Shown here in pieces: positions 1 to 64,000 of a stretch of 64,000 bases of DNA. The notes under the pieces were generated by a model. The model searched no databases. It had not been told where the DNA came from and saw only the letters and a list, made by a program, of their open reading frames with translations. Numbering within the stretch: position 1 is the stretch's first letter; every line of letters begins with the position of its first letter. This DNA is from Variovorax sp. V93 (GTDB taxonomy: Bacteria; Pseudomonadota; Gammaproteobacteria; Burkholderiales; Burkholderiaceae_C): NCBI RefSeq assembly GCF_041154485.1, contig NZ_AP028670.1, positions 868,001 through 932,000 of the forward strand, in the 5' to 3' direction. The translations under genes were made by a program, and so were the position numbers.

Positions 1-2
1 GC

Positions 3-1409
3 CTGCGCAGCAGCGGAAGCGGGTTTTCGACGGTGTGGGTGGGCGACCAGGATTCGCTGCGCTGGCGCTACCAGGGCCGCCAATTGCTGCAGGTGCTGCT
101 GCCGTTCATGGGCAGCGCCGCGTTCCTCGCGGTGGGCGCCTTCGCGTTCGCGGTGTGGCTGGTCAAGCGGCGCGAATCGCTCTACCTGCTGTTCTTTGCC
201 ATCTCGGCGGCCGCCTTCCTGCGCACGCTGCACTACTTCGTGACCGGCGACCACCTGCTGATGTCGGACGAGTGGTTCGAATGGATCACCGTGGCTTCCC
301 TGCTCTGGCTGATCATCTTCATCCACCTGTTCCTGCAGCGCCTGCATCAACAGCCCTCGCCCTGGCTGACCCGTTCGTCGGTGGGCCTGGCACTGGCGTC
401 GAGCATTGCGACGCTGCCCCATGCGTCCGCGGCGGTACCCAGTCTCTACCTGTTCACGCCGCTGCTCAACCTGGCCGTGCTGCCCATTGCGATGCTGATC
501 TTCGCGGTGAACCTGCGCAAGGCGCTGCGCTCCAAATTCCCCGAGGGGCGACTGGTGGCGGGCTGGGCCGTGCTGGCGCTGGCCTTCACCTCCTATGACG
601 GGCTGCTGCAGAACAACCTGGTGAGCCCGGAGAGCGTCTACACCTCGCCCTACGCCATCATCAGCCTGTTCTTCATCTTCTCGTACATCATGTTCCAGCG
701 GTACACCGGCGCGTTCGCCGAAGTAGCCCGCCTGAACAAGGGCCTGGCCGAGCGCCTGCGGGCGCGCGAAGCCGAGCTGGAGCAAAGCTACCAGCGGCTG
801 CGCGTGATCGAGAACGAGCAGATGCTCGGTGCCGAGCGCCGGCGCCTGATGCAGGACATGCACGACGGGCTCGGTTCGTCGCTGATCAGTGCGATCCGTT
901 CGGTGGAGCAAGGCGCCATGACCGACACCGAGATCTCCGGCGTGCTCAAGGGCTGCATGGACGACCTCAAGCTGGCCATCGATTCCATGGAGAGCGTGGA
1001 TGCCGACCTGCTGCTGCTGCTGGCGACCCTGCGCTTTCGCCTGGCGCCGCGCATCGAGAGCGCCGGCCTCGCGCTGCGCTGGGACGTGCAGTCCGTGCCC
1101 GCGCTGCCCTGGCTGGACCCGGGCAGCGCGCTGCACATCCTGCGCATCATGCAGGAGTGCGTGGCCAATGTGCTGCGCCACACGCGGGCCACCATCATCC
1201 GCTTCAGCACCGCGACCGAGGGCCAGGGCGTCTGCGTGATGATCGAGGACAACGGCTCGGGCTTTGCCGTGGAGGAGGCCCTGCGCCAAAGCGGCCGCGG
1301 CCTGCGCAACCAGCAGCGGCGCGCAGGGGCCATCGGTGGCACGGTGCGCTGGGAGTCCGGCAGTGACGGAACGCGCTTCACGCTCTGGCTGCCGCTTCTT
1401 CGTTGCTAG
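3..1409 (+). CDS. NarL-type sensor histidine kinase, 5' end outside window
   Basis: The frame is open to the left edge, so the true start lies outside; a GTG at 33 is only the first possible start inside. About 200 residues form a run of hydrophobic segments like the 7TM part of 7TMR-DISM receptors. A coiled coil follows (about residues 233-265 counted from 33). Then comes a HisKA_3 dimerisation box, DMHDGLGSSL, with the phospho-accepting His codon at 861, and a HATPase domain with an N-box (QECVANVLRH) and a G-box (EDNGSGF). The family autophosphorylates on His and passes phosphate to NarL/LuxR-type regulators. The partner regulator and any periplasmic DISM domain would be outside the window. 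The input signal cannot be read. Confidence 0.9.
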   Translation: MRSSGSGFSTVWVGDQDSLRWRYQGRQLLQVLLPFMGSAAFLAVGAFAFAVWLVKRRESLYLLFFAISAAAFLRTLHYFVTGDHLLMSDEWFEWITVASLLWLIIFIHLFLQRLHQQPSPWLTRSSVGLALASSIATLPHASAAVPSLYLFTPLLNLAVLPIAMLIFAVNLRKALRSKFPEGRLVAGWAVLALAFTSYDGLLQNNLVSPESVYTSPYAIISLFFIFSYIMFQRYTGAFAEVARLNKGLAERLRAREAELEQSYQRLRVIENEQMLGAERRRLMQDMHDGLGSSLISAIRSVEQGAMTDTEISGVLKGCMDDLKLAIDSMESVDADLLLLLATLRFRLAPRIESAGLALRWDVQSVPALPWLDPGSALHILRIMQECVANVLRHTRATIIRFSTATEGQGVCVMIEDNGSGFAVEEALRQSGRGLRNQQRRAGAIGGTVRWESGSDGTRFTLWLPLLRC

Positions 1410-1418
1410 GATTGCGCC

Positions 1419-1889
1419 ATGTCCAGCTACACAGTCCAGCAGCTCTCGGCTGACGACGGGGCACTGATGAATGCGCTTCTCGGCGTTTTCGGCGAGGCCT
1501 TCGGCGATCCGGATACCTACGGCACCCGCCGCCCTCGCCCCGCCTACCTCCGGCAGTTGCTGGGCAGCGGCTATTTCATTGCGCTGGTGGCGCGCGAGGG
1601 ATCGCAGGTCATCGGCGGCCTCGCGGCCTACGAGCTGAAGAAGTTCGAGCAGGAGCGCAGCGAGATCTACATCTACGACCTGGCCGTGGCCGCCGAGCAC
1701 CGGCGCACAGGCGTGGCGACGGCGCTGATCCGCGAGCTCCAGCGCATCGGCGCCGAGCGCGGGGCCTGCGTGATCTTCGTCCAGGCCGATCCACCCGATG
1801 CGCCGGCGGTCGCCCTGTACGCGAAGCTCGGCGTGCGCGAAGACGTGCTGCATTTCGACATCCCGGTGCCGACGGCGCAGGCGTCCTGA
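1419..1889 (+). CDS. AAC(3)-I-like GNAT N-acetyltransferase
   Basis: A 156-residue GNAT protein. It keeps the segment KFEQERSEIYIYDLAV followed by EHRRTGVATALI, the acetyl-CoA loop, and a tail VALYAKLGVREDVLHFDI. These closely match what I recall of AAC(3)-I aminoglycoside 3-N-acetyltransferases (FEQARSEIYIYDLAV; YTKLGIREEVMHFDI). Length equals the usual 150-160 residues. The start is 9 bases after the sensor kinase stop. No integron, transposon or other resistance gene flanks it, so it looks like a resident chromosomal homologue. Aminoglycoside activity is inferred from similarity only. Confidence 0.8.
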   Translation: MSSYTVQQLSADDGALMNALLGVFGEAFGDPDTYGTRRPRPAYLRQLLGSGYFIALVAREGSQVIGGLAAYELKKFEQERSEIYIYDLAVAAEHRRTGVATALIRELQRIGAERGACVIFVQADPPDAPAVALYAKLGVREDVLHFDIPVPTAQAS

Positions 1890-1895
1890 GATCCA

Positions 1896-2684
1896 GTGGC
1901 TCTCACACGCGACAACTGGCCCGACCGGGCAGCCGTCCAGGCCTCGCTGGCAGCCCGCTTCACGCTGCCACCCCTGCCCGCGCCGGTCCAGGACTGGTTC
2001 GCGTGGTGCCGCCGCATGGGGACCCAATCTCTCGTGCTGAAGCAACCGGGCTGGCGCGAGGATTCGGAGGGCGTGCTCACCGGTTCGGGCGCTGTCGACG
2101 TGCCCAGCCTCATGGCAGAAATGGAAGGCTACCGTTTCATCCTGAACCAGAAAGCCAGCACGCCCGAACATCTGGTGTGGAGCGACGCCGTGGATGCGGG
2201 CCAGTGGCAGGCGCACTGGGTGGTCCTGCAGAACGCGGATGGCGATCCCTTGATCGGCGACATCAGCCAGCCCGAAGTGCCGGTGCTGTGGGACTGGCAC
2301 GGGAGCGGGCGCTGGTCGCCGCAGCCGCTGTTCCCGAATCTCCAGATGCTGATGGAGCGCATCGAGGTGCATGCGCCGCCTTCGCTGCCGAGCGACGATT
2401 CGCCGACGGTCTTCCGCACGGTGCATCTGACGGACCTGGGCAGCGAGCCCTTGCGGGTCCTGACGGCGCTCAAGTCGCATCCGCACTACAGGCATCTCGC
2501 GGGTGCAAGCCTGCTGAAGCTCAAGCATCAGCTGCCGCTGAAGCTGCTCGACGACAGCGTCAGCCTGGCCCTGAAGGACAACCTTGTCCACCGCTTCGAG
2601 GCGCTGGGCGCCCGAGTGGAAGTGACCGAGCGGATCCACCGGCGCGCCGACGGGAATGCGCAGCACCTGGCGCCGTCGGACTGA
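1896..2684 (+). CDS. SUKH/SMI1-KNR4-like protein with L7/L12-like C-terminus
   Basis: A 262-residue soluble protein with a GTG start six bases after the acetyltransferase stop. The middle part (WVVLQNADGDPLIGDIS, then VLWDWHGSGRW) has the look of SUKH/SMI1-KNR4 proteins, where an aromatic and GDP-containing core is typical. The last 50 residues (KLLDDSVSLALKDNLVHRFE then ALGARVEV) resemble the C-terminal fold of ribosomal protein L7/L12, which is fused to some SUKH proteins. SUKH members are often immunity proteins against contact-dependent toxins, but no toxin gene lies next to this one. No signal peptide or membrane segment. Domain assignment is from recall and is moderate. Confidence 0.55.
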   Translation: MALTRDNWPDRAAVQASLAARFTLPPLPAPVQDWFAWCRRMGTQSLVLKQPGWREDSEGVLTGSGAVDVPSLMAEMEGYRFILNQKASTPEHLVWSDAVDAGQWQAHWVVLQNADGDPLIGDISQPEVPVLWDWHGSGRWSPQPLFPNLQMLMERIEVHAPPSLPSDDSPTVFRTVHLTDLGSEPLRVLTALKSHPHYRHLAGASLLKLKHQLPLKLLDDSVSLALKDNLVHRFEALGARVEVTERIHRRADGNAQHLAPSD

Positions 2685-2696
2685 CGCCCGGTGCCC

Positions 2697-3575
2697 TCAC
2701 CCGGCCGCGGAAGCCGCCACGCGGTCCAGCGCGTCCATCGCATCGTCCGGCAGCTCCAGCTTCACCGCGGCCAGGTTCTCGCGCAGGTGCCCGACCGAGG
2801 AGGTGCCCGGAATCAGCAGGATGTTGGGCGAGCGGCGCAGCAGCCAGGCGAGCGCCACCTGCATCGGCGTGGCACCGAGGCGCTGCGCCACGCCGGAGAG
2901 CCCGGAAGACTGCAGCGGGGTGAAGCCGCCGAGCGGGAAGAACGGAACGTAGGGAATGCCGTCGCGTGCCAGCTCGTCGATCAGCGCGTCGTCGCCGCGG
3001 TGCACGAGGTTGTACTGGTTCTGGACACAGGCGATGCGGCAGATGCGGCGGCCTTCGGCCACCTGCGCGGGCGTCGCGTTGCTCAGGCCGACATGGCGCA
3101 CGAGCCCCTGGCGCTGCAGCTCGGCCAGCGCCGTGAGCGGTGCCTCGATCGATCCCTCGGCCGGGCCGTGCACGTCGAACATGACACGCAGGTTGACGAC
3201 CTCCAGGACGTCGAGGCCGAGGTTGCGCAGGTTGTCGTGCACCGCCTGCCTCAGTTCCTCGGGCGAGAACGCCGGCAGCCAGGCGCCGGTGTCGCTGCGC
3301 CGCGCGCCAATCTTGGTGACGATGGCGAGGTCCTTCGGGTACGGCGCGAGCGCTTCGCGGATGATCTGGTTGGTGACGTGCGGGCCGTAGAAGTCGCTGG
3401 TGTCGATGTGGTCGACGCCATTCGCGACCGCTTCGCGCAGCACGGCCACGGCGGCCTCGCGGTCCCTGGGCGGGCCGAACACGCCGGGGCCGGCGATCTG
3501 CATGGCGCCGTAGCCGAGCCGATGGACGGTGCGGTCGCCGAGGATGTAGGTGCTGGCGGTTTGCGTGCTGGACAT
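2697..3575 (-). CDS. Aldo/keto reductase, YdbC/PdxI family (pyridoxal reductase-like)
   Basis: A 292-residue aldo/keto reductase, very close in layout to E. coli YdbC (PdxI), an NADPH-dependent pyridoxal reductase: RLGYGAMQIAGPGVFGPPRD, HIDTSDFYGPHVTNQIIREA, TKIGARR and IPGTSSVGHLREN. The Asp, Tyr and Lys of the AKR tetrad are visible (DTSDFYG, TKIG). The usual His strand reads VVNLRVM with no His, as I recall is also true of YdbC. The start has an AGGAAAG site about 8 bases upstream. Divergent from the LysR gene across 116 bases, which suggests that regulator controls it. It converges with the SUKH-like gene. Confidence 0.85.
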   Translation of the reverse strand: MSSTQTASTYILGDRTVHRLGYGAMQIAGPGVFGPPRDREAAVAVLREAVANGVDHIDTSDFYGPHVTNQIIREALAPYPKDLAIVTKIGARRSDTGAWLPAFSPEELRQAVHDNLRNLGLDVLEVVNLRVMFDVHGPAEGSIEAPLTALAELQRQGLVRHVGLSNATPAQVAEGRRICRIACVQNQYNLVHRGDDALIDELARDGIPYVPFFPLGGFTPLQSSGLSGVAQRLGATPMQVALAWLLRRSPNILLIPGTSSVGHLRENLAAVKLELPDDAMDALDRVAASAAG

Positions 3576-3691
3576 GGTGTCTTTCCTGAAGCGCTGGAGT
3601 GATGGAGCGGGGTCGTGAAGCGCAGTCTAGGCAGCGCTTCGCTGCTTGATAACCCACCATAATCGGCACGGGCTGTGCGGAATTCCAAACA

Positions 3692-4588
3692 ATGAACGTC
3701 GACCTCGGGGATCTGAACGCCTTCGTGGCGGTGGCGGGGGCCAAGGGCTTTCGCGAGGGCGCGCGCCTGAGCGGCACCAGCGCATCGGGCCTGAGCGAGG
3801 CGGTGCGCCGGCTGGAGGCCGAGCTCGGCGTGCGGCTGCTTCACCGTACGACGCGCAGCGTTCGGCCCACGGAAGCGGGAGAACGCCTGCTCGAGCGGCT
3901 GAGGCCCGCGCTCAATGAAGTCGAGGCGGCGCTCGACGTGGTGAACGGCTTTCGCGACCGGCCGGCCGGCACGCTCAAGCTCAACGTGCCGATCAGCGCC
4001 GCGCGGCTCGTGCTGCCGTCGATCGTGCCGCGCTTCCTGGCCGCCTATCCCGACATCTCGCTCGAAGTGATTGCCGAGGACGGATTTGTCGATGTGCTGG
4101 CAGCCGGCTGCGATGCCGGCATCCGCTACGACGAACGGCTCGAGCAGGACATGGTCGCCGTGCCGATCGGCCCGCGCTTCCAGCGCTTCGCCGTGGCCGC
4201 CGCGCCCTCCTATCTCGATCGCCACGGCCGGCCGGAGCATCCGCGCGACCTGCTCGGCCACGCCTGCCTGCGCGGGCGCTTTGCCAGCGGGTCGATGCCG
4301 CTGTGGGAGTTCGAGCGCGACGGCGAAACCTTGCGCGTCGACGTGACCGGGCGGCTGATCGTGCGCATCGGCTCGTCGGCCGATCTGGCGGTGGACGCGG
4401 CGATCGCCGGCACCGGCGTGATCTACCTGTTCGAAGACTGGCTGCGGCCCCACTTCGACAGCGGCGCGCTCGAGCCGATCCTCGAACCGTGGTGGCCGCG
4501 CTTCTCGGGCCCGTTCCTCTACTACCCCGGCCGCCGGCTGCTGCCGGCGCCGCTGCGGGCATTCGTGGATTTCATTCAGGGCGCGTAA
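3692..4588 (+). CDS. LysR-family transcriptional regulator
   Basis: A 298-residue LysR protein. The N-terminal winged helix (residues 1-60, FVAVAGAKGFREGARLSG, then RLLHRTTRSV) is followed by a substrate-binding domain starting near residue 90 (GTLKLNVPISAARLVLPSIV). It belongs to the broad AaeR/DsdC-like group that often regulates a divergent oxidoreductase. Its neighbour across a 116-base spacer is the aldo/keto reductase, the likely target. The effector is unknown. Start ATG at 3692 has no strong ribosome site. Confidence 0.9.
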   Translation: MNVDLGDLNAFVAVAGAKGFREGARLSGTSASGLSEAVRRLEAELGVRLLHRTTRSVRPTEAGERLLERLRPALNEVEAALDVVNGFRDRPAGTLKLNVPISAARLVLPSIVPRFLAAYPDISLEVIAEDGFVDVLAAGCDAGIRYDERLEQDMVAVPIGPRFQRFAVAAAPSYLDRHGRPEHPRDLLGHACLRGRFASGSMPLWEFERDGETLRVDVTGRLIVRIGSSADLAVDAAIAGTGVIYLFEDWLRPHFDSGALEPILEPWWPRFSGPFLYYPGRRLLPAPLRAFVDFIQGA

Positions 4589-4608
4589 GGACGACGCATT
4601 CACCATCC

Positions 4609-5097
4609 ATGAACATCGAGCAAGCACGCGCCTCGGACGCGCACGAGATCGCCTCCGTCCTGCAGGAGGCCGCGCAATGGCTCTCCGACGGCGGCAGAGC
4701 ACTGTGGTCAGGTGCGGAGATCGGCCACGAGCGCGTTCTGCGAGACGCGAGCTCGGGGTTGTTCCATGTCGCACGCGAAGGCGGGCAGTTGGCCGGCGTG
4801 ATGAAGTTCGAACTGGAGGATCCCGTCTTCTGGCCCGAGATCGCGCCTGGCACCTCGGCCTTCGTTCACAAGCTGGCCGTCCGCCGGGCGTGGGCGAAGA
4901 AGGGCGTGTCGACCGAGCTGCTGACGTTTGCCAGTGCACGCGCCCGGGCTCTCGGCCGGCCATACCTTCGCCTGGACTGCGTCGCGGACCGGCCCGGGCT
5001 GCGAAATCTCTATGAGCACTTCGGCTTCGCGCTGCACAGCATCATCCAGAAGGGCGCCGTCTCGTTCGCGCGGTACGAGCTGCAGACGACACAATAG
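4609..5097 (+). CDS. GNAT-family N-acetyltransferase
   Basis: A 162-residue GNAT enzyme starting at the ATG at 4609, which directly precedes the conserved N-terminal strand (MNIEQARASDAHEIASVL). The acetyl-CoA region reads FVHKLAVRRAWAKKGVSTEL, a slightly degenerate version of the usual R/Q-x-x-G-x-G/A loop, and the C-terminal part has YEHFGF, the usual GNAT ending. The substrate cannot be told. It follows the LysR gene by 20 bases and could be co-transcribed with it. The next in-frame stretch after its stop is a remnant of another gene. Confidence 0.8.
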   Translation: MNIEQARASDAHEIASVLQEAAQWLSDGGRALWSGAEIGHERVLRDASSGLFHVAREGGQLAGVMKFELEDPVFWPEIAPGTSAFVHKLAVRRAWAKKGVSTELLTFASARARALGRPYLRLDCVADRPGLRNLYEHFGFALHSIIQKGAVSFARYELQTTQ

Positions 5098-5277
5098 CTG
5101 CGGCAACAGGGCGGAGGCCTGGTCGCCAACGAGCGCCTGGTCGGCAAGCTCAAGGCGAGCCAGGACGAGGCGCTGCAAGACAGGCTGGGCACCGCGAGCG
5201 GGCTGGCCGCCGAAGGAACCGACAACGCGGCGGCGATGGCGGTCCTCGTCGAACGCGCCGCCCAGCGGCTGCGCTGA
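5098..5277 (+). pseudogene. C-terminal remnant of an unidentified gene
   Basis: From 5098 to the TGA at 5275-5277 an open stretch of about 59 codons has coding-like composition (RLVGKLKASQDEALQDRLG, then GTDNAAAMAVLVERAAQRLR) but no start of its own; it begins directly behind the acetyltransferase stop, in the same frame. It looks like the C-terminal end of a helical protein whose front part has been lost. I do not recognise the family. The truncated UPF0126 gene starts four bases after its stop, so both may come from one lost operon. Confidence 0.4.
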
Positions 5278-5281
5278 CGGG

Positions 5282-5422
5282 ATGGCCATGCTGCTGTACC
5301 TGCTCGATCTCGCCGGCATCGCGGTGTTTGCCATCAGCGGCGTGCTGGCGGCGGGCCACGCGGGCCTCGACTGGCTGGGCGTGATGGTGGGGCTTCCAGC
5401 AAGTAACCCGCCCTTGCAATAA
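5282..5422 (+). pseudogene. Truncated UPF0126/TRIC-type membrane channel gene (N-terminal scrap)
   Basis: The first 36 or so codons (MLLYLLDLAGIAVFAISG, then AAGHAGLDWLGVMV) match the N-terminal helix pair of UPF0126 (YicG/YadS, bacterial TRIC-like channels), where the sequence normally runs on through seven membrane helices and a GGGT(I/V)RD motif. Here homology stops abruptly near 5390 and the frame closes at 5422 after unrelated residues. A full gene is over 600 bases; less than a fifth is left. The break point around 5390-5440 marks an old deletion or rearrangement just before the ridA-like gene. Confidence 0.75.
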
Positions 5423-5447
5423 CTTGGAAAGGCCGCTTCCTGGGCTT

Positions 5448-5939
5448 TCAGCAGTCGCCTCCGTCGATCTCGACCTCGGCCTCGCAGTTCACCGGCGCGT
5501 TCAGCGGAATGACCATTCCGATCGACGAGCGCGCATGGGCGCCGACCTCCGGGCCGAAGAGTTCGAGGATCAGGTCGGAGTAGCCGTTGGTGACGCGCGG
5601 CGTCTCGTAGAAGCCGGGCGCTACGTTGACCATCGCGAACACCCGCAGCCAGGCGGTGATGCGATCCAGGTCGCCCAGGGCGCGCTGCAGGCTGGCCAGA
5701 TGCGCCAGCGCGACCAGGCGTGCCGCGGCATAGCCCTGCTCGGGCGAAACCTCGGCGCCCACCTTGCCCAGCGGGCCGGCCAGGCGGCCGTCCGCCTGCA
5801 GCGGCACCTGCCCGGACACGAAGGCCCTTCGGCCGCGCACCCGCACCCATTCGAAAGGCAGCCTCAGCCCGGGCGGCGCCTGCAGCGGCCGAGGCAGCTG
5901 CAGGCCCATCGCGGCGATCCTGGTTTCGATGATTGCCAT
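5448..5939 (-). CDS. RidA/YjgF-family protein
   Basis: A 163-residue member of the RidA/YjgF/UK114 family, with the pattern GRRAFVSGQVPLQADGRLAG, then RLVALAHLASLQRALGDLDR and a C-terminal SSIGMVIPLNAPVNCEAEVE. Canonical RidA hydrolyses reactive enamines and imines; this one is longer than canonical RidA (about 128) and closer to the 150-residue subgroup whose substrates are mostly unknown. It lacks the exact Arg-containing R-x-x-V motif of RidA near the C-terminus. The ATG at 5939 is preferred to that at 5945 because a GAGGAG site lies six bases before it. It is followed by nothing in its own direction except decayed DNA. Confidence 0.8.
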   Translation of the reverse strand: MAIIETRIAAMGLQLPRPLQAPPGLRLPFEWVRVRGRRAFVSGQVPLQADGRLAGPLGKVGAEVSPEQGYAAARLVALAHLASLQRALGDLDRITAWLRVFAMVNVAPGFYETPRVTNGYSDLILELFGPEVGAHARSSIGMVIPLNAPVNCEAEVEIDGGDC

Positions 5940-5969
5940 GTCCATCTCCTCGAAGTTCGACCGAGCTCC

Positions 5970-6386
5970 TCAAGGCACCAGCGCGTCGAGTTCCGGAAGC
6001 AGGAGCACGCTCTCCTGCGCCGCCGCTTCGTTGCGCGCGCCGACGAACACGGCCGGCGTGCTGCCTCGATTCACCGCCACGTGGGGCATGCCGGCCGGGA
6101 TGTACAGATAGTCCCCCGGCCGCGCCACGTCGCGCCGCTCCAGCCGCGGGCCGGTCCACAGCTCGACCTCCTCGCCGCTGACCATGTAGTGGGCCGACTC
6201 GTGCCGCTCATGCGCATGCGCCTTCGTGCGCTCGCCCGCCGGCAGGGTGACCATGCCGAGGAACAGCGAGGTGGCGCCGGTGGCCTCGGCGCTCACGCCG
6301 GGCGCGTAGCGCGAACCCTGGGTGCTCGTGTAGGGAGCCGAGCCACGCACGACGAATCGGGCTTCGGTGGAAGTGTGGGCGTCCAT
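5970..6386 (-). CDS. Small cupin-domain protein
   Basis: A 138-residue single cupin. Motif 1 is seen as GERTKAHAHERHESAHYMVS (His pair and Glu for a metal) and motif 2 as PGDYLYIPAGMPHVAVN. The ATG at 6386 follows an AAGGAGA site. It lies 31 bases upstream of the RidA-like gene in the same direction, so the two probably form an operon. Cupins of this size bind metals and act as isomerases, dioxygenases or sensors; no specific role can be assigned. Divergent from the CadC-like regulator. Confidence 0.8.
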   Translation of the reverse strand: MDAHTSTEARFVVRGSAPYTSTQGSRYAPGVSAEATGATSLFLGMVTLPAGERTKAHAHERHESAHYMVSGEEVELWTGPRLERRDVARPGDYLYIPAGMPHVAVNRGSTPAVFVGARNEAAAQESVLLLPELDALVP

Positions 6387-6468
6387 GGCGTGTCTCCTTG
6401 TCATTTGCGGGCAACTCGTCCATAGCGGGACAATGAAGCCTCGGGGCCGGCATGTCACTGAAGCCGCG

Positions 6469-6498
6469 GCGAAATCTTGCGAAATCCTGCGAAACGAG
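6469..6498 (+). promoter_or_regulatory. Three tandem 10-bp repeats before a winged-helix regulator
   Basis: GCGAAATCTT, GCGAAATCCT and GCGAAACGAG stand head to tail at 6469, 6479 and 6489, ending 13 bases before the ATG of the CadC-like regulator. Tandem direct repeats at one helical turn are the usual layout of OmpR/PhoB-type winged-helix binding sites, so autoregulation or control of the divergent cupin gene is possible. Confidence 0.4.
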
Positions 6499-6511
6499 CC
6501 ATCCATCCACC

Positions 6512-8056
6512 ATGACGAAGCGCTTCTCGTTCGGCCCCTTCCTGCTCGACAGCGCGCGCGGCACGCTCACGCGCGACGGCGCGGCACTCGCCGTGGGCCA
6601 GCGCGGGCTGCACATCCTGCTGGCGTTGCTCGAAGCGGGCGGCGAGCCGGTGTCCAAGGCCGAGCTGATGCGCCTGGCGTGGCCCGGGCTGGTGGTGGAG
6701 GACAGCAACCTTTCGGTGCAGGTCACTGCCTTGCGAAAGCTGCTCGGCACGCCGCCGGCCGGCGAGGCGGAATGGATCGTCACCGTGCCGCGCCTGGGGT
6801 ACCGGCTGCCCGCCGTCTCGGCGGTCGAGGACACGCAGCTCGCGCCCCTCGAGCATGGCGAGCCCGACCGCGGCGGCCGGCCCGGCATCGCGGTGCTGCC
6901 ATTCACCCATCTGGGCGACGACCCCGCGCAGGAATATCTTGCCGACGGAGTGACCGAGGCGCTCATCACCGCGCTCACGCGTTTTCGCTGGTTCTCGGTG
7001 ACCGGCCGCAATGCGAGCCAGGTCTACAAGCTCAAGCGGGTCGACAGCCGCACGGCCGCCGCCGAGCTGGCCGTGCGCTACCTGGTGGAGGGATCGGTGC
7101 GCAAGTCGGGTGCGCGCGTGCGCATCTCGACGCAGTTGGTCGACGCGCCGAGCGGCGGCTGTCTCTGGGCGGACCGGCAGGACTTCGCCGACGCCGACAT
7201 GTTCGAGGTGCAGGACGCCATCGCACTGCAGGTGGCCGGCGCCATCGAGCCCGAGCTGCTCAGGAACGCCGGCGCACTGGCGGCGCGCCGGCGCAGCGGC
7301 AGCGTCAGCGGCTGGGACCTCGTGGCCCGGGGCTCCTGGCTGTTCCACCACGTCACGAAGCCCACCCACCTGAAAGCGAGAGAGCTGTTCCGGCAGGCCA
7401 GCCAGATCGACGCCGAGCTCACCGAGGCGCGCCTGTGGCTCGGGCGCGTCAACGCCGGCCTCGTCGCCTATGGCTGGAGCGACGATCCGGCGGCGGACCT
7501 GCGCGAGGGCCACGCCGCCGCACTCGAGGCCGTGCAGCTCGACGAGAAGAACCCCTACGCGCACTACGCGCTGGCGATCGTCGCCGTCTACGCGGACGAC
7601 TTTGCGCTCGCCCTGCGCAGTGCGCAGAAAGCCGTCGAGCTGAGCCCCAGCTTTGCACTGGGCCACCTCGTGCACGGCATGGCAGCCCTGTATTCGGGCC
7701 ATGCCGGGCTTGCGGTGCAGTCCCTGGCGCATGGCCTGCGGCTGAACCGCTACGACCCGCAGAACTTCGTCTGGTACAACGTGCTGGCGCTCGCCTTCCT
7801 GTTCGACAACAAGCCCGAGGACGCACTGCAGCGCGCACTGGCCGCGCTTCAAGTCCGGCCCGCCTGGCGTCCGGCGATGCGCACCCTGGCCGCGGCCAAC
7901 GCCGCATTGGGCCTTGACGAAGCGGCAGCCGCGTGGACCCGGCACTGGTCGCAAGCACCGACGACGACCGCCGATGCGCTGCAGCCGCTGTGGCGATGCA
8001 ACCCCCGCTGGGCGGAGGACATGCGCCGCCTGCTTCATGAGCCCGGCGAGGTGTGA
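6512..8056 (+). CDS. CadC-like winged-helix regulator with TolB-N-like and TPR domains
   Basis: A 514-residue protein. Residues 1-95 are an OmpR/CadC-type winged helix (FGPFLLDSARGTLTRDGAAL, then VTVPRLGYRLP). Residues about 120-250 resemble the FlgO/TolB-N-like adenylate-cyclase-associated segment (IAVLPFTHLGDD, then YLVEGSVRKSGARVRISTQL). The C-terminal half is helical TPR-like repeats (AHYALAIVAVY, ALRSAQKAVELSP). No membrane helix is seen, unlike CadC itself. The same architecture is common in proteobacterial regulators of unknown target. ATG at 6512 is preferred because the winged helix begins right there. Divergent from the cupin/ridA-like pair. Confidence 0.85.
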   Translation: MTKRFSFGPFLLDSARGTLTRDGAALAVGQRGLHILLALLEAGGEPVSKAELMRLAWPGLVVEDSNLSVQVTALRKLLGTPPAGEAEWIVTVPRLGYRLPAVSAVEDTQLAPLEHGEPDRGGRPGIAVLPFTHLGDDPAQEYLADGVTEALITALTRFRWFSVTGRNASQVYKLKRVDSRTAAAELAVRYLVEGSVRKSGARVRISTQLVDAPSGGCLWADRQDFADADMFEVQDAIALQVAGAIEPELLRNAGALAARRRSGSVSGWDLVARGSWLFHHVTKPTHLKARELFRQASQIDAELTEARLWLGRVNAGLVAYGWSDDPAADLREGHAAALEAVQLDEKNPYAHYALAIVAVYADDFALALRSAQKAVELSPSFALGHLVHGMAALYSGHAGLAVQSLAHGLRLNRYDPQNFVWYNVLALAFLFDNKPEDALQRALAALQVRPAWRPAMRTLAAANAALGLDEAAAAWTRHWSQAPTTTADALQPLWRCNPRWAEDMRRLLHEPGEV

Positions 8057-8148
8057 AGCTCCAATAGCTTGTATCCGGTGTTCATCCGGATGGGGTTTGA
8101 GAGACTGGAAGTCGCCAAACACCCAATCCACCCAGGACGCCCAACCGC

Positions 8149-8285
8149 ATGAACACCCATCAGCATGCCCGCCTTGCCTTTGCCCGCCGAATCGAGACGG
8201 TCAAGCAGATGACTTTGGCTGTTCGTGGCCATCGCCGATCACGCACGCATCGCCTTCACGGCCATGCATCCGGATGAGAAGAAGC
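8149..8285 (+). pseudogene. IS481-family transposase remnant with internal deletion
   Basis: From the ATG at 8149 the translation MNTHQHARLAFARRIETVKQ is the characteristic N-terminus of IS481-family transposases. At about 8219, in a shifted frame, the text becomes LFVAIADHARIAFTAMHPDE, a segment of the DDE catalytic core of the same family. The middle (HTH end and first half of the core) and the whole C-terminus are gone. The remaining gap, 8057-8148 and 8286-8484, shows nothing else I can name, and I could not locate clear terminal inverted repeats. Confidence 0.75.
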
Positions 8286-8484
8286 GAGTTCCAGACTCTG
8301 TGACCAGAAACAGTCTAAGTCGTTGATTCGCAAGGATCGGCGATACAGGTTCAAGCGGGAGATCGACAGTTAGTTGCCGAGGAGCGGCGACTGCCGGCAC
8401 TCATGGCCATTCTGATCGGCACCATGACCGGCACCGCCGGCGGCGGTGTGAGCGTCCGCCGCCCGGCGAAGCCACCGCTGCGGC

Positions 8485-9282
8485 TCATCGCTTCGCGTTC
8501 AGGCTCTGCTCGCGGAACGCCGCTTCGCCGGCGGTGGAGATCTCGACCCACTTCTTGTCGGGCACGGCCTCTTCGGCGTAGTTGTCGTGCCAGTTCCACC
8601 ACTTGTAGGTGGGCGTCTGGGGATAGCCCTCGGGCGAGTCTTCCCACACCTCCTGCCGGCCCAGCGGCGTGATGTCGAGGTAGTTCCAGGTGTTGCCCAT
8701 CTGCTCGTCGCCGCGGTTGTTGAGGAAGTAGGTGCGGAACACGCGGTCGCCGGCGTCGCGGTAGAACACGTTGGTGCCGTGCCATTCGTGCACGCCGAAG
8801 TCGGCGTCGAAGCTGTCGGTGAGCGTGAACCACGGGATCTCCCAGCCCATGCGCGCCTTCAGCCGCGCAATGTCCGCCTGCGGCGCACGCGAGACGAAGA
8901 CGAGGGTGGTGTCGCGGGCGTTCAGGTGGGCGACATGGGCGACCTGGTCGGCCACCATGGAGCAGCCGCGGCAGGCGTGGTCGGGCCAGCCGAACACGCC
9001 GGGCTCGAAGAAGGCGCGATAGACGATCAGCTGGCGCCGGCCGTCGAACAGCCCGGGCAGGCTGACCTTGCCTGCGGGTCCTTCGAAGGCGTAGGCCTTG
9101 TCCACGGCCATCCACGGCATGCGCCGCCGCTCGGCGGCCAGCGCGTCGCGCGCGCGGGTCTGGGCCTTTTCCTTCACGAGCAGCTGCTGGCGGGCCGCTT
9201 CCCACGCGTGGGGCGAAACGACCGGTGGCGTGTGCATGGCGGGCTGGCCGCCCTTCTGTGCGTTCTCGGTGGAAGTCGTCAT
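8485..9282 (-). CDS. DUF899 thioredoxin-like protein
   Basis: A 265-residue DUF899 (thioredoxin-fold) protein: EGPAGKVSLPGLFDGRRQLI, GWPDHACRGCSMVADQVAHV with the Cys pair C-R-G-C, and a conserved ending WNWHDNYAEE. The family is often annotated as a predicted dithiol-disulfide oxidoreductase; the function is not established. The ATG at 9282 has a CAGGAGATT ribosome site. It is divergent from the Bug receptor across 149 bases and follows the decayed IS481 remnant on its 3' side. Confidence 0.9.
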   Translation of the reverse strand: MTTSTENAQKGGQPAMHTPPVVSPHAWEAARQQLLVKEKAQTRARDALAAERRRMPWMAVDKAYAFEGPAGKVSLPGLFDGRRQLIVYRAFFEPGVFGWPDHACRGCSMVADQVAHVAHLNARDTTLVFVSRAPQADIARLKARMGWEIPWFTLTDSFDADFGVHEWHGTNVFYRDAGDRVFRTYFLNNRGDEQMGNTWNYLDITPLGRQEVWEDSPEGYPQTPTYKWWNWHDNYAEEAVPDKKWVEISTAGEAAFREQSLNAKR

Positions 9283-9431
9283 GGCTTGAATCTCCTGGTT
9301 GGGCGAGAAGAAAAGTCTGGCACCGGGCGTCGAGCGGCGGGAGTAACAAGTTTGGCGGGATTGCTGCTTTCCGCGTCGGGCCCGGTTCCTGCTATCCGGT
9401 GGTTTCCCCATCGCCAGCAGAGGACAACGCC

Positions 9432-10412
9432 ATGACCACCAGCTTTCGCTCCACCCGCCGCACTGCGCTGCACATGCTCGCGGCAGGCGCCGCCTCGCTC
9501 GCCCTCCCCGCCTTCGCGCAATGGCCCGACAAGCCGATCAAGATCATCGTGACCTTTCCGCCGGGCGGCTCCAGCGACGTGCTGGCGCGCCTGCTGGCGG
9601 AACAGCTGTCGAAGAAGCTGGGGCAGCCCGTGGTCGTGGACAACAAGCCCGGCGCGGGCGGCACCATCGGCGGCGCGCAGGTGGCCGCGGCCGCACCCGA
9701 CGGCTACACGCTGATGCTCTCGAACACCACGCCGATCGCGCTCGGCCCCTTCACGCTCGACAAGCAGCCCTACGATCCGGTGGCGGCCTTCAGCCACATC
9801 GCCTACCTGGGCGCCGCGCCGCTGGTCATCATGGCCAGCAAGCCGTCGGGGTTCAAGAGCTACGCGGATTTCGAGGCGGCCGGACGCAAGGACGGCCGCA
9901 TGGACTTCGGCTCGGGCGGCCCCGGTTCGATCGGCCACATCCACGGCGAGCTGCTCAAGAAGATCACCGGAATCAACATGGTGCACGTGCCCTATCGCGG
10001 AGGCGCACCGATGACCACCGACCTGATCGCCAACACCATTCCGGTGGGCATCGACGTCATCACCGCGTACGTGCCCTTCTTCAAGAGCGGACAGCTGGTG
10101 CCGCTGGCCGTGACCGGCGCCCAGCGCTCGCCGCTGATGCCGGACGTGCCAAGCATCGCTGAACTCAAGCAGCCGAAGCTGGTGCTCGAGAACTTCTTCG
10201 GCCTGTCCGGACCGGCCAGGCTGCCGGAGGACGTGGTGGCGCGGCTCAACGCGGCCTGCAACGAGGTGCTCGTGATGCCCGAGATCCAGAAGAAGCTCAC
10301 CGAACTGGGCATCGTGGCCAAGCCCGAGACCGTCGCCGCATTCAACGGCTTCGTGAAGGAGCAGGTGAACGTGCTGGGCCCGACGGTCAAGGGCGCGGGG
10401 ATCAAGCTCTAG
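9432..10412 (+). CDS. Bug/TctC-family periplasmic solute receptor
   Basis: A 326-residue tripartite tricarboxylate receptor. Residues 1-30 form a signal peptide with a twin-Arg-like start (FRSTRRTALHML) and cleavage near ALPAFAQ. Mature features: [47 protein letters not shown] and HVPYRGGAPMTTDLI. Bug receptors bind carboxylates and other small organics for TctAB permeases. No tctA or tctB lies in the window, as is common in this lineage. The ligand is unknown. The next gene is a convergent deaminase. Confidence 0.92.
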   Translation: MTTSFRSTRRTALHMLAAGAASLALPAFAQWPDKPIKIIVTFPPGGSSDVLARLLAEQLSKKLGQPVVVDNKPGAGGTIGGAQVAAAAPDGYTLMLSNTTPIALGPFTLDKQPYDPVAAFSHIAYLGAAPLVIMASKPSGFKSYADFEAAGRKDGRMDFGSGGPGSIGHIHGELLKKITGINMVHVPYRGGAPMTTDLIANTIPVGIDVITAYVPFFKSGQLVPLAVTGAQRSPLMPDVPSIAELKQPKLVLENFFGLSGPARLPEDVVARLNAACNEVLVMPEIQKKLTELGIVAKPETVAAFNGFVKEQVNVLGPTVKGAGIKL

Positions 10413-10424
10413 CCAGGCAGGCCC

Positions 10425-10916
10425 TCAGCGCTTGCGCGGCGCCGCCCAGGCGGCCAGCACCTCGGTGGCTTCATCGGCCAGGTGCTGCTGCGCCGGCATC
10501 TTGCGCAGGGCCAGCGGCGCGCCCGCTTCCGCCCGGAGATCGTCCACGTCGATCGGGTGGCGAGCCGCGGCCGGCAGCCCGTCGAAGGCCTGGCCCGCCT
10601 GTTCCATGGAGGCGGCGTAGAAGAGTTCGCGGATGCCGGCGATGCGCATCGCCGCCACGCACAAGGCGCATGGCTCGCACGAGGTGTACAGGTCACAGCC
10701 GGCAAGGTCGACGCTGCGCAGCCGCCTGCAGGCATCGCGGATCGCCTCGACTTCGCCGTGCGAGGTCGGATCGAAGTTCGCCACCGAGTGGTTGAGCCCC
10801 TCGCCAACGACCTGCCCGTCCTTCACGACCACGGCCCCGAACGGCTCGGTGCCCGGCGTTTCGAGGGCCTTGGCCGAAAGCGCCAGCGCCCGCCTCATGA
10901 AAGTTTCCTGGTACAT
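10425..10916 (-). CDS. Nucleoside/guanine deaminase-like (CDA fold)
   Basis: A 163-residue cytidine/deoxycytidylate-deaminase-fold enzyme with the zinc motif HGEVEAI (His ligand and proton-shuttle Glu) and PCALC (two Cys ligands). The layout (FGAVVVKDGQVVGEGLNHSV, then IRELFYAASM) is like guanine deaminase and other purine-type members rather than tRNA-specific TadA. The ATG at 10916 is preferred to one twelve codons upstream because GAGGAGAAGGAAGG precedes it. It converges with the Bug receptor gene. Confidence 0.85.
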   Translation of the reverse strand: MYQETFMRRALALSAKALETPGTEPFGAVVVKDGQVVGEGLNHSVANFDPTSHGEVEAIRDACRRLRSVDLAGCDLYTSCEPCALCVAAMRIAGIRELFYAASMEQAGQAFDGLPAAARHPIDVDDLRAEAGAPLALRKMPAQQHLADEATEVLAAWAAPRKR

Positions 10917-11012
10917 CGCCTTCCTTCTCCTCGTGTGGGATGGCAACTTCAATGCGAGGCTGCCAGCCAGGCTGATTTGCTCGATTCAAGGCGCAGCTTG
11001 CAGTGGATCGAG

Positions 11013-11416
11013 GTGCAGTACAAGATGGTTCGCAGACTCGCCCGCGACAGCGTCAAGCGGATTGAGTCGGTCGAAGATCTCGCTCGTGCACGGCTGATGG
11101 TCTCGCGCACCCGCCCGACGGCCTGGGCCGACTGGGCCAGTTGCAGCGGCCATTCGAAACTGGCGTTGCACGTCGACGAGTCTTTCGACCATTTCTATCT
11201 GCTCATCCAGGGCGCCCGCTGTGGCTTGGGCCTGGCCAACGTGCCGCGCATGCTTGTCCGTGACATCTGACGAGCGGCACGTTGGTGGCGCCGCTTGCAT
11301 TTGTGCGCGGTCCGAACCGGCTGTCGATCTGGGTTGCGCCTCACCTCAGCCGCCGACCGGATGTGGTCAAGCTGGTTGACTGGCTGCACGACGAATTGCG
11401 TGGGACGGAGCCGTAA
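11013..11416 (+). pseudogene. GcvA-like LysR C-terminal remnant with frameshift
   Basis: From about 11013 one frame reads RIESVEDLARARLMVSRTRP, then HVDESFDHFYLLIQGARCGL and LANVPRMLVRD, the effector domain of a GcvA-type LysR regulator. That frame stops at 11270. Homology continues in another frame as SGTLVAPLAFVRGPNRLSIW and VVKLVDWLHDELRG up to the TAA ending at 11416. The winged helix and first half of the effector domain are missing. Both the deletion and the frameshift show it is dead. Confidence 0.7.
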
Positions 11417-11738
11417 CTCGCCGTCCTCGGTACGACTGGCCATGCAGGCGGTCAGGTTCCTTTTTTTCTCGGATCGCGCGTGCCGCCGCATGCGCGCGGG
11501 AAGCGGGAAGCGGGAATCACGCGACTTGATCGTTGAATTCCGCCGATCTCTGACCCTATGGCAATTGCACTGGCAGATCGGCACCAAACCGATTTGATTC
11601 GCACTGCCTATCAGCCGCGCTTCGCCGTGCAAGTTCGAGTCACTTGCATCGCCTGCGCCAACCACCGATAACCACAGGCACGTAGACGCCCGGTTATCGG
11701 CAATTGGGCATAAAAATCTTCACGCCACCTGCCAGCAT
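11417..11738. other. Non-coding stretch with one inverted repeat
   Basis: About 320 bases between the LysR and RHS remnants. No frame with family resemblance was found on either strand. The only clear structure is the inverted repeat at 11665-11700. Confidence 0.4.
11665..11700. repeat. 9-bp perfect inverted repeat, 18-base spacer
   Basis: CCGATAACC at 11665-11673 is repeated as GGTTATCGG at 11692-11700. No T-run follows, so it is not a typical terminator. The arm and spacer sizes suit a protein-binding or recombinase site, but nothing nearby names the protein. Confidence 0.5.
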
Positions 11739-11739
11739 C

Positions 11740-11940
11740 CAACGCCCGACCCCCTATCGCGACGGCCCGGATAGCGCAGGTTGAACTTCACCTCCGAGAC
11801 GCTGGTGGTGCCTGGGTTCGGTGTTGTCTCCAGGTTGGCGAATCGGTCTTCGCCGTCGTCCGCTTGTCTTCCCCGAGCACGCTATAGCACCACTGCCAGA
11901 CCGCTTGACCATTCTGGCTGGTCAGGCTAGCGGCGTCCTT
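11740..11940 (-). pseudogene. RHS core-domain fragment, frameshifted
   Basis: On the minus strand the text ASLTSQNGQAVWQWCYSVLG continues, after a frame change, as RFANLETTPNPGTTSVSEVK and FNLRYPG. This is the segment of RHS proteins just before the hyper-conserved core (Y-x-x-x-x-G-L-Y-Y-N-x-x-R-x-Y). The core itself is missing; the text ends at about 11740 in unrelated sequence. It sits downstream of a small membrane-protein gene, the place where orphan RHS tip modules are normally found. Confidence 0.65.
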
Positions 11941-12241
11941 ACTGCAGCTCCGATACCGTCCACGGCTCTACATTCGTATCAACCACCACCTTGATGAACT
12001 TGCGCCCGTCACCGGTCTTGGCCCAGTAGGTGAAATACGACCTTGAACCTGCCATTCGAAAGCCGGTGAGCATCGCTGTGTCAATCGTCTTGTACTTGGT
12101 TTGCATGGCAGGGGTGGCAATCAGGTACTCCCGCGCCAGTTCCGCCTCACGCGAAGTCGCCGCTGCGTACCAGGTGAATGCAAAGCCGCCAACGCCCAAT
12201 AGGACCATTGCGAGGATTGGCCATTTCATCCGTCTTTTCAT
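11939..12241 (-). CDS. Small membrane-anchored protein, possible RHS-linked immunity
   Basis: A 100-residue protein with one N-terminal membrane helix (WPILAMVLLGVGGFAFTW) and a short outer domain ending in KFIKVVVDTNVEPW. It overlaps the 3' end of the glycine-rich frame by four bases (ATGA), so it is probably translated with it. The place right behind an RHS-type tip suggests an immunity protein, but the sequence is not one I recognise. An alternative start ATG lies 12 bases downstream. Confidence 0.5.
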   Translation of the reverse strand: MKRRMKWPILAMVLLGVGGFAFTWYAAATSREAELAREYLIATPAMQTKYKTIDTAMLTGFRMAGSRSYFTYWAKTGDGRKFIKVVVDTNVEPWTVSELQ

Positions 12242-12630
12242 CTGCGTCCGCTCGATTGATAGATAGAACCTTGAATGCCGATAGAGCCCCCGATCGAAGC
12301 TCCTGTGCGTCCGCCCGGCTCGTAGCCAATGTTGCCCTTCAGGCTCGGATCGTTGTACTGCGACCCTCTGCCAAAATCATACCCACGGCTGCCATCGGCC
12401 TGCCCGCTGATGCCTGCTCCTGCGATGCCCAAGGAGCCACCAACTGTGGCCGATATTCCAAGCGTCGCACCGCCTGGCCCAGGAGCAGCTTTCGCGCCTC
12501 CTGGGCGCCCGGCGAGCGGATCGTATGAAGCACCGCCGCCCAAGCCGACCCCCCATTTGCAACTCATGAAACCTTGGCCCGTGTTGGGATCAAAATTTGC
12601 TTCAGGGACCTGAAGACGTGATCCAGTTGT
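12238..12630 (-). pseudogene. Glycine-rich C-terminal tip, probably of an RHS-type protein
   Basis: The frame holds an ATG at 12567 (109 codons) but coding-like text runs on upstream of it: VPEANFDPNTGQGFMSCKWG, followed by GASYDPLAG, PGGATLGISATVGG and GYDFGRGSQYNDP. DPNTGQ-type text before a glycine-rich end is frequent in RHS and other polymorphic-toxin C-termini. The large upstream part is missing: a plus-strand kelch fragment occupies that place. Whether this tip was toxic cannot be told; no catalytic motif is visible. Confidence 0.45.
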
Positions 12631-12719
12631 ACTGGACCGCCTGCATGGACGCCAAGTTCTGGTTGGGAACCAAGAGAGCCGTGAGCTTTTATCCGGAGAA
12701 CTTGGTCTAGTCCGAATGC

Positions 12720-13209
12720 AGAATGGTCCGGCGATTTTGCGGATCCTGGGCCATTCGAATCGGCAGAGACGTCGAAATTGACCACCGCCGAAGTGTTTGC
12801 GGTCGATGGCAGTTCAACAACGTCGATGCCGATCAGCATCATCGGCAACCTCTTCCGATCGGCATTGCTCGCCGACGGCAGTGTCTTGGCGCTGGCGGAC
12901 GGCAGCACCACCGCGTTGCGTTTCCACCCGGCGACGTCGACATGGACGACGAGCACCTTCAGGGCAACACGCGCGCTGCTCGGCCTCACAGTCCTGGCAG
13001 ACGGCCGCGTGCTGCTGGCCGGCGGCAGCAACCTGAATACAGCAGAAGTGTTCAACCCCGGCTTCGACGTCTGGACAACAGCGGGACCGATGGCAAATGT
13101 ACGCCGGGCTGCGTCGGCGGTCTTGCTGGATGACGGTCGCGTGCTGGCTGTCGGCGGATTTTCGAACACCGCTGGCGAAGTGGACGCCTCGGAGATTTAC
13201 TTGCCTTGA
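12720..13209 (+). pseudogene. Kelch/galactose-oxidase-like repeat fragment, 5'-truncated
   Basis: An open frame ending at 13209 carries three kelch-like blades: SALLADGSVLALADGST, LTVLADGRVLLAGGSNLNTA with EVFNPGFDVWTTA, and ASAVLLDDGRVLAVGGFSNT. Intact proteins of this type have six or more blades and a signal peptide; here only the last blades remain and the first plausible start (TTG 12778) falls inside the sequence. The 205 bases after it, up to the gudD end, contain no gene I can name. Confidence 0.65.
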
Positions 13210-13414
13210 GCAGTTGCTTGCTGGAGGCGTCATTGGAAGATGACCGAAGGACGCGAGAGACACGCGCGACCATCCAGGTGAGCGATCACCGTGTTGACTG
13301 CTCTGGTGAATCCGCGGGCCGGATCGAATCGCGGGTCGACAAGAACACAGGTCGAACCGGTGCCGAAGCCCAGCGCGGCGGTCCCCACGGCGGGGTCTGC
13401 CGCGGCGAACAGGC

Positions 13415-14770
13415 TCAGCGCACCATGCAGGGCCGCTTGTTGTCAAAGCTCCAATTGGGGATCAGGTATTGCATCGCCTGCGCATCGTTGCGCGCACCCA
13501 GGCCGTGCTTCAGGTACAGCTGGTGCGCCTTCTCGACCTCGTCCATGTCGAGCTCCACGCCCAGCCCGCCGCGCGTGGGCACCTTCACGAACCCGCCCTC
13601 GATCTGCAGCGGCGCCTTGGTCAGGCGCTGGCCGTCCTGCCAGATCCAGTGCGTGTCGATGGCCGTGACCTTGCCCGGCGCGGCCGCCGCCACGTGCGTG
13701 AACATGGCCAAGGACACATCGAAGTGGTTGTTCGAATGCGAGCCCCAGGTCAGGCCCCAGGCCTGGCACAGCTGGGCCACGCGCACCGAGCCCTGCATCG
13801 TCCAGAAGTGCGGGTCGGCCAGCGGGATGTCGACCGACTGCAGCGAGAGGCTGTGCACCATCTCGCGCCAGTCGGTGGCGACCATGTTGGTGGCGGTCGG
13901 CAGGCCCGTGGCGCGGCGGAACTCGGCCATCACCTCGCGGCCGGAGAACACGCCTTCGGCGCCGCAGGGGTCTTCGGCATAGGCCATGACGCCGTGCAGG
14001 TCGCGGCACAAACGGATCGCATCGGCCAGCAGCCAGCCGCCGTTCGGGTCGAGCGTGACGCGCGCCTTGGGAAAGCGCTCGTGCAGCGCGCGGATGGCTT
14101 CGACTTCTTCCTCGCCGCGCAGCACACCGCCCTTGAGCTTGAAGTCGGTGAAGCCGTAGCGCGCATGCGTGGCCTCGGCCAGGCGCACGATGGCTTCGGG
14201 CGTCATGGCTTCTTCGTGGCGCAGGCGGAACCAGTCGTCGGCGGCGCCGGGGTCGCTCTCGTAGGGCAGGTCGGTCCTGGTGCGGTCGCCCACGTAGAAC
14301 AGGTAGCCGAGCATCTGCACGGCGTCGCGCTGCTGGCCTTCGCCGAGCAGTGCGGCCACCGGCACTTCGAGGTGCTGGCCCAGCAGGTCGAGCAAGGCCG
14401 CCTCCACCGCCGTGACCGCATGGATGGTCACGCGCAGGTCGAAGGTCTGCTGGCCGCGGCCTGCGCTGTCGCGGTTGGCGAAAGCGCTGCGCATGGCGTT
14501 GAGCACGGCGTTGTGGCGGCCGAGGGGCTGGCCCACGATGAGGCCGCGCGCATCCTCGAGGGTCTGGCGGATCTTCTCGCCGCCGGGCACTTCGCCGACG
14601 CCGGTGTGGCCCGCGCTGTCGGTCAGGATCAGCAGGTTGCGCGTGAAGAACGGGCCGTGCGCGCCGCTCAGGTTCATGAGCATGCTGTCGTGGCCTGCGA
14701 CGGGCACCACGCGCATGGCGGTGACGACGGGGCTGGAGAATGAAAGAGAGGAGGACTGAAGTGTCGTCAT
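13415..14770 (-). CDS. gudD: Glucarate dehydratase
   Basis: A 451-residue enolase-superfamily enzyme. D-glucarate dehydratase converts D-glucarate (and often L-idarate) to 5-dehydro-4-deoxy-glucarate. Hallmarks: [12 protein letters not shown] (catalytic K-x-K), VTLDPNGGW and AYAEDPCG (metal ligands), TNMVATDW, and [20 protein letters not shown] with the catalytic His. Length is the usual 440-450. The next gene upstream is a Bug receptor 44 bases away and kdgD precedes that, so the three form a glucarate uptake and breakdown operon read leftward. The 2-oxoglutarate-semialdehyde dehydrogenase that would complete the route is not in the window. Confidence 0.95.
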
Positions 14771-14814
14771 GGGCTCAGTGAAGGAGAAGGGTCCGCGGCG
14801 CGGACCCGTGGCTG

Positions 14815-15777
14815 TCAATCGGCGGTGATCTTGCGTGTCTCGATGAGCGTCTTCCAGCGGGTCCACTCGCGGGCCTGGAAGGCGGTGAACTCGGCGGGCG
14901 TGCTGGCGACGATCTCGAGGCCCTGCTCCACCATGCGCTTCTTCACCTCCGGGTCGTTGATGGCGGCAATGGCGGCCGCGGCCAGCTTCTCCTTGACGGC
15001 CGGCGGCAGGCCCTTCGGCGCCGCGAGACCTTGCCAGGAATAGACCTCGGCCCCCTTCACACCGGCCTCGGCCAGCGTCGGCACATTGGGCAGAACGGGG
15101 GAGCGCTTGTCGCCCGTCACGGCGATGGCGTGGAGCTTGCCGGCCTTGATGTGCTGGAGCACGGCATTGACGTTCTGGAACGAGAAGTTCACCTGGTTGC
15201 CCAGCAGGTCGTTGATCGCAGGTGCGCCGCCCTTGTAGGGAATGTGGAGTCCCTCGGTCTGGGTCTGCTGCCAGAAGACCTCGGCAGACAGGTGGTCCGA
15301 CGAACCGTTGCCCGAGCTCGCGAAGCTCACCTTGCCCGGGTTCGCCTTCAGCTCGGCAATCACTTCGGCCACGGTGCGTGCCTTCTGGCCGGGGCTGGCG
15401 ACCAGCACGTTCGGCGCCTGGACCGGGACGCTGATGTAGTCGAAATCCTTGGTCGCGTCGTAGGGCACGCTCTTCTGCAGGTGCGGCGTCACGACGAAGG
15501 CACCGAGCGAGGAGACCAGCAGGGTATAGCCATCCGGCGCCGCGCGCTTCACGAAACCGGCGCCGATCGTGCCCGTGGCGCCCGGCTTGTTGTCGACGAG
15601 GAAGGTCTGTCCCAACTTGGTCTGCATCTGCAAGGCCATCGCGCGCGCCACCATGTCGGTCGATCCGCCCGCCGGGAATGGCACGACGATGGTCACGGGC
15701 TTTTCGGGCCAGTTCGTCGCTTGCGCGAAAGCGGCCATCGAAACCGAGCAGGCCAATGCAATCAAGAGTTTTTTCAT
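14815..15777 (-). CDS. Bug/TctC-family receptor in the glucarate operon
   Basis: A 320-residue periplasmic receptor with a clean signal peptide ([19 protein letters not shown]) and the family motifs [50 protein letters not shown] and [16 protein letters not shown]. Its place between kdgD and gudD suggests it binds glucarate or another aldarate. No TctAB permease lies in the window. A GGAGAC site precedes the ATG. Confidence 0.93.
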
Positions 15778-15806
15778 GAGGTCTCCGTTGGACGAATGGA
15801 AGGGCG

Positions 15807-16718
15807 TTACTGCGGGCCGAGCGCGTCGATCAGCACCTTGAGCTGTTCCATCTCGGCGGGCTTGAGGTCGGTGAGCGGTGCGCGCACCGGGCCGGCGTCG
15901 TGGCCGACGATCTTCGCGCCGGCCTTGACGATGCTCACCGCATAGCCCGGCACGCGGTTGCGCAGTTCCAGGTAGGGCATGAAGAAGTTCTTCAGCAGGC
16001 GGTGCTGCGTGGGCAGGTCGTCGGCGGCAACGGCCTGGTAGAAATCCATCGCGGTCTTCGGGATGAAGTTGAAGACGGCCGACGAATACACCGGCGTGCC
16101 CAGCGCCTTGTAGGCCGCGGCATAGACCTCGGCCGTGGGCAGCCCGCCCAGGTAGGCGAAGCGATCGCCCATCTTCTGGTAGATGGCCACCATGGCCTCG
16201 ATGTCGCCCACGCCGTCCTTGAAGCCCACGAGGTTCGGGTTGCGCTCGGCCAGCGCGGCCAGCGTCTCGGGCTTGAGGCGGCTGGTGGCGCGGTTGTAGA
16301 CGATCACGCCGAACTTCACGCTCTTGCACACGGCTTCCACGTGCGCGGCCAGGCCTTCCTGGCCGGCTTCGGTCAGGTAGTGCGGCAGCAGCAGGATGCC
16401 GTGCGCGCCGGCCTTCTCGGCCGCCTGCGCGCACTGGATCGCAAAGCGCGTGGGGCCGCCGGCGCCCGCAATGATGGGCACCACGCCGCGGCAGGTGTCG
16501 ACCGCGGTCTGGATGATGCCGGGGTACTCGTCGCCGGTCAGCGAGAAGAACTCGCCGGTGCCGCCGGCCGCGAACAGCGCGCTCGCGCCGTAGGGAGCGA
16601 GCCATTCGAGACGCTGCTCGTAGCCCTTCTTGTTGAAGTCGCCGTTCGCGTCGAAGTCGGTCAACGGGAACGAGAGCAGGCCGGAGCCCATGATGGATTT
16701 GAGTTCTTGAGGGTTCAT
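15807..16718 (-). CDS. kdgD: 5-dehydro-4-deoxyglucarate dehydratase
   Basis: A 303-residue DapA-superfamily enzyme that turns 5-dehydro-4-deoxy-D-glucarate into 2-oxoglutarate semialdehyde with loss of water and CO2. Seen: [41 protein letters not shown] (Tyr of the triad) and [15 protein letters not shown], where the Lys forms the Schiff base. It is the first gene of the leftward glucarate operon. A perfect 14-bp palindrome lies 84 bases upstream of the ATG. Confidence 0.95.
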
Positions 16719-16801
16719 GAGGAAAGCGCCCCAGGCGGAGCGGGGATGTGCCTGACAAGAGATGCTCGCGCGGCGACGGGCCGTGCGATCTGCGCAGCGA
16801 A

Positions 16802-16815
16802 TGTTAACGTTAACA
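16802..16815. promoter_or_regulatory. LacI-type operator palindrome upstream of kdgD
   Basis: TGTTAACGTTAACA is a perfect 14-bp palindrome with a central CG, the form typical of LacI-family operators. It stands 84 bases before the kdgD start. Two LacI genes lie 5 kb away. Confidence 0.65.
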
Positions 16816-16939
16816 GTCAATTTGCCTCTTGGGACTAACCCCAACCTGCCTGGCGAGCGCCAAGTGCGCACCTCTGCCCTCGCTTCCGCTGGGAAAACAA
16901 ACCCTCCCTGCCGGGTTTATCCGAATGAACGATCAATTT

Positions 16940-16974
16940 GGTTGCGCTAACAATTCAATTTGTTAACGATAACT
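16940..16974. promoter_or_regulatory. Two degenerate LacI-type sites before the lipoprotein operon
   Basis: GGTTGCGCTAACAA at 16940 and TGTTAACGATAACT at 16961 are imperfect copies of the operator at 16802; the second differs at only a few places. They lie 40-74 bases before the ATG at 17014 and could act together with the kdgD site about 160 bases away. Confidence 0.5.
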
Positions 16975-17013
16975 ATCCCGCACCGAGGGCGGGCAATCCA
17001 CAGGAGACAAGGC

Positions 17014-18762
17014 ATGAAGAAATTCACGATGCTGGCGGCTGCATCGGTCGTGGCCGCAGGATGCGGTGGCGGCGGGTCGAACGGATACGCCTTCATTCCA
17101 GCCCCCGCGGCACCTCCGCCAGCCCAGGCGACGGTGACCGACGACTGCGCCGCCGTGCCGGGCGCGGCAGCAGCGGCTCCCTCTTCGGCAGCACTTCCCC
17201 TCGTCCTGCAGACGATCAAGGTCAACGGCGAGGACCGCCAGTATTACGAGTACGCGCCGCGCGACGTCGCTGCCCTTCGCGACCAGGATGCCAGGGGCGT
17301 GGAAGTGGTCGTCTCATTGCACCGGGCGGGGCAGTCCGCGGAGGACAACGCCCGTCTCACGGGCTGGCCCACGCTCGCGGAAGAGAAGGGCTTCGTCGCG
17401 ATCTTTCCGGTGGCCAAGCCGACGGGCTGGAACACGGCCAAGGACACGGCCCGCTCCGACGATCACGCGTTCATCGTCGCAGCGGCCGCAGCCGTGCGCA
17501 CGCGCTACGGGCTTCCATCGACGATGTCCACTTTCCTGACCGGCGCAGGATCCGGCGGCGTCATGGCGCAGGAGCTCGCCATGCGCGAACTCGGCGTCAT
17601 GGCCACCGGCGTCGCGTCGTTCGGCGCCGCCGCCGAACCGGCAACGCTCAATCTCCCCGCGGAAAGTCTGCCCAGGACCGCGATGGCGGTCTGGCAATTC
17701 CAGTGCGGCGCCGATCCATTTGCCAAGCAGACGGGCTTCTGGCGGCAGGCGAACGCAACGGATGCGCAAAACCAGCAGGCAGTTGGCGACCTTCCGACGG
17801 TGACGGATTTCGTGAAGGACAACCCGGTCCAGCAAGTCAGGCTGTCACGGCTCGACCGACCGGCGGAATCGCCCGCGATCTCGAGGCTGGTGTGGGAAGA
17901 GCTGTTCGGCAAGGTGGTGCGCTTCCCGGACAACAAGTCCTACAACGGAACGCTGCATGCGGAAAAGAGCATTGCGGACATGGGGCTCACGGAAACGATC
18001 AAGAGCCTGCGCCCCGGCGAGCCGCGGCGCTGGTTGACCTACGTCCCTCCGCAATACCAGAAGCTGGTGGCGGAAGGAAAGAAGCTTCCGCTCCTGTTCT
18101 CTTTTCACGGCCGCAATGGGTCGGCACGCTTCCAGGCGGAGATTTCGGAATGGCACGACGTGGCGCGCGACGAGGGCTTCATCGTCGTGTATCCGCATGG
18201 TCTCAAGGCGACCTGGACGACATCGATCGATGCAGACAATCCCGACGTCCAGTTCTTCCTCGACCTGCTCGATGAGATGAAGAGGACCTACCAGATCGAC
18301 GATGGCCGTGTCTTCCTGAACGGATCGTCGCAGGGCACCGCGCTCACGAACCGCATCGCCGTGCAATACCCGCAGCTGTTCGCGGCGATCGCGCCTTGCT
18401 ACTCGGGGCACCTCTCGGCCGCCAGCTATGCGAATCCCATTGTGCGGACCGATATCGCACTGCCGGTGTGGCAATGCCGGGGGGAGCAGGAACTGCCGAG
18501 CGAATTCCCCGGGGGCACCGCGGGCGAGACCGCCGCGAGGACGTTCTGGCGCGAAACCGTCAACCAGAACTTCTCCTCGCCGGCCATCGCGATCGACGGG
18601 CGGCGCACGACCGAGATCTGGAACAGCGGACGCGCGGAGTACCGCTGGCAGATCACCTCGGACATCGGCCATGCGTGGCATCCGGGCCAGGCCCGAAAGA
18701 TGTGGAACGAGATGCTGAAGCGCTATCGGCGCAACCCCGACGGCTCCCTGGAACGCCTCTGA
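17014..18762 (+). CDS. Lipoprotein with two alpha/beta-hydrolase domains, first one degenerate
   Basis: A 582-residue lipoprotein: the signal peptide ends in the lipobox VAAGC with Cys17. Two domains of the PHB-depolymerase/feruloyl-esterase type follow in tandem. In the first (about 60-290) the nucleophile motif reads TGAGSGGVMA, where the catalytic Ser of G-x-S-x-G is Gly. In the second (about 300-580) it is NGSSQGTA, intact, after PLLFSFHGRNGS, with a likely catalytic His near HAWHPGQ. So only the C-terminal copy should be active. It begins an operon with an MBL lipoprotein and a Sel1 protein. The substrate is presumably an ester, but this is not shown. The ATG at 17014 follows AGGAGACAAGG. 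Confidence 0.8.
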   Translation: MKKFTMLAAASVVAAGCGGGGSNGYAFIPAPAAPPPAQATVTDDCAAVPGAAAAAPSSAALPLVLQTIKVNGEDRQYYEYAPRDVAALRDQDARGVEVVVSLHRAGQSAEDNARLTGWPTLAEEKGFVAIFPVAKPTGWNTAKDTARSDDHAFIVAAAAAVRTRYGLPSTMSTFLTGAGSGGVMAQELAMRELGVMATGVASFGAAAEPATLNLPAESLPRTAMAVWQFQCGADPFAKQTGFWRQANATDAQNQQAVGDLPTVTDFVKDNPVQQVRLSRLDRPAESPAISRLVWEELFGKVVRFPDNKSYNGTLHAEKSIADMGLTETIKSLRPGEPRRWLTYVPPQYQKLVAEGKKLPLLFSFHGRNGSARFQAEISEWHDVARDEGFIVVYPHGLKATWTTSIDADNPDVQFFLDLLDEMKRTYQIDDGRVFLNGSSQGTALTNRIAVQYPQLFAAIAPCYSGHLSAASYANPIVRTDIALPVWQCRGEQELPSEFPGGTAGETAARTFWRETVNQNFSSPAIAIDGRRTTEIWNSGRAEYRWQITSDIGHAWHPGQARKMWNEMLKRYRRNPDGSLERL

Positions 18763-18781
18763 AGCCCACCTGAGACCCATC

Positions 18782-21172
18782 ATGAAAACAGTCCTGAACC
18801 AACGGCGCATCTTTCCTGCGCTCCTCGCATCCTTGCTGGTGCTCGGCTGCGGCGGAAGCGACTCGCGCGGCAACGGTGGTATTTCGATCCCTGGCCAGCT
18901 CCCGGGCCAGATCCCGGGCGCAGGACCTGAGAACCCGCCGGAGCCACCTGCTGCGCCGGTCTTCAGGGCCGCCGGCCTGGTGTACGGCACACCCGCCGCA
19001 ACCTCGGACGACAAGGGCAACGACACCATCAGCATCCCGGTGCTCACCCAGAGCGGCGCCAGAAGCCTGTCGGTTGCCGTTCCCACTGCGAAGACGGCCG
19101 CCCTCCTCGCCAGCCTCGCGCCCGGCAACCTGGTGGACTGGATACCCGGCAGCGATGCCGGCACGGTGGCCGTTCCGGCCGGCACCACGCCGGTCTTCAA
19201 CGTCATCCTCGCGAAGGGCAAATCGACCGCCGCCCAGTTCAACCTGAAGAAATACGGCGCCGCAGTCAGCCGGAACGACAACGCGCCCGGACCGATGGTC
19301 GCGGCGGGCTGGGTCTACGACAAGACGGGAGCCACCATCACCGTGGGCGACGGCCACACCCTGACGGCGGACCAGGCCGGCCGGCCCTATGCGCAGCCGA
19401 TCAGGCGCTACGAGGAGACCTATGCGGTCTCGCCCGATGTGAAGGTGTTCAACGTCAACACCGCCGACTATGCGAAGAGCGCCGTTTCCGACTTCGCTTC
19501 GATTCCGGTCACTGCCAGCTACGACTACGGCACCACGTCGCGCCAGAGCGCCTATCTGCTTTTCGACAACAACTACCTCGCGGCCGATACGGCCAAGGTG
19601 GTCGCGATCTGGTACTTCACGCCGCCATCGACCACGGACGGCAAGCCGGTGTGGGACGTGCCCACGCTCAGCACCATGCTGGACGACAAGGGCAGCGATC
19701 CTGTCTCCGGTCAGCCCTACAGCAAGATCAACGCGACCTCGCCGTCGTCGGCGCCGTACTCCCGCAGCACCGAGCCGTTCGAGATGGTGAAGAACACGAT
19801 GTACTACGTGGGGGACAACGAAGTCGCCTCGTACCTGCTCAAGGCCGACATGGGCACGCCCAACGATCCGTCGGACGACAAGGTGATCAAGGTCGATGCC
19901 GGATGGCCCAACAGCGGCTACCAGTACTGGAAGAACATGGAGCTCGTCGGCGTCGATCCGCGATCGGTCACCGACATCTGGCTGACGCATGGCCACAGCG
20001 ACCATTACGGCACGGTCGTCGAGCAGCTCAGGATGATGGACAACGCCGGCAAGCCGATCGCGCTCTGGGCGTCGAAGGAAGATGCCGTGGGCGTCACGTC
20101 CGACCTGCAGGGCAACGCCTGGAACATCACGGGGGCGCTGCCGGCCAGCGAGACCGTGATCCGCGAGCGCATCTCCCATTCGTACGAATACGACAAGTGG
20201 TACGACTACGGCAACGTGAAGATCATGGTGATCTGGTCGCCGGGCCACACACCGGGCAGCACCAACATGCTGTTCAAGGTGAAGAACCCCGGCGACGGCA
20301 AGTTCTACACCTTCGGCTACCACGGGGGCTACGGCTTCAATGGCCTCAACAGCCCGACCGCCGCCAATGGCTGGCTGCGCCTGTCGTTCCAGCATGGCTT
20401 CAGCTACCTGCAGAACACGCTCGATGTGGACTTCGTGGCGCCGCAGCACACCAACCAGTTCCCCATCGTCGAGGTCTACCAGGCGCTGAAGGCCTACAAC
20501 CGCGACCCGGCGAACGCGGGCGCCCCGCTGACCATGCTCGATGCGATGCGCTCGAAGGTGTTCGATTCGCCCGCCGTCGGCGGCGTGAACATCACCGGCG
20601 AGTTCTCCAACCAGTTGGAGAAGCGCCGCTCGGTGGCGTCCTACGCGGCGAGCGACGCCGCGAATGCGACGTACAAGAGCATCGAGACCTCCGGTCCCTT
20701 CAAGCCCGGCCGCGAAGCCGGCCTGACCTCCGTGTCGGCCAGGATCCTGGACGACGGGAAAATCATCCAGGGCTTCGTGGGTCCGCAGAACAAGAACCCG
20801 AAGCTCCCCCTGCTGGCGAACGGCATCACGACCTCGACGGACCAGTACGTGAACGATCCGGGCGGCTACTACGTGCAGGTCGCCATCGACGTGCAGGACA
20901 CGGTCTACAAGGGCTACATCCCCGAGGGCTTCACGCAGTTCAGTCCGGGCCTGGGGACCACCATCACCTACAAGGGCGGCCCGGTCGAGTCCGTTCATGC
21001 GGACAAAGGCAGCTTCCATCCGCCGGAGTACCTGCGCACGCAGCGCCTGGGCTCGCTGGCCGACGCGCAGGCCGTGCTCGCCACCATCGCCAAGGGACAG
21101 ACGAAGACCATCTCGCTCACCCGGGCGAGCGAGATCGTCGTGCCGGCCATCGTCACCCAGACCTTCCAATGA
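18782..21172 (+). CDS. Large MBL-fold lipoprotein
   Basis: A 796-residue lipoprotein (lipobox LVLGC, Cys23), then a proline-rich linker to about residue 60. A metallo-beta-lactamase fold is marked by WLTHGHSDHYG (His403, His405, Asp407, His408) and SPGHTPGSTNM (His489). The stretch in front, residues 65-380, is unfamiliar. The family hydrolyses esters, thioesters, phosphodiesters or sulfate esters; the exact substrate is not readable. It lies 19 bases after the esterase-like lipoprotein and overlaps the next gene by four bases, so the three are one operon acting at the cell surface or in the periplasm. Confidence 0.8.
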   Translation: MKTVLNQRRIFPALLASLLVLGCGGSDSRGNGGISIPGQLPGQIPGAGPENPPEPPAAPVFRAAGLVYGTPAATSDDKGNDTISIPVLTQSGARSLSVAVPTAKTAALLASLAPGNLVDWIPGSDAGTVAVPAGTTPVFNVILAKGKSTAAQFNLKKYGAAVSRNDNAPGPMVAAGWVYDKTGATITVGDGHTLTADQAGRPYAQPIRRYEETYAVSPDVKVFNVNTADYAKSAVSDFASIPVTASYDYGTTSRQSAYLLFDNNYLAADTAKVVAIWYFTPPSTTDGKPVWDVPTLSTMLDDKGSDPVSGQPYSKINATSPSSAPYSRSTEPFEMVKNTMYYVGDNEVASYLLKADMGTPNDPSDDKVIKVDAGWPNSGYQYWKNMELVGVDPRSVTDIWLTHGHSDHYGTVVEQLRMMDNAGKPIALWASKEDAVGVTSDLQGNAWNITGALPASETVIRERISHSYEYDKWYDYGNVKIMVIWSPGHTPGSTNMLFKVKNPGDGKFYTFGYHGGYGFNGLNSPTAANGWLRLSFQHGFSYLQNTLDVDFVAPQHTNQFPIVEVYQALKAYNRDPANAGAPLTMLDAMRSKVFDSPAVGGVNITGEFSNQLEKRRSVASYAASDAANATYKSIETSGPFKPGREAGLTSVSARILDDGKIIQGFVGPQNKNPKLPLLANGITTSTDQYVNDPGGYYVQVAIDVQDTVYKGYIPEGFTQFSPGLGTTITYKGGPVESVHADKGSFHPPEYLRTQRLGSLADAQAVLATIAKGQTKTISLTRASEIVVPAIVTQTFQ

Positions 21173-22008
21173 AGCGGGGCCGCTGTGCGAGGAAGGCGGC
21201 CCGCCTCCTTCCTGCCCTCCTCGCGCTCTGCCTCGCCGTTCCTGGTTGTGCCGCGGCGGCGCAACCGGATGATCCCGAAGCGCAATACGAGCTGGCACGG
21301 CGATACGGCAACGGCGCGGGGGTGCCGATGGACAGGGAACAGGCGTTCAAGCTCTACGCGGCCTCCGCCGCCCAGGGCTTTGCGAAGGCGGAGTATGAGC
21401 TCGCCAACCACTACCGCGGCCAAACGGGCCGGGCACTGGACCTGGCCATGGCATCCGGCTATCTCGAACGGTCGGCGCGGCACGGGTACGCACCGGCCCA
21501 GGCCGACCTGGGCTTCGTCTACTTCAACGGAAACGGCAGCACGCCCAGGGACCTCGCGAAATCATTCCACTGGTTCAAGCGCGCCGCGGACGGCGGCGCC
21601 GTGATCGCGCAATGCATGGTGGCCGACTTCTACAAGCAGGGGCTGGGCGGCGTCGAGCGAAACCCTCGCGAGGCATTCAGGTGGTACCGGCTGACCGCGA
21701 CCCGCGCCGACCGATGCGCCGCCAAGTCTCAGTATGAGCTGTACGCAAGCTATGCCTCGGGCAGTGGCGTCCGCAAGAACCTGCCCGCGGCCATGGCTTG
21801 GTTGAAGCGCGCAGCGGAAGCCGGCAACCCCCAGGCTCAACGTGCCCTGGGCCTGGCTTACGAGAACGGTGCTGGCGTCGAGCGCAACCCGGTGCTCGCG
21901 CGCACGTGGCTCAAGAGATCCCGCGAAGGGGTCGCACCGCACGATGACCATGCGCACGAGGACGAACCGAAGCCGGGGCGCGTCCCCGCCCCGGGGCACG
22001 CCCACTGA
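21169..22008 (+). CDS. Sel1-repeat exported protein with His-rich tail
   Basis: A 279-residue protein with a signal peptide (RLLPALLALCLAVPGCAAA; the AVPGC could be a lipobox) and five to six Sel1 repeats (AQYELARRYGNGAGVPMD, KSFHWFKRAADGGAVIAQ, RALGLAYENGAGVERNP). The last 30 residues are rich in His, Asp and Glu (HDDHAHEDE and GHAH), which could bind divalent metal. Sel1 proteins act as scaffolds. The ATG overlaps the stop of the MBL lipoprotein, so the two are translationally coupled. Confidence 0.8.
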   Translation: MKRGRCARKAARLLPALLALCLAVPGCAAAAQPDDPEAQYELARRYGNGAGVPMDREQAFKLYAASAAQGFAKAEYELANHYRGQTGRALDLAMASGYLERSARHGYAPAQADLGFVYFNGNGSTPRDLAKSFHWFKRAADGGAVIAQCMVADFYKQGLGGVERNPREAFRWYRLTATRADRCAAKSQYELYASYASGSGVRKNLPAAMAWLKRAAEAGNPQAQRALGLAYENGAGVERNPVLARTWLKRSREGVAPHDDHAHEDEPKPGRVPAPGHAH

Positions 22009-22032
22009 GGTGCGCCAGCAAGGCCCGGGACG

Positions 22033-23049
22033 CTAGGCGCTCGCCCGACGAACGATCGTGAAGCCCACGTCGACGATCAGCTCCGGCGGACGCCGTCCCG
22101 CGGCCCGCTCGACGATGCAGTCGGCCGCGATCTGGCCGATGCGCCGCCCGTCGATCCGCACGGTGGTCAGCGCCGGATCCAGGTCTGCCGCAAAGTTCAG
22201 GTCGCCGAAGCCGACGACCGAAAGATCGGCGGGAACGCCGAGGCCGGCGGCACGCGCTTCGGTCAGCACGCCCAGCGCCAGCATGTCGGAACTGCAGAAG
22301 ACCCCGTCGACCGGCAGGTTGGACTGCAGGATCGAGCGCAGGGCGCGCCGGCCGTCGCTGAGCTTGGTCGGCGCGGGGACGAGATGCACGATCGGGGCCA
22401 CGGCGCCCTGGGCCTGCGCCATCGCCGTGAACGCTTCCGCTCGGCGCACCGACCGGGGGTCGTCGCCGCCGATCAGGGCGAGCCGCCGGCGACCCTTCTG
22501 CAGCAGGTATTCCGCGACGCTGCGGCCGACGGCCTCGTGCGAGAAGCCGACCAGCATGTCGATCGGATCGAGCGCCACATCCCAGGTCTCGACGATCGGA
22601 ATGCCCGCCGCGAGGAGCCGCTGGCGCCCGGGCTCGCTGTGCACGACGCCGGTGAGCACGATGCCGTCGGGCCGGCGCCCGATGATGTCGCGCACGAGGT
22701 CGTCCTCCGTCGAAGTGCTGTAGCCGCTCTGCCCCACCATGAGCTGGTAGCCGTGCTGCTGGAGCCGGGAATTCAGCGCCTCGATGGTGTCGAGGAAGAC
22801 AGGCCCCGACAGGGTCGGCACCACCGCCGATACCAGGCGTGTCCTGGCGGAGCGCAGCCCGCCCGCGCCGCGGTTCGGCACGTAGCCCGTGGACGCCACG
22901 GCTGCCTGCACCCTGGCGAGCGTCTTGGCGTTGACCGAGTGGGGCGCATTGAAGACCCTCGACACCGTCATCGCCGACACGCCCGCGAGCTTGGCGACGT
23001 CCATCACGGTGACGCTCAGATGGCGAGGCTGCAAAGGACGATCGGTCAT
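22033..23049 (-). CDS. LacI-family regulator (first of a divergent pair)
   Basis: A 338-residue LacI protein. The HTH reads VTVMDVAKLAGVSAMTVSRV and the effector domain is of the periplasmic-binding-protein type (DGIVLTGVVHSE, FCSSDMLALGVLTEARAAGL, SVVGFGDLNFAADLDPALTT). It is a clear paralogue of the divergent LacI gene 91 bases away. Candidate operators at 16802 and 24272 have the central CG expected for the family. It is convergent with the lipoprotein operon. Confidence 0.93.
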   Translation of the reverse strand: MTDRPLQPRHLSVTVMDVAKLAGVSAMTVSRVFNAPHSVNAKTLARVQAAVASTGYVPNRGAGGLRSARTRLVSAVVPTLSGPVFLDTIEALNSRLQQHGYQLMVGQSGYSTSTEDDLVRDIIGRRPDGIVLTGVVHSEPGRQRLLAAGIPIVETWDVALDPIDMLVGFSHEAVGRSVAEYLLQKGRRRLALIGGDDPRSVRRAEAFTAMAQAQGAVAPIVHLVPAPTKLSDGRRALRSILQSNLPVDGVFCSSDMLALGVLTEARAAGLGVPADLSVVGFGDLNFAADLDPALTTVRIDGRRIGQIAADCIVERAAGRRPPELIVDVGFTIVRRASA

Positions 23050-23140
23050 GGTTGGAAGCGGACTATAACGGCCGGGGCTGGCGCCTTCCGGGGCCCGCAC
23101 CGGGAATCAGGTTAAGCTTTTCGCGCCCTTGCCACTGTCC

Positions 23141-24223
23141 ATGCCGCCCCCTTCGAACAAACAACCTGCCGCAGCAGGACGCTCCGCGCCCTCGCCTCTG
23201 CCGCCGCGCCGCGGAAGAGTCGCCGGCGGCATCACCCTGCTCGAAGTCGCGCGCCTGGCGGGCGTCTCCGCGATGAGCGTGTCGCGCGCGCTGAACGCGC
23301 CCGAGCAGGTTTCGGCCGCCATCCTCGCGAAGGTTCGCGCGGCAGTCGAGTCGACAGGCTACGTCGCCAACCGGGTGGCCGGAAGCCTGGCCTCCCAGCG
23401 GAGCCGCCTGGTCGCGGCTGTCGTTCCTTCGATTGCCGGGCCGGTGTTCCAGGAAATGGTGCAGTCCCTCATCGCCGAACTCGCGGCCCGCGACCACCAG
23501 TTGATGCTGGGCCAGAGCGGCTATGGCACGCAGGAGGAGGACGCCCTGCTCGACGCCATCATCGGACGCCGGCCCGACGGCATCGTGCTGGGCGGCGTCG
23601 TGCCCTCTGCGGCCGGCCGGCGGCGCCTGGTGGCCTCGGGCATTCCCGTGGTGGAGACCTGGGACATGGTGCAGGATCCGATCGACATGCTGGTCGGCTT
23701 CTCGCACGAGGCCATCGCGACCGCCGTGGCCACGTTCCTGATCGAGCGCGGCCGTCGTCGCCTGGGGTTCATCGGCGGCAATCACGAGCGCGCGGCCCGG
23801 CGGGCCGGTGCTTTCGTCGACTCGGCGCTGCGCGGCCCGGCGCGCAGGCGCGCGGTCGCTGTACAGATCGAGACCGTGGTGGCGCCGGCCACCGTGCGCA
23901 GCGGCCGCCAGGCGCTGGGCGAGATGCTGCGGCATCAGCCCGGGACCGACGCCATCTTCTGCAGCTCGGACGTGCTGGCGCTCGGCGTCGTCACCGAGGC
24001 CGCGGCGCGCGGCCTGCGCGTGCCGCAGGACCTCGCCGTGGTCGGCTTCGGCGACCTCGATTTCGCGGCGGACGTGTCGCCCTCGCTCACCACCGTGCGC
24101 ATCGACAGCACGCGCATCGGCCAGCTCGCGGCTCGGTTCATCGTGAGCCGCAGCGAAGGCCTCGAGGTCGGAGAAACCAAGGTCGACGTGGGCTTCTCCA
24201 TCGTGACGCGCGAGAGCGCCTAG
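23141..24223 (+). CDS. LacI-family regulator (second of a divergent pair)
   Basis: A 360-residue LacI protein with a 30-residue Pro/Arg-rich extension before the HTH (TLLEVARLAGVSAMSVSRAL). The effector domain matches the divergent paralogue almost block by block (SGYGTQEEDALLDAIIGRRP, FCSSDVLALGVVTEAAARGL, FGDLDFAADVSPSLTTVRID). ATG 23141 is the first good start. It precedes the racemase-type gene by 82 bases that hold a perfect palindrome, its most likely target. Confidence 0.93.
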   Translation: MPPPSNKQPAAAGRSAPSPLPPRRGRVAGGITLLEVARLAGVSAMSVSRALNAPEQVSAAILAKVRAAVESTGYVANRVAGSLASQRSRLVAAVVPSIAGPVFQEMVQSLIAELAARDHQLMLGQSGYGTQEEDALLDAIIGRRPDGIVLGGVVPSAAGRRRLVASGIPVVETWDMVQDPIDMLVGFSHEAIATAVATFLIERGRRRLGFIGGNHERAARRAGAFVDSALRGPARRRAVAVQIETVVAPATVRSGRQALGEMLRHQPGTDAIFCSSDVLALGVVTEAAARGLRVPQDLAVVGFGDLDFAADVSPSLTTVRIDSTRIGQLAARFIVSRSEGLEVGETKVDVGFSIVTRESA

Positions 24224-24250
24224 ATAGAAACCCGCACACGTGGGACCGTA

Positions 24251-24287
24251 TACGGCCGTACCATTGGCTTTTTGGTAGCGCTACCAA
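24251..24287. promoter_or_regulatory. LacI-type operator before the racemase-type operon
   Basis: TTGGTAGCGCTACCAA at 24272-24287 is a perfect 16-bp palindrome with a central GCGC, 18 bases before the ATG at 24306. A shorter palindrome, TACGGCCGTA, lies at 24251-24260. The position close to the start suits repression by the LacI protein encoded just upstream. Confidence 0.7.
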
Positions 24288-24305
24288 TTGATCAAAGAAA
24301 GCCTG

Positions 24306-25409
24306 ATGTCCACCACCATTCGATCGATCGACTGCCTCCAGCTTCGATTGCCCTTCGACCACGGCGCACCGGCACCGCTGTTCGCCGGGCGGCCGAGAAC
24401 CACGTTGGACAGCGGCCTTGTGCGCGTCGAACTCGACAACGGCCTGGTCGGCTGGGGCGAATCGTATGGCGCCGAACTCGACGCGCTCTCGGCGATCTTT
24501 CGCGGCCGGGTCGCCCCCCTTGCGACAGGCCGGGACGCGGCGGACCCCGGGCTCATGGCTTCGCTCGAACGCACGCTGCACAACATGGGCCGCTCGGGGC
24601 CGGTACTGCATGCGCTGAGCGGCCTCGACATCGCGATCTGGGACCTGAGGGCGAAGATCGCCGGCGTGCCGCTGCACGAGCTGCTCGGCGGCGCGCGACG
24701 CACCCGCCTGCCCGCGTACGCGTCGCTGCTTCAGTACTACGGCGACACGGCGCTGGTGGCCAGGAATGTGGAGCGTGCGCTGGCGGCCGGCTTCGAACAG
24801 GTGAAGCTGCACGAGAAGACACCCGAGGCCGTGGCCGCTGCGCGCGGCGTGATGGGCCCGGACATGCCGCTGATGGTCGACGCGAACTGCGCCTGGACGG
24901 TCGACCAGGCCGACGAGGTGGTGGCCAGGATGTCGGCCTTCGGCCTGCACTGGATCGAGGAGCCGCTCTGGCCGCCGGAGGACTTCGAAGCGCTTCGTGC
25001 ACTGCGCGTTCGAACCGGCGTGCCGACCGCCGCCGGCGAGAACGCCAGCAGCGTGCATGAACTGAGCGTCATGGCGAAAGCCCGGGCCGTCGATTACCTG
25101 CAGCCCTGCGCGATCAAATCGGGCGGCGTCACCACGCTGCTGCGGCTCTCGCGCGAGTGTGCCGGCAGCGCCGTGCATTGCGCGCCGCAGTCGGCCTTCT
25201 TCGGCCCCGGGTTGCTGGCCACGCTGCACGTGCTGGCAGCGCAGGAAGACGAAGTGCATGTGGAGCGACTCTTCTGCGATCTCGGCTTCACGCCCTACGG
25301 CGACACCGTGCCCTGCATCGACGGCGCCTTCCAGCTGACGGACCGGCCCGGGCTGGGCGCCGACCCGGAAGCAGCGCTGCTCGACAGCGGCTTCGTGCGC
25401 CGCATCTAG
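24306..25409 (+). CDS. Mandelate racemase/muconate lactonizing-type enzyme
   Basis: A 367-residue enolase-superfamily protein. The second-strand motif reads QVKLHEK (Lys167, His169), so the K-x-K of the racemase group is K-x-H here. Metal ligands are in MVDANC (Asp192), WIEEPL and AAGENA; a C-terminal HCAPQSAFFGPG matches the His-containing loop of sugar-acid dehydratases. It is best described as a dehydratase or racemase of an unknown acid. ATG 24306 is preferred over a TTG 18 bases upstream that would overlap the operator. It heads an operon with a Bug receptor and a CMD protein. Confidence 0.85.
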   Translation: MSTTIRSIDCLQLRLPFDHGAPAPLFAGRPRTTLDSGLVRVELDNGLVGWGESYGAELDALSAIFRGRVAPLATGRDAADPGLMASLERTLHNMGRSGPVLHALSGLDIAIWDLRAKIAGVPLHELLGGARRTRLPAYASLLQYYGDTALVARNVERALAAGFEQVKLHEKTPEAVAAARGVMGPDMPLMVDANCAWTVDQADEVVARMSAFGLHWIEEPLWPPEDFEALRALRVRTGVPTAAGENASSVHELSVMAKARAVDYLQPCAIKSGGVTTLLRLSRECAGSAVHCAPQSAFFGPGLLATLHVLAAQEDEVHVERLFCDLGFTPYGDTVPCIDGAFQLTDRPGLGADPEAALLDSGFVRRI

Positions 25410-25431
25410 ACCTTGTTCTCTGGAGACTGAA

Positions 25432-26421
25432 ATGCCCATGCACAAAAGGCGATCACTGATCCTCGGTGGCGCCGCGCTTTCCTTGGTGGGGTCGCTCGGC
25501 GCGGGCCGCCTCGCGCTCGCCGACACGAAGACGCCGGTCCGCCTCATCGTGCCCTACCCTCCGGGTGCCGCCACGGACACGCTCGGCCGCCTGATGGCGC
25601 AGGCCCTGGAGCCCGCCGTCGCGGCGCCGGTGATCGTCGACAACCGGGGAGGTGCCGGCACGCAGATCGGCACGCGTGCCGTCGCCACCGCGGCACCGGA
25701 CGGCCGCACGCTCGGCTTCGTCGACACGGCGTTCGTGATCAACCCCGGGCTTTTCGGCAGCGCGCTGCCGTACGACACCGAGAAGGACTTCGCGCCGATT
25801 TCGCTCATGGCATCGGCGCCGCTGGTGCTGATCGTGCACAGCGCGGTTCCCGCAGCGACGCTGAAGGAGTTCGTGGCCCTGTCCAAGGCAAAGCCGGGCA
25901 GTCTCAACTACGGATCGGCCGGCGTCGGCAGTGCGCCGCATCTGGCCGGCGAGCAGTTGCGCAAGGCCGCCGCGATCGACATCAACCACGTGCCGTACCG
26001 GGGCGGCAGCACCGTGCTGAACGACCTGCTTGCGGGCCACGTCCAGTTCGGGTTCACCACGGTCCCCACGATGATCGACCACATCCGCGCGGGCACCGTC
26101 CGCGCCCTGGCAGTCACCGGAATGCGCCGGGCCGCGCAACTGCCCGACACGCCGACGATGCAGGAAGCCGGGCTGCCCGGCGTCGACGCCACGCCGATCT
26201 TCGGCTTGATCGGTCCGGCCAGATTGGCGCCGGACACCGTGTCCCGGCTGTCGTCCGCCGCGGCCCAGGCCGTGCGCGCGGGCCCGCTGCATCAGAAGCT
26301 CGTCGAGTTCGGCTTCGTGCCGGTCGGCAGCAGCGCCGAGGAGTTCAGGACCCGCATCCGCCAGGAGATCGAGAAATGGGCCGCCGTGGTCAAGGCCGGC
26401 AACATCAAGCCCAATGCCTGA
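25432..26421 (+). CDS. Bug/TctC-family receptor in the racemase-type operon
   Basis: A 329-residue receptor with a signal peptide (KRRSLILGGAALSLVG, then RLALA) and the motifs VRLIVPYPPGAATDTLGRL, PVIVDNRGGAGTQIG, AAPDGRTLGFVD and HVPYRGGSTVLNDLLAGHV. It lies 22 bases behind the racemase-type gene, so it probably binds the substrate of that enzyme. No TctAB is present nearby. Confidence 0.93.
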   Translation: MPMHKRRSLILGGAALSLVGSLGAGRLALADTKTPVRLIVPYPPGAATDTLGRLMAQALEPAVAAPVIVDNRGGAGTQIGTRAVATAAPDGRTLGFVDTAFVINPGLFGSALPYDTEKDFAPISLMASAPLVLIVHSAVPAATLKEFVALSKAKPGSLNYGSAGVGSAPHLAGEQLRKAAAIDINHVPYRGGSTVLNDLLAGHVQFGFTTVPTMIDHIRAGTVRALAVTGMRRAAQLPDTPTMQEAGLPGVDATPIFGLIGPARLAPDTVSRLSSAAAQAVRAGPLHQKLVEFGFVPVGSSAEEFRTRIRQEIEKWAAVVKAGNIKPNA

Positions 26422-26974
26422 GACGACGCCCGCAGGCCCGCATGCAGCCCCTCGTTTCCCTGCGCCGGCCGAGGCCTCGCGCTCCGCGGAACAGCGCGCG
26501 GCCTATGACCTGATCGAACGGCGGCGCGGTCGCGTGCCGGCCCCCTACCTGCCGCTGCTGGGGAGCCCCCGAATTGCCGATCTTCTGGAGCAACTCTCGA
26601 CCGAGCTTTGGACCGGCACGCTGCCGCAGCGGGTGCGGGAAGCGGTCTTTCTCATGACCGCGCACAGGCAGCAGTGCCGCCACCAATGGGAGACCCACGC
26701 AGCCAAGGCCTTGTCGGCCGGACTTTCGCCGGAGATGGTCGAGGCGATTGCGGCCGGCAGGATTCCAGAGGATGGCGGACCCGTGGAGGCCGCAGGCCGG
26801 TTCTTCCTGGCGCTCACCGAACACCACCGCGTCGCGGACGAAGTGTTCGGGCAAGTACAGCGGCATTTCGGAGAACACGGCATGGCCGAACTGGTTGCAT
26901 TCTGCGGGCTGGCCGGCACCGTCGCCCTGCTCTTGAATGTGCAGGTCCCCGAAGCCCCGGCCTGCTCCGCCTAA
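26414..26974 (+). CDS. Carboxymuconolactone decarboxylase (CMD)-family protein
   Basis: A 186-residue AhpD/CMD-fold helical protein (LWTGTLPQRVREAVFLMTAH, QQCRHQWETHAAKALSAGLS, HGMAELVAFCGLAGTVALLL). The classical C-x-x-C of AhpD is reduced to one Cys before RHQWETH. Its start overlaps the end of the Bug receptor by eight bases. The context suggests a late step in breakdown of the acid taken up by this operon. It ends in a strong inverted repeat shared with the convergent gene. Confidence 0.75.
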   Translation: MPETTPAGPHAAPRFPAPAEASRSAEQRAAYDLIERRRGRVPAPYLPLLGSPRIADLLEQLSTELWTGTLPQRVREAVFLMTAHRQQCRHQWETHAAKALSAGLSPEMVEAIAAGRIPEDGGPVEAAGRFFLALTEHHRVADEVFGQVQRHFGEHGMAELVAFCGLAGTVALLLNVQVPEAPACSA

Positions 26975-27006
26975 GCGCTGCGCTGGCTGAGCGGAACGCA
27001 GCGCTT
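26973..27006. terminator. Bidirectional hairpin between convergent genes
   Basis: AAGCGCTGCG at 26973-26982 pairs perfectly with CGCAGCGCTT at 26997-27006, a 10-bp stem with a 14-base loop that includes parts of both stop codons. No long T-run follows, but the place between convergent genes suits a two-way terminator. Confidence 0.55.
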
Positions 27007-27806
27007 CAGGCGTCGCACACGGAGCCGCGATACAGCCGCCGATACGCCGCGGGCGTGCTGCCGAAGCGTTCCCTGAATGCCGTCGTGAAATTCGCGGCAC
27101 TCGAGAACCCGATCGCATGTGCCAACTCCTCGATGCCGAGCGGCGTCTGGGCGAGCAGATGCTGCGCGCGCAGCAGCCGCGCCTCGCGCGCGAACTCGAG
27201 CACGGTCCGCCCCGTGTGCGCACGGAATGCCCGCGTCAGCCGCTTCTCGTGCGTGCCCACGCGCGCGGCGAGCGCCGGCAGCGGTGGCACGTTCGCAAGG
27301 TCGCCCTCGATGAGCCGCTGCGCGGCCGTGACGATCACGCGGTCCAGGTCGTGGGGTTCGTCGTCTTCGGACGCCGGCGGTTGCGTGCCGCGGCGTGCGA
27401 GCGTGAGGTGGACCGCGACGCGAACCAGCACCTCTTCGGGTTCGAAGGGCTTGAGGATGTAGTCGACGCCGCCCTCTCGCAGACCGGTCAGCCGCTCCTC
27501 GAGCGTGGCACCGGCGGTGAGAAAAATCACCGGGATGTGCGCGGTGGCGTGGTCCGCCTTCAGCAGCCGGCACACCTCGAAGCCGCTGGTGGCACCCAGG
27601 TGTACGTCGAGCAGGATCAGGTCAGGCTGCAGCACCCCGGCGCGGCGGTAGCCCTCGAGCGCGTCGAAGGCAAGGCTGATGCGGTGGCCGACGCGGCGCA
27701 GCGCGGCAAGCAACACCTGGAGCTCCTCGACGCTGTCGTCGATGACCAGGATGTGCGCACGCTCGGTGGAAGATTGGAGCCAGTAGGACATGAAGATGCG
27801 GCACAT
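27006..27806 (-). CDS. Response regulator with AraC-type output
   Basis: About 266 residues: a receiver domain (ILVIDDSVEELQVLLAALRR, LILLDVHLGATSGFEV with the phospho-accepting Asp, VIFLTAGA, YILKPFEP) and an AraC-type double HTH (LPALAARVGTHEKRLTRAF, ELAHAIGFSSAANFTTAFRE). This REC-AraC order is seen in a small class of regulators. Start may be ATG 27806 or 27791; neither has a clear ribosome site. Three 10-bp repeats lie upstream. It is probably controlled by the OmpR-type regulator encoded just before it. Confidence 0.85.
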   Translation of the reverse strand: MCRIFMSYWLQSSTERAHILVIDDSVEELQVLLAALRRVGHRISLAFDALEGYRRAGVLQPDLILLDVHLGATSGFEVCRLLKADHATAHIPVIFLTAGATLEERLTGLREGGVDYILKPFEPEEVLVRVAVHLTLARRGTQPPASEDDEPHDLDRVIVTAAQRLIEGDLANVPPLPALAARVGTHEKRLTRAFRAHTGRTVLEFAREARLLRAQHLLAQTPLGIEELAHAIGFSSAANFTTAFRERFGSTPAAYRRLYRGSVCDA

Positions 27807-27850
27807 GGCGCGTGCCGCATGGTGCAAGTCCCGACCATTTGTTTCATGTG

Positions 27851-27882
27851 CCCTTCCTGACCTTTTCTGACGGTTCCTCACC
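27851..27882 (-). promoter_or_regulatory. Three tandem 10-bp repeats between two response regulator genes
   Basis: Read on the minus strand, GTGAGGAACC, GTCAGAAAAG and GTCAGGAAGG follow each other at one helical turn, about 45-75 bases before the REC-AraC start. This is the typical arrangement of OmpR/PhoB-type operator half-sites. Confidence 0.5.
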
Positions 27883-27918
27883 ATGCGCCTGGCCCGTGCG
27901 CCCGGCACCCAAGGGGCG

Positions 27919-28632
27919 TCAGCTCGCGAGCACGTAGCCTTTGCCGCGCACCGAATGCAACGGCAGGCGCATGCCGAGCTTCGCGGCCTTTCGCCGCAGC
28001 CGGCTGGCGATCGCGTCGATGCGGTGCTCGTCGAAATCGAACACGTCGCCACCGAGCGCGCGGATCAGGTCGTCGCGGCTCACCGCTGTGCCGCGCTGCC
28101 CGAACAGGCAGCCGAGGAAGGCGCGCTCGCTGGTCGTGAGCGCCATCTGCCGGCCTTCGGGATCGCCGAGAATCCAGTCGCCTTCGAGCAGGCGCCAGGC
28201 GGCGGGTTCGGACGGCGCAGGCACTGCGTTCCCCTGCGGTGCGGCCGTGAGCCGGCGGCCGACCGCATTCAGCGTCTCGGCCAGTTCCAGCATGTTCACC
28301 GGCTTCACCATGTAGGCGTCGGCACCTTCGCGCAGGCCCAGCAGCCGGTCTTCGAGCTTGCCCCGCGCGGTGACCAGCACCAACCCGAGCCGTCGCTGCA
28401 CCGCGCGCAAGTGTGAAACGACCGCGAGGCCGCTCTCGCCCGGCAGTCCGATGTCCACGACCGCGATGTCGCAGGGCTGGACCGCGAACGCCTTGTAGAA
28501 CGACGGGGCATCGCCGAAGCCCTCCGCGTCGAAGCCGAGCTCTCCGAGTGCGAAGACGGTTTCTGTGCGGATGTCTTCGTCGTCTTCGATCACATGGATG
28601 CGAAGACCGGTGCGCGGGCTCGGGGATGGCAT
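27919..28632 (-). CDS. OmpR-type response regulator
   Basis: A 237-residue receiver plus winged helix: RIHVIEDDEDIRTETVFALG, AVVDIGLPGESGLAVVSHLR (phospho-accepting Asp), LVTARGKLEDR, YMVKPVNMLEL, then LTTSERAFLGCLFGQRGTAV and LHSVRGKGYVLAS. It is divergent from its probable kinase across only 28 bases. Upstream on the same strand as the REC-AraC gene, it is the natural candidate to bind the 10-bp repeats between them. Confidence 0.92.
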   Translation of the reverse strand: MPSPSPRTGLRIHVIEDDEDIRTETVFALGELGFDAEGFGDAPSFYKAFAVQPCDIAVVDIGLPGESGLAVVSHLRAVQRRLGLVLVTARGKLEDRLLGLREGADAYMVKPVNMLELAETLNAVGRRLTAAPQGNAVPAPSEPAAWRLLEGDWILGDPEGRQMALTTSERAFLGCLFGQRGTAVSRDDLIRALGGDVFDFDEHRIDAIASRLRRKAAKLGMRLPLHSVRGKGYVLAS

Positions 28633-28660
28633 GGCGCGGAAAGTATAAAGTCGCGCCCCA

Positions 28661-30751
28661 ATGCGCCTCGACGTCGAAACCACCCGGGCAGGCCCAGGCT
28701 GCCTGCTCGTTCTTCTGTGCCTGCTGCTGGGGTGCCTTGCGATGCCCGCCAGGGCGCTGGTCCTGTCGGCATCCGACGGCCTCGGCCGCGGCGTGCAACT
28801 CTCCGGAGCCCTCGAGATCCAGCGCGATCCCTCGGGCCGGTGGCGCATTGCCGACGTCGCGCGCGGTGCGCAGCGAAGCGGCTTCGCGCCGCTCGAAGGG
28901 CCGGTGCAGGAAGGCTTCGGCCGCGACGCGGTGTGGCTGCGCTTCTCGCTCGCGCGCACGGCCGACGCGCCCGCGCGATGGCTGCTGCGCGTGCGACCGC
29001 CGCGCATCCACGAAGCCACCCTGTATGCGCCGGACGGGCGCGGCGGATTCGTCGAGACGCCGCTCGGCGACGCACGCCCGTTCGCGGCGCGCGAGATCCC
29101 CGACCACAACTTCGCGTTCCCGCTCGACCTGCCGACCGAGCCGGCCGTCTATTTCCTGCGGCTGCGCAACGACGGGCCGTCGCTGCGGGCCGAACTGGAC
29201 CTGTGGCAGCCCCTCGGCTTCGAGCGCGACCGCACGGCCGACTACGCCACCATGGGCGTGCTGCTCGGCGCCGCCCTGCTCGCCGTCTGCATGAACCTGA
29301 TCTTCGGGGCCTGGCTGCGGGACGGGCTCTACGCCCACTACGCGCTCTACGTGCTCTGCATCGCGGCCCTGTCGGTCAACCGCCAGGGGTTCGCCGCGCA
29401 GTGGTTCCTCGACGATCGCCCCGAGCGCGTTGCGCAGACGCTGCTGGCCGTCAACTGCTTCTTCAACATGGTGGGTACCGCGTTCATGTCGCGCATCTTC
29501 CAGTTCCGGCGCCACTGGCCGCCCGCGGCATATTTCTTCAGTGCGGTCGTGGTGTTCAACTTCGCTGCATTCGTGCTGGCCCTGGCTGGCCATCACGCCG
29601 CCATCGCGACCTGGGTCAGCGCGGGCAGCACCGCATCCACGCTGTTCGGCGCGGTCTTCGTCTGCTACCTGCTCTTCGTGCGGCGCCAGTTCCAGTACCT
29701 GCTTCCGGCCTCGGCCTTCGCGGTGGGAACGGTGCTGGGACTCTACGGGCTGTTGAAGCTCTGGTTCGGCGACCGCGTGCCCGGCGTGGCGCCCGACCGC
29801 ATCTATTGGCTCGGCAGCATGTTCCACCTCATCCTGCTGAACGTGGCCGTGGCCGACCGGACGCGTCGCGCCGAGCGCGACTTCCGCGCCGAGCGCGAGC
29901 GTGTGCTCGCGGTGCGGCTGGAAGCCGAACAGGCGCTCGAAGGCACGGTCGCGCGGCGCACCGCCGAACTGCAGCAGACCAATGCCGCGCTGCATGAGGA
30001 GATCGCGGCCCGTGCCCGCCTCGAAGCCCGGCTGCGCGAGTCGCTCGAGGTCGAGCGCCAGGCGATCGCGCAGCAGCGCGAGTTCGTCTCCATGGTGTCG
30101 CACGAGTTCCGCACGCCGTTGACAGTGATCGACGGCGCGGCGCAATCGCTCGACATCTCGAAGCTCGGCACGGAGCCCGTAGTGAAGCAGCGCACCGAGC
30201 GGATCCGGCGCGCCGTGCAGCGCCTGACCATGCTGATCGAGAACATCCTGCTGGCCGACCGCCTCCAGCCCGAGAACCGGACGCTTCGCATCGAAGCCCT
30301 CGACATGGCGGCGCTCGCGCGCGGCCTGTGCGAGAGCTTCCACTTTCCCGGCGCTTCGCGCCTGGTGCTCGACGTGCACGAGCCCCTGTCCAGGGTGCGC
30401 GGCGATCGGGCGCTGCTCGAGATCGCGCTGCAGAACCTGATGCAGAACGCATTGAAGTACTCGCCGCCGGAGCAACCGGTGCATGTCGTGCTGCGGCAGA
30501 CGGACAACACCGTGCAGGTCGACGTGATCGACCGGGGGCCCGGGGTCGCACCGGCCGATGCGGCCCGCATCTTCGAGAAATACTTCCGTGCCGAAACCGC
30601 GAGCGCAGTGGCCGGCACCGGACTGGGGCTTCACCTGTCGCGCGAGATCGCGATCCGCCATGGCGGCGACGTGGTGCTGCACGAAACGGGCACCGGCGGG
30701 TCCACATTCCGCCTGGCGATTCCGGCTGCGCCGCTCGGGCCGGGCGCATGA
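28661..30751 (+). CDS. 7TMR-DISM sensor histidine kinase
   Basis: A 696-residue kinase. Signal peptide, then a periplasmic DISM_extracellular-2 domain (about 40-185: DAVWLRFSLARTADAPARWL, IPDHNFAFPLDLPTEPAVYF), seven membrane helices (about 195-400), a coiled coil (about 400-470), HisKA (FVSMVSHEFRTPLTV, His481) and HATPase (NLMQNALKYSPPEQ, DRGPGVAP, GTGLGLHL). The divergent gene is its likely OmpR-type partner; the REC-AraC gene may be a second partner. The 28-base spacer contains GGCGCG-N13-CGCGCC around an A/T-rich centre. Confidence 0.93.
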   Translation: MRLDVETTRAGPGCLLVLLCLLLGCLAMPARALVLSASDGLGRGVQLSGALEIQRDPSGRWRIADVARGAQRSGFAPLEGPVQEGFGRDAVWLRFSLARTADAPARWLLRVRPPRIHEATLYAPDGRGGFVETPLGDARPFAAREIPDHNFAFPLDLPTEPAVYFLRLRNDGPSLRAELDLWQPLGFERDRTADYATMGVLLGAALLAVCMNLIFGAWLRDGLYAHYALYVLCIAALSVNRQGFAAQWFLDDRPERVAQTLLAVNCFFNMVGTAFMSRIFQFRRHWPPAAYFFSAVVVFNFAAFVLALAGHHAAIATWVSAGSTASTLFGAVFVCYLLFVRRQFQYLLPASAFAVGTVLGLYGLLKLWFGDRVPGVAPDRIYWLGSMFHLILLNVAVADRTRRAERDFRAERERVLAVRLEAEQALEGTVARRTAELQQTNAALHEEIAARARLEARLRESLEVERQAIAQQREFVSMVSHEFRTPLTVIDGAAQSLDISKLGTEPVVKQRTERIRRAVQRLTMLIENILLADRLQPENRTLRIEALDMAALARGLCESFHFPGASRLVLDVHEPLSRVRGDRALLEIALQNLMQNALKYSPPEQPVHVVLRQTDNTVQVDVIDRGPGVAPADAARIFEKYFRAETASAVAGTGLGLHLSREIAIRHGGDVVLHETGTGGSTFRLAIPAAPLGPGA

Positions 30752-30776
30752 CCGAGCGGCGCGCACGAACGTTCTG

Positions 30777-30798
30777 CCGCAGCACCCCTGCTGCGGCC
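30777..30798 (+). terminator. Hairpin after the sensor kinase gene
   Basis: GCCGCAGCA and TGCTGCGGC form a perfect 9-bp stem with a CCCC loop, 25 bases after the kinase stop. There is no T-run, so termination is plausible but not certain. Confidence 0.5.
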
Positions 30799-30844
30799 AT
30801 GGCCGGATCGACCCTGCGCGCTTGCGTCTTGCCTAATAAAATGT

Positions 30845-30858
30845 ATGATACGCATCAT
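30845..30858. promoter_or_regulatory. TetR operator over its own -10 box and start codons
   Basis: ATGATACGCATCAT has 5-bp arms around four bases. It overlaps a TATGAT -10-like box (30844-30849, with TTGCGT 16 bases before) and both possible ATG starts of the TetR gene. The same ATGAT-N4-ATCAT followed by GCGA recurs at 31486. Confidence 0.65.
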
Positions 30859-31444
30859 GCGAAATACAAAGCACAGCGTCAGGGCAGCGGCCAAGGAGGC
30901 CTCGCACGAGCGCATCGTGTCCGTGGCTGCCCGGGCGATCCGGCGCAGCGGCTACGACGGCACCGGCGTGGCCGACATCATGAAGGAAGCCGGCTTGACC
31001 CATGGCGCCTTCTACGCCCACTTCCCGTCGCGCGAGGCCATGCTGGCCGAAGCCGCGGGCCGGGCCTGCGCGGAATCGGCGGCCGCGGTGGCGAAGGTCG
31101 CCTCCGAGGCCCCCCCCGGGCAGGCCCTGGCCGCCATGCTGGGCGCCTATCTCTCGCCGGAACACGTGGCACACGCGGAAATGGGATGCCCACTGGCCGC
31201 GCTGGGCTCGGAAACGCCGCGCCAGGCCGCCGAAGTCCGCCGGGTGACCACCCGGCACGTCAAGGAAATGATCGATCTCGCCGCGCGCCAGTCGCCCGAC
31301 TGGGGGCAGCCCGCCGCACATGAACGCGCACTCGTGACCGTCGCCACCATGGTGGGCACCTTGCTGCTGGCGCGTGCGGTCGACGATCCGGCGCTGTCGG
31401 ACGGCCTGTGCGAGGCCGCGCTGAAGCACCTGGCTCCGGCCTGA
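30857..31444 (+). CDS. TetR-family regulator
   Basis: A 195-residue TetR protein: HTH RIVSVAARAIRRSGYDGTG, then MKEAGLTHGAFYAHFPSREA, and a C-terminal effector domain with GCPLAALGSE as in NemR/AcrR-like regulators. Start could be ATG 30845 or 30857; the second fits a leaderless transcript because it lies 7-8 bases after the TATGAT box. It probably represses itself and the four-gene operon that follows, which carries the same operator. Confidence 0.88.
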   Translation: MRNTKHSVRAAAKEASHERIVSVAARAIRRSGYDGTGVADIMKEAGLTHGAFYAHFPSREAMLAEAAGRACAESAAAVAKVASEAPPGQALAAMLGAYLSPEHVAHAEMGCPLAALGSETPRQAAEVRRVTTRHVKEMIDLAARQSPDWGQPAAHERALVTVATMVGTLLLARAVDDPALSDGLCEAALKHLAPA

Positions 31445-31485
31445 ATCCGCCACCGCGACACGCATCCCTTCTTTCGCCCACAAAT

Positions 31486-31499
31486 ATGATGACTATCAT
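31486..31499. promoter_or_regulatory. Second TetR operator over the DUF2147 start
   Basis: ATGATGACTATCAT repeats the ATGAT-N4-ATCAT pattern of the tetR operator, again with TATGAT at its left end and GCGA after it, and again covers the ATG codons of the gene. Confidence 0.65.
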
Positions 31500-32007
31500 G
31501 CGACATGAACGACGCCCGGCCGGCGGCCCCCGCGCGCTCCCGCTCCTTGTCTCGCTCGCCTTCCAGGGCCTCGCCGTGGCCGCAGCGCTCACGGCGATGC
31601 CGGCCCGGGCGGACCAGACATCGCCCGTTGGCCTGTGGAAGAACGTCGACGACGTCAGCGGCAAGCCGCGCGCGCTGATCCGCCTCACCGAATCGAATGG
31701 CGTTCTCCAGGGAAAGATTGAGAAGGTGTTCCCGGCCCCGGACGAAGACCCGAATCCGACCTGCGACAAGTGCGAAGGCGCCAACAGAAACGCACCGGTC
31801 GTCGGGCTGGTGATCCTCAGCGGCCTGAGCAAGGACGGCGACGAATATGCCGGCGGCCAGATCCTCGATCCCGACAACGGCAAGGTCTATCGCAGCACCG
31901 TGCGCCTGACCGACAACGGCAAGAAGCTCAGCGTGCGCGGCTACATCGGTGTGCCCATGCTGGGCCGTTCACAGACCTGGATACGCCAGGAACAAGGAAG
32001 ATCATGA
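31498..32007 (+). CDS. DUF2147 exported protein
   Basis: A 169-residue exported protein: signal peptide to about residue 38 (LPLLVSLAFQGLAVAAALTA, then MPARA), then a DUF2147 beta-barrel-like domain (SPVGLWKNVDDVSGKPRALI, PTCDKCEGANRNAPVVGLVI, LTDNGKKLSVRGYIG). The function of the family is unknown. Starts at 31486, 31489 and 31498 are all possible; 31498 is taken because the first two lie within the operator and before the probable transcript start. It is the first gene of the TetR-linked operon and overlaps the next by four bases. Confidence 0.8.
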   Translation: MRHERRPAGGPRALPLLVSLAFQGLAVAAALTAMPARADQTSPVGLWKNVDDVSGKPRALIRLTESNGVLQGKIEKVFPAPDEDPNPTCDKCEGANRNAPVVGLVILSGLSKDGDEYAGGQILDPDNGKVYRSTVRLTDNGKKLSVRGYIGVPMLGRSQTWIRQEQGRS

Positions 32008-33005
32008 AAGCATTTGTTCTCGATCGATACGCCAAAAAGGGGGCGCTGCGATCGGCAGACGTGCCGATGCCGGAACTGCGCGACGACGAAGTCCTGGTCG
32101 AGGTGCATGCCGCCGGCCTGAACGTGCTGGACGCCAAGATCCGGGATGGGGAGTTCAAGCTCATCCTGCCGTACCGCCTGCCCCTCGTGCTGGGCCATGA
32201 CGTGGCTGGCGTCGTGGCCAAGGTCGGCCCGCGCGTGCAGCAGTTCAAGCCGGGCGACGAGGTCTATGCGCGGGCGGACGATTTCCGGATCGGCACCTTC
32301 GCCGAGTTCGTCGCAGTCAAGGAGGCATCGCTCGCGCCCAAGCCGCAGGGCCTGACGATGGAAGAAGCCGCGTCCATTCCGCTGGTGGCCTTGACGGCCT
32401 GGCAGGCGCTGGTCGAGAAGGCCGGGCTCAAGAAGGGACAGAAGGTCTTCATCCAGGCGGGCTCCGGCGGCGTCGGCACCTTGGCGATCCAGCTGGCCAA
32501 GCACCTGGGCGCCACCGTCGCCACGACCACAGGCCCGACCAATGTCGCGCTCGTGAAGCGCCTGGGCGCGGATGTCGCCATCGACTACAGGACGCAGGAT
32601 TTCGAGGATGTGCTGCGCGACTACGACGTGGTCCTGAACAGCCAGGACGGCAAGACGCTCGAGAAATCCCTGCGCGTGCTCAGGCGCGGCGGCAAGCTCA
32701 TCACCATCTCCGGCCCACCCGATCCCGAGTTCGGCAAGCAGATCGGCGCGCCCGGTTTCGTGAAGCTGGTCATGCGGCTGTTGAGCGCAGGCGTCCGGCG
32801 CAGGGCCCGAAGCCGCGGCGTCGATTTCTCGTTTCTCTTCATGAAGGCGAACGGGAGCCAGCTGCGCGAGATCACGCGCCTCATCGAGGCCGGTGCCATC
32901 CGGCCCGTGATGGACCGGGTGTTCCCGTTCGACGCCACCAATGAAGCCCTGGCCTATGTCGAAGCGGGCCGCGCCAAGGGCAAGGTCGTCGTCAAGCTCA
33001 AGTGA
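32004..33005 (+). CDS. NADPH-dependent quinone-oxidoreductase-like MDR enzyme
   Basis: A 333-residue medium-chain reductase without zinc ligands (LPLVLGHDVAGVVAKVG in place of GHE), with the nucleotide loop IQAGSGGVGTLAIQLAKHLG and the ending RAKGKVVVKL. It resembles 2-haloacrylate reductases and other alkenal/quinone reductases that use NADPH on electrophilic double bonds. Translationally coupled to the DUF2147 gene (ATGA). In a TetR-regulated operon it may detoxify a reactive carbonyl or quinone. Confidence 0.88.
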   Translation: MKAFVLDRYAKKGALRSADVPMPELRDDEVLVEVHAAGLNVLDAKIRDGEFKLILPYRLPLVLGHDVAGVVAKVGPRVQQFKPGDEVYARADDFRIGTFAEFVAVKEASLAPKPQGLTMEEAASIPLVALTAWQALVEKAGLKKGQKVFIQAGSGGVGTLAIQLAKHLGATVATTTGPTNVALVKRLGADVAIDYRTQDFEDVLRDYDVVLNSQDGKTLEKSLRVLRRGGKLITISGPPDPEFGKQIGAPGFVKLVMRLLSAGVRRRARSRGVDFSFLFMKANGSQLREITRLIEAGAIRPVMDRVFPFDATNEALAYVEAGRAKGKVVVKLK

Positions 33006-33048
33006 GCCCCGTTCATTTCCTGTCCCTTTCTTTTTTTGGAGACTCCTC

Positions 33049-33753
33049 ATGAAGATCGAAAATTCCGTCGCCCTTGTCACGGGCGCCAACCGCGGCATCG
33101 GCCTGGCGTTCGCGCGCGAGTTGCTCGCCCGCGGCGCCCGCAAGGTCTACGTGGGCGCACGCGACACTGCGGCGGTGACGCAACCCGGCGTCCAGGCGCT
33201 GCGCCTGGACGTCAACAATCCGGACGACGTGGCGGCCGCCGCGGCGGCAGCGCCCGATGTGACGCTGGTCGTCAACAACGCCGGCATCGCCCAGCCCGGA
33301 GGCTTTCTCGCGGACGATAGCGAAGACACGGCACGCCGCATTTTCGAGACCAACTTCTTTGCGGTGCTGCGCATGAGCAAGACCTTCGCGCCGATTCTCA
33401 AGGCCAACGGCGGCGGCGCGCTGCTCAACGTCCTGTCGATCGCCTCTTGGGTGAACGGCGGCGAGCTGGCGGCCTATTCGGCAAGCAAGTCGGCCGCGTG
33501 GTCGCTCACCAATGCTTTGCGCAGCGAACTGGCGGCGCAGAAGACGCAGGTGCTCGCGCTGCACATGGCGTATGTCGATACCGACCTCACGCGCGGGTTC
33601 GATGTGCCGAAGACGAGCCCCGAATTGATCGTGAAGCGTGCGCTCGACGGGCTCGAATCGAATCTCGACGAGGTGCTGGCCGATGAGCTCACCCAGCAAG
33701 TCAAGCTTGGGATGACGGCGCCGAGGCCCAGCTACCTTCCGCAGGTGGCCTGA
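33049..33753 (+). CDS. Short-chain dehydrogenase/reductase
   Basis: A 234-residue classical SDR: VALVTGANRGIGLAFARELL, VVNNAGIAQPGG, LLNVLSIASW (catalytic Ser) and AAYSASKSAAWSLTNALRSE (Y-x-x-x-K). GGAG precedes the ATG by 8 bases. Third gene of the TetR-linked operon; substrate unknown. The following hydrolase starts on the base after its stop codon. Confidence 0.9.
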   Translation: MKIENSVALVTGANRGIGLAFARELLARGARKVYVGARDTAAVTQPGVQALRLDVNNPDDVAAAAAAAPDVTLVVNNAGIAQPGGFLADDSEDTARRIFETNFFAVLRMSKTFAPILKANGGGALLNVLSIASWVNGGELAAYSASKSAAWSLTNALRSELAAQKTQVLALHMAYVDTDLTRGFDVPKTSPELIVKRALDGLESNLDEVLADELTQQVKLGMTAPRPSYLPQVA

Positions 33754-34590
33754 GTGCACCGCTGGACGGACGTTCCCACGAAGTCCATCTCGGCCGGTGG
33801 CGTGGACTTCGCCTACCGCGAACTGGGAGCGCGCAATGGTGCAACCCCGGTGGTGTGCCTCGTTCACCTCGCGGCCGTCCTGGACAACTGGGACCCTCGC
33901 ATCATGGACGGCCTCGCCGCGAAGCACCACGTGATCGCCTTCGACAGCCGCGGCGTCGGCGCGTCGAGCGGCTCGCCATCCGATTCGATGGAACAGATGG
34001 CGGACGACGCCATCGCGTTCATCAAGGCGCTGGGGTTCGCGCAGGTCGACCTCTTCGGCTTTTCGATGGGCGGCATGATCGCCCAGGAAATCGTGCTTAA
34101 GGAGCCGCAGCTCGTGCGCAAGATGATCCTCGCGGGCACCGGCCCCGCGGGCGGCAAGGGCATCAGCACGGTGGCCAGGGTGTCGCACTGGGACCTGCTG
34201 CGGGGCCTCGTCACCGGCCAGGACCCCAAGCAGTTCCTGTTCTTCACGCGCACGCCGGGCGCCATCGAGGCCGGCAAGGCCTTTCTCGCGCGATTGAAGG
34301 AACGCTCGGACCACCGCGACAAGAAGATCACGATCGCCGCATACCTGGCGCAGCTGCGGGCACTGAAGGCCTGGGGCCGCAAGAGGCCCGTCGATCTTTC
34401 GGCAGTCAGGCAGCCGGTGCTCATCGTCAACGGCGACGACGACCGGATGGTCCCGACGTCGAATTCGCACGAACTGGCTCGGCGGCTTCCGAACAGCACG
34501 CTCTTCATCTATCCCGATGCCGGCCATGGCAGCGTGTTCCAGTTCCATGCCGACTTCGTACCCAGGGCGATCGAATTCCTGGGCCGGTAG
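33754..34590 (+). CDS. Alpha/beta hydrolase
   Basis: A 278-residue hydrolase with a GTG start directly after the SDR stop. Motifs: FDSRGVGASSG, VDLFGFSMGGMIAQEIVL (nucleophile Ser in G-F-S-M-G), VLIVNGDDDRMVP (Asp) and PDAGHGSVFQ (His). It is like haloperoxidase- or esterase-type members. The last gene of the TetR-linked operon. No T-rich terminator is seen; the hipBA operator array starts 15 bases after its stop. Confidence 0.88.
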   Translation: MHRWTDVPTKSISAGGVDFAYRELGARNGATPVVCLVHLAAVLDNWDPRIMDGLAAKHHVIAFDSRGVGASSGSPSDSMEQMADDAIAFIKALGFAQVDLFGFSMGGMIAQEIVLKEPQLVRKMILAGTGPAGGKGISTVARVSHWDLLRGLVTGQDPKQFLFFTRTPGAIEAGKAFLARLKERSDHRDKKITIAAYLAQLRALKAWGRKRPVDLSAVRQPVLIVNGDDDRMVPTSNSHELARRLPNSTLFIYPDAGHGSVFQFHADFVPRAIEFLGR

Positions 34591-34604
34591 GCGCTCTGGC
34601 AGAC

Positions 34605-34711
34605 AAGATACCCATGGCATGGGTATCTTTAGAATTACCTATTTGGCGGGTATTTTGACCAATACCCACCATATTGGTAAACTGCAGGTTACCCATTACG
34701 TTGGTGTTGCC
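34605..34711 (+). promoter_or_regulatory. hipBA operator array: four sites with 27-bp period
   Basis: Four degenerate palindromes start at 34609, 34636, 34663 and 34690, exactly 27 bases apart: TACCCATGGCATGGGTA, TACCTATTTGGCGGGTA, TACCCACCATATTGGTA and TACCCATTACGTTGGTG. The first lies inside a 25-base palindrome with 12-bp arms (34605-34629). The form TACCC-N7-GGGTA is close to the TATCC-N8-GGATA sites bound by E. coli HipB. The array ends at the hipB ATG, so HipB should repress its own operon. Confidence 0.75.
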
Positions 34712-35017
34712 ATGCAGCAAGTCCTCTCGGTTCCATCGCAGCTCGGCGTGCTTCTCAAGGCGGCCCGCAAGGAAGCAGGCATCTCTCAGGTGAAGCTGGC
34801 CGAGCGGCTCGGCATCAGCCAGAGCCGCATGTCCCATATGGAGCTCAACCCCGGCTCGGTGAGCCTGGAGCAGCTGCTTGCGCTCTTCGGTGTGCTGGGC
34901 CTCGAGATCATGGTCGGCTCGAAAAATCCAGCGAAGCGCTCGACTGCGCAAGCACCAGATGCCGGCTATCCGAGCCCAAGACATGTCGCCAGCGAGCCGC
35001 CCGCTCCGGAGTGGTGA
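34712..35017 (+). CDS. hipB: HipB-like antitoxin (Xre family)
   Basis: A 101-residue protein with an Xre HTH (LGVLLKAARKEAGISQVKLA, then RLGISQSRMSHMELNPG) and a short Pro/Ala-rich tail. In hipBA systems HipB binds HipA and the operators. ATG 34712 follows the fourth operator. The frame upstream is open through the operator array, but that text is palindromic repeats and is not taken as coding. hipA starts 3 bases after its stop. Confidence 0.9.
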   Translation: MQQVLSVPSQLGVLLKAARKEAGISQVKLAERLGISQSRMSHMELNPGSVSLEQLLALFGVLGLEIMVGSKNPAKRSTAQAPDAGYPSPRHVASEPPAPEW

Positions 35018-35019
35018 GC

Positions 35020-36357
35020 ATGACGCGTACATCGAACATGCCGGCGCTTTCCATCTGGGCCAACGGCGAGCGCGTCGGCACCTGGCGCATTCCTGCGCGC
35101 GGGGCGGACGAGTTGCGCTACGACGACGCCTGGGTCGGCTCGCCGACAGGGCGCCCGCTCTCGCTCTCCTTGCCGCTGGTTGGCAGCTTCATCCACAAGG
35201 GCCTGGTCGTCCAGAACTACTTCGACAACCTGCTGCCCGACAGCAGGCCCATTCGCGAGCGCATCGCGAGCCGCTTCAGGACGCGCACGGCGCAGCCCTT
35301 CGACCTCCTGCAGGCCATCGGCCGCGATTGCGTGGGCGCCATCCAGTTGCTGGGCGAAGACGACAGTCCGGCGGATGTCGATGGCATCGAGGGCGAGGCA
35401 ATGAGCGAGGCCGACGTCGAGAAGCTGCTGCAGCAGACCGTCGATCCCGGCAGGTTCGCTGCGCAATCCGCACCCGAAGACGCGTTGCGCATCTCCCTGG
35501 CCGGCGCCCAGGAGAAGACCGCGCTGCTGTGGCACGAGGGCCAATGGCTTCGCCCGCACGGCTCGACGCCCACCACGCACATCCTGAAGTTGCCGCTGGG
35601 CCTGGTCGGCCACCGCAAAGCCGACTTCAGCACCTCGGTGGAAAACGAGTGGCTCTGCCTGAACATCCTGCAGGAGTACGGCATACCCGTGCCCCGCACG
35701 GCCGTCCTGCGCTTCGGCTCGCAGAAGGTGCTGGCCGTCGAACGCTTCGATCGCAGGCTGCACTCGTCCGGCAACTGGTGGCTGCGCCTGCCGCAGGAAG
35801 ACTTCTGCCAGGCCCTGGGCAGGCCGTCGCACCTGAAGTACGAGGCCGACGGTGGTCCCGGCATGATCGACCTGGCGGGGGTGCTTCGAAGCTCGGTCGA
35901 TGCCCAGCAGGACCTGGCTACGCTCATCACCGTGCAATTGCTCTTCTGGATGCTCGGCGCGCCCGATGGGCATGCGAAGAATTTCAGCATCGCATGGTTG
36001 CCGATGGGCCGCTACAGACTGACACCTGTCTACGACGTGATGTCCATCTGGCCCGTGGAGGGCAACGGGCCGAACCAGTTCTCCAAGCACGAGGCCAAAC
36101 TGGCCATGGCCCTGATCGGCAAGAGCAAGCACTACCAATTCAAGGCCATACAGCGACGCCATTTCAATGCCATGGCACAGAAGTGCCACTACGGGCCGGA
36201 CGCGGAGGACCTCATCCAGCGCGTGCTCGCATCAACACCCGGCGTGATCGACCGGATCGCCGCGCGCCTGCCCGAGCACTTTCCGGCCGCGGTGTCGGGC
36301 CGCATTCTCGAAGGGCTCGCCCGTTCCGCCAGGGCGCTGGAGGCCATGCCGCCTTGA
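35020..36357 (+). CDS. hipA: HipA-like serine/threonine kinase toxin
   Basis: A 445-residue HipA. E. coli HipA phosphorylates glutamyl-tRNA synthetase and induces persistence. Here the key parts are intact: N-terminal HipA_N domain (LPLVGSFIHKGLVVQNYFDN, LLPDSRPIRERIASRF), LRISLAGAQEKTALLW with Ser159 at the place of the autophosphorylated Ser150, DGHAKNFSI with catalytic Asp316, and VYDVMS with Asp339. ATG 35020 is preferred to two GTGs upstream that overlap hipB. All catalytic residues suggest an active toxin. Confidence 0.93.
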   Translation: MTRTSNMPALSIWANGERVGTWRIPARGADELRYDDAWVGSPTGRPLSLSLPLVGSFIHKGLVVQNYFDNLLPDSRPIRERIASRFRTRTAQPFDLLQAIGRDCVGAIQLLGEDDSPADVDGIEGEAMSEADVEKLLQQTVDPGRFAAQSAPEDALRISLAGAQEKTALLWHEGQWLRPHGSTPTTHILKLPLGLVGHRKADFSTSVENEWLCLNILQEYGIPVPRTAVLRFGSQKVLAVERFDRRLHSSGNWWLRLPQEDFCQALGRPSHLKYEADGGPGMIDLAGVLRSSVDAQQDLATLITVQLLFWMLGAPDGHAKNFSIAWLPMGRYRLTPVYDVMSIWPVEGNGPNQFSKHEAKLAMALIGKSKHYQFKAIQRRHFNAMAQKCHYGPDAEDLIQRVLASTPGVIDRIAARLPEHFPAAVSGRILEGLARSARALEAMPP

Positions 36358-36387
36358 AGGCCCCCGTCCTCGTACCGCCGGTGCGGC

Positions 36388-37035
36388 TCAGCGCAGCGGC
36401 AGCGCGATGCAGCCCGCGAGCGGAATCTGCGGAACGTGATCGAGCCGTGCGCTGCTCGCAATGACGATCGCGTGGCCCGCGCGTCCGGCCCGCGCCGCGA
36501 CGGCCTTCCACAGGCAGCCGATCGATCGCGCATCGAGCGCGCCTTCGGGTTCGTCGAGCAGCACCAGCGGACGTCCCGAGGCCAGCGCCGCCGCCAGCCA
36601 GACCTTGCGCTTCGATCCGGTCGAGAGCATGTACATCGGCTTCTCGATGTGCGGTGCCAGCGAAAACCCCTCGACCAGCGCCTGCCACTGCGCCGCATCG
36701 AAACCCGCATCGCCTTCGCCCAGGGTGGCGGTGCATGCACGCGCGGTGACCTGGTCGAAGGCTTCGGTGGCCGGGTCGCAGAAGAACACGTTGCGCCTGT
36801 AGGCCTCGGGCTGCGTGTCGAGGCGCGCGCCTGCGAGCGTCAGCCTTCCGGACGCGGGAAGCATGCCCGCAATCACGCGCAGCAGGGTCGACTTTCCGCT
36901 GCCCGTGTCGCCATACAGCAGCGTGACGCCCTCGCCCACCGAAGCGCACCAGCCGGATGCGAGCGCGGGCTGGCCCGGATAGGAAAAGCCCAGGTCGTGG
37001 ACCTGGAGGATGGCGGGTGATGTCGGGGCGTTCAT
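36388..37035 (-). CDS. Orphan ABC ATPase downstream of phnCDE
   Basis: A 215-residue ABC ATPase, shorter than PhnC. Walker A is [19 protein letters not shown], the signature is MLSTGSKRKVWLAAALASG (LSTGSKRK in place of LSGGQ) and Walker B is PLVLLDEPEGALD. The size and signature resemble the CcmA-like group. No cognate permease is nearby. It is 65 bases after phnE on the same strand and may be read with phnCDE, but its link to phosphonates is unproven. Confidence 0.75.
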   Translation of the reverse strand: MNAPTSPAILQVHDLGFSYPGQPALASGWCASVGEGVTLLYGDTGSGKSTLLRVIAGMLPASGRLTLAGARLDTQPEAYRRNVFFCDPATEAFDQVTARACTATLGEGDAGFDAAQWQALVEGFSLAPHIEKPMYMLSTGSKRKVWLAAALASGRPLVLLDEPEGALDARSIGCLWKAVAARAGRAGHAIVIASSARLDHVPQIPLAGCIALPLR

Positions 37036-37100
37036 GGGCGTGCGGAAGTCCTCGCCGGATTCTGCCTCGCCCGCGGACGCCCTCCCGTCCTCAGCTCGGA

Positions 37101-37913
37101 TCAGATCAGGAACTTGCGGATGCGGGCCGACGCCAGGTCGATGGCACTCACGCTCACCACGATGATCAGCATCACCGCGCAGGTCTCGGCGTACTGGAAA
37201 CCACGGATGATTTCCCACAGCACCACGCCGATGCCGCCCGCGCCCACCATGCCCACCACCGAGGCCGAACGCACGTTCGATTCGAAGCGATAGAGCGCAT
37301 ACGAGATCCACAGCGGCATCACCTGCGGCAGCACGCCGTAGACGATCTCGTGCAGCGCGCTGGCGCCCGTGGAGCGGATGCCTTCCACCGGCTGCGGATC
37401 GATGGCTTCCACGGCTTCGGCGAACAGCTTGGCCAGCACGCCGGTGGTGTGCACCCACAGCGCCAGCACGCCGGCGAAGGGGCCCAGGCCCACGGCCACC
37501 ACGAACAGCATCGCGAACACCATTTCGTTGATGGCGCGGCAGCTGTCCATGAGGCGGCGCACCGGCTGGTAGATCCACCAGGGCACGATGTTGGCGGAAG
37601 CCAGCAGCGCCAGCGGCACGGCGCTCACCACCGCCAGCGCCGTGCCCCACAGCGCGATCTGCAAGGTGACGACCATCTCCTGCAGGTACATGCGCCACTG
37701 CGTGAAGTTCGGCGGAAAGAACTCGGCCGCGTAGGTGGCCATGTTGCCGGAATCGCGCCAGAGTTCGAACGGGCGCATGTCGGCGCCCTTCCAGGACGCG
37801 GCCAGCAGGATCAGCAGGCCCGCCCACGCGAGCTGCCAGGCGAGGCTGCGCCTGGGAGCGGCGGACGCCGCAGGCGCCAGGCTCGGGCGGACGAGAGGGA
37901 CCGTGGGTTGCAT
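37101..37913 (-). CDS. phnE: Phosphonate ABC transporter permease
   Basis: A 270-residue inner-membrane permease with five to six helices and the PhnE pattern: [40 protein letters not shown] and the EAA-like loop [20 protein letters not shown], then [20 protein letters not shown]. It pairs with PhnC and PhnD. Start may be GTG 37922 or ATG 37913; neither has a strong ribosome site. A single phnE is present, not the split or duplicated forms seen elsewhere. Confidence 0.92.
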
Positions 37914-37959
37914 GGCGGACACAGTGCAGCAGGAAAGGAGAGCGGCAGGCGGCGCGCGC

Positions 37960-38907
37960 TCAGTTCAGCGCGGCCAGCTTCTTGTCGATGTCGGCCAGCC
38001 TGGCTTTCTTGTCGGCGTCGCCGAGCACGGTGTCGGCCTCGATCTTGGTGCGCTGGCCGAACAGGTCGAGCTGGCGGATCGGCAGCAGCTGCTTGTCGCT
38101 CGATTCCTTGAAGCCCGAGAGCTTCGAGATCTTCATGACGATCTCCTTCTCGCGCGGATCGGTCTTGGCGTAGTTGTAGAAGAAATTGCGCAGCTTGGCC
38201 TTGGTCGCCTCGGGCAGGTCCTTGCGCATGACGAGCGGATCGAGCGGAATCAGCGGCGAGGTCCAGACGATCTTGATGTCCTTGAACTTCTCGGGGAAGC
38301 GTTCCTTCACCTTCTCGAGGTTTTCGCTGTTGTTGGTGGCCACGTCGACCTGCTTGTTGGCCACGGCCAGCGCGTTGGTCTCGTGGTTGGCGCTGCGCGT
38401 CACCTTGAAGATCGACTTGGCATCGAGCTTGTTCTGCGCGAAGACGTAGAAGCCCGGCACCAGGTAGCCCGAGGTCGAGTTGGGATCGCCGTTGCCGAAG
38501 CTCAGGTTCTTCGCGTTCTTGAGCACGTCGTCGAGCGTGTTGAGCGGGCTCTCTCGGTTCACGATCAGGTGCGAGTAGTAACCCTGCGTGCCGTCGGCGT
38601 TGACCATCTGCGCGAACACCTCGCCGCCCGCGCGGTCCACCGCTTCCATGGCCGACTTGTTGCCGAACCAGCCGAGGTGCACCTTGTTGAAGCGCATGCC
38701 TTCGATGATGCCGGCGTAGTCGGGTGCGAAGAAGGCCGTGACCTTGAGGCCGGTCTGGCGGCTCATGTCGTCGATCAGCGGCTGCCAGTCGCCCTTGAGG
38801 TTCTGCGTCGCCTCGGTCGAGATGATGCCGAAGTTGATGTCCTGCGCGAGCGATGCGCCCGCAAGGCCGAGGCCCAGCACGGCGGCGGCAACGATTTTCT
38901 TGATCAT
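37960..38907 (-). CDS. phnD: Phosphonate-binding periplasmic protein
   Basis: A 315-residue receptor. Signal peptide [20 protein letters not shown]; then [40 protein letters not shown] and [20 protein letters not shown], matching the PhnD family, and [17 protein letters not shown], the phosphonate-binding loop. It delivers ligand to PhnCE. Second gene of the phnCDE operon. Confidence 0.95.
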
Positions 38908-38956
38908 GGATGGCTCCAGGAGGATGGAAAGGATGGAAAGACGCGTTCTTCGCGGG

Positions 38957-39823
38957 CTATGCGGCTTGCGCAGCCCACGACACGGGAGCAGTCGGGTTCA
39001 GCACGTGCACGTTGGTGCCTTCGGGTGCCGGGATCGGCGCGACGGGCCGCAGCAGCTCGTCGGCCTGCACGCCGTACAGCTCGCGCAGCAGCGCGGGCGT
39101 GAGCGCCGAGGACGGGCCGTCGAACACCACCTGCCCCTGGTTCAGCGCCACCACGCGCGGGCAGTACTTCATCGCGATGTCGACCTGGTGCAGCGACACG
39201 ATCACGGTGCAGCCGTCCTCGCGGTTGATGCGCGCGAGGATCTCCATCACCTTGCGCGAGGACTCGGGGTCCAGCGATGCAATGGGTTCATCGGCCAGCA
39301 CCACCTTGGCGCCCTGCACCAGCGTGCGCGCAATGGCCGCGCGCTGCTGCTGGCCACCCGACAGCGTGGAGGCGCGCTGCGCATGGCAGTCGGCAATACC
39401 CACGCGCCCGAGGGCCTCGAGCGCCAGCGCGCGCTCCTGCGCCGTGAACATGCGCAGCCAGCTGCGCCACCAGGGCATGCGGTGCAGCGAGCCGACGAGC
39501 ACGTTCACCAGCACCGGCAGCCGCGCCACCAGGTTGAACTGCTGGAACACGAAGCCGACCTGCGAGCGCAGCTTGCGGATGTCGCGGTGGATGCGGCCGC
39601 CCTTCTGCACGCAGCAGCCGTCGATCTCGATCATCGAATCGGTGCCGCCATCGGCCGCCACCAGGCCGGCCACGTGCCGCAGCAGGGTGGATTTGCCGGA
39701 GCCCGAGGCGCCGATCAACGCCACCATCTCGCCGCGGTTCACGGCCAGGTTGACGTCGCGCAGCGCATGCCGGCCGTTGGCGAAGTGCTTGTTCAGTTGG
39801 TGGATGCGCAGGACACCGGTCAT
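38957..39823 (-). CDS. phnC: Phosphonate ABC transporter ATPase
   Basis: A 288-residue ATPase: [20 protein letters not shown] (Walker A), [20 protein letters not shown] (signature), [20 protein letters not shown] (Walker B), and the PhnC-type stretch [19 protein letters not shown]. Length is somewhat over the usual 260 because of a C-terminal tail. It is the first gene of the transporter operon. The promoter holds Pho half-boxes and a PhnF-like site. Confidence 0.95.
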
Positions 39824-39837
39824 CTTGGATTCCAAAG

Positions 39838-39849
39838 TCGTCTAGACAA
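39838..39849. promoter_or_regulatory. PhnF-like operator before phnC
   Basis: TCGTCTAGACAA, centred on the palindrome GTCTAGAC, lies 15-26 bases before the phnC ATG. It differs at two of twelve places from TTGTATAGACAA in the phnG/phnF spacer, and resembles the mycobacterial PhnF site TGGTATAGACCA as I recall it. Confidence 0.7.
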
Positions 39850-39869
39850 GTGAAGTCTCGCGAGACGTC

Positions 39870-39909
39870 GTGACATGCGCGCGACAGCTGTGCGACATTG
39901 CGGCGACAG
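39870..39909 (-). promoter_or_regulatory. Double Pho box before phnC
   Basis: On the minus strand CTGTCGC, ATGTCGC, CTGTCGC and ATGTCAC stand with exactly four bases between each, an 11-bp period. A PhoB box is two 7-bp repeats (consensus CTGTCAT) with a 4-bp spacer, so this is two boxes in a row. It ends 47 bases before the phnC ATG, leaving room for a -10 box and the PhnF-like site. Confidence 0.8.
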
Positions 39910-39929
39910 CCCCGAACCGCGCCTTCGGT

Positions 39930-41087
39930 TCAGATCACGCGCCGGCCCTGGCGCCACACGCCGCGCACCACCGGGTGCCGGGCGCCGTCCGCCAGCGTGG
40001 TGATGCGCACCTGCACCAAGTCGGCGCGCAGCCCCGGCTCCAGGCTGCCGCGGTCGTGCAGGCCGGCCGCGCGCGCGGGTGCGCGGCTCACCATCGCCAC
40101 CGCCTCGGGCAGCGTGCAGATGCCCTCGTCCACCAGCCGCATCACGGCACTCATGAGGCTGCCGGGCACGTAGTCGGAAGAAAGGATGTCGAGCAGCCCC
40201 TGGCGCGCCAGCTCGGCCGCGGCCACGTTGCCCGAGTGCGAGCCGCCCCGCACCACGTTCGGCCCGCCCATGATGTTGGCGAGCCCGCGTTCGCGCGCCG
40301 CGCGCGCGGCCGCCAGCGTGGTCGGGAATTCCGACATGCTGGCGCCCTCCGCATGCGCCTGCGCCACATGCGCCACGGTGGTGTCGTCATGGCTCGCCAG
40401 CGCAATGCCGTGCAGGCGGCAATGCGCGACGAAGTGCCGGCGGTGGGGTTCCGCATAGCGCGTCTGCAGCGACACGGCCTCGGACACGCGGCGGTCGAAC
40501 TTGTCGTCGCTCCAGCCCTTCTTGCCGGTGTAGTAGATGCGCGCGACCTCGATGTTCTCCCACTGGCGCTGGCCCGGCGTGTGGTCCATGAGCGAGATCA
40601 TCGACAGGCGCGGGTGGTTGCGGAACGGCTCGAACAGCTCGATGGTGTTGGGTGCCGGCAGCTCGCAGCGCACGTGCAGGTGGTGGTCGGCGCGCAGCAG
40701 GTCGCTCTCGATGCAGCCGTCGAGCACGTCGAGCAGCGTGTCCCAGGTGCTGCCGCGCAGGCTCTCGGGGTCGGACTCGCCCACGCCCAGCGCGTCGAAC
40801 ACCGTGGTGATGCCGGCGGCCGCCACCTCGGCATCGTGCGCGAGCAGCGCGGGCATCTCGGCCCACTGCACCTTGGGGCGCGGCATCAGGTGCCGCTCCA
40901 GGTTGTCGGTGTGCACCTCGACCAGCCCGGGAAACAGGTAGTCGCCCTCGAGGTCGAGCGTGCCCGCCGCGATGGCGCCGCTGTCCAGCGCCTCGATGCG
41001 CCCGTTCGCCACCGAGAGCGCGCCGTGCACCACCTCGCCGGCCAGCACCATGCGCGCGTTGGAAAAGACGATGGGTGCTGCGCTCAT
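39930..41087 (-). CDS. phnM: C-P lyase pathway triphosphate hydrolase
   Basis: A 385-residue amidohydrolase-superfamily enzyme, PhnM, which removes diphosphate from ribose-1-methylphosphonate-5-triphosphate. Metal-site motifs: GLVEVHTDNLERHLMPRP (H-x-D variant typical of PhnM), HHLHVRCE, LASHDDTTVAHV, and MGGPNVVRGGSHSGNVAA with DILSSDYVP. Overlaps phnL by four bases. Last gene of phnGHIJKLM. Confidence 0.95.
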   Translation of the reverse strand: MSAAPIVFSNARMVLAGEVVHGALSVANGRIEALDSGAIAAGTLDLEGDYLFPGLVEVHTDNLERHLMPRPKVQWAEMPALLAHDAEVAAAGITTVFDALGVGESDPESLRGSTWDTLLDVLDGCIESDLLRADHHLHVRCELPAPNTIELFEPFRNHPRLSMISLMDHTPGQRQWENIEVARIYYTGKKGWSDDKFDRRVSEAVSLQTRYAEPHRRHFVAHCRLHGIALASHDDTTVAHVAQAHAEGASMSEFPTTLAAARAARERGLANIMGGPNVVRGGSHSGNVAAAELARQGLLDILSSDYVPGSLMSAVMRLVDEGICTLPEAVAMVSRAPARAAGLHDRGSLEPGLRADLVQVRITTLADGARHPVVRGVWRQGRRVI

Positions 41088-41800
41088 GGCCGGGTGCTCC
41101 TGAAGTCGCCCACGTTGACGCGGCGGGTGGCCACGGCCGCACCCACCTCGGCGTCGTGGAAGATGCCGACGATGGCCGCGCCGCGGGCCGTGGCCTCGCG
41201 AATCAGCTCGATCACGGTGGCCGTGTTGGCGGCATCGAGCGAGGCGGTGGGCTCGTCCAGCAGCAACAGCGGCTTGGGCTTGATCATGTTGCGCGCGATG
41301 TTGATGCGCTGCTGCTCGCCGCCCGAGAAGGTGGCCGGCGGCAAGTGCCACAGGCGCTCGGGGATGCGCAGCCGCGCGAGCCAGCGGCGCGCCTCGGCGC
41401 GCGCGGCCTCGATGCCCGCGGGGTCGTCGCCGGCGTCCTCGGCGAGCGGCTCGGCCACCACGTCGAGCGCGGGCACGCGCGGGATCACGCGCAGGAACTG
41501 GCTCACGTAGCCGATGGTCTCGCGCCGCAGCCGCACCAGCTCGCGCGGCGCCACTTCGGTCAGGTCCACCGGGCCGGCCGGCGCCTGCACCGTGATGCGG
41601 CCCGCGCTGGCGCGGTAGTTGGCATAGATGAGCTTGAGCAGCGTGCTCTTGCCCAGGCCCGAGGCGCCGTCGAGCACCACGCATTCGCCCGCGCTCACGC
41701 TGAGGTCGACCGCGTCGAACACCGGCAGCTCCAGCTGGTTCTGGTGGTGCAGCGTGAAGCGCTTGGCCACGCCCTGGAGAAGAAGCAAGGGGGTCGTCAT
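41084..41800 (-). CDS. phnL: C-P lyase complex ABC-type subunit
   Basis: A 238-residue ABC-fold protein: CVVLDGASGLGKSTLLKLIY (Walker A), ATFSGGEQQRINIARNMIKP (signature), LLLLDEPTASLDAANTATVI (Walker B). The stretch QFLRVIPRVPALDVVAEPL is PhnL-like. PhnL works with the C-P lyase core rather than as a transporter. Overlaps both neighbours by four bases. Confidence 0.95.
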   Translation of the reverse strand: MTTPLLLLQGVAKRFTLHHQNQLELPVFDAVDLSVSAGECVVLDGASGLGKSTLLKLIYANYRASAGRITVQAPAGPVDLTEVAPRELVRLRRETIGYVSQFLRVIPRVPALDVVAEPLAEDAGDDPAGIEAARAEARRWLARLRIPERLWHLPPATFSGGEQQRINIARNMIKPKPLLLLDEPTASLDAANTATVIELIREATARGAAIVGIFHDAEVGAAVATRRVNVGDFRSTRP

Positions 41801-42588
41801 GGCTGGAGCACCGAGGAAACGAGGAGTTGGGTGTAGGCGTGCTGCGGGTCGTCCAGCACCTGGTCCGTGAGGCCGGTCTCGACCACGCGGCCCTGCTGCA
41901 TCACGACCATGCGGTGCGCGAGCAGCCGCGCCACCGCCAGGTCGTGCGTGACGACGATGGCCGCAAGCTGCATCTGGCGCGTGAGCTGGCGCAGCAGATC
42001 GAGCAGGCGCGCCTGCACCGACACGTCCAGGCCCGAGGTCGGCTCGTCCATGAACACCAGCCGCGGCTGCGTGACCAGGTTGCGCGCGATCTGCAGGCGC
42101 TGGCGCATGCCGCCCGAAAAAGTGCGCGGCGTGTCGTCGATGCGCGCCGGGTCGATCTCCACGCGCTGCAGCCAGTCGGCCGCGGTGGCGCGCACGCGGC
42201 CGTAGTGCCGCTCGCCCAGGCCCATGAGGCGCTCGCCCACATTGGCGCCAGCCGAGACGTCCATGCGCAGGCCGTCGGCCGGGTTCTGGTGCACGAAGCC
42301 CCAGTCGGTGCGCGAAAGCAACCGCTGCTGGGCCTCGGTCATCGCGAACACGTCCTGCAGGCCGCCGCCGCGCACATGGAACTGCACGCTGCCGGCATCG
42401 GGGCGGCTGCGCGCGGCAATGGCGTCGAGCAGGGTCGACTTGCCCGAGCCCGATTCACCGACCACCGCCAGCACCTCGCCGGGCCAGAGGTCGAAGGAGG
42501 CGTCGTGCAGCGCCACGCGGTCGCCGTAGCGCTTGCCGACGCCGCGCACGCGCAGCAGCGGAAGGAGAGAATCTTGCGCGGCGTTCAT
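41797..42588 (-). CDS. phnK: C-P lyase complex ABC-type subunit
   Basis: A 263-residue ABC-fold protein that binds the PhnGHIJ core. [20 protein letters not shown] (Walker A), WGFVHQNPADGLRMDVSAGA (Q-loop typical of PhnK), RTFSGGMRQRLQIARNLVTQ (signature), LVFMDEPTSGLDVSVQARLL (Walker B). Overlaps phnJ and phnL by four bases each, showing a tightly coupled operon. Confidence 0.95.
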   Translation of the reverse strand: MNAAQDSLLPLLRVRGVGKRYGDRVALHDASFDLWPGEVLAVVGESGSGKSTLLDAIAARSRPDAGSVQFHVRGGGLQDVFAMTEAQQRLLSRTDWGFVHQNPADGLRMDVSAGANVGERLMGLGERHYGRVRATAADWLQRVEIDPARIDDTPRTFSGGMRQRLQIARNLVTQPRLVFMDEPTSGLDVSVQARLLDLLRQLTRQMQLAAIVVTHDLAVARLLAHRMVVMQQGRVVETGLTDQVLDDPQHAYTQLLVSSVLQP

Positions 42589-43481
42589 GCGAGAACTCCG
42601 TCCACGGCGGCCGCATCGGTCGCCGGGTCGGGCGCAGCGGCAACGCTGTCTGCCTGCTGCCGCGACTGGCAGTAGTCGGAATCGGAGCACACATGCATGC
42701 GCGTGCCCTGATCGTCGGTGATCACCTCGTCGAGGAAGCTGTCGGTCGCGCCGCAGAGCGCGCAGGGCGTGTCCCAGCGCTGGATCTCGAAGGGATGGTC
42801 CTCGAAGCTCAGGCTTTCGACCGGCGTGTAGGGCGGCACGGCGTAGATGCGCTTCTCGCGGCCGGCGCCGAACAGCTGCAGCGCGGGGTTCATGTGCATC
42901 TTCGGGTTGTCGAACTTGGGGATCGGCGACGGCGACATCACGTAGCGGCCGTTCACGAGCACCGGATAGTCGTAGGTGGTGGCGATGTGGCCGTAGCGCG
43001 CGATGTCCTCGTAGAGCTTCACGTGCATCAGCCCGTACTCGGCCAGCGCGTGCAGCGTGCGCGTGGCGGTCTCGCGCGGCTCCAGCCGCTGCATCGGCTC
43101 GGGCACCGGCACCTGGTAGACCAGCACCTGCCCTTCGGCGAGCGATGCCTCGGGGATGCGGTGGCGCGTCTGGATCAGCGTGGCCTCGGCCGTGCGCGTG
43201 GTGGTGTCCACGCCCGTGGTGCGCTCGAAGAAGCGGCGGATGTTGACGGCATTGACGGTGTCGTCGGAGCCCTGGTCGATCACCTTGAGCACATCGCGCG
43301 GGCCGATGACCGCCGCGGTCACCTGGATGCCGCCGGTGCCCCAGCCGTAGGGCAGCGGCATCTCGCGCGAGCCGAAGGGCACCTGGTAGCCCGGAATGGC
43401 CACGGCCTTGAGGATGGCGCGGCGGATCATGCGCTTGGTGCGCTCGTCGAGGTAGGCGAAGTTGTATTCGGTGGTCGTCAT
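42585..43481 (-). CDS. phnJ: C-P lyase catalytic subunit (radical SAM)
   Basis: A 298-residue PhnJ, the radical-SAM subunit that breaks the C-P bond of ribose-1-phosphonate-5-phosphate. The four essential Cys are present: PCALC gives Cys240 and Cys243, VCSDSDYC gives Cys265 and Cys271. Also RAILKAVAIPGYQVPFGSRE and IPKFDNPKMHMNPALQLFGA. A 25-residue Ala/Asp-rich tail follows the last Cys. Overlaps its neighbours by four bases. Confidence 0.97.
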   Translation of the reverse strand: MTTTEYNFAYLDERTKRMIRRAILKAVAIPGYQVPFGSREMPLPYGWGTGGIQVTAAVIGPRDVLKVIDQGSDDTVNAVNIRRFFERTTGVDTTTRTAEATLIQTRHRIPEASLAEGQVLVYQVPVPEPMQRLEPRETATRTLHALAEYGLMHVKLYEDIARYGHIATTYDYPVLVNGRYVMSPSPIPKFDNPKMHMNPALQLFGAGREKRIYAVPPYTPVESLSFEDHPFEIQRWDTPCALCGATDSFLDEVITDDQGTRMHVCSDSDYCQSRQQADSVAAAPDPATDAAAVDGVLA

Positions 43482-44575
43482 TCGTGGTCTCCCGCGCCGC
43501 CGGCGGCGGCGCGCATCTTCCGCACGAGCTCGAGCTCGGACTGGAAGTCGACGTAGTGCGGCAGCTTCAGGTGCTGCACGAAACCCGAGGCCTCCAGGCT
43601 GTCGCTGTGCGAGAGCACGAACTCCTGCATCTGCGCGGGCGCCTCGACGGGCTCGCCGAGCTCGTCGGCGCGCAGCGCGCGGTCGACCAGGCTCATCGCC
43701 ATCGCCTTGCGCTCGCAGTGGCCGAAGGCCAGGCCGTAGCCGCGCGTGAACTGCGGCGGTTCGCTCTTGCTGCCCGCGAACTGGTTGACCATCTCGCATT
43801 CGGTGATCTCCAGGTCGCCGATGGAGATGGTGAAGTCGAGCTCCTCGGGCGCGAGCTCCAGCTCCACGCTGCCGAAGCGGATCTCGCCCACGAAAGGGTG
43901 GCTGTGCGCGTAGCCGCGCTGCGTGGAATAGGCCATGGCCAGCAGGAAGCCCTCGTCGCCGCGCGCCAGGTTCTGCAGCCGCGTGGCGCGGTCGGCCGGA
44001 AAGCGCAGCGGCGCACGCGTGAGGTCCACCGGCGCGGGGTCGCCGGGCGGCACGGGACGGGTCTCGATCAGCCCTTCCTGGTTCAGCAGATCGACCACGC
44101 GCGGCGTGGCTGCGGCAGGCGGCGTGAGCGCATCGGTTGCGGGCGCCTGCGCGGCCTCCTGCCGCCCTTCGGCCAGCAGCGTGAAGTCGAGCAGGCGCTG
44201 CGTGTAGTCGTGCGTCGCACCCAGCACCTGGCCGCCGGGCAGGTCCTTGAAGGTGGCGGAGATGCGGCGGCCCAGCGCCATGCGCGCGGTGTCGAGCGCC
44301 ACGCTGTCGCCGAGGCGCGGCAGCGTCGCGCGGTAGGCGCGCAGCAGGAAGATGGCCTCCACCATGTCGCCCGAGGCTTGCTTGATCGCGAGCGCGGCCA
44401 GTTCAGGGTCGTAGACCGAGCCCTCGGTCATCACGCGGTCGACCGCGAGCTTCAGCTGTTCGCGGATCTGGCGCACCGACAGCTCCGGCGTGCCGGTGTC
44501 GCCGCGGCGCTGTTCGGCCAGCAGGCGGTAGCTTGCAAGGATGGCGGCTTCCCCGCCCTTGACGGCAACGTACAT
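43478..44575 (-). CDS. phnI: C-P lyase core subunit
   Basis: A 365-residue PhnI, which with PhnGHL exchanges adenine of ATP for phosphonate. Seen: MYVAVKGGEAAILASYRLLA at the N-terminus, LEITECEMVNQFAGSKSEPP and QFTRGYGLAFGHCERKAMAM, and a C-terminal LPHYVDFQSELELVRKMR. Overlaps phnJ by four bases; phnH ends one base after its start codon region. Confidence 0.95.
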   Translation of the reverse strand: MYVAVKGGEAAILASYRLLAEQRRGDTGTPELSVRQIREQLKLAVDRVMTEGSVYDPELAALAIKQASGDMVEAIFLLRAYRATLPRLGDSVALDTARMALGRRISATFKDLPGGQVLGATHDYTQRLLDFTLLAEGRQEAAQAPATDALTPPAAATPRVVDLLNQEGLIETRPVPPGDPAPVDLTRAPLRFPADRATRLQNLARGDEGFLLAMAYSTQRGYAHSHPFVGEIRFGSVELELAPEELDFTISIGDLEITECEMVNQFAGSKSEPPQFTRGYGLAFGHCERKAMAMSLVDRALRADELGEPVEAPAQMQEFVLSHSDSLEASGFVQHLKLPHYVDFQSELELVRKMRAAAGGAGDHE

Positions 44576-44576
44576 C

Positions 44577-45200
44577 TCAAGCCTCCTGTTCGATGCGGGT
44601 GGTGCGCGGCAGCCCCGCGATGCGGCGCGGCGCGGCCAGGAACACGTCCACGCCGCGCGGAAACAGCGCGTGGTTCGCGGACCATTGGGCGGCGAAGGCC
44701 GGTGCCAGGCCCTCGACGGCGAGCACGGTGCGGTCCTGGATGCCGGGGCCGCGCAGCGTCCAGCGCGGCAGGTTTCCTTCGGCCGGTGCGGACACCTCCA
44801 TCACATCGATCACGCAGGTGGCCGACTGGTCGGGATAGGCGTCGCTGCCCTGCGCGAATGCATCGAGCGGCGGGCATGCATCGCCCTGGCCGATCCACGC
44901 GAACTGCGCCTGCGCAGGCTCCTCGACCAGCACGCAGCCGGTGTGAAAGCGCAGCCATGCGGCCGCGTCGCTGCCCGCGAGCGACGGCGACAGCCAGAGG
45001 CGGCAGTCGGGATCGAGCAGCGCCAGCAGCAGCGCGGCCGAGGCGCCGTGCCCCTGCGACGGCGCCTGCGCATCGTGCGACAGCTCGACGATGCGGCCCG
45101 GATGCGAGAGTGCCTGCAGCGCCGAACGGAACACCGCCTGGCTGCCGAGCGCGGCATCGGTGAATCCCGCGCCCAGGGTGGAAAGCATGTTCGCGTTCAT
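44577..45200 (-). CDS. phnH: C-P lyase core subunit
   Basis: A 207-residue PhnH: GSQAVFRSALQALSHPGRIV at the N-terminus, LLALLDPDCRLWLSPSLAG, and WSANHALFPRGVDVFLAAPR near the end. It forms the stable core with PhnG, PhnI and PhnJ. Start ATG 45200 overlaps the stop of phnG. Confidence 0.94.
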   Translation of the reverse strand: MNANMLSTLGAGFTDAALGSQAVFRSALQALSHPGRIVELSHDAQAPSQGHGASAALLLALLDPDCRLWLSPSLAGSDAAAWLRFHTGCVLVEEPAQAQFAWIGQGDACPPLDAFAQGSDAYPDQSATCVIDVMEVSAPAEGNLPRWTLRGPGIQDRTVLAVEGLAPAFAAQWSANHALFPRGVDVFLAAPRRIAGLPRTTRIEQEA

Positions 45201-45715
45201 TCGGAATCGTCCTCGTCCATGTCGGCGCCGCCGGCTTCGCGCGCCACCGTGAAGAACTCGACCTTGCTGGCCTGCGCGCGGGCATGGCGCTGCGCGCGCA
45301 GCGCCGAGAGATGCGCACGCACCGGCGCCAGCAGCCGGGCATCGAGCGCGGCCTGCTGCGCCGGGTCCTGCAGCAGCGCGTCGGCCACGGCCGCGAGTTG
45401 CGCATGGCGGTGCGAGCGGCCGAGCACATAGGCCACGCCTACCGCGGCGCCCGGCTGCGGCGCATCGCCACCGAGACGCAGCGCGCAGCGCGTGACCGTC
45501 ACCTCGCCCAGGTTGAAGCGCTCGCCCGTGCCGCCGGCACGGCCCTGCACCATCACCAGGCCGGTCTCCGGTGCGCGCAGCCACTGCGGCGGGGTCTCGG
45601 CGTGCTGCGCGAGCGCGGGCTCGAGCAGCGAGACGGGCGCGCGCGCCAGCATCGCGAGCCACTGCGCGCGGCGCAGCGGACGCGCGGCGGGTTCTGTGTC
45701 AAAGCCATGAAACAT
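45197..45715 (-). CDS. phnG: C-P lyase core subunit
   Basis: A 172-residue PhnG, first gene of the leftward phnGHIJKLM operon. RAQWLAMLARAPVSLLEPAL, GLVMVQGRAGGTGERFNLGE and VTVTRCALRL are typical. The C-terminus is acidic (MDEDDSE). The promoter is in the 75-base spacer to phnF with the PhnF-like palindrome 20-31 bases before the ATG. Confidence 0.94.
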   Translation of the reverse strand: MFHGFDTEPAARPLRRAQWLAMLARAPVSLLEPALAQHAETPPQWLRAPETGLVMVQGRAGGTGERFNLGEVTVTRCALRLGGDAPQPGAAVGVAYVLGRSHRHAQLAAVADALLQDPAQQAALDARLLAPVRAHLSALRAQRHARAQASKVEFFTVAREAGGADMDEDDSE

Positions 45716-45734
45716 GAGAGTGATACGCTTGAAG

Positions 45735-45746
45735 TTGTATAGACAA
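45735..45746. promoter_or_regulatory. PhnF-like operator between phnG and phnF
   Basis: TTGTATAGACAA is a near-palindrome 20-31 bases before phnG and 45-56 bases before phnF. It matches the site before phnC at ten of twelve bases. One bound PhnF dimer could repress both operons. Confidence 0.72.
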
Positions 45747-45790
45747 ATTCGGCAACTGACGCGAGCTTAAAGAGCGCGCAAGTAGGTTTA

Positions 45791-46573
45791 ATGACAAGCA
45801 CGATGACGACCCCTGCCTCCGCGCTGGCTCCGCGCCCCGCCGCCACCACCACCGAACGCACCGCACGCGACAGCTTCTGGATCCGCATTGCAGCCGACCT
45901 GGCCGAGGCCATTGCGCGCGGCGTGTATTTGCCGGGCCAGCGCCTGCCCTCCGAGCACGCGCTGGCCGAGCAGTTCGGCGTGAACCGCCACACCATCCGG
46001 CGTTCGCTCGCCAACCTTTGCAGCCAGGGGCTGCTGCGCGTGACGCAGGGCAGCGGCACCTACGTGGAAGAGTTCGCGGTCGACCTCGCCCTGGTCAAGC
46101 GCCCGCGCTTCCAGCGCAGCATGGCGCTGGCAGGTTTGCGCGGCGCGCTGCGCGTGACCGGCGCGAGCACCGTGCGCGCCACCGCGGCGCAGGCGCGCTC
46201 GCTCGCGGTGCCGGCGCGCAGCTCGCTGCTCTGCCTGCAGGTGATCGGCGAAGCCGAGGGCCAGCCGCTGCATTGCAGCGAACGCTTCTTTCCCCTGCCG
46301 CGCTTCGCGGGACTGGAGGCCGTGGTGCGCGAGACCGGCTCCATCACCGCCGGCTTCGAGGCCCATGGCGTGGCCGACTACACGCGCCATCACAGCCGCA
46401 TCACGGCACAGATGCCCGAGGCCGCGATTGCCGCGCAGTTGCATCAGCCGGTCAGCCGGCCGGTGCTGTTCGTGGAGAGCGTGAACGTCGACACCGCAGG
46501 CGTGCCGATCGAATACGCCAGGGCCTGGTTCCCGGGCGACCGCACCTCGCTGACGGTGGCGCACGATGACTGA
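45791..46573 (+). CDS. phnF: GntR-family phosphonate regulator
   Basis: A 260-residue GntR/HutC-type regulator: winged helix (ADLAEAIARGVYLPGQRLPS, EHALAEQFGVNRHTIRRSLA, GLLRVTQGSGTYV) and a UTRA effector domain with C-terminal VNVDTAGVPIEYARAWFPGD. PhnF represses phosphonate genes. Divergent from phnG; the two share a 12-bp site in the spacer. Confidence 0.92.
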   Translation: MTSTMTTPASALAPRPAATTTERTARDSFWIRIAADLAEAIARGVYLPGQRLPSEHALAEQFGVNRHTIRRSLANLCSQGLLRVTQGSGTYVEEFAVDLALVKRPRFQRSMALAGLRGALRVTGASTVRATAAQARSLAVPARSSLLCLQVIGEAEGQPLHCSERFFPLPRFAGLEAVVRETGSITAGFEAHGVADYTRHHSRITAQMPEAAIAAQLHQPVSRPVLFVESVNVDTAGVPIEYARAWFPGDRTSLTVAHDD

Positions 46574-47291
46574 GGCCGTGTCCCGCAGGCGCGGCGCAGC
46601 GCATCGCTATGCAGCCTATTTCGCGCCGGCCACTGGCAGCGCGTGGTGGGAGGCCGGCAGCCACTGGCTCGGACGCTGTGCGGCGCGCGGGCAGCCGCTG
46701 CCGCAACCGGCCATCGACGGCCTGCCGCCCGCGCGGCAGCAGGCACTGACGGCCGCGCCGCGGCGCTATGGCTGGCATGCCACGCTGAAGGCGCCCTTCG
46801 CCCTGCCCTCGCACCTGGACGCGGCCTCGCTGCGCACGGGCATCCGCCACATCTGCAAGGCCTGGGAACCTTTCGACATGCCGGCACTGCGGGTGGTGCG
46901 GCTCGACGATTTTTTGGCGCTCGTGCCCGCAGCGCCCAGCCGCGCGCTGAATGCGATGGCCAGCGCCTGTGTGACCGGCCTGCACGCCTTCGCCGCGCCG
47001 CTGCCGCCGGCCGAACTGCAGCGCCGCCGCGCGAGCGGGCTCACGCCCGAGGAAGACGCATTGCTGCAGCGGTGGGGCTACCCGTTCGTGCTCGACCGCT
47101 TCCGCTTCCACCTCTCGCTGACCGGATCGCTGCGCGAGGCCGACGAGGCCGAGGTGCAGGCGCTGCACGACGCGGCGCAACGGCACTTCGGCGCGCTGCC
47201 TGCGCAACGCTTCGATGCGATCAGCCTGTTCGCGGAGCCCGTGCCGCAAGCCGACTTCATGTGCATCGAACAGATGGCGTTCGGTGCATGA
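46566..47291 (+). CDS. DUF1045 protein, 2H-phosphoesterase-like, phosphonate-linked
   Basis: A 241-residue DUF1045 protein of the type found in phn loci that lack phnP. Two H-x-T/S motifs, HATLK and HLSLT, are those of 2H phosphoesterases, which open cyclic phosphodiesters. PhnP opens the 5-phospho-ribose-1,2-cyclic phosphate made by C-P lyase, so replacement of PhnP by this protein is a reasonable inference. It overlaps phnF by eight bases and phnN by four. Confidence 0.85.
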   Translation: MTEAVSRRRGAAHRYAAYFAPATGSAWWEAGSHWLGRCAARGQPLPQPAIDGLPPARQQALTAAPRRYGWHATLKAPFALPSHLDAASLRTGIRHICKAWEPFDMPALRVVRLDDFLALVPAAPSRALNAMASACVTGLHAFAAPLPPAELQRRRASGLTPEEDALLQRWGYPFVLDRFRFHLSLTGSLREADEAEVQALHDAAQRHFGALPAQRFDAISLFAEPVPQADFMCIEQMAFGA

Positions 47292-47884
47292 GCGCAGCGC
47301 CAAGCCGTGCACCAATGAACGCCGCAGCGACCGGCCGCCTGGTCTATGTGGTCGGCCCCTCGGGCGCAGGCAAGGACAGCGTCATCGACTGGCTGCGGCA
47401 GCAGCTGCCGCAGGACGCCCGCGTGCACTTCGCGCGGCGCACGATCACGCGCGCGGTGCAGCCCGGGGGCGAGCAGCATGACAGCGTCGACGTGGCCGCG
47501 TTCATGCGGCTGCGCGATGCCGGCGCGTTCGCGATGCACTGGGAGGCCAATGCCCTGCTCTACGGCATTGCGCGCGCCGAACTCGCCGGGCGCAGCGACG
47601 GCCGGACCGTGATCGTGAACGGCTCACGCGCCTACCTGCCCGAAGCCGTGCGTCTCTTTCCCGAACTGGTCATCGCCCACATCACGGCCGACGCCCAGAC
47701 GCTGCGCAGCCGCCTGCTCGCACGCCGGCGCGAAACCGCGCAGATGGTGGATGCGCGCGTGCGAAGAGCACTCGACTTCCAGCTGCCGCCGGGCATCGCG
47801 GCCATCGAGGTCCGCAACGATGCTGCGCTCGCCGACGCGGGCGCTCAACTGCAGCGTGCGTTGAAGACATGGCAGTGCCTGTGA
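47288..47884 (+). CDS. phnN: Ribose 1,5-bisphosphate phosphokinase
   Basis: A 198-residue P-loop kinase, PhnN, that turns ribose 1,5-bisphosphate into PRPP. Walker A is YVVGPSGAGKDSVIDWLRQQ, with RTITRAVQPGGEQHDSV and FAMHWEANALLYGI typical of the family, then VIVNGSRAYLPEA. ATG 47288 overlaps the stop of the DUF1045 gene; another in-frame ATG is nine codons later. It completes the C-P lyase route. Confidence 0.94.
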   Translation: MSAAPSRAPMNAAATGRLVYVVGPSGAGKDSVIDWLRQQLPQDARVHFARRTITRAVQPGGEQHDSVDVAAFMRLRDAGAFAMHWEANALLYGIARAELAGRSDGRTVIVNGSRAYLPEAVRLFPELVIAHITADAQTLRSRLLARRRETAQMVDARVRRALDFQLPPGIAAIEVRNDAALADAGAQLQRALKTWQCL

Positions 47885-48082
47885 GCGGCCGAGGCACAAC
47901 GCGAAGCCGGTAACCTGATCGTCGTATGTCGCGCAGTTGGGGTCCTGCGTTAGAACTTTTCATGTAGGCACTTGCCGCGACATCGAGAGATCGCGGTCCG
48001 CAGCAGGGATGTCCCGCATGGATTGAGTCCGCCACGGCGATGCATCAAGCGTCTAATGCACCCTCACGCAAGGAGTCGCCAC

Positions 48083-49243
48083 ATGACGGAGACGGACTGC
48101 ATACGCAAAGCCCACTCCTGCGCGGCGGACCCCCGCAAGGCCGCGCAGGAATTCCATGCCATGGTGGCGCAGCCCGGCATGGCGCTGGTGATCTTCTACT
48201 GCTCCAGCGAATACGACCTCGATGCGCTTGCCGACGAGATGAAGCGCCTGTTCGGCGACGTGCCGGTCGCGGGCTGCACCACGGCCGGGGAAATCGGCCC
48301 CGCCGGATTGCGCGACCACAGCCTTGCGGGTGCGAGCTTTCCGGCCAGCCACTTCAGGGTGGCGGCAGGCCAGGTCGAACAGCTGCAGCAGTTCAAGGTG
48401 GAAGCCGGCCAGGACTTCGCCCAGGCGCTGCTGCATGAGCTGCTGGCCGCGGGCCCGCCCGGCGATGCGGACCACAGCTTCGCGCTGCTGCTGATCGACG
48501 GCCTGTCGCTGCGCGAGGAACCCGTCACACGCGCCTTCCAGACCGCACTGGGCAGGCTTCCCCTGCTCGGCGGTTCGGCCGGCGACGGCATGAAGTTCGA
48601 CCAGACCCAGGTCTACTGGAACGGCCGGTTCTGCTCCGACTGCGCGGTGCTGGTGCTGGTGGCGTCGCGCATGCCGTTTCGCATTTTCAAGACGCAGCAC
48701 ATCGTCGCCACCGACGACAGGCTGGTCGTGACCGAGGCGGACGCCGCCTCGCGCACCGTCAAGGAAATCAACGGCCTTCCGGCCAGCCAGGAGTACGCGC
48801 GAATGCTCGGCATCGATGCCTCCGACCTGGACCCTTCGCGCTTCGCGGCCTGGCCGGTGGTGCTGACGATCGGCGGCACCACCTATGTGCGCTCGATCCA
48901 GAAGGCCAATCCGGATGGCAGCCTGACTTTTTTCTGTGCGATCGAGAACGGCCTGGTGCTGCGGGTGGCCAAGGGCGTGGACCTGCTGGAGAACCTGCAG
49001 CAGGCCTTCGCCGGCATCCGCGCCGAGATCGGACCGCCGCAGCTGGTGCTGGGCTACGACTGCATCCTGCGCAAGCTGGAGATCGCACAGAGCAGCGCGA
49101 AGGACCGCATCGGCGAACTCCTGCAGGAGAACAACACGGTCGGCTTCCACACCTATGGCGAGCAGTTCCGCGGCGTGCACGTCAACCAGACGCTGGTCGG
49201 CATCGCATTCGGCACTAACGGCGGGGAGGCCAGCCATGTCTGA
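48083..49243 (+). CDS. FIST-domain sensor protein (NosP-like)
   Basis: A 386-residue FIST protein: FIST_N (VIFYCSSEYDLDALADEMKR, VAGCTTAGEIGPAG, LLGGSAGDGMKFDQTQVYWN) and FIST_C (RIGELLQENNTVGFHTYGEQ, FRGVHVNQTLVGIAFG). No membrane segment. FIST proteins sense small ligands; NosP binds heme and nitric oxide and controls a histidine kinase encoded beside it. The neighbouring kinase and c-di-GMP enzyme match that arrangement; heme binding is only inferred. A GCAAGGAG site precedes the ATG. The 198 bases before it hold no gene. Confidence 0.88.
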   Translation: MTETDCIRKAHSCAADPRKAAQEFHAMVAQPGMALVIFYCSSEYDLDALADEMKRLFGDVPVAGCTTAGEIGPAGLRDHSLAGASFPASHFRVAAGQVEQLQQFKVEAGQDFAQALLHELLAAGPPGDADHSFALLLIDGLSLREEPVTRAFQTALGRLPLLGGSAGDGMKFDQTQVYWNGRFCSDCAVLVLVASRMPFRIFKTQHIVATDDRLVVTEADAASRTVKEINGLPASQEYARMLGIDASDLDPSRFAAWPVVLTIGGTTYVRSIQKANPDGSLTFFCAIENGLVLRVAKGVDLLENLQQAFAGIRAEIGPPQLVLGYDCILRKLEIAQSSAKDRIGELLQENNTVGFHTYGEQFRGVHVNQTLVGIAFGTNGGEASHV

Positions 49244-50333
49244 GACTGCAACGCAGCAGCGCCCCGGCGCGCAGGCGCTGTCCCCGACGGACGAGATCGC
49301 ACGGCTCAACAAGATCATCCAGGCCCTGATGGACCGTGCCGAGCGCAGCGCCAATGCGCAGGGCTCCGACTTCAACCTCTTCCAGACCACCATCATGCTG
49401 GAGGAGCAGGTGCTCAGCCGCACCGCCGAGCTGGAAGCGGCGCTGCGCGAGAACGAGGAGGTCAACCGGGTGCTGCGCAAGACGCAGGCCGACCTGGTGG
49501 CCGCGGCGCGCTCGGCCGGCATGGCCGAGATCGCCACCAACGTGCTGCACAACGTGGGCAACGTGCTCAACAGCGTCAACGTATCCGCCGGGCTGATCCT
49601 CTCCAAGGTTCGCGCGTCCAAGGTGGAAGGGCTCGCGCGCGCGGTGCAATTGATGAACGCGCATGCGGACGACCTGGGCACCTTCCTCGCCTCCGACGCC
49701 AAGGGCAAGATGCTCCCGGGCTACCTGATGCAGCTGACACCGCTCCTGGTGGCGGAGCAGCGCGCCGTCGTCGACGAACTGGTGGCCCTGACCAAGAGCG
49801 TCGACCACATCAAGGAGATCATCGCCGCGCAGCAGGCCCATGCCGGCGCCTCCAGCCTGGTCGAGGCGATACGGATCCACGAGGTGGTCGAGGATGCATT
49901 GCGCATGAACGCTGGTGGCCCGGCGCGCCACCAGGTGGTGATGCAGAGCGACCTCGCACGGATCCCCGAGCTCCCGCTGGACAGGGGCCGCGTGCTGCAG
50001 GTGCTGACGAACCTGGTGCGCAATGCCAGGCAAGCGATGGAGGCGGCGGCGGACGACAGCGCGAAGCTCATGCTGGATGCGGAGATCGTGGAGGACGAGA
50101 CGCTGCGCATCCGCGTGGCGGACACGGGGGTCGGCATCGCCCCGGAAAACCTGACGCGGGTGTTCGTGCACGGGTTCACGACCAAGAAGGACGGCCACGG
50201 CTTCGGCCTGCACAGCGCCGCGATCGCGGCGCGCGAGATGGGCGGCACGCTGGCCGTCCACAGCGACGGGCCCGGCACCGGCGCCACCTTCACGCTCGAA
50301 CTTCCGATCAGAAAGGCGGGACAAACGCCATGA
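49236..50333 (+). CDS. Soluble histidine kinase, partner of the FIST sensor
   Basis: A 365-residue kinase without membrane helices. Coiled coil (about 50-85), then an unusual H-box GMAEIATNVLHNVGNVLNSV with His105 in L-H-N-V-G-N, known from a group of kinases that includes NosP-linked ones. HATPase: NLVRNARQAMEAAADDS, VADTGVGIAPENLTRVFVHG, KDGHGFGLHSAAIAA. It overlaps the FIST gene by eight bases and its product probably receives the FIST signal and phosphorylates the next protein. Confidence 0.9.
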   Translation: MSETATQQRPGAQALSPTDEIARLNKIIQALMDRAERSANAQGSDFNLFQTTIMLEEQVLSRTAELEAALRENEEVNRVLRKTQADLVAAARSAGMAEIATNVLHNVGNVLNSVNVSAGLILSKVRASKVEGLARAVQLMNAHADDLGTFLASDAKGKMLPGYLMQLTPLLVAEQRAVVDELVALTKSVDHIKEIIAAQQAHAGASSLVEAIRIHEVVEDALRMNAGGPARHQVVMQSDLARIPELPLDRGRVLQVLTNLVRNARQAMEAAADDSAKLMLDAEIVEDETLRIRVADTGVGIAPENLTRVFVHGFTTKKDGHGFGLHSAAIAAREMGGTLAVHSDGPGTGATFTLELPIRKAGQTP

Positions 50334-52597
50334 GCAAACCGCAGAACCGCCGCATCCTGCTGGCGGACGACACGCCGGCCATCCACGAGGACTTCCGCAA
50401 GATCCTTCTCCCCGCGGCCGCGGATGCGAACCTGGACGACCTGGAGTCCGCGCTGTTCGGCACCTCGGCCAGGAAAAGCGAAGCGGACTTCGTGCTGGAC
50501 AGCGCCTACCAGGGACAGGAGGCGCTCGCGAAGCTGCGCGAGGCATTGGCGGCCGAGGCGCCCTACGCCATGGCGTTCATCGACATGCGCATGCCCCCGG
50601 GGTGGGACGGCGTCGAGACCATCGAGCAGCTGTGGCTCGAAGACCCGCGCCTGCAGATCGTGATCTGCACGGCCTACGCGGACCAGTCGTGGGTCGAGGT
50701 GTTCGAGCGGCTGGACGCGCGCGACCGCCTGCTGGTGCTCAAGAAGCCCTTCGATCCGATCGAGGTGCGCCAGCTGGCCAGCGCGCTCACCATGAAGTGG
50801 CAGATGACGGAGGACGCCGCCTTCAAGATGAACCAGCTCGAGCAGGCCGTGGAGGAACGCACGCGCGAGCTGTCGGACGCCAACATCATCGTGCAGAACA
50901 GCCCGACCATCCTCTACCGCCTGCGCGGCGAGCCGGCGTTCCCGCTGATCTACATCTCGCACAACATCACCAAGTTCGGCCACGAACCGGCGGCCCTGCT
51001 GGCCAACCCGAACTGGGCGGACGTGCTGATCGACCCGGCCGACCAGCCCGGCGTCGCCGCCGCGATGGCGCGCGTGCTCGAAAAGGACGCCGAAGGCGCC
51101 TCCATCGAATACCGCCTGTGCACCGGCGACGGCGCGCGGCGCTGGGTCGAGAACCGCTACGTTCCGGTGCGCGACAAGGACGGCCGGCTCATCGAGGTCG
51201 AGGGCATCGTCATCGACGTCACCGAGCGCAAGGCGGCGGAGGAGCAACTCGCAAGGCTGGCGCGCACCGACGGGCTCACGGGCCTGGCCAACCGCGCCAC
51301 CCTGGTCGAGCGCCTGCACCAGGCCCACGCCGCGGCACGGCGCGGCTCGGTGCCGTTCGCGCTCCATTGCCTCGACCTGGACCACTTCAAGCCGGTCAAC
51401 GACATGTTCGGCCATCCGGGCGGCGACCTGCTGCTGCGCGAGGTGGCCCTGCGGCTGAAGAACTGCACCCGCGAGACCGACGTGGTGGCGCGGCTGGGCG
51501 GCGACGAGTTCGCCGTGCTGCAAAGCGAGATGACCGATCCGGCCGCCGCGGGCGCGCTGGCCGAGAAGATCCAGCAGGCGCTCGCGCGCCCGTACATGAT
51601 CAACGGCAACCAGGTGCATGCCTCGGCCAGCATCGGCATCTGCCCCTATGCATCCAGCAGCGAGAGCCCGGAGGAAATGCTTGCGCAGGCCGACGTGGCG
51701 CTCTACCGCTCGAAGGAACAGGGGCGCAACCAGTACCACTTCCACTCCGAGGAACTCGACTTCGAAGTGCGCGACCGCGTGGCGCTCGGCGAGGACCTGA
51801 AGCAGGCCATCGAACGCGAGGAGCTGGAGCTCTACTACCAGCCGCAGGTCGAGCTGTCCTCCGGAAAGATCGTGGGCGTGGAGGCGCTGCTGCGCTGGAA
51901 CCATCCCAGGCGCGGCCTGCTCGACGCGGCCGCGTTCGTGCCGATCGCCGAGCGCACCGGCGGCATCGTCGCGCTCGGCCGCTGGGTGCTGGACCAGGCC
52001 TGCAGGCAACTGAGCGTGTGGCGCGAACAGGGCGTGGCACCGCCCGTCGTGGCCATCAACCTGTCGCTCGGGCAGCTCAGGCAAGGCGGCGAGCTGATCC
52101 GCGACGTGACCGAGAGCCTCGCGAAGTGGCAGCTCGATCCCTCCGTGCTGGAGTTCGACGTCACGGAGTCGACGCTGGCCCAGATGACATGGACCCACAA
52201 CGACGTGCTGCCCAGGCTGCGGGCGCTCGGCGTGCGCATTGCGATCGACGACTTCGGCACCGAATATTCCTCGTTCGAATACCTGCGGACCTACCGCGTG
52301 AACCACCTGAAGATCGCGCAGTCGATGCTCAAGCGGGCCATCGACGATCCGGACAGCGCGGCCACGGTTCGCGCCATCATGAATCTCGCGCGCGAAGCGC
52401 GCATCGGCATCATCGTCGAGGGACTGGAGACGCAGACGCAGCTCGCCTTTCTTCAATCGACCGGCTCCACCACGCTGGCGCAGGGCTACTACTTCAGCGA
52501 GGCCGTGATGGCCACCGAGGCCGGCGACCTGCTGCGCTCGGGCACCATGGAGCAGAGCGAGCGCAGCAAGGGCGGGGACCACGGGGCCGCCGCATGA
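50330..52597 (+). CDS. Receiver-PAS-GGDEF-EAL protein
   Basis: A 755-residue protein. Receiver (RRILLADDTPAIHEDFRKIL, AFIDMRMPPGWDG with Asp85, VLKKPFDPIE), coiled coil (about 165-185), PAS (NSPTILYRLRGEPAFPLIYI, RWVENRYVPVRDKDGRL), GGDEF (GGDEF at 390-394, intact) and EAL (Glu518, QPQVELSSGKIVGVEALLRW). In the EAL domain the common L-K-I-D reads LKIAQ (Ala663), and DDFGTG is DDFGTE; other metal ligands look present. It may make or degrade c-di-GMP. The receiver is longer than usual. It is the natural target of the preceding kinase. Confidence 0.92.
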   Translation: MSKPQNRRILLADDTPAIHEDFRKILLPAAADANLDDLESALFGTSARKSEADFVLDSAYQGQEALAKLREALAAEAPYAMAFIDMRMPPGWDGVETIEQLWLEDPRLQIVICTAYADQSWVEVFERLDARDRLLVLKKPFDPIEVRQLASALTMKWQMTEDAAFKMNQLEQAVEERTRELSDANIIVQNSPTILYRLRGEPAFPLIYISHNITKFGHEPAALLANPNWADVLIDPADQPGVAAAMARVLEKDAEGASIEYRLCTGDGARRWVENRYVPVRDKDGRLIEVEGIVIDVTERKAAEEQLARLARTDGLTGLANRATLVERLHQAHAAARRGSVPFALHCLDLDHFKPVNDMFGHPGGDLLLREVALRLKNCTRETDVVARLGGDEFAVLQSEMTDPAAAGALAEKIQQALARPYMINGNQVHASASIGICPYASSSESPEEMLAQADVALYRSKEQGRNQYHFHSEELDFEVRDRVALGEDLKQAIEREELELYYQPQVELSSGKIVGVEALLRWNHPRRGLLDAAAFVPIAERTGGIVALGRWVLDQACRQLSVWREQGVAPPVVAINLSLGQLRQGGELIRDVTESLAKWQLDPSVLEFDVTESTLAQMTWTHNDVLPRLRALGVRIAIDDFGTEYSSFEYLRTYRVNHLKIAQSMLKRAIDDPDSAATVRAIMNLAREARIGIIVEGLETQTQLAFLQSTGSTTLAQGYYFSEAVMATEAGDLLRSGTMEQSERSKGGDHGAAA

Positions 52598-53580
52598 AAA
52601 AAGCACTTCTGCTGCTTGTCGCGGCCTGGGGCCTCGCGGCACCGGCCGTGCATGCCGAGCCCGTCGTGCTCTCGCTGGTGCACGCCGCCGCGATCACGCA
52701 CCCGGCCCATCTGGCGGCGCTGCAGTTCGCCAAGCGGGTCGAGGAGCGCACCCACGGGCAGGTCCGCACCGAGATCTTTCCCGCTTCCCAGCTCGGCAGC
52801 GAGAACGAACTGCTGCAGAAAGTCAGGCTGGGCGCGATCGACATGGACGTGACCTCGATGAACTACCTCATCAAGTACGAGAAGACGTTCTCCGTCGTCG
52901 TCATGCCGTATCTCTTCGACAGCTATGCGCACGCCCACCGCGTGCTCGATGGCCCGGCCATGAACTGGCTCGCGCCGCTGGCCGAGAAGCAGGGCTTCGT
53001 CATCCTGTCCAACTGGGAATGGGGATTCCGCAACATCACCAACAACAAGCGCCCGATCAACGTGCCCGAGGACGTGAGAGGCCTCAGGGTGCGCGTTCCG
53101 CCCGTCGCGGAACTCGAGGCCACGATGGAAGCGCTGGGCGCCCAGGTCAGCAAGGTCGGCTTCAAGGAACTTCCCCAGGCGCTGTCGCAGGGCCTGGTCG
53201 ACGGCCAGGAGAACCCGCTCAACGTCATCTACTACAACAAGTTGTACGAGGTGCAGAAGCACCTCGCCCTGACCCGCCATGTGTACTACAACACGCTCCA
53301 CCTCATGAGCACCAGGACCTGGGCGAAGCTCACGCCGGCCGAGCAGGCGATCGTGCGTGAAGAGAGCAAGGCGGCGGGCGACGGCATGCGCAGGAAGATC
53401 ATTGCCGAAGAGGAGGAGCTGATCGCAAAGATGATTGCCGCCGGCGTGAAGGTCACGCGCCCCGACCCGGCGCCGTTCCGCGCGGCCACGCAGGGCGCCC
53501 GGGAGGAGATCAGGCGCTTCGCGGGCGACGAGAACGTGCGCACGTTCCTGAAGATGGTCGACGCAGAGCGAAGGCAGTGA
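52594..53580 (+). CDS. TRAP-type DctP solute receptor, orphan
   Basis: A 328-residue periplasmic receptor: signal peptide MKKALLLLVAAWGLAAPAVH, then the DctP pattern QFAKRVEERTHGQVRTEIFP, SQLGSENELLQKVRLGAIDM, GFRNITNNKRPINVPEDVRG, LRVRVPPVAELEATMEALGA and GLVDGQENPLNVIYYNKLYE. There is no DctQ or DctM in the window. It overlaps the GGDEF-EAL gene by four bases and precedes a membrane GGDEF-EAL gene, so it may feed a ligand signal to that protein rather than a transporter. Confidence 0.92.
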   Translation: MKKALLLLVAAWGLAAPAVHAEPVVLSLVHAAAITHPAHLAALQFAKRVEERTHGQVRTEIFPASQLGSENELLQKVRLGAIDMDVTSMNYLIKYEKTFSVVVMPYLFDSYAHAHRVLDGPAMNWLAPLAEKQGFVILSNWEWGFRNITNNKRPINVPEDVRGLRVRVPPVAELEATMEALGAQVSKVGFKELPQALSQGLVDGQENPLNVIYYNKLYEVQKHLALTRHVYYNTLHLMSTRTWAKLTPAEQAIVREESKAAGDGMRRKIIAEEEELIAKMIAAGVKVTRPDPAPFRAATQGAREEIRRFAGDENVRTFLKMVDAERRQ

Positions 53581-53656
53581 CGCATCTCTCCAGCAGCGAC
53601 TTGGGAGCGAGCCGCAATTGATCAAATTCCCGATCGACTTCTCCTGGGGGAGAAGA

Positions 53657-55828
53657 ATGCGCAGCCTGCGGGTGGAGATCGCACTGGGATTCGGCGTCCT
53701 CATTGTGCTGATGCTCGCACTGGGCGTGTCCTTCTATCTGAGCGAACAGCGTTCCGCGGCGGCCATCGACAAGCTGCTGAACAGCGACAACCGGATGGCG
53801 GACCTGAGCCTGCGCAGTTCGCTGGCGATGTACAAGGCCCGCGACGCCGAGAACGAACTCCTGCTGTCCGCGGACCGGCTCGGGGTGGCGCAGGCAAGCG
53901 CGCTCTCCCTGCCGGCCATGCAGAACCATTTGCTGGACATGCGGGAGTACCTTGCCAGCCTTCGGATCCTCTCGACGGATCCGGAATTCAGGGACCGGGT
54001 CGACCGGATCGAGGCCCAGACCCGGCAGTACGAGGACGGATTCCTCGCGTTCATCGCGCAGCATGGCAAGGAGGACTCCCCGGGCTCGGCCCACGCGCTT
54101 CGCCAAGGCTACGTCGACACGGCCGTCGCCATCGAGTCCTCGGTGGAGGCACTGCACACCGCGGCGACCAAGCGCGCGCTCCAGACGCGCAGCGATGTCG
54201 AACGCGCCGCCAGGTTGTCGCGCTGGGCCGCCATCGCCATGGTCGTCCTGGCGACCGTTCTGGGCGTGGTGGTCGCGAGCATCGTCTCGCAACGCATCAC
54301 GGGCTCCATCGCGCAGCTCATCGCCTTTTCCCGGCGTGTGGCCGCGGGAGACCTCGGTGCCAGGGCGCCGCACGGCCGCGCGGATGAATTCGGCATCCTC
54401 GCGAACGCGATGAACCAGATGGCGGAGTCGATCGAGAATTCCAATGCGCTGCTGGAGAGCAGCGCCGACACCCTGAAGCACCAGGCCACCCACGACGTAC
54501 TGACGGGGCTGCCGAACCGCGCGCTGCTGGAGGATCGTCTCCGGCAAGCCATCTCGTACGCCGATCGATACGGCCGGCTGATGACGGTGGTGTTCATCAA
54601 CCTCGACGGCTTCAAGCGGGTCAACGACAGCCTGGGCCGCAAGGCCGGCGACGAATTGCTGAAGGTCATGGCCGGACGCATGACCCGGTGCCTGCGCAGC
54701 GTGGACACGGTGGTGCGGACGGGCGGCGACGAATTCGTGATCCTTCTGTACGACCAGCCCGGGGACGGAACGGAGGTCGCGCCGGCCCTGCAAAGGCTGC
54801 TCGAGACCATTGCGCAGCCCGTCGAGATCGACGGCCAGGGGGTCCAGGTCACGGCCAGCCTGGGCGTGGCCACCTATCCTGCGGACGGCGCCGATGCCGA
54901 CGCCTTGCTCATGAGCGCCGATGCCGCGATGTCCCGCGCCAAGGATTCGGGGCGCAACAATTTCCAGTTCTATGCGGCCGAGATGAACGGTGCGATCCGC
55001 GACAGGCTCGCCCTGTGCGAAGGACTGCGCCATGCCATCGCGCGGGGCGAGTTCCACCTGCTGTACCAGCCCCAGGTGGAGATGGGATCGGGCCGGGTGA
55101 CGGGCGTGGAGGCACTGATCCGCTGGCAGCATTCCGAGCGCGGCCTGGTCTCCCCGGTGGAATTCATTCCCCTCGCGGAGGAGACCGGCCTCATCGTTCC
55201 CATCGGCGAATGGGCGCTGCGCACCGCCTGCTTCCAGAACAAAGCCTGGCAGGACGCGGGCGTGCCGGCCTTCAGCGTTTCGGTCAACGTGTCCGCACGG
55301 CAGTTCAGGGAACGGACCCTGATCGAGCAAGTCGCACAGGCGCTCGGGGACAGCGGGCTCGACGCCCGGTTCCTGGAGCTGGAGCTCACCGAAAGCATGG
55401 TCATGGAAGACCTCGAGAAGGCCCTGCAATCGATGAAGGCCCTGCAGGCGATGGGCGTGCAGTTCTCCATCGACGATTTCGGCACCGGCTATTCCAGCCT
55501 GAGCGCGCTCAAGCGCTTTCCCATTGCCCGGCTGAAGATCGATCGCGCCTTCGTGCGCGACATTCCCGGCGACGAAGACGACAAGGCCATCGCCAAGGCC
55601 ATCATTTCGCTGGGGCACGAGCTCAACCTCAGGGTCATTGCCGAAGGCGTCGAGACCGAGCAACAGCGGGACTTCCTGCGCGCCCACGATTGCGACGAGA
55701 TGCAGGGCTATCTCTTCAGCCGGCCCGTGCCGCCCGCCGAGCTTGCGGCCCTGGTCAAGGCACGCTCGGGCATGGCGACAGCAGCCGGCCCGTCCGATGC
55801 GCGCCCGAGGCGGATGGCGGCACGCTGA
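53657..55828 (+). CDS. Membrane GGDEF-EAL protein with periplasmic sensor domain
   Basis: A 723-residue protein. Start ATG 53657 is chosen over TTG 53618 because GGGGGAG lies just before it. Two helices (about 8-28 and 190-212) border a helical periplasmic domain; HAMP (about 213-265); GGDEF intact at 356-360 (VVRTGGDEFVILLYDQ); EAL at 485 (VTGVEALIRWQHSERGL), with NVSARQF, ELTESMV, DDFGTGYSSL, LKIDRAFVRD and AEGVETE all present. So both c-di-GMP synthesis and breakdown are possible. The four-helix-type outer domain could meet the DctP protein. It converges with the SDR gene. Confidence 0.93.
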   Translation: MRSLRVEIALGFGVLIVLMLALGVSFYLSEQRSAAAIDKLLNSDNRMADLSLRSSLAMYKARDAENELLLSADRLGVAQASALSLPAMQNHLLDMREYLASLRILSTDPEFRDRVDRIEAQTRQYEDGFLAFIAQHGKEDSPGSAHALRQGYVDTAVAIESSVEALHTAATKRALQTRSDVERAARLSRWAAIAMVVLATVLGVVVASIVSQRITGSIAQLIAFSRRVAAGDLGARAPHGRADEFGILANAMNQMAESIENSNALLESSADTLKHQATHDVLTGLPNRALLEDRLRQAISYADRYGRLMTVVFINLDGFKRVNDSLGRKAGDELLKVMAGRMTRCLRSVDTVVRTGGDEFVILLYDQPGDGTEVAPALQRLLETIAQPVEIDGQGVQVTASLGVATYPADGADADALLMSADAAMSRAKDSGRNNFQFYAAEMNGAIRDRLALCEGLRHAIARGEFHLLYQPQVEMGSGRVTGVEALIRWQHSERGLVSPVEFIPLAEETGLIVPIGEWALRTACFQNKAWQDAGVPAFSVSVNVSARQFRERTLIEQVAQALGDSGLDARFLELELTESMVMEDLEKALQSMKALQAMGVQFSIDDFGTGYSSLSALKRFPIARLKIDRAFVRDIPGDEDDKAIAKAIISLGHELNLRVIAEGVETEQQRDFLRAHDCDEMQGYLFSRPVPPAELAALVKARSGMATAAGPSDARPRRMAAR

Positions 55829-55832
55829 GCCT

Positions 55833-56600
55833 TCACATTCCGGACTGGCACGAGGCAGCGGCGTTCCGGGCGAGCGCGATCGCGTCGGCGCCCGCCGGGT
55901 ACCGGAGCGTTGCGGCGGGGTCGCCCGCGGCGCGCCACACGGCCTCGGCCACGTCCGGTCCGGTGGTCACTGCGGCCGGACTCCCCAGTGCCGCAAAGAT
56001 GGAGTGCGCGAAGGGGGCATAGGGCTCGGGAATCAGGCCTTGCATGCGCTCTGCCCCATTGGCGGTGAAGCGCGTGCCTGGCCCATAGCCGGGCTCGACG
56101 AGCTTCACTCGAACGTCGAACGGGGCGAGTTCGAGCGCCAGCGACTGCGTGAACCCTTCGATCGCGGTCTTGCTCGCGGTGTACGCCGCCACGAGCGGCA
56201 TCGGTGCGAGCGTGACGGTCGACGTCACGTTGACGACCAGCCCCGACCTGCGGCGCCGGAACTGCGGCAGCACGGCCTGGGTCATCGCCATCGTGCCGAA
56301 GGTGTTGGTTTCGAAGATGTCGCGCACGGTGGCCATCGGCGTCGCCTCGAACGCCCCGAAGAGTCCGAGGCCGGCGTTGTTCACGAGGACGTCGATCGGT
56401 CCGGCGGCTTCGAGCGCGGCGGCGATGCTTTCGGGCTTCGTCACATCCAGGGGCAGCACGCGCAGGCGCCCCGAAAGAGGAAAGAGCTCGGCGCGCGGCG
56501 TCCGCATGGTGGCGATCACCTGCCAGCCGCGGGCCTGAAAGTGGCGCGCGGTTTCCAGGCCGTAGCCGGACGAGCAGCCGGTGATCAGGATGGTCTTCAT
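55833..56600 (-). CDS. Short-chain dehydrogenase/reductase
   Basis: A 255-residue SDR: TILITGCSSGYGLETARHFQ, LVNNAGLGLFG, VVNVTSTVTLAPMPL and VAAYTASKTAIEGFTQSLAL (Y-x-x-x-K). It resembles the oxidoreductases often regulated by a divergent AraC protein. Divergent from the AraC gene across 99 bases. Substrate unknown. Confidence 0.9.
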   Translation of the reverse strand: MKTILITGCSSGYGLETARHFQARGWQVIATMRTPRAELFPLSGRLRVLPLDVTKPESIAAALEAAGPIDVLVNNAGLGLFGAFEATPMATVRDIFETNTFGTMAMTQAVLPQFRRRRSGLVVNVTSTVTLAPMPLVAAYTASKTAIEGFTQSLALELAPFDVRVKLVEPGYGPGTRFTANGAERMQGLIPEPYAPFAHSIFAALGSPAAVTTGPDVAEAVWRAAGDPAATLRYPAGADAIALARNAAASCQSGM

Positions 56601-56660
56601 CGGAATTCCTTTGAGCTTGGGTTGAGGTGCGTCACGATATCGCCGGCCCGAAGGACTTCC

Positions 56661-56666
56661 TATAAT
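56661..56666 (+). promoter_or_regulatory. Consensus -10 box before the AraC gene
   Basis: A perfect TATAAT lies 34 bases before the AraC start in otherwise GC-rich DNA. No good -35 at 16-18 bases upstream is seen, which suits activator-dependent expression. Confidence 0.45.
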
Positions 56667-56699
56667 CCGGAGTCCATACTTTGTTTGCAGGAGTCCTGC

Positions 56700-57602
56700 A
56701 TGGCTGATCCCCTCGCACAAGTCGTCCAGCTGCTTCGCCCGCGTGCGGTGTACGCGAAGGTGATCAGCGGCGCCGGTTCGTGGGCGGTACGCTATTCGGC
56801 ATTCGGCGAGCCCAGCTTCTGCACGATGCTCGAGGGCGCATGCGTTCTTGCGGTGGACGGGCAGCAACCCCTCGCCCTGGTCGCCGGCGACTTCGTGCTC
56901 ATGCCAGCGACACCGGGATTCACCATGTCGGGCCTCGAGCCGGCGGTGCCGGTCGCCGTGGATCCCAAGCTGGCACCCGCGCCGACGGACGAGATCCGCC
57001 ACGGCCGGCGCGAAGGTCCGCCTGACATGCGGATGCTCGGCGGCTACTTCGCCTTCGATTCGCCGGATGCCTCGCTGCTGGCGTCGCTGCTTCCGACGCT
57101 GCTGCACGTGCGCGACATCGGGCGGCTTTCCGTTCTGGTGCAGCTCGTGAGGGAGGAGTCGCTCGAACAGAAGCCGGGGCGCGATCTCGTGCTCGAACGC
57201 CTTGTCGAACTGCTGCTGATCGAGGCTCTGCGCTCCACGCCCGGCGGAGCTGCGCCGCCGGGGCTGCTTCGCGGCCTGGCCGACCCGCGCCTGTCGATCG
57301 CATTGCGGCATCTTCACGACAACCCCGCGCATTCGTGGACGGTGGCCGACCTCGCAGGAAAGGCCGCACTGTCGCGGTCGGCGTTCTTCGAGCGCTTCTC
57401 GCGCGCCGTCGGCTCGCCGCCGATGGAGTACCTGCTTGCCTGGCGCATGGCCGTCGCGAAGGATCTGCTCCTCCGCGGCGATGCCGGCATCGCAGAGGTT
57501 GCCGAACGCGTCGGCTATGGCTGCGCCAGCGCGTTCAGCACGGCGTTCAGGCGCTGCGTGGGCCAACCACCGGGCCGCTATGCGCGGCAGCAGCCGCCCT
57601 GA
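56700..57602 (+). CDS. AraC-family regulator with cupin domain
   Basis: A 300-residue regulator: N-terminal cupin (Cupin_6 type: AVRYSAFGEPSFCTMLEGAC, LVAGDFVLMPATPGF), C-terminal AraC HTH pair (WTVADLAGKAALSRSAFFER, VGSPPMEYLLAWRMAVAKDL, IAEVAERVGYGCASAFSTAF). The ATG at 56700 follows CAGGAG. The divergent SDR is its probable target. Confidence 0.92.
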   Translation: MADPLAQVVQLLRPRAVYAKVISGAGSWAVRYSAFGEPSFCTMLEGACVLAVDGQQPLALVAGDFVLMPATPGFTMSGLEPAVPVAVDPKLAPAPTDEIRHGRREGPPDMRMLGGYFAFDSPDASLLASLLPTLLHVRDIGRLSVLVQLVREESLEQKPGRDLVLERLVELLLIEALRSTPGGAAPPGLLRGLADPRLSIALRHLHDNPAHSWTVADLAGKAALSRSAFFERFSRAVGSPPMEYLLAWRMAVAKDLLLRGDAGIAEVAERVGYGCASAFSTAFRRCVGQPPGRYARQQPP

Positions 57603-57635
57603 CCCGGCGCCTGGACTCGTACATGAAGGAAGGGG

Positions 57636-59033
57636 CTACAGCGCCGGATGCCGCTGGTGCCAGTCGGTCGCCTGCTGGAAGGCCCAGCCGGCGCGCACCA
57701 GCAGCTCTTCCTCGAAGTGGCGCGCGACGAACTGGAACGCGACCGGCGTGCCCGCATCGGTGAAGCCGCCGGGCAGCGTGATCGTCGGGCTGCCGCTCAT
57801 GTCCAGCGGACAGGTGTAGCGCAGCATCGCGGACATCAGCTCGGCGTCCTCGCCGAAGCTCAGCATGCGCTCGAGCGTGGGCGAGGCGACGCCCTGCGAA
57901 GGCATCAGCAGCAGGTCGATGCCCTCGAACATCTCGCGCACCCTGCCGCTGAAGGCATGGCGGTTGAGCACGATCTTCTGGTAGTCGATGCCGCTCTGCG
58001 CACGGCCCAGGTCGAGCAGACCCGAGAGTGCGGGGCCGTACATCTGCTTGCGCGCGGGATAGGTCGATTCGTGCACCACCGCCGCCTCGATGCCGCAGAG
58101 CGGGAACCAGTCGGCGATGACCTGCGCCGGGTCGGGGAACGTCACGTGGCGCACCTCGGCGCCGAGTTCGCGCACGGCCGCGAGCGCACCATCCATCACC
58201 TTCGCGGTGGCCGCGTCGACGCTTTCCCCGTTCCAGCGCGCATCGATGCCCACGCGCAGGCCGCGCAAGCCGCGCTCCATGCCCGCGAGGTAGTTGGGCA
58301 CGGCCGCGAGGCTTGCGGTCGGGTCTTTCGGATCGGCCCCCGCGATGGCGCCGAGCATCGCACCCGCATCGGCCGCGCTGCGCGTCATCGGTCCGATGTG
58401 GTCGAGCGTGGCGGCCAGCTCGAAGGCGCCATGGCGGCTCACGCGGCCCCAGGTCGGCTTCAGGCCGGTGAGGCCATTGGCCGAGGACGGAAAGCGGATC
58501 GAGCCGCCCGTGTCGGTGCCGAGCGACCCGTAGCAAAGCCCCGCGGCCGTGGCCACGCCCGAGCCGCTCGACGATGCGCCCGACCAGTGCGCCGCGTTCC
58601 ACGGGTTGACCGGCGGCGTGACGGTCGGATGGTGGTCGGCATAGGCGCTCTCGGTGAGCTGCAGCTTGCCGAGGATCACGGCGCCTGCCTCGCGCAGCTT
58701 GCGCACGGCCGTGCCGTCCTCGGTGGGCACGAAGTCGCGGTAGAGCGTCATGCCGGCGGCGGTGGCCACGCCCTGGGTCCAGCACAGGTCCTTCACCGCC
58801 AGCGGCACGCCGTGCAGCGGCCCGCGGATCTCGCCCCGGGCGATCTCGGCCTCGGCGCGGCGCGCGTCGGCCAGCGCCTGTTCGGCCATCACGATCACAT
58901 AGCTCTTGAGCGCGCCGTCGACCTTTTCGATGCGCGCAAGCTGCGCTTGCGTGACCTCGACCGGCGAGAGCTCCTTGCGCCGGATGCGCCGGCCGACGTC
59001 CAGCAGCTCGAGGTAGTGCAGTTCGTTGCTCAT
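57636..59033 (-). CDS. Amidase-signature-family hydrolase
   Basis: A 465-residue amidase: Lys in LAVKDLCW, the Ser-rich loop HWSGASSSGSGVATAAGLCY and GTDTGGSIRFPSSANGLTGL, giving the Ser-cisSer-Lys triad. It lies behind the LIV-type transporter on the same strand and its ATG overlaps the stop of the livF-like gene. So it probably hydrolyses the amide brought in by that transporter; the exact substrate is unknown. Confidence 0.92.
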   Translation of the reverse strand: MSNELHYLELLDVGRRIRRKELSPVEVTQAQLARIEKVDGALKSYVIVMAEQALADARRAEAEIARGEIRGPLHGVPLAVKDLCWTQGVATAAGMTLYRDFVPTEDGTAVRKLREAGAVILGKLQLTESAYADHHPTVTPPVNPWNAAHWSGASSSGSGVATAAGLCYGSLGTDTGGSIRFPSSANGLTGLKPTWGRVSRHGAFELAATLDHIGPMTRSAADAGAMLGAIAGADPKDPTASLAAVPNYLAGMERGLRGLRVGIDARWNGESVDAATAKVMDGALAAVRELGAEVRHVTFPDPAQVIADWFPLCGIEAAVVHESTYPARKQMYGPALSGLLDLGRAQSGIDYQKIVLNRHAFSGRVREMFEGIDLLLMPSQGVASPTLERMLSFGEDAELMSAMLRYTCPLDMSGSPTITLPGGFTDAGTPVAFQFVARHFEEELLVRAGWAFQQATDWHQRHPAL

Positions 59034-59734
59034 CCATGGACTCCTGTGTATTGGCTCATGATTTCGAAATCACCGAGGTGCTCGCGCGGGATCTCGCCGC
59101 CGATCTGGCCGCGCTTGATGACCAGCACGCGCTGCGACACGGCCGCGATGAATTCGAGGTTCTGCTCCACCAGCACGATCGTGAGCTTCATGCGGTCGCG
59201 CAGCGCAGCCAGCGTCTCGGCGATCTCCTCGATGATCGAAGGCTGGATGCCTTCGGTCGGCTCGTCGAGCAGCAGCAGCGTCGGCTTGCCGGCCAGCGCA
59301 CGGGCCAGCGCCAGCAGCTGCTGCTCGCCGCCCGAGAGCGAGCCGCCGGGCCGCTCGAGCAGCGGCTTCAGCCGCGGAAAGTCTTCCAGCAGCGCCTCGA
59401 TGGTGTCCATCGTGCGCTCGCCGGTCTTCACCAGGCCCATGCGCAGGTTGTCCATGGCGCTGAGCGCCGGAAAGATCTCGCGCCCCTGCGGCACATAGGC
59501 CATGCCCAGGCGCGCCCGCGCATGCGGCGCATGGCGCGTGATGTCGGTGCCGTCGAAGCGCACCGCGCCGGCGGCGGTGCGCAGCGCGCCGATCAGCGTG
59601 CGCAGCAGCGTGGTCTTGCCCATGCCGTTGTGGCCCAGGATGCCCACCGACTCGCCCCGCGTGATGGTGAGCGAAACATCGTGCAGCACCGGGATGGCAC
59701 CGTAGCCGGCATGGAGACCCGTGACTTCGAGCAT
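59030..59734 (-). CDS. LIV-type ABC transporter ATPase (LivF/UrtE-like)
   Basis: A 234-residue ATPase: VGILGHNGMGKTTLLRTLIG (Walker A; the H-N-G-M-G-K form is typical of UrtE/FmdF-like subunits), MAYVPQGREIFPALSAMDNL, GGSLSGGEQQLLALARALAG and LLLLDEPTEGIQPSIIEEIA (Walker B). Second ATPase of the transporter. Overlaps the amidase by four bases. Confidence 0.92.
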   Translation of the reverse strand: MLEVTGLHAGYGAIPVLHDVSLTITRGESVGILGHNGMGKTTLLRTLIGALRTAAGAVRFDGTDITRHAPHARARLGMAYVPQGREIFPALSAMDNLRMGLVKTGERTMDTIEALLEDFPRLKPLLERPGGSLSGGEQQLLALARALAGKPTLLLLDEPTEGIQPSIIEEIAETLAALRDRMKLTIVLVEQNLEFIAAVSQRVLVIKRGQIGGEIPREHLGDFEIMSQYTGVHG

Positions 59735-59749
59735 GCGTGCCTTTCCGGT

Positions 59750-60469
59750 TCAGTGCGGCTTCTTGCCGAGATAGATCTGCTGGATCAGCGGATCGCTCAT
59801 GATGCGGTCCGGCGTGTCCTCCTTGATCACGGCGCCCTGGTGCAGCACCGTCACCTTCCTGGCGATCATGCGGATGAAGTTCATGTCGTGTTCCACCACC
59901 ACCAGCGCATGCCGGCGGTTGATCTCCAGGATGAGCTCGGCCGTGCGCGCCACCTCGCCGTCGCTCATGCCGGCGGCCGGCTCGTCCAGCAGGATCAGCG
60001 GCGGATCGGCCGCGATCACCACGCCGATCTCCACCCACTGCCGCATGCCGTGCGCCAGCAGGCCCGCCGTCACGTCGCGGTACGCATGCATGCCTACGCG
60101 CTCGAGCGTCTCGCGCGTGATGCGGTCGGCCTGCGCGGTGCTGTTCAGGCGCCGCGCCGAGAGCCACACGTTCTCCCACACGCTGAGGCCGTTGAACAGG
60201 CTGGGCACCTGGGTCTTGATGCCGATGCCCAGGCGGCCCGGGTCGTGCGGCTGCATCTTCGAGATGTCCTGGCCGCGGAACAGGATCTGGCCCGAGGTCG
60301 GCTTGACCTGGCCGGTCAGCAGCTTGAAGAAGGTGCTCTTGCCGGCACCGTTGGGGCCGATCACGCAGCGCAGCTCGGCCTCGGCCAGGGTGAAGTTGAC
60401 GTCGCGCGTGGCATGCACGCCGCCGAAGCGCACGTTGAGGTTGCGCGTCTCGATCAGGGGCGTGCTCAT
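59750..60469 (-). CDS. LIV-type ABC transporter ATPase (LivG/UrtD-like)
   Basis: A 239-residue ATPase: CVIGPNGAGKSTFFKLLTGQ (Walker A), GLLAHGMRQWVEIGVVIAAD (signature degenerate, LAHGMRQW, as in UrtD-like subunits) and LILLDEPAAGMSDGEVARTA (Walker B). The degenerate signature, plus context, points to a urea/short-amide rather than a branched amino acid system. Overlaps the livM-like gene by four bases. Confidence 0.92.
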   Translation of the reverse strand: MSTPLIETRNLNVRFGGVHATRDVNFTLAEAELRCVIGPNGAGKSTFFKLLTGQVKPTSGQILFRGQDISKMQPHDPGRLGIGIKTQVPSLFNGLSVWENVWLSARRLNSTAQADRITRETLERVGMHAYRDVTAGLLAHGMRQWVEIGVVIAADPPLILLDEPAAGMSDGEVARTAELILEINRRHALVVVEHDMNFIRMIARKVTVLHQGAVIKEDTPDRIMSDPLIQQIYLGKKPH

Positions 60470-61554
60470 GGCGCCGTCTCCGTCGCAGCCAAAGCGCGCG
60501 GCGGTTCCATGGGGGCCGTCGCGGGTGCGGCCACTTTCGCAGCAGGGGCCGGCGCCTTGCGCCAGCGCCGCCACGCCATGTCGATCAGGTCGCCGAGGGT
60601 CGGCACGATGCCGCGCGGCACCAGCAGCACGAAGACCACCAGGATGGCGCCGAGCACCAGGTTCGAGTTGAAGGCCTGCTGCGTGCCGATCTGCGAGCTG
60701 AGCCACTGGATTGCGACGCAGCCGACGATCGGCCCGACCAGCGTGCCCAGCCCGCCGACGATCACCCAGATGATGATCTGCGCCGACTGCGCGAGGCCGA
60801 AGATGGTCGGGCTGGTGAAGGCGCCCCAGTTCGCGAACAGGCAGCCCGCGAGGCCGGCGACCGCGCCGCCCAGCGTGAAGCAGAAGAGCTTGTACACGCG
60901 CGCGTCGTAGCCCAGCAGCAGCACGCGCTGCTCGTTCTCCCTGGCCGCCACGATCACGCGGCCGATCTTCGAGGCGATCAGCACGCGCAATCCGAGGTAG
61001 ACCAGCAGCAGGCAGGTGAAGGTGACGTAGAACAGGTCCTTCGGCGTCAGCACCTCGTCCTGCTGACCGGGCCAGTTGAGCGTCGGTATCGCCGGGATGC
61101 CGTTGAAGCCGCCCAGCGGCGCGCTGCCAATGCGCCACTCGGGCCCGGCGGTGGAGTTGACCAGGTTGAACAGGATCAGCGTGACGGTGAGCGTGATCAC
61201 GCCCATGTACACGTCCGACAGCCGGCCGTAGAAGATCACGTAGCCCAGCAGCGCGGCGAACAGCGCGGGCACCACGATCGCGAGCAGGAAGGGCACGGTG
61301 CTGTCGCCCATGTTCATCACCGCGATCGCGTAGGTGTACGAGCCGAGGCCGAAGAAGGCGGCCTGGCCGAAGCACAGGATGCCGCCGAAGCCCCAGATGA
61401 AGGCCAGGCTCACGCCGAGGATCGACATGACGGCGTAGATCGTGACTTCGATCAGCGTGTAGTCGTCCATCACGCCGGGCAGGCCGAAGAGCAGCGCGAT
61501 GCCCACGGCCAGGCTGAGCGCCGCGCTGGCCCAGGACTTGGCAAAACGGTTCAC
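60466..61554 (-). CDS. LIV-type ABC transporter permease (LivM/UrtC-like)
   Basis: A 362-residue permease, GTG start overlapping the stop of the livH-like gene. Eight to ten helices; GFGGILCFGQAAFFGLGSYT and EQRVLLLGYDARVYKLFCFT are family motifs. About 30 residues at the C-terminus are Ala/Pro-rich and cytoplasmic. The start matches a weak in-operon site, so coupling is likely. Confidence 0.9.
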   Translation of the reverse strand: MNRFAKSWASAALSLAVGIALLFGLPGVMDDYTLIEVTIYAVMSILGVSLAFIWGFGGILCFGQAAFFGLGSYTYAIAVMNMGDSTVPFLLAIVVPALFAALLGYVIFYGRLSDVYMGVITLTVTLILFNLVNSTAGPEWRIGSAPLGGFNGIPAIPTLNWPGQQDEVLTPKDLFYVTFTCLLLVYLGLRVLIASKIGRVIVAARENEQRVLLLGYDARVYKLFCFTLGGAVAGLAGCLFANWGAFTSPTIFGLAQSAQIIIWVIVGGLGTLVGPIVGCVAIQWLSSQIGTQQAFNSNLVLGAILVVFVLLVPRGIVPTLGDLIDMAWRRWRKAPAPAAKVAAPATAPMEPPRALAATETAP

Positions 61555-62417
61555 AAAGACCCCTTGAAGAAACGCCCGGTGATGCCTTGCGGCAGCAGCC
61601 GCAGCATCACGATGGCCGCGACGAGCAGCGCCACCTCGCCGAGCACCGGCGTGGTCACGAAGGTCGCGAGCTGGTTGATGGCACCGAACAGGCCGGAGGC
61701 GCCGAGCAGGCCCGCGAGGATGGCCGGCCCGCCGCCGATCACGGTGATGAAGGCCTTGGCCACGAAGGCCGCGCCCATGGTCGGCACCACGCCGGTCAGC
61801 GGCGCGAGCAGCCCGCCGGCCAGGCCGGAGAGCGCGGCGCCCACCGCGAAGGTGACCGAGTACACGCGGCTGGGGCTGATGCCCAGCGCGTTCGCCATGT
61901 CGGGCTTCTGCATGGTGCCGCGCGCGATGAGGCCGAGCTGCGTGCGCGTGAGCACGAAGCGGATCGCGAGCGCGAGCGCCACGGCCACCGCGATGATCAC
62001 CAGCGTGTAGCCGCTGACCGAATAGGCGCCGACCGAGAAGCTGCCGAGCGGCGCCGAGACGCCTGCCGTGGTGTTGCCCGCCACCGAGGTGACGATGCCC
62101 ACCAGCAGCAGCGACAGCCCCCAGGTGGCCAGCATGGTGTCGACCATGCGGCCGTAGAGGCGCCGGATGACCAGCCGCTCCAGCACCACGCCGACCATGC
62201 CCACCGCGATGGGCGCGACGACGAAGATCGCGATCCACAGGTTGATGCCGAGCTTGAGCGCCGCGATCACGGCATAGGCGCCGAGCATCATGAACTCGCC
62301 GTGCGCGAGATTGATGACCTTCATCATCCCGAAGATGACGGCCAGCCCGGCCGAGACGATGACCAGGCTCGCCACCGCGTAGAGCACCTGGATGAGGACG
62401 ACGAACGCGAGATCCAT
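61551..62417 (-). CDS. LIV-type ABC transporter permease (LivH/UrtB-like)
   Basis: A 288-residue permease with eight helices. INLAHGEFMMLGAYAVIAAL is the LivH hallmark and ARGTMQKPDMANALGISPSR the EAA-like loop. It pairs with the LivM-like permease, 15 bases after the receptor gene. Confidence 0.92.
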   Translation of the reverse strand: MDLAFVVLIQVLYAVASLVIVSAGLAVIFGMMKVINLAHGEFMMLGAYAVIAALKLGINLWIAIFVVAPIAVGMVGVVLERLVIRRLYGRMVDTMLATWGLSLLLVGIVTSVAGNTTAGVSAPLGSFSVGAYSVSGYTLVIIAVAVALALAIRFVLTRTQLGLIARGTMQKPDMANALGISPSRVYSVTFAVGAALSGLAGGLLAPLTGVVPTMGAAFVAKAFITVIGGGPAILAGLLGASGLFGAINQLATFVTTPVLGEVALLVAAIVMLRLLPQGITGRFFKGSL

Positions 62418-62432
62418 GTCGGCGCCCTGCCC

Positions 62433-63659
62433 TCAGACCTTGATCACGTACTGCTGGTTGTCCTTCGGATTCTTCACGAGGTTGCAGACCGCGCTGGTGT
62501 CCACCGGCGGCTGCTGCTGGAAGGTCTCGACGATGTTGAGCTGCTTGTTGCGCACCTCCGCGATGCTCACGTTCAGCACGCAGTGGTGGGTGGCCGCATC
62601 GAGCGTGACCTTGCCGCTCGGGCCGTCGATGGCGATGCCGGTCTCCAGCGCCGCGATCATCTTCTCGCGATCCAGCGAGCCGGCCTTCTTCACGCCCTCG
62701 GCCCAGAGCTTGAAGCCCTGGTAGGTGCCCATCGCGAGCTCGGTGATGTTGGGATAGTCGGCACCGAAGCGCTTGTAGAAGCGCTCCTTGAAGGCCTTGT
62801 TCTGCGGCGTGTCGAGGTTCTGGAAATAGTTGTACGAAATGAGGAAGCCGTCGGTCTCGGCCGGCGACAGCACGATGTGCTCGTTGCCGCCCGCGAAGGT
62901 GGTGGACGCGAGCGGAATCTTCTTGGTCAGGCCCGCGGCCGCCCACTGGCGGTAGAACGAGATGTGCGCACCGCCGACCAGCGCCGAGACGATCATGTCG
63001 GGCTTGGCCGCCTCGATCTTCGAGATGGTCGGGCCGAAGTTGGTCACGTCGAGCGGGAAGAAGTCGATGGAAGCCACTGAGCCACCGTTGTCCTGCACGA
63101 ACTTCTTCACCCATTGCGAGGTGATCTGGCCGTAGTTGTAGTCGGCCGCCACCACGTAGACCTTCTTGCCCCACTTCTTCATCGCGTAGGGAATGAGCTT
63201 GGCGACGGTCTGCCCGGGCGTGACGCCGGTGCAGAAGGTGTTGCGGTCGCACACGCCGCCTTCGTACTGCGTGTTGTAGAAGTACAGCGTCTTGTTGCGC
63301 GTGAGCACCGGCCGGATCACTTCGCGCGAGGCCGAGGTGATGCCGCCCATCACCACCGTCGACTTGTCCTTGAGCGCCGACTGCTGCGCGAACTGCGCGT
63401 AGAGCTGCATGTTCGACTGCGGGTCGTAGGTGGCCAGCTTGAGCTTCCTGCCCAGCAGGCCGCCGGCCGCGTTCTGCTCCTCGACCGCGAGCGTCATGCA
63501 GTCGGCCATCGGCTTGCCGTAGATGTCCAGCCCGCCCGACATGTCGATGATGCTGCCGACGACGATCTCGTCGGCCGCCATGGCGGCCATCGGAAACAGC
63601 GGCACCGCGGTGCCCGCCAGGGCGGCGGCCGACGACTGGATGAAGGAACGACGATCCAT
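62433..63659 (-). CDS. Periplasmic amide/urea-type receptor (UrtA/FmdD-like)
   Basis: A 408-residue receptor with a Tat-like signal (MDRRSFIQSSAAALAGTAVP). It is of the UrtA/FmdD type: GSIIDMSGGLDIYGKPMADC, TLAVEEQNAAGGLLGRKLKL, GITSASREVIRPVLTRNKTL, TQYEGGVCDRNTFCTGVTPG. This group binds urea, formamide or acetamide. It begins the transporter operon, and amidase genes stand on both sides of it. Confidence 0.9.
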   Translation of the reverse strand: MDRRSFIQSSAAALAGTAVPLFPMAAMAADEIVVGSIIDMSGGLDIYGKPMADCMTLAVEEQNAAGGLLGRKLKLATYDPQSNMQLYAQFAQQSALKDKSTVVMGGITSASREVIRPVLTRNKTLYFYNTQYEGGVCDRNTFCTGVTPGQTVAKLIPYAMKKWGKKVYVVAADYNYGQITSQWVKKFVQDNGGSVASIDFFPLDVTNFGPTISKIEAAKPDMIVSALVGGAHISFYRQWAAAGLTKKIPLASTTFAGGNEHIVLSPAETDGFLISYNYFQNLDTPQNKAFKERFYKRFGADYPNITELAMGTYQGFKLWAEGVKKAGSLDREKMIAALETGIAIDGPSGKVTLDAATHHCVLNVSIAEVRNKQLNIVETFQQQPPVDTSAVCNLVKNPKDNQQYVIKV

Positions 63660-63744
63660 GGAACTAACTCCTCGATGTTCGGCAGACGCAGCCGCCGCTG
63701 TGTTTATCGGAAAGGCAGGAACGGAAAGAGAACGGGCGAAAGCC

Positions 63745-64000
63745 TCAGATGGCCTTCCAGTCGCCGGCCTGCTCGAAGGCATAGGCGGCGCGGTAGATGG
63801 TGGCCTCGTCGCAGTGGCGGCTGGTGAGCATCATCCCGACCGGCAGGCCGTCGACGAGCCCGCAGGGCACGCTCATCGACGGATGGCCCGTGACGTCGAA
63901 GGGACAGGTGTTGGGCAGCACCTCGAAGGCGCGCGTGACCACTTCCTCGATGCTCGCGCCGGGCGGCGGCAGCGGCGTGGCCGTGATCGGCAGCGTGGGC
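63745..64000 (-). CDS. Amidase C-terminus, cut by the window edge
   Basis: The frame is open to the right edge. The visible 85 residues (PNTCPFDVTGHPSMSVPCGL, VDGLPVGMMLTSRHCDEATI, YRAAYAFEQAGDWKAI) are the C-terminal end of an amidase-signature enzyme, close to the corresponding end of the other amidase in the cluster. The Ser-rich catalytic loop would lie outside. It is upstream of the receptor gene on the same strand, so it is probably part of the same operon. Confidence 0.85.
   Translation of the reverse strand, partial: PTLPITATPLPPPGASIEEVVTRAFEVLPNTCPFDVTGHPSMSVPCGLVDGLPVGMMLTSRHCDEATIYRAAYAFEQAGDWKAI

Follow-up and report, generated by a model that had tools for sequence, protein, structure and literature searches.

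A five-gene array in Variovorax sp. V93 is probably a two-input c-di-GMP control unit, in which an orphan DctP protein would be the TRAP-type co-receptor of a membrane GGDEF-EAL enzyme, working like NspS-MbaA. The gene order, its conservation, the lack of DctQM genes nearby, purifying selection on DctP and the catalytic motifs were observed directly; the coupling is argued from sequence and by analogy. The dctP gene has no adjacent transporter genes and always lies next to that of a membrane c-di-GMP enzyme, which suggests that the orphan DctP of this soil bacterium serves to signal the presence of an external chemical and not to take it up.

The operon and its NosP branch

Open reading frames and Pfam domains place the following features in the window, the whole stretch of 64,000 nucleotides that was analysed.

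47951..48082, + strand: conserved operon leader with blocks TAGAACTTTTCATGTA, GGGATGTCCCGCATGG and GCGTCTAATG (14 leaders aligned)
48083..49243, + strand: nosP, predicted FIST/FIST_C nitric-oxide-sensing protein, 386 aa (PF08495, PF10442)
49236..50333, + strand: soluble histidine kinase, 365 aa, HNVGN at 105, HATPase_c (PF02518)
50330..52597, + strand: soluble REC-PAS-GGDEF-EAL response regulator, 755 aa (Pfam Response_reg, PAS, GGDEF and EAL, with motifs)
52594..53580, + strand: orphan dctP, TRAP-type solute-binding protein, 328 aa, signal-peptide-like N-terminus (PF03480)
53618..55828, + strand: membrane HAMP-GGDEF-EAL protein (the receptor), 736 aa from TTG, or 723 aa from ATG 53657 (Pfam)
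53735..54229, + strand: periplasmic helical sensor domain, residues ~40-204 in a predicted model, proposed DctP docking site

An earlier note on this DNA had described five genes in one direction with the first four overlapping, and coordinates and Pfam domains bear this out: nosP and the kinase gene share 8 bases, and 4 bases are shared both by kinase and regulator and by regulator and dctP. The same note placed a 76-base gap before the fifth gene, a figure that needs revision. Among the 11 other Variovorax loci with dctP, 6 have ACG, GCG or TCG in place of the ATG at 53657, and 10 keep an in-frame TTG at 53618, 39 bases upstream (the exception is G230); the receptor gene therefore probably starts at the TTG, leaving a gap of 37 bases. 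The leader is a probable promoter or regulatory region, in which a scan for consensus promoters found none.

By sequence, genes 1-3 belong to an established type of NO-sensing operon, as had been proposed. The product of gene 1 scored 462.6 bits with the NCBIfam NosP equivalog (cut-off 450), and the family features are present, namely FIST_N and FIST_C and, encoded in the same operon, a soluble kinase and a response regulator for c-di-GMP. A hydropathy scan gave no transmembrane (TM) segment in the kinase. The regulator also lacks one; it has the REC domain, GGDEF with RxxD, and EAL motifs, with an altered DDFGTEYSS. NosP matched no solved structure up to E = 1. NosP-NahK-NarR of Legionella pneumophila and NosP-NosK-NosR of Burkholderia, as outlined in the cited reports, likewise consist of a FIST sensor, a kinase and a c-di-GMP-type regulator whose genes lie together (PMC8846402, PMC12570481, PMC8738867). 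The output of Burkholderia NosR is described as a degenerate HD-GYP (PMC8846402, PMC12570481), whereas the regulator here is REC-PAS-GGDEF-EAL, and the operon, unlike those of Legionella and Burkholderia, continues into dctP and a membrane GGDEF-EAL gene. Family membership and the known NosP logic would have NosP sense NO (or heme) in the cytoplasm and set the kinase, which would phosphorylate the soluble regulator.

A DctP without adjacent transporter genes

PF03480, at 276 bits, was the sole Pfam match of the dctP product, which also scored 241.7 with TIGR00787 (cut-off 175). In its predicted model (pLDDT 90.9) no fold element of a binding protein is missing. With respect to TRAP transporters, the DctP-family binding protein is thus present; cognate DctQ and DctM were not found beside dctP, DctQ being sought in the V93 genome. 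The closest DctM over the cut-off lies ~303 kb away on the same contig, in agreement with the claim that the operon has DctP without DctQM, and a DctM search of Variovorax loci L039-L044, L103 and L104 gave no match. In relatives outside Variovorax and the metagenome-assembled (MAG) locus L045, which are 43-60% identical, DctM follows within 3 kb downstream at 51 of 57 loci (three DctM queries). Three DctP relatives that lack DctM although 1.8 kb or more was available for one (L085, L088, L093) had no GGDEF or EAL match.

Sequence family and fold link this DctP to TRAP transporters of the uronate/keto-deoxyuronate branch near kduI-kduD; it differs in having no DctM beside it and in subfamily-wide changes at residues that are invariant in its transport relatives. 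At positions that do not vary in 47-49 of 49 such relatives, the 12 orphan DctPs have changes common to all of them. The altered residues that are otherwise invariant include E75Q, Q76K, E171V and N232Y, and with E75, Q76, E171 and N232 lost the ligand may differ from that of the transport relatives. Gene neighbourhood suggests a uronate-type ligand: kduI occurs at 25 of the 57 relative loci vs 0 of 14 TRAP loci of the V93 genome, a control from one genome that possibly has no kduI at all.

It might be argued that DctP is still a transport protein that loads a DctQM encoded elsewhere, its place in the operon serving only to co-regulate uptake with c-di-GMP. Its complete fold, the many invariant residues that it keeps, R146, R167 and N207 among them, and the many DctM genes of the V93 genome would allow this. 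Every DctM over the cut-off in that genome, however, has another DctP within ~2.8 kb, so that gene proximity lends no support to a distant DctQM served by this protein, which the earlier note had named as evidence against a coupling; use of a permease shared with another DctP is conceivable. The subfamily-wide changes, the position of dctP before the receptor, and not before a permease, in every Variovorax carrier, and the like behaviour of a second orphan DctP also make continued transport quite improbable.

The dN/dS ratio of mature DctP is ~0.125 (12 loci), that of the catalytic part of the receptor 0.184; by this measure purifying selection acts on DctP. Of 101 Variovorax genomes 11 have this DctP, which lies directly upstream of the receptor in 11/11, so the order that might have proved unconserved in relatives is kept; the same adjacency is seen on the SPNA7 plasmid. 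Searches for dctP (E limit 1e-85) and nosP (E limit 1e-60) found no copy away from the receptor. A second, unrelated pair of an orphan DctP and a membrane sensor is also conserved.

The five-gene order as a conserved unit had to be rejected, because its parts were lost independently. nosP is absent from 4 of the 11 dctP-bearing genomes. Where nosP is gone, it is dctP that the operon leader precedes (G176, G232, G230 and G179); in G187 the leader is followed by what remains of a dctP. A conclusion that the nosP-kinase-regulator trio was lost at least twice was dropped: the catalytic-domain tree needs just two nosP-state changes, outgroup included, and one junction could derive from the other. 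A single loss of the trio may therefore be enough, a point against the co-receptor reading. Conversely, dctP is missing from two loci that kept the trio. The proposal that two signals meet in one operon therefore holds in some lineages and does not extend to all.

A recent chance insertion of dctP, with no common function and held by co-transcription in a small clade, would fit its rarity: at E ≤1e-90, in a search that scored up to five candidates in each genome, just 2 of 399 family genomes had this DctP, both of them Variovorax, and it was also present in one MAG. Such an origin is very improbable, since the deletions that took nosP left the dctP-receptor pair intact. At MAG locus L045, on a short contig, a 77% identical DctP with the same derived residues again precedes a GGDEF-EAL gene, in this case a REC-PAS-GGDEF-EAL homologue and not a membrane receptor, which counts against the co-receptor reading; in MAG G495, searched for the remaining operon genes, the NosP and kinase matches lie on other short contigs. 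The second pair is, moreover, widespread, and its DctP stays beside the sensor also where another output has come in.

The membrane receptor

The receptor has TM segments at approximately residues 21-39 and 205-223, and its catalytic region, which aligns with the solved 'Motility regulator' 4rnh, carries GGDEF, RxxD, EAL, DDFGTGYSS, LKI and EGVET. The order reported earlier, dctP right before a membrane GGDEF-EAL gene with a periplasmic helical domain, is confirmed; the helices (10-84, 89-118, 122-149 and 155-242) come from an all-helical model of low confidence (pLDDT 63.8). Fold matches of this domain to NarQ, PcaY_PP, Tsr and LytSN were weak, none reaching E 0.001. Against Pfam, HAMP alone exceeded the cut-off, and the 24 matches of the sensor profile to solved structures up to E = 1 all fell in the TM2/HAMP part (chemotaxis or rhodopsin transducers, HAMP constructs and NarQ). 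The sensor domain found matches at E ≤0.001 in 112 of 150 family genomes; outside the V93 genome most were weak, many from residue 140 onward only. No DctP was seen by the best of them, in G044 (38%) and G052 (31%), the G044 contig ending shortly upstream.

These folds bear on another reading, that the helical domain lets the receptor detect a ligand of its own, with DctP a passenger or acting on another partner. Direct sensors such as NarQ and PcaY_PP rank above LytSN among the matches, which also include the direct sensor Tsr, and periplasmic helix 1 is conserved in receptors without dctP too. Such receptors occur in 2u118, G182 (two copies), G187 and G217, and a broken one in G180; by lineage, three besides the dctP carriers have lost dctP while retaining the receptor. 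Its persistence in dctP-less genomes indicates that the receptor can work without DctP, or is decaying. After dctP loss the periplasmic domain evolved faster in 2u118 and not in G187; in G182a it was faster against G176 and not against G150, and the dctP-bearing G150 was itself fast against G176. The rate comparison did not uphold a regular acceleration after dctP loss. Direct sensing nevertheless appears unlikely: DctP is under purifying selection, was kept with the receptor where nosP was lost and was not found apart from it, and LytSN, which is among the fold matches too, was solved together with a binding protein (5xsj_L, with XylFII; E 0.11).

XylFII binds sugar, and LytS is a kinase; the weak LytSN match is the point of likeness to our pair, which differs in binding-protein family and in output. 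DctB of Bacillus subtilis is a DctP-family protein. In the DctB-DctS-DctA system it is described as an accessory C4-dicarboxylate co-receptor acting with a membrane sensor (PMC6978683); its partners are a sensor kinase and a transporter, whereas the proposed partner here is a GGDEF-EAL enzyme.

The closest parallel to the co-receptor reading is NspS-MbaA of Vibrio cholerae, also present in Sinorhizobium meliloti, in which, as the cited articles outline, the activity of a membrane GGDEF-EAL enzyme is under the control of a solute-binding protein in the periplasm (PMC8967002, PMC9993111). As there, the binding-protein gene adjoins that of the enzyme, conserved in 11/11; catalytic motifs are present here, and MbaA is described with SGDEF and EVL in place of GGDEF and EAL (PMC8967002). 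Unlike the polyamine-binding NspS, DctP is by Pfam family of the TRAP type, with PF03480 as its sole Pfam match; the operon here also adds the NosP branch, and its pairing is a predicted one. On the co-receptor reading DctP, having left transport, would bind a small sugar acid in the periplasm, perhaps a uronate or keto-deoxyuronate released from polyuronates of plants or microbes. Loaded DctP would dock on the helical domain and, through HAMP, shift the cyclase/phosphodiesterase balance of the receptor; by the parallel with NspS-MbaA, closed DctP might conceivably favour the cyclase state.

Possible TRAP-type co-receptors beyond this operon

Signalling systems that respond through a binding protein have so far been characterised in few cases, according to one overview (PMC9602780), and a limited literature search found no TRAP-type binding protein acting on a c-di-GMP enzyme. 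We give about even weight to a wider proposal: that TRAP-type binding proteins no longer used in transport make up a general class of periplasmic co-receptors, whose partners are membrane signalling enzymes and mostly those of c-di-GMP, with at least two origins from unrelated DctP branches, one with the helical/HAMP receptor described here, whose pair would report a uronate-type plant signal beside the NO input, the other with a weakly dCache-like PAS receptor, in a DctP-sensor pair that also drives hybrid kinases. Should the coupling prove real, each such orphan dctP gene would mark a predicted sensor, and its ligand could be found with the purified binding protein, a direct route to what feeds into c-di-GMP networks. 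Ready-made tests are offered by the series of natural deletions in Variovorax and by the second pair, with its exchange of outputs.

The second, unrelated orphan DctP of the V93 genome also lies directly before a membrane GGDEF-EAL gene. It is directly upstream of its sensor, a weakly dCache-like PAS, in 41/41 Variovorax genomes with that sensor and at the 28 best loci outside Variovorax; the pair occurs in at least 11 other Burkholderiaceae genera. That its receptor is always GGDEF-EAL was dropped as a rule: among the outputs in 20 of those 28 loci, 15 were GGDEF-EAL, 4 were HisKA-HATPase-REC and 1 was cut by the contig end. Since a hybrid kinase replaces GGDEF-EAL at four loci, the second DctP, by sequence, follows the sensor half and not the output.

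The five-gene operon and its DctP

The genome measures 6.74 Mb in two contigs, its nearest named relatives are Variovorax, and the DctP of the window shares 99% identity with its counterpart in Variovorax beijingensis T529. The earlier note had read five genes in one direction, and gene calls place them as follows.

about 47951-48082, + strand: leader, before nosP and conserved across the operon forms
48083-49243, + strand: nosP
49236-50333, + strand: kinase gene, overlapping nosP by 8 bases
50330-52597, + strand: REC-PAS-GGDEF-EAL regulator gene, overlapping the kinase gene by 4 bases
52594-53580, + strand: dctP, overlapping the regulator gene by 4 bases
53618 (TTG, preferred to ATG 53657) to 55828, + strand: membrane HAMP-GGDEF-EAL gene (the receptor)

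The TTG is the better receptor start: besides the window, 11 Variovorax loci bear dctP, of which 10 keep the TTG in frame and 6 have a non-start codon at the ATG downstream.

The NosP-type arrangement proposed for genes 1-3 (the trio) stands: the FIST protein scores 462.6 against a NosP cut-off of 450, the soluble kinase has an HNVGN motif and HATPase_c, and the soluble regulator combines a receiver, a GGDEF domain carrying RxxD and an EAL domain in which one loop is altered (DDFGTEYSS). By published descriptions, the trio matches NosP-NahK-NarR, and NosP-NosK-NosR except in the output domain (PMC8846402, PMC12570481, PMC8738867). Judged by sequence, this branch of the operon is a known type of system.

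The reading of DctP as a binding protein with no DctQM beside it also held. All 20 DctP matches of the genome exceed the cut-off; 15 have a DctM within 2.8 kb, measured from the first base of the DctP match to the DctM centre, and 5, including the window DctP, do not. The 16 DctM matches, 15 of them over the cut-off, count as 14 once two pieces of one gene are joined and the match below the cut-off is dropped, and each of the 14 has a DctP nearby other than that of the window. The DctP was modelled at pLDDT 90.9 (33 sequences). It matches 94 solved-structure sequences, and among the 60 listed nearly all are named TRAP, DctP or SiaP. Over 12 Variovorax loci (66 pairs), mean dN/dS is near 0.125 for mature DctP, 0.184 for the catalytic part of the receptor and 0.211 for its periplasmic part.

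The receptor has the catalytic motifs of GGDEF (RxxD, GGDEF) and EAL domains, and its best solved-structure match is 4rnh, 'Motility regulator' (MorA). Its periplasmic part was modelled as four helices (pLDDT 63.8, 7 sequences). In a Foldseek search with this model no match reached E 0.001; NarQ and PcaY_PP headed the list, with LytSN (XylFII-LytSN complex) at rank 10 and Tsr at rank 13. The predicted fold would suit equally the docking of a binding protein and direct ligand sensing.

Gating of c-di-GMP enzymes by binding proteins is described for NspS-MbaA (PMC8967002) and for ArtI with STM1987 (PMC8846402), and receptor activation by binding proteins is termed general and widespread (PMC9602780). 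No example of a TRAP-type binding protein acting with a c-di-GMP enzyme was found in a search of mainly open-access literature. Gating of this kind is thus known; new here would be a putative TRAP-type case, with docking, ligand and direction of effect predicted.

Operon forms and losses in Variovorax

Searches of 101 Variovorax genomes, with the receptor's sensor half, DctP and NosP as queries, found the sensor half in 15 genomes at 16 places (E 1e-6), DctP in 13 (E 1e-85) and NosP in 8 (E 1e-60). DctP identity is at least 89% in 11 of the 13; in the other two (G163, G200) it is 54-55%, with DctM adjoining. With two named plasmids there are 18 receptor loci.

Forms of the operon at receptor loci (G, genomes; SPNA7, a plasmid locus; 2u118, a further receptor locus)
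trio, dctP and receptor (8): window, G153, G181, G172, G152, G170, G150, SPNA7
dctP and receptor without trio (4): G176, G232, G230, G179
trio and receptor without dctP (2): 2u118, G182a
receptor alone (4): G187, G180 (broken), G182b, G217

The pairing for which the earlier note had proposed a genome search, dctP beside a GGDEF-EAL gene without dctQM, recurs: the receptor loci hold all 11 DctP matches of at least 89% identity and all 8 NosP matches, and the receptor is common to every form. In G180 (L156) the receptor gene is spread over several frames, and in G217 a second receptor (G217:C2:2441139-2442130) is split into two.

The leader stands directly before dctP in G232, G230 and G179; in G176 it precedes dctP through a different junction that retains the first nosP codons, and in G187 it is followed by a dctP remnant and the receptor. 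In 2u118 dctP was removed by a clean deletion, and G182a retains codons resembling the dctP signal peptide. The leader before dctP in loci without the trio, together with this deletion and these remnants, argues that the five-gene order is old within this Variovorax clade. One or two events removed the trio and left dctP in place, and three lineages lost dctP but retained the receptor; G217 and G182b may never have had dctP. A count of at least two trio losses was dropped, since two changes of nosP state, outgroup included, suffice in the catalytic-domain tree and one junction could have arisen from the other. The catalytic-domain tree requires three changes of dctP state and two of nosP state, the periplasmic tree four and three, several branches being weak. 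This pattern would be expected, as a correlation, of two inputs dependent on one receptor. The leader carries a palindrome, GGGATATCCC in G232, G230, G179 and G187 and GGGATGTCCC in the window, a possible regulator site.

The periplasmic/catalytic dN ratio is 1.27 (range 0.19-2.46) among dctP-bearing loci; comparisons with receptors that lack dctP give 1.89 (2u118), 1.26 (G187), 2.43 (G182a), 3.20 (G182b) and 3.61 (G217). Private periplasmic changes number 22-23 in 2u118 against 6 in SPNA7 and 3 in G152 (Fisher p 0.15 and 0.03), 19 in G182a against 8 in G176 (p 0.004) or 14 against 13 in G150 (p 0.26), and 9 against 7 for G187 (p 0.56); between two dctP-bearing loci, G150 and G176, the numbers are 15 and 5 (p 0.06). 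These relative-rate counts are mixed and point weakly to co-evolution of DctP with the periplasmic domain.

Transport relatives and the ligand

A contig search found 64 DctP relatives: 6 in Variovorax, one in a Burkholderiaceae MAG (L045) and 57 others at 43-60% identity. DctM lies within 3 kb downstream in 51 of the 57; the remaining six are L058, L067 and L097, which meet contig ends, and L085, L088 and L093. Among these 57 loci, 25 contain a match to KduI (19 if only the 35 loci of at least 12 kb are counted), 32 a KduD-like, 17 a KdgK-like and 16 an Eda-like match. NCBIfam confirmed the examples checked of KduI (3/3), KduD (2/2) and Eda (1/1); both KdgK examples fell below its cut-offs. 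Because of these neighbours the family probably serves uronate or keto-deoxyuronate transport. In the own genome, none of 14 TRAP stretches of 16.5-19 kb contains KduI, but kduI may be missing from this genome altogether.

The orphan DctP retains many family-invariant residues, including R146, R167 and N207, which resemble ligand residues of SiaP. The 12 orphans all carry substitutions, such as E75Q, Q76K, E171V and N232Y, at sites where 47-49 of the 49 transport relatives share one residue, so their ligand may have shifted from that of the relatives. The same four changes occur in L045, where a 77%-identical DctP precedes a homologue (42%) of the soluble REC-PAS-GGDEF-EAL regulator. In L085 and L088 (Desulfobacterales), DctP relatives without downstream DctM adjoin lipoprotein-like genes.

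A second DctP-sensor pair and other orphan dctP genes

Gene order is conserved, as the earlier note's reading needed, and this extends to a second, unrelated pair of orphan DctP and membrane sensor.

G000:C1:737019-737975 (own genome): second orphan dctP, PF03480, 45.7 bits against a cut-off of 23.4
G000:C1:737019-740942 (locus L143, 4020-7945): second DctP-sensor pair
L265 231-3455, L266 2508-5159, L267 2463-5396, L269 988-3498: DctP-sensor pairs with hybrid histidine kinase output

BLASTP gave no significant alignment between the two DctPs. The gene caller puts 8 bases between the second dctP and its sensor gene, whose product has 985 residues, two TM segments, PAS, GGDEF and EAL, with a dCache match (21.2) below the cut-off of 45. 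The N-terminal 330 residues of the sensor occur in 41 of the 101 Variovorax genomes, with the second DctP directly upstream in all 41 (11-41 bases between matched stretches); its catalytic half was examined, within this genus, for the own genome alone. The sensor was not found in G211 and G215, which have weak second-DctP matches. The pair is followed by a gene for a dCache protein (L143, from 7975), with a GGDEF domain further on (L244, about 12817-13314).

Outside Variovorax, a search of 399 family genomes with the second DctP gave matches in 97, of which 93 reach E 1e-40; some of the latter, only 29-38% identical, probably serve transport. At the best 28 loci outside Variovorax (11 genera) the N-terminal part of the sensor lies directly downstream in every case, with no DctM match in the 1.5-kb flanks. 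Twenty were read further: 15 join sensor, GGDEF and EAL within a single open frame, in one a contig end cuts the sensor gene after GGDEF, and in four (L265, L266 and L269 in one genus, L267 in another) GGDEF-EAL is replaced by PAS, HisKA, HATPase_c and a receiver. Among the 15, the open frame of L268 holds just part of the sensor match. With 15 GGDEF-EAL and four hybrid-kinase outputs, DctP thus remains beside the sensor half even where the output differs. Such a swap is what would be predicted if DctP were a periplasmic co-receptor docking on the sensor, and makes the case for the DctP-receptor pair of the window more likely. Set beside the dropped count of trio losses, this gain leaves the overall odds of the reading unchanged.

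Two tandem orphan dctP genes lie at G000:C2:736801-739163 (L141), the small gene between them resembling a dehydroquinase gene. Another, at G000:C2:1216487 (L142, 4428-5441), is near genes for a LuxR-type response regulator and a PLD-domain protein, and a further sensory use is possible there.
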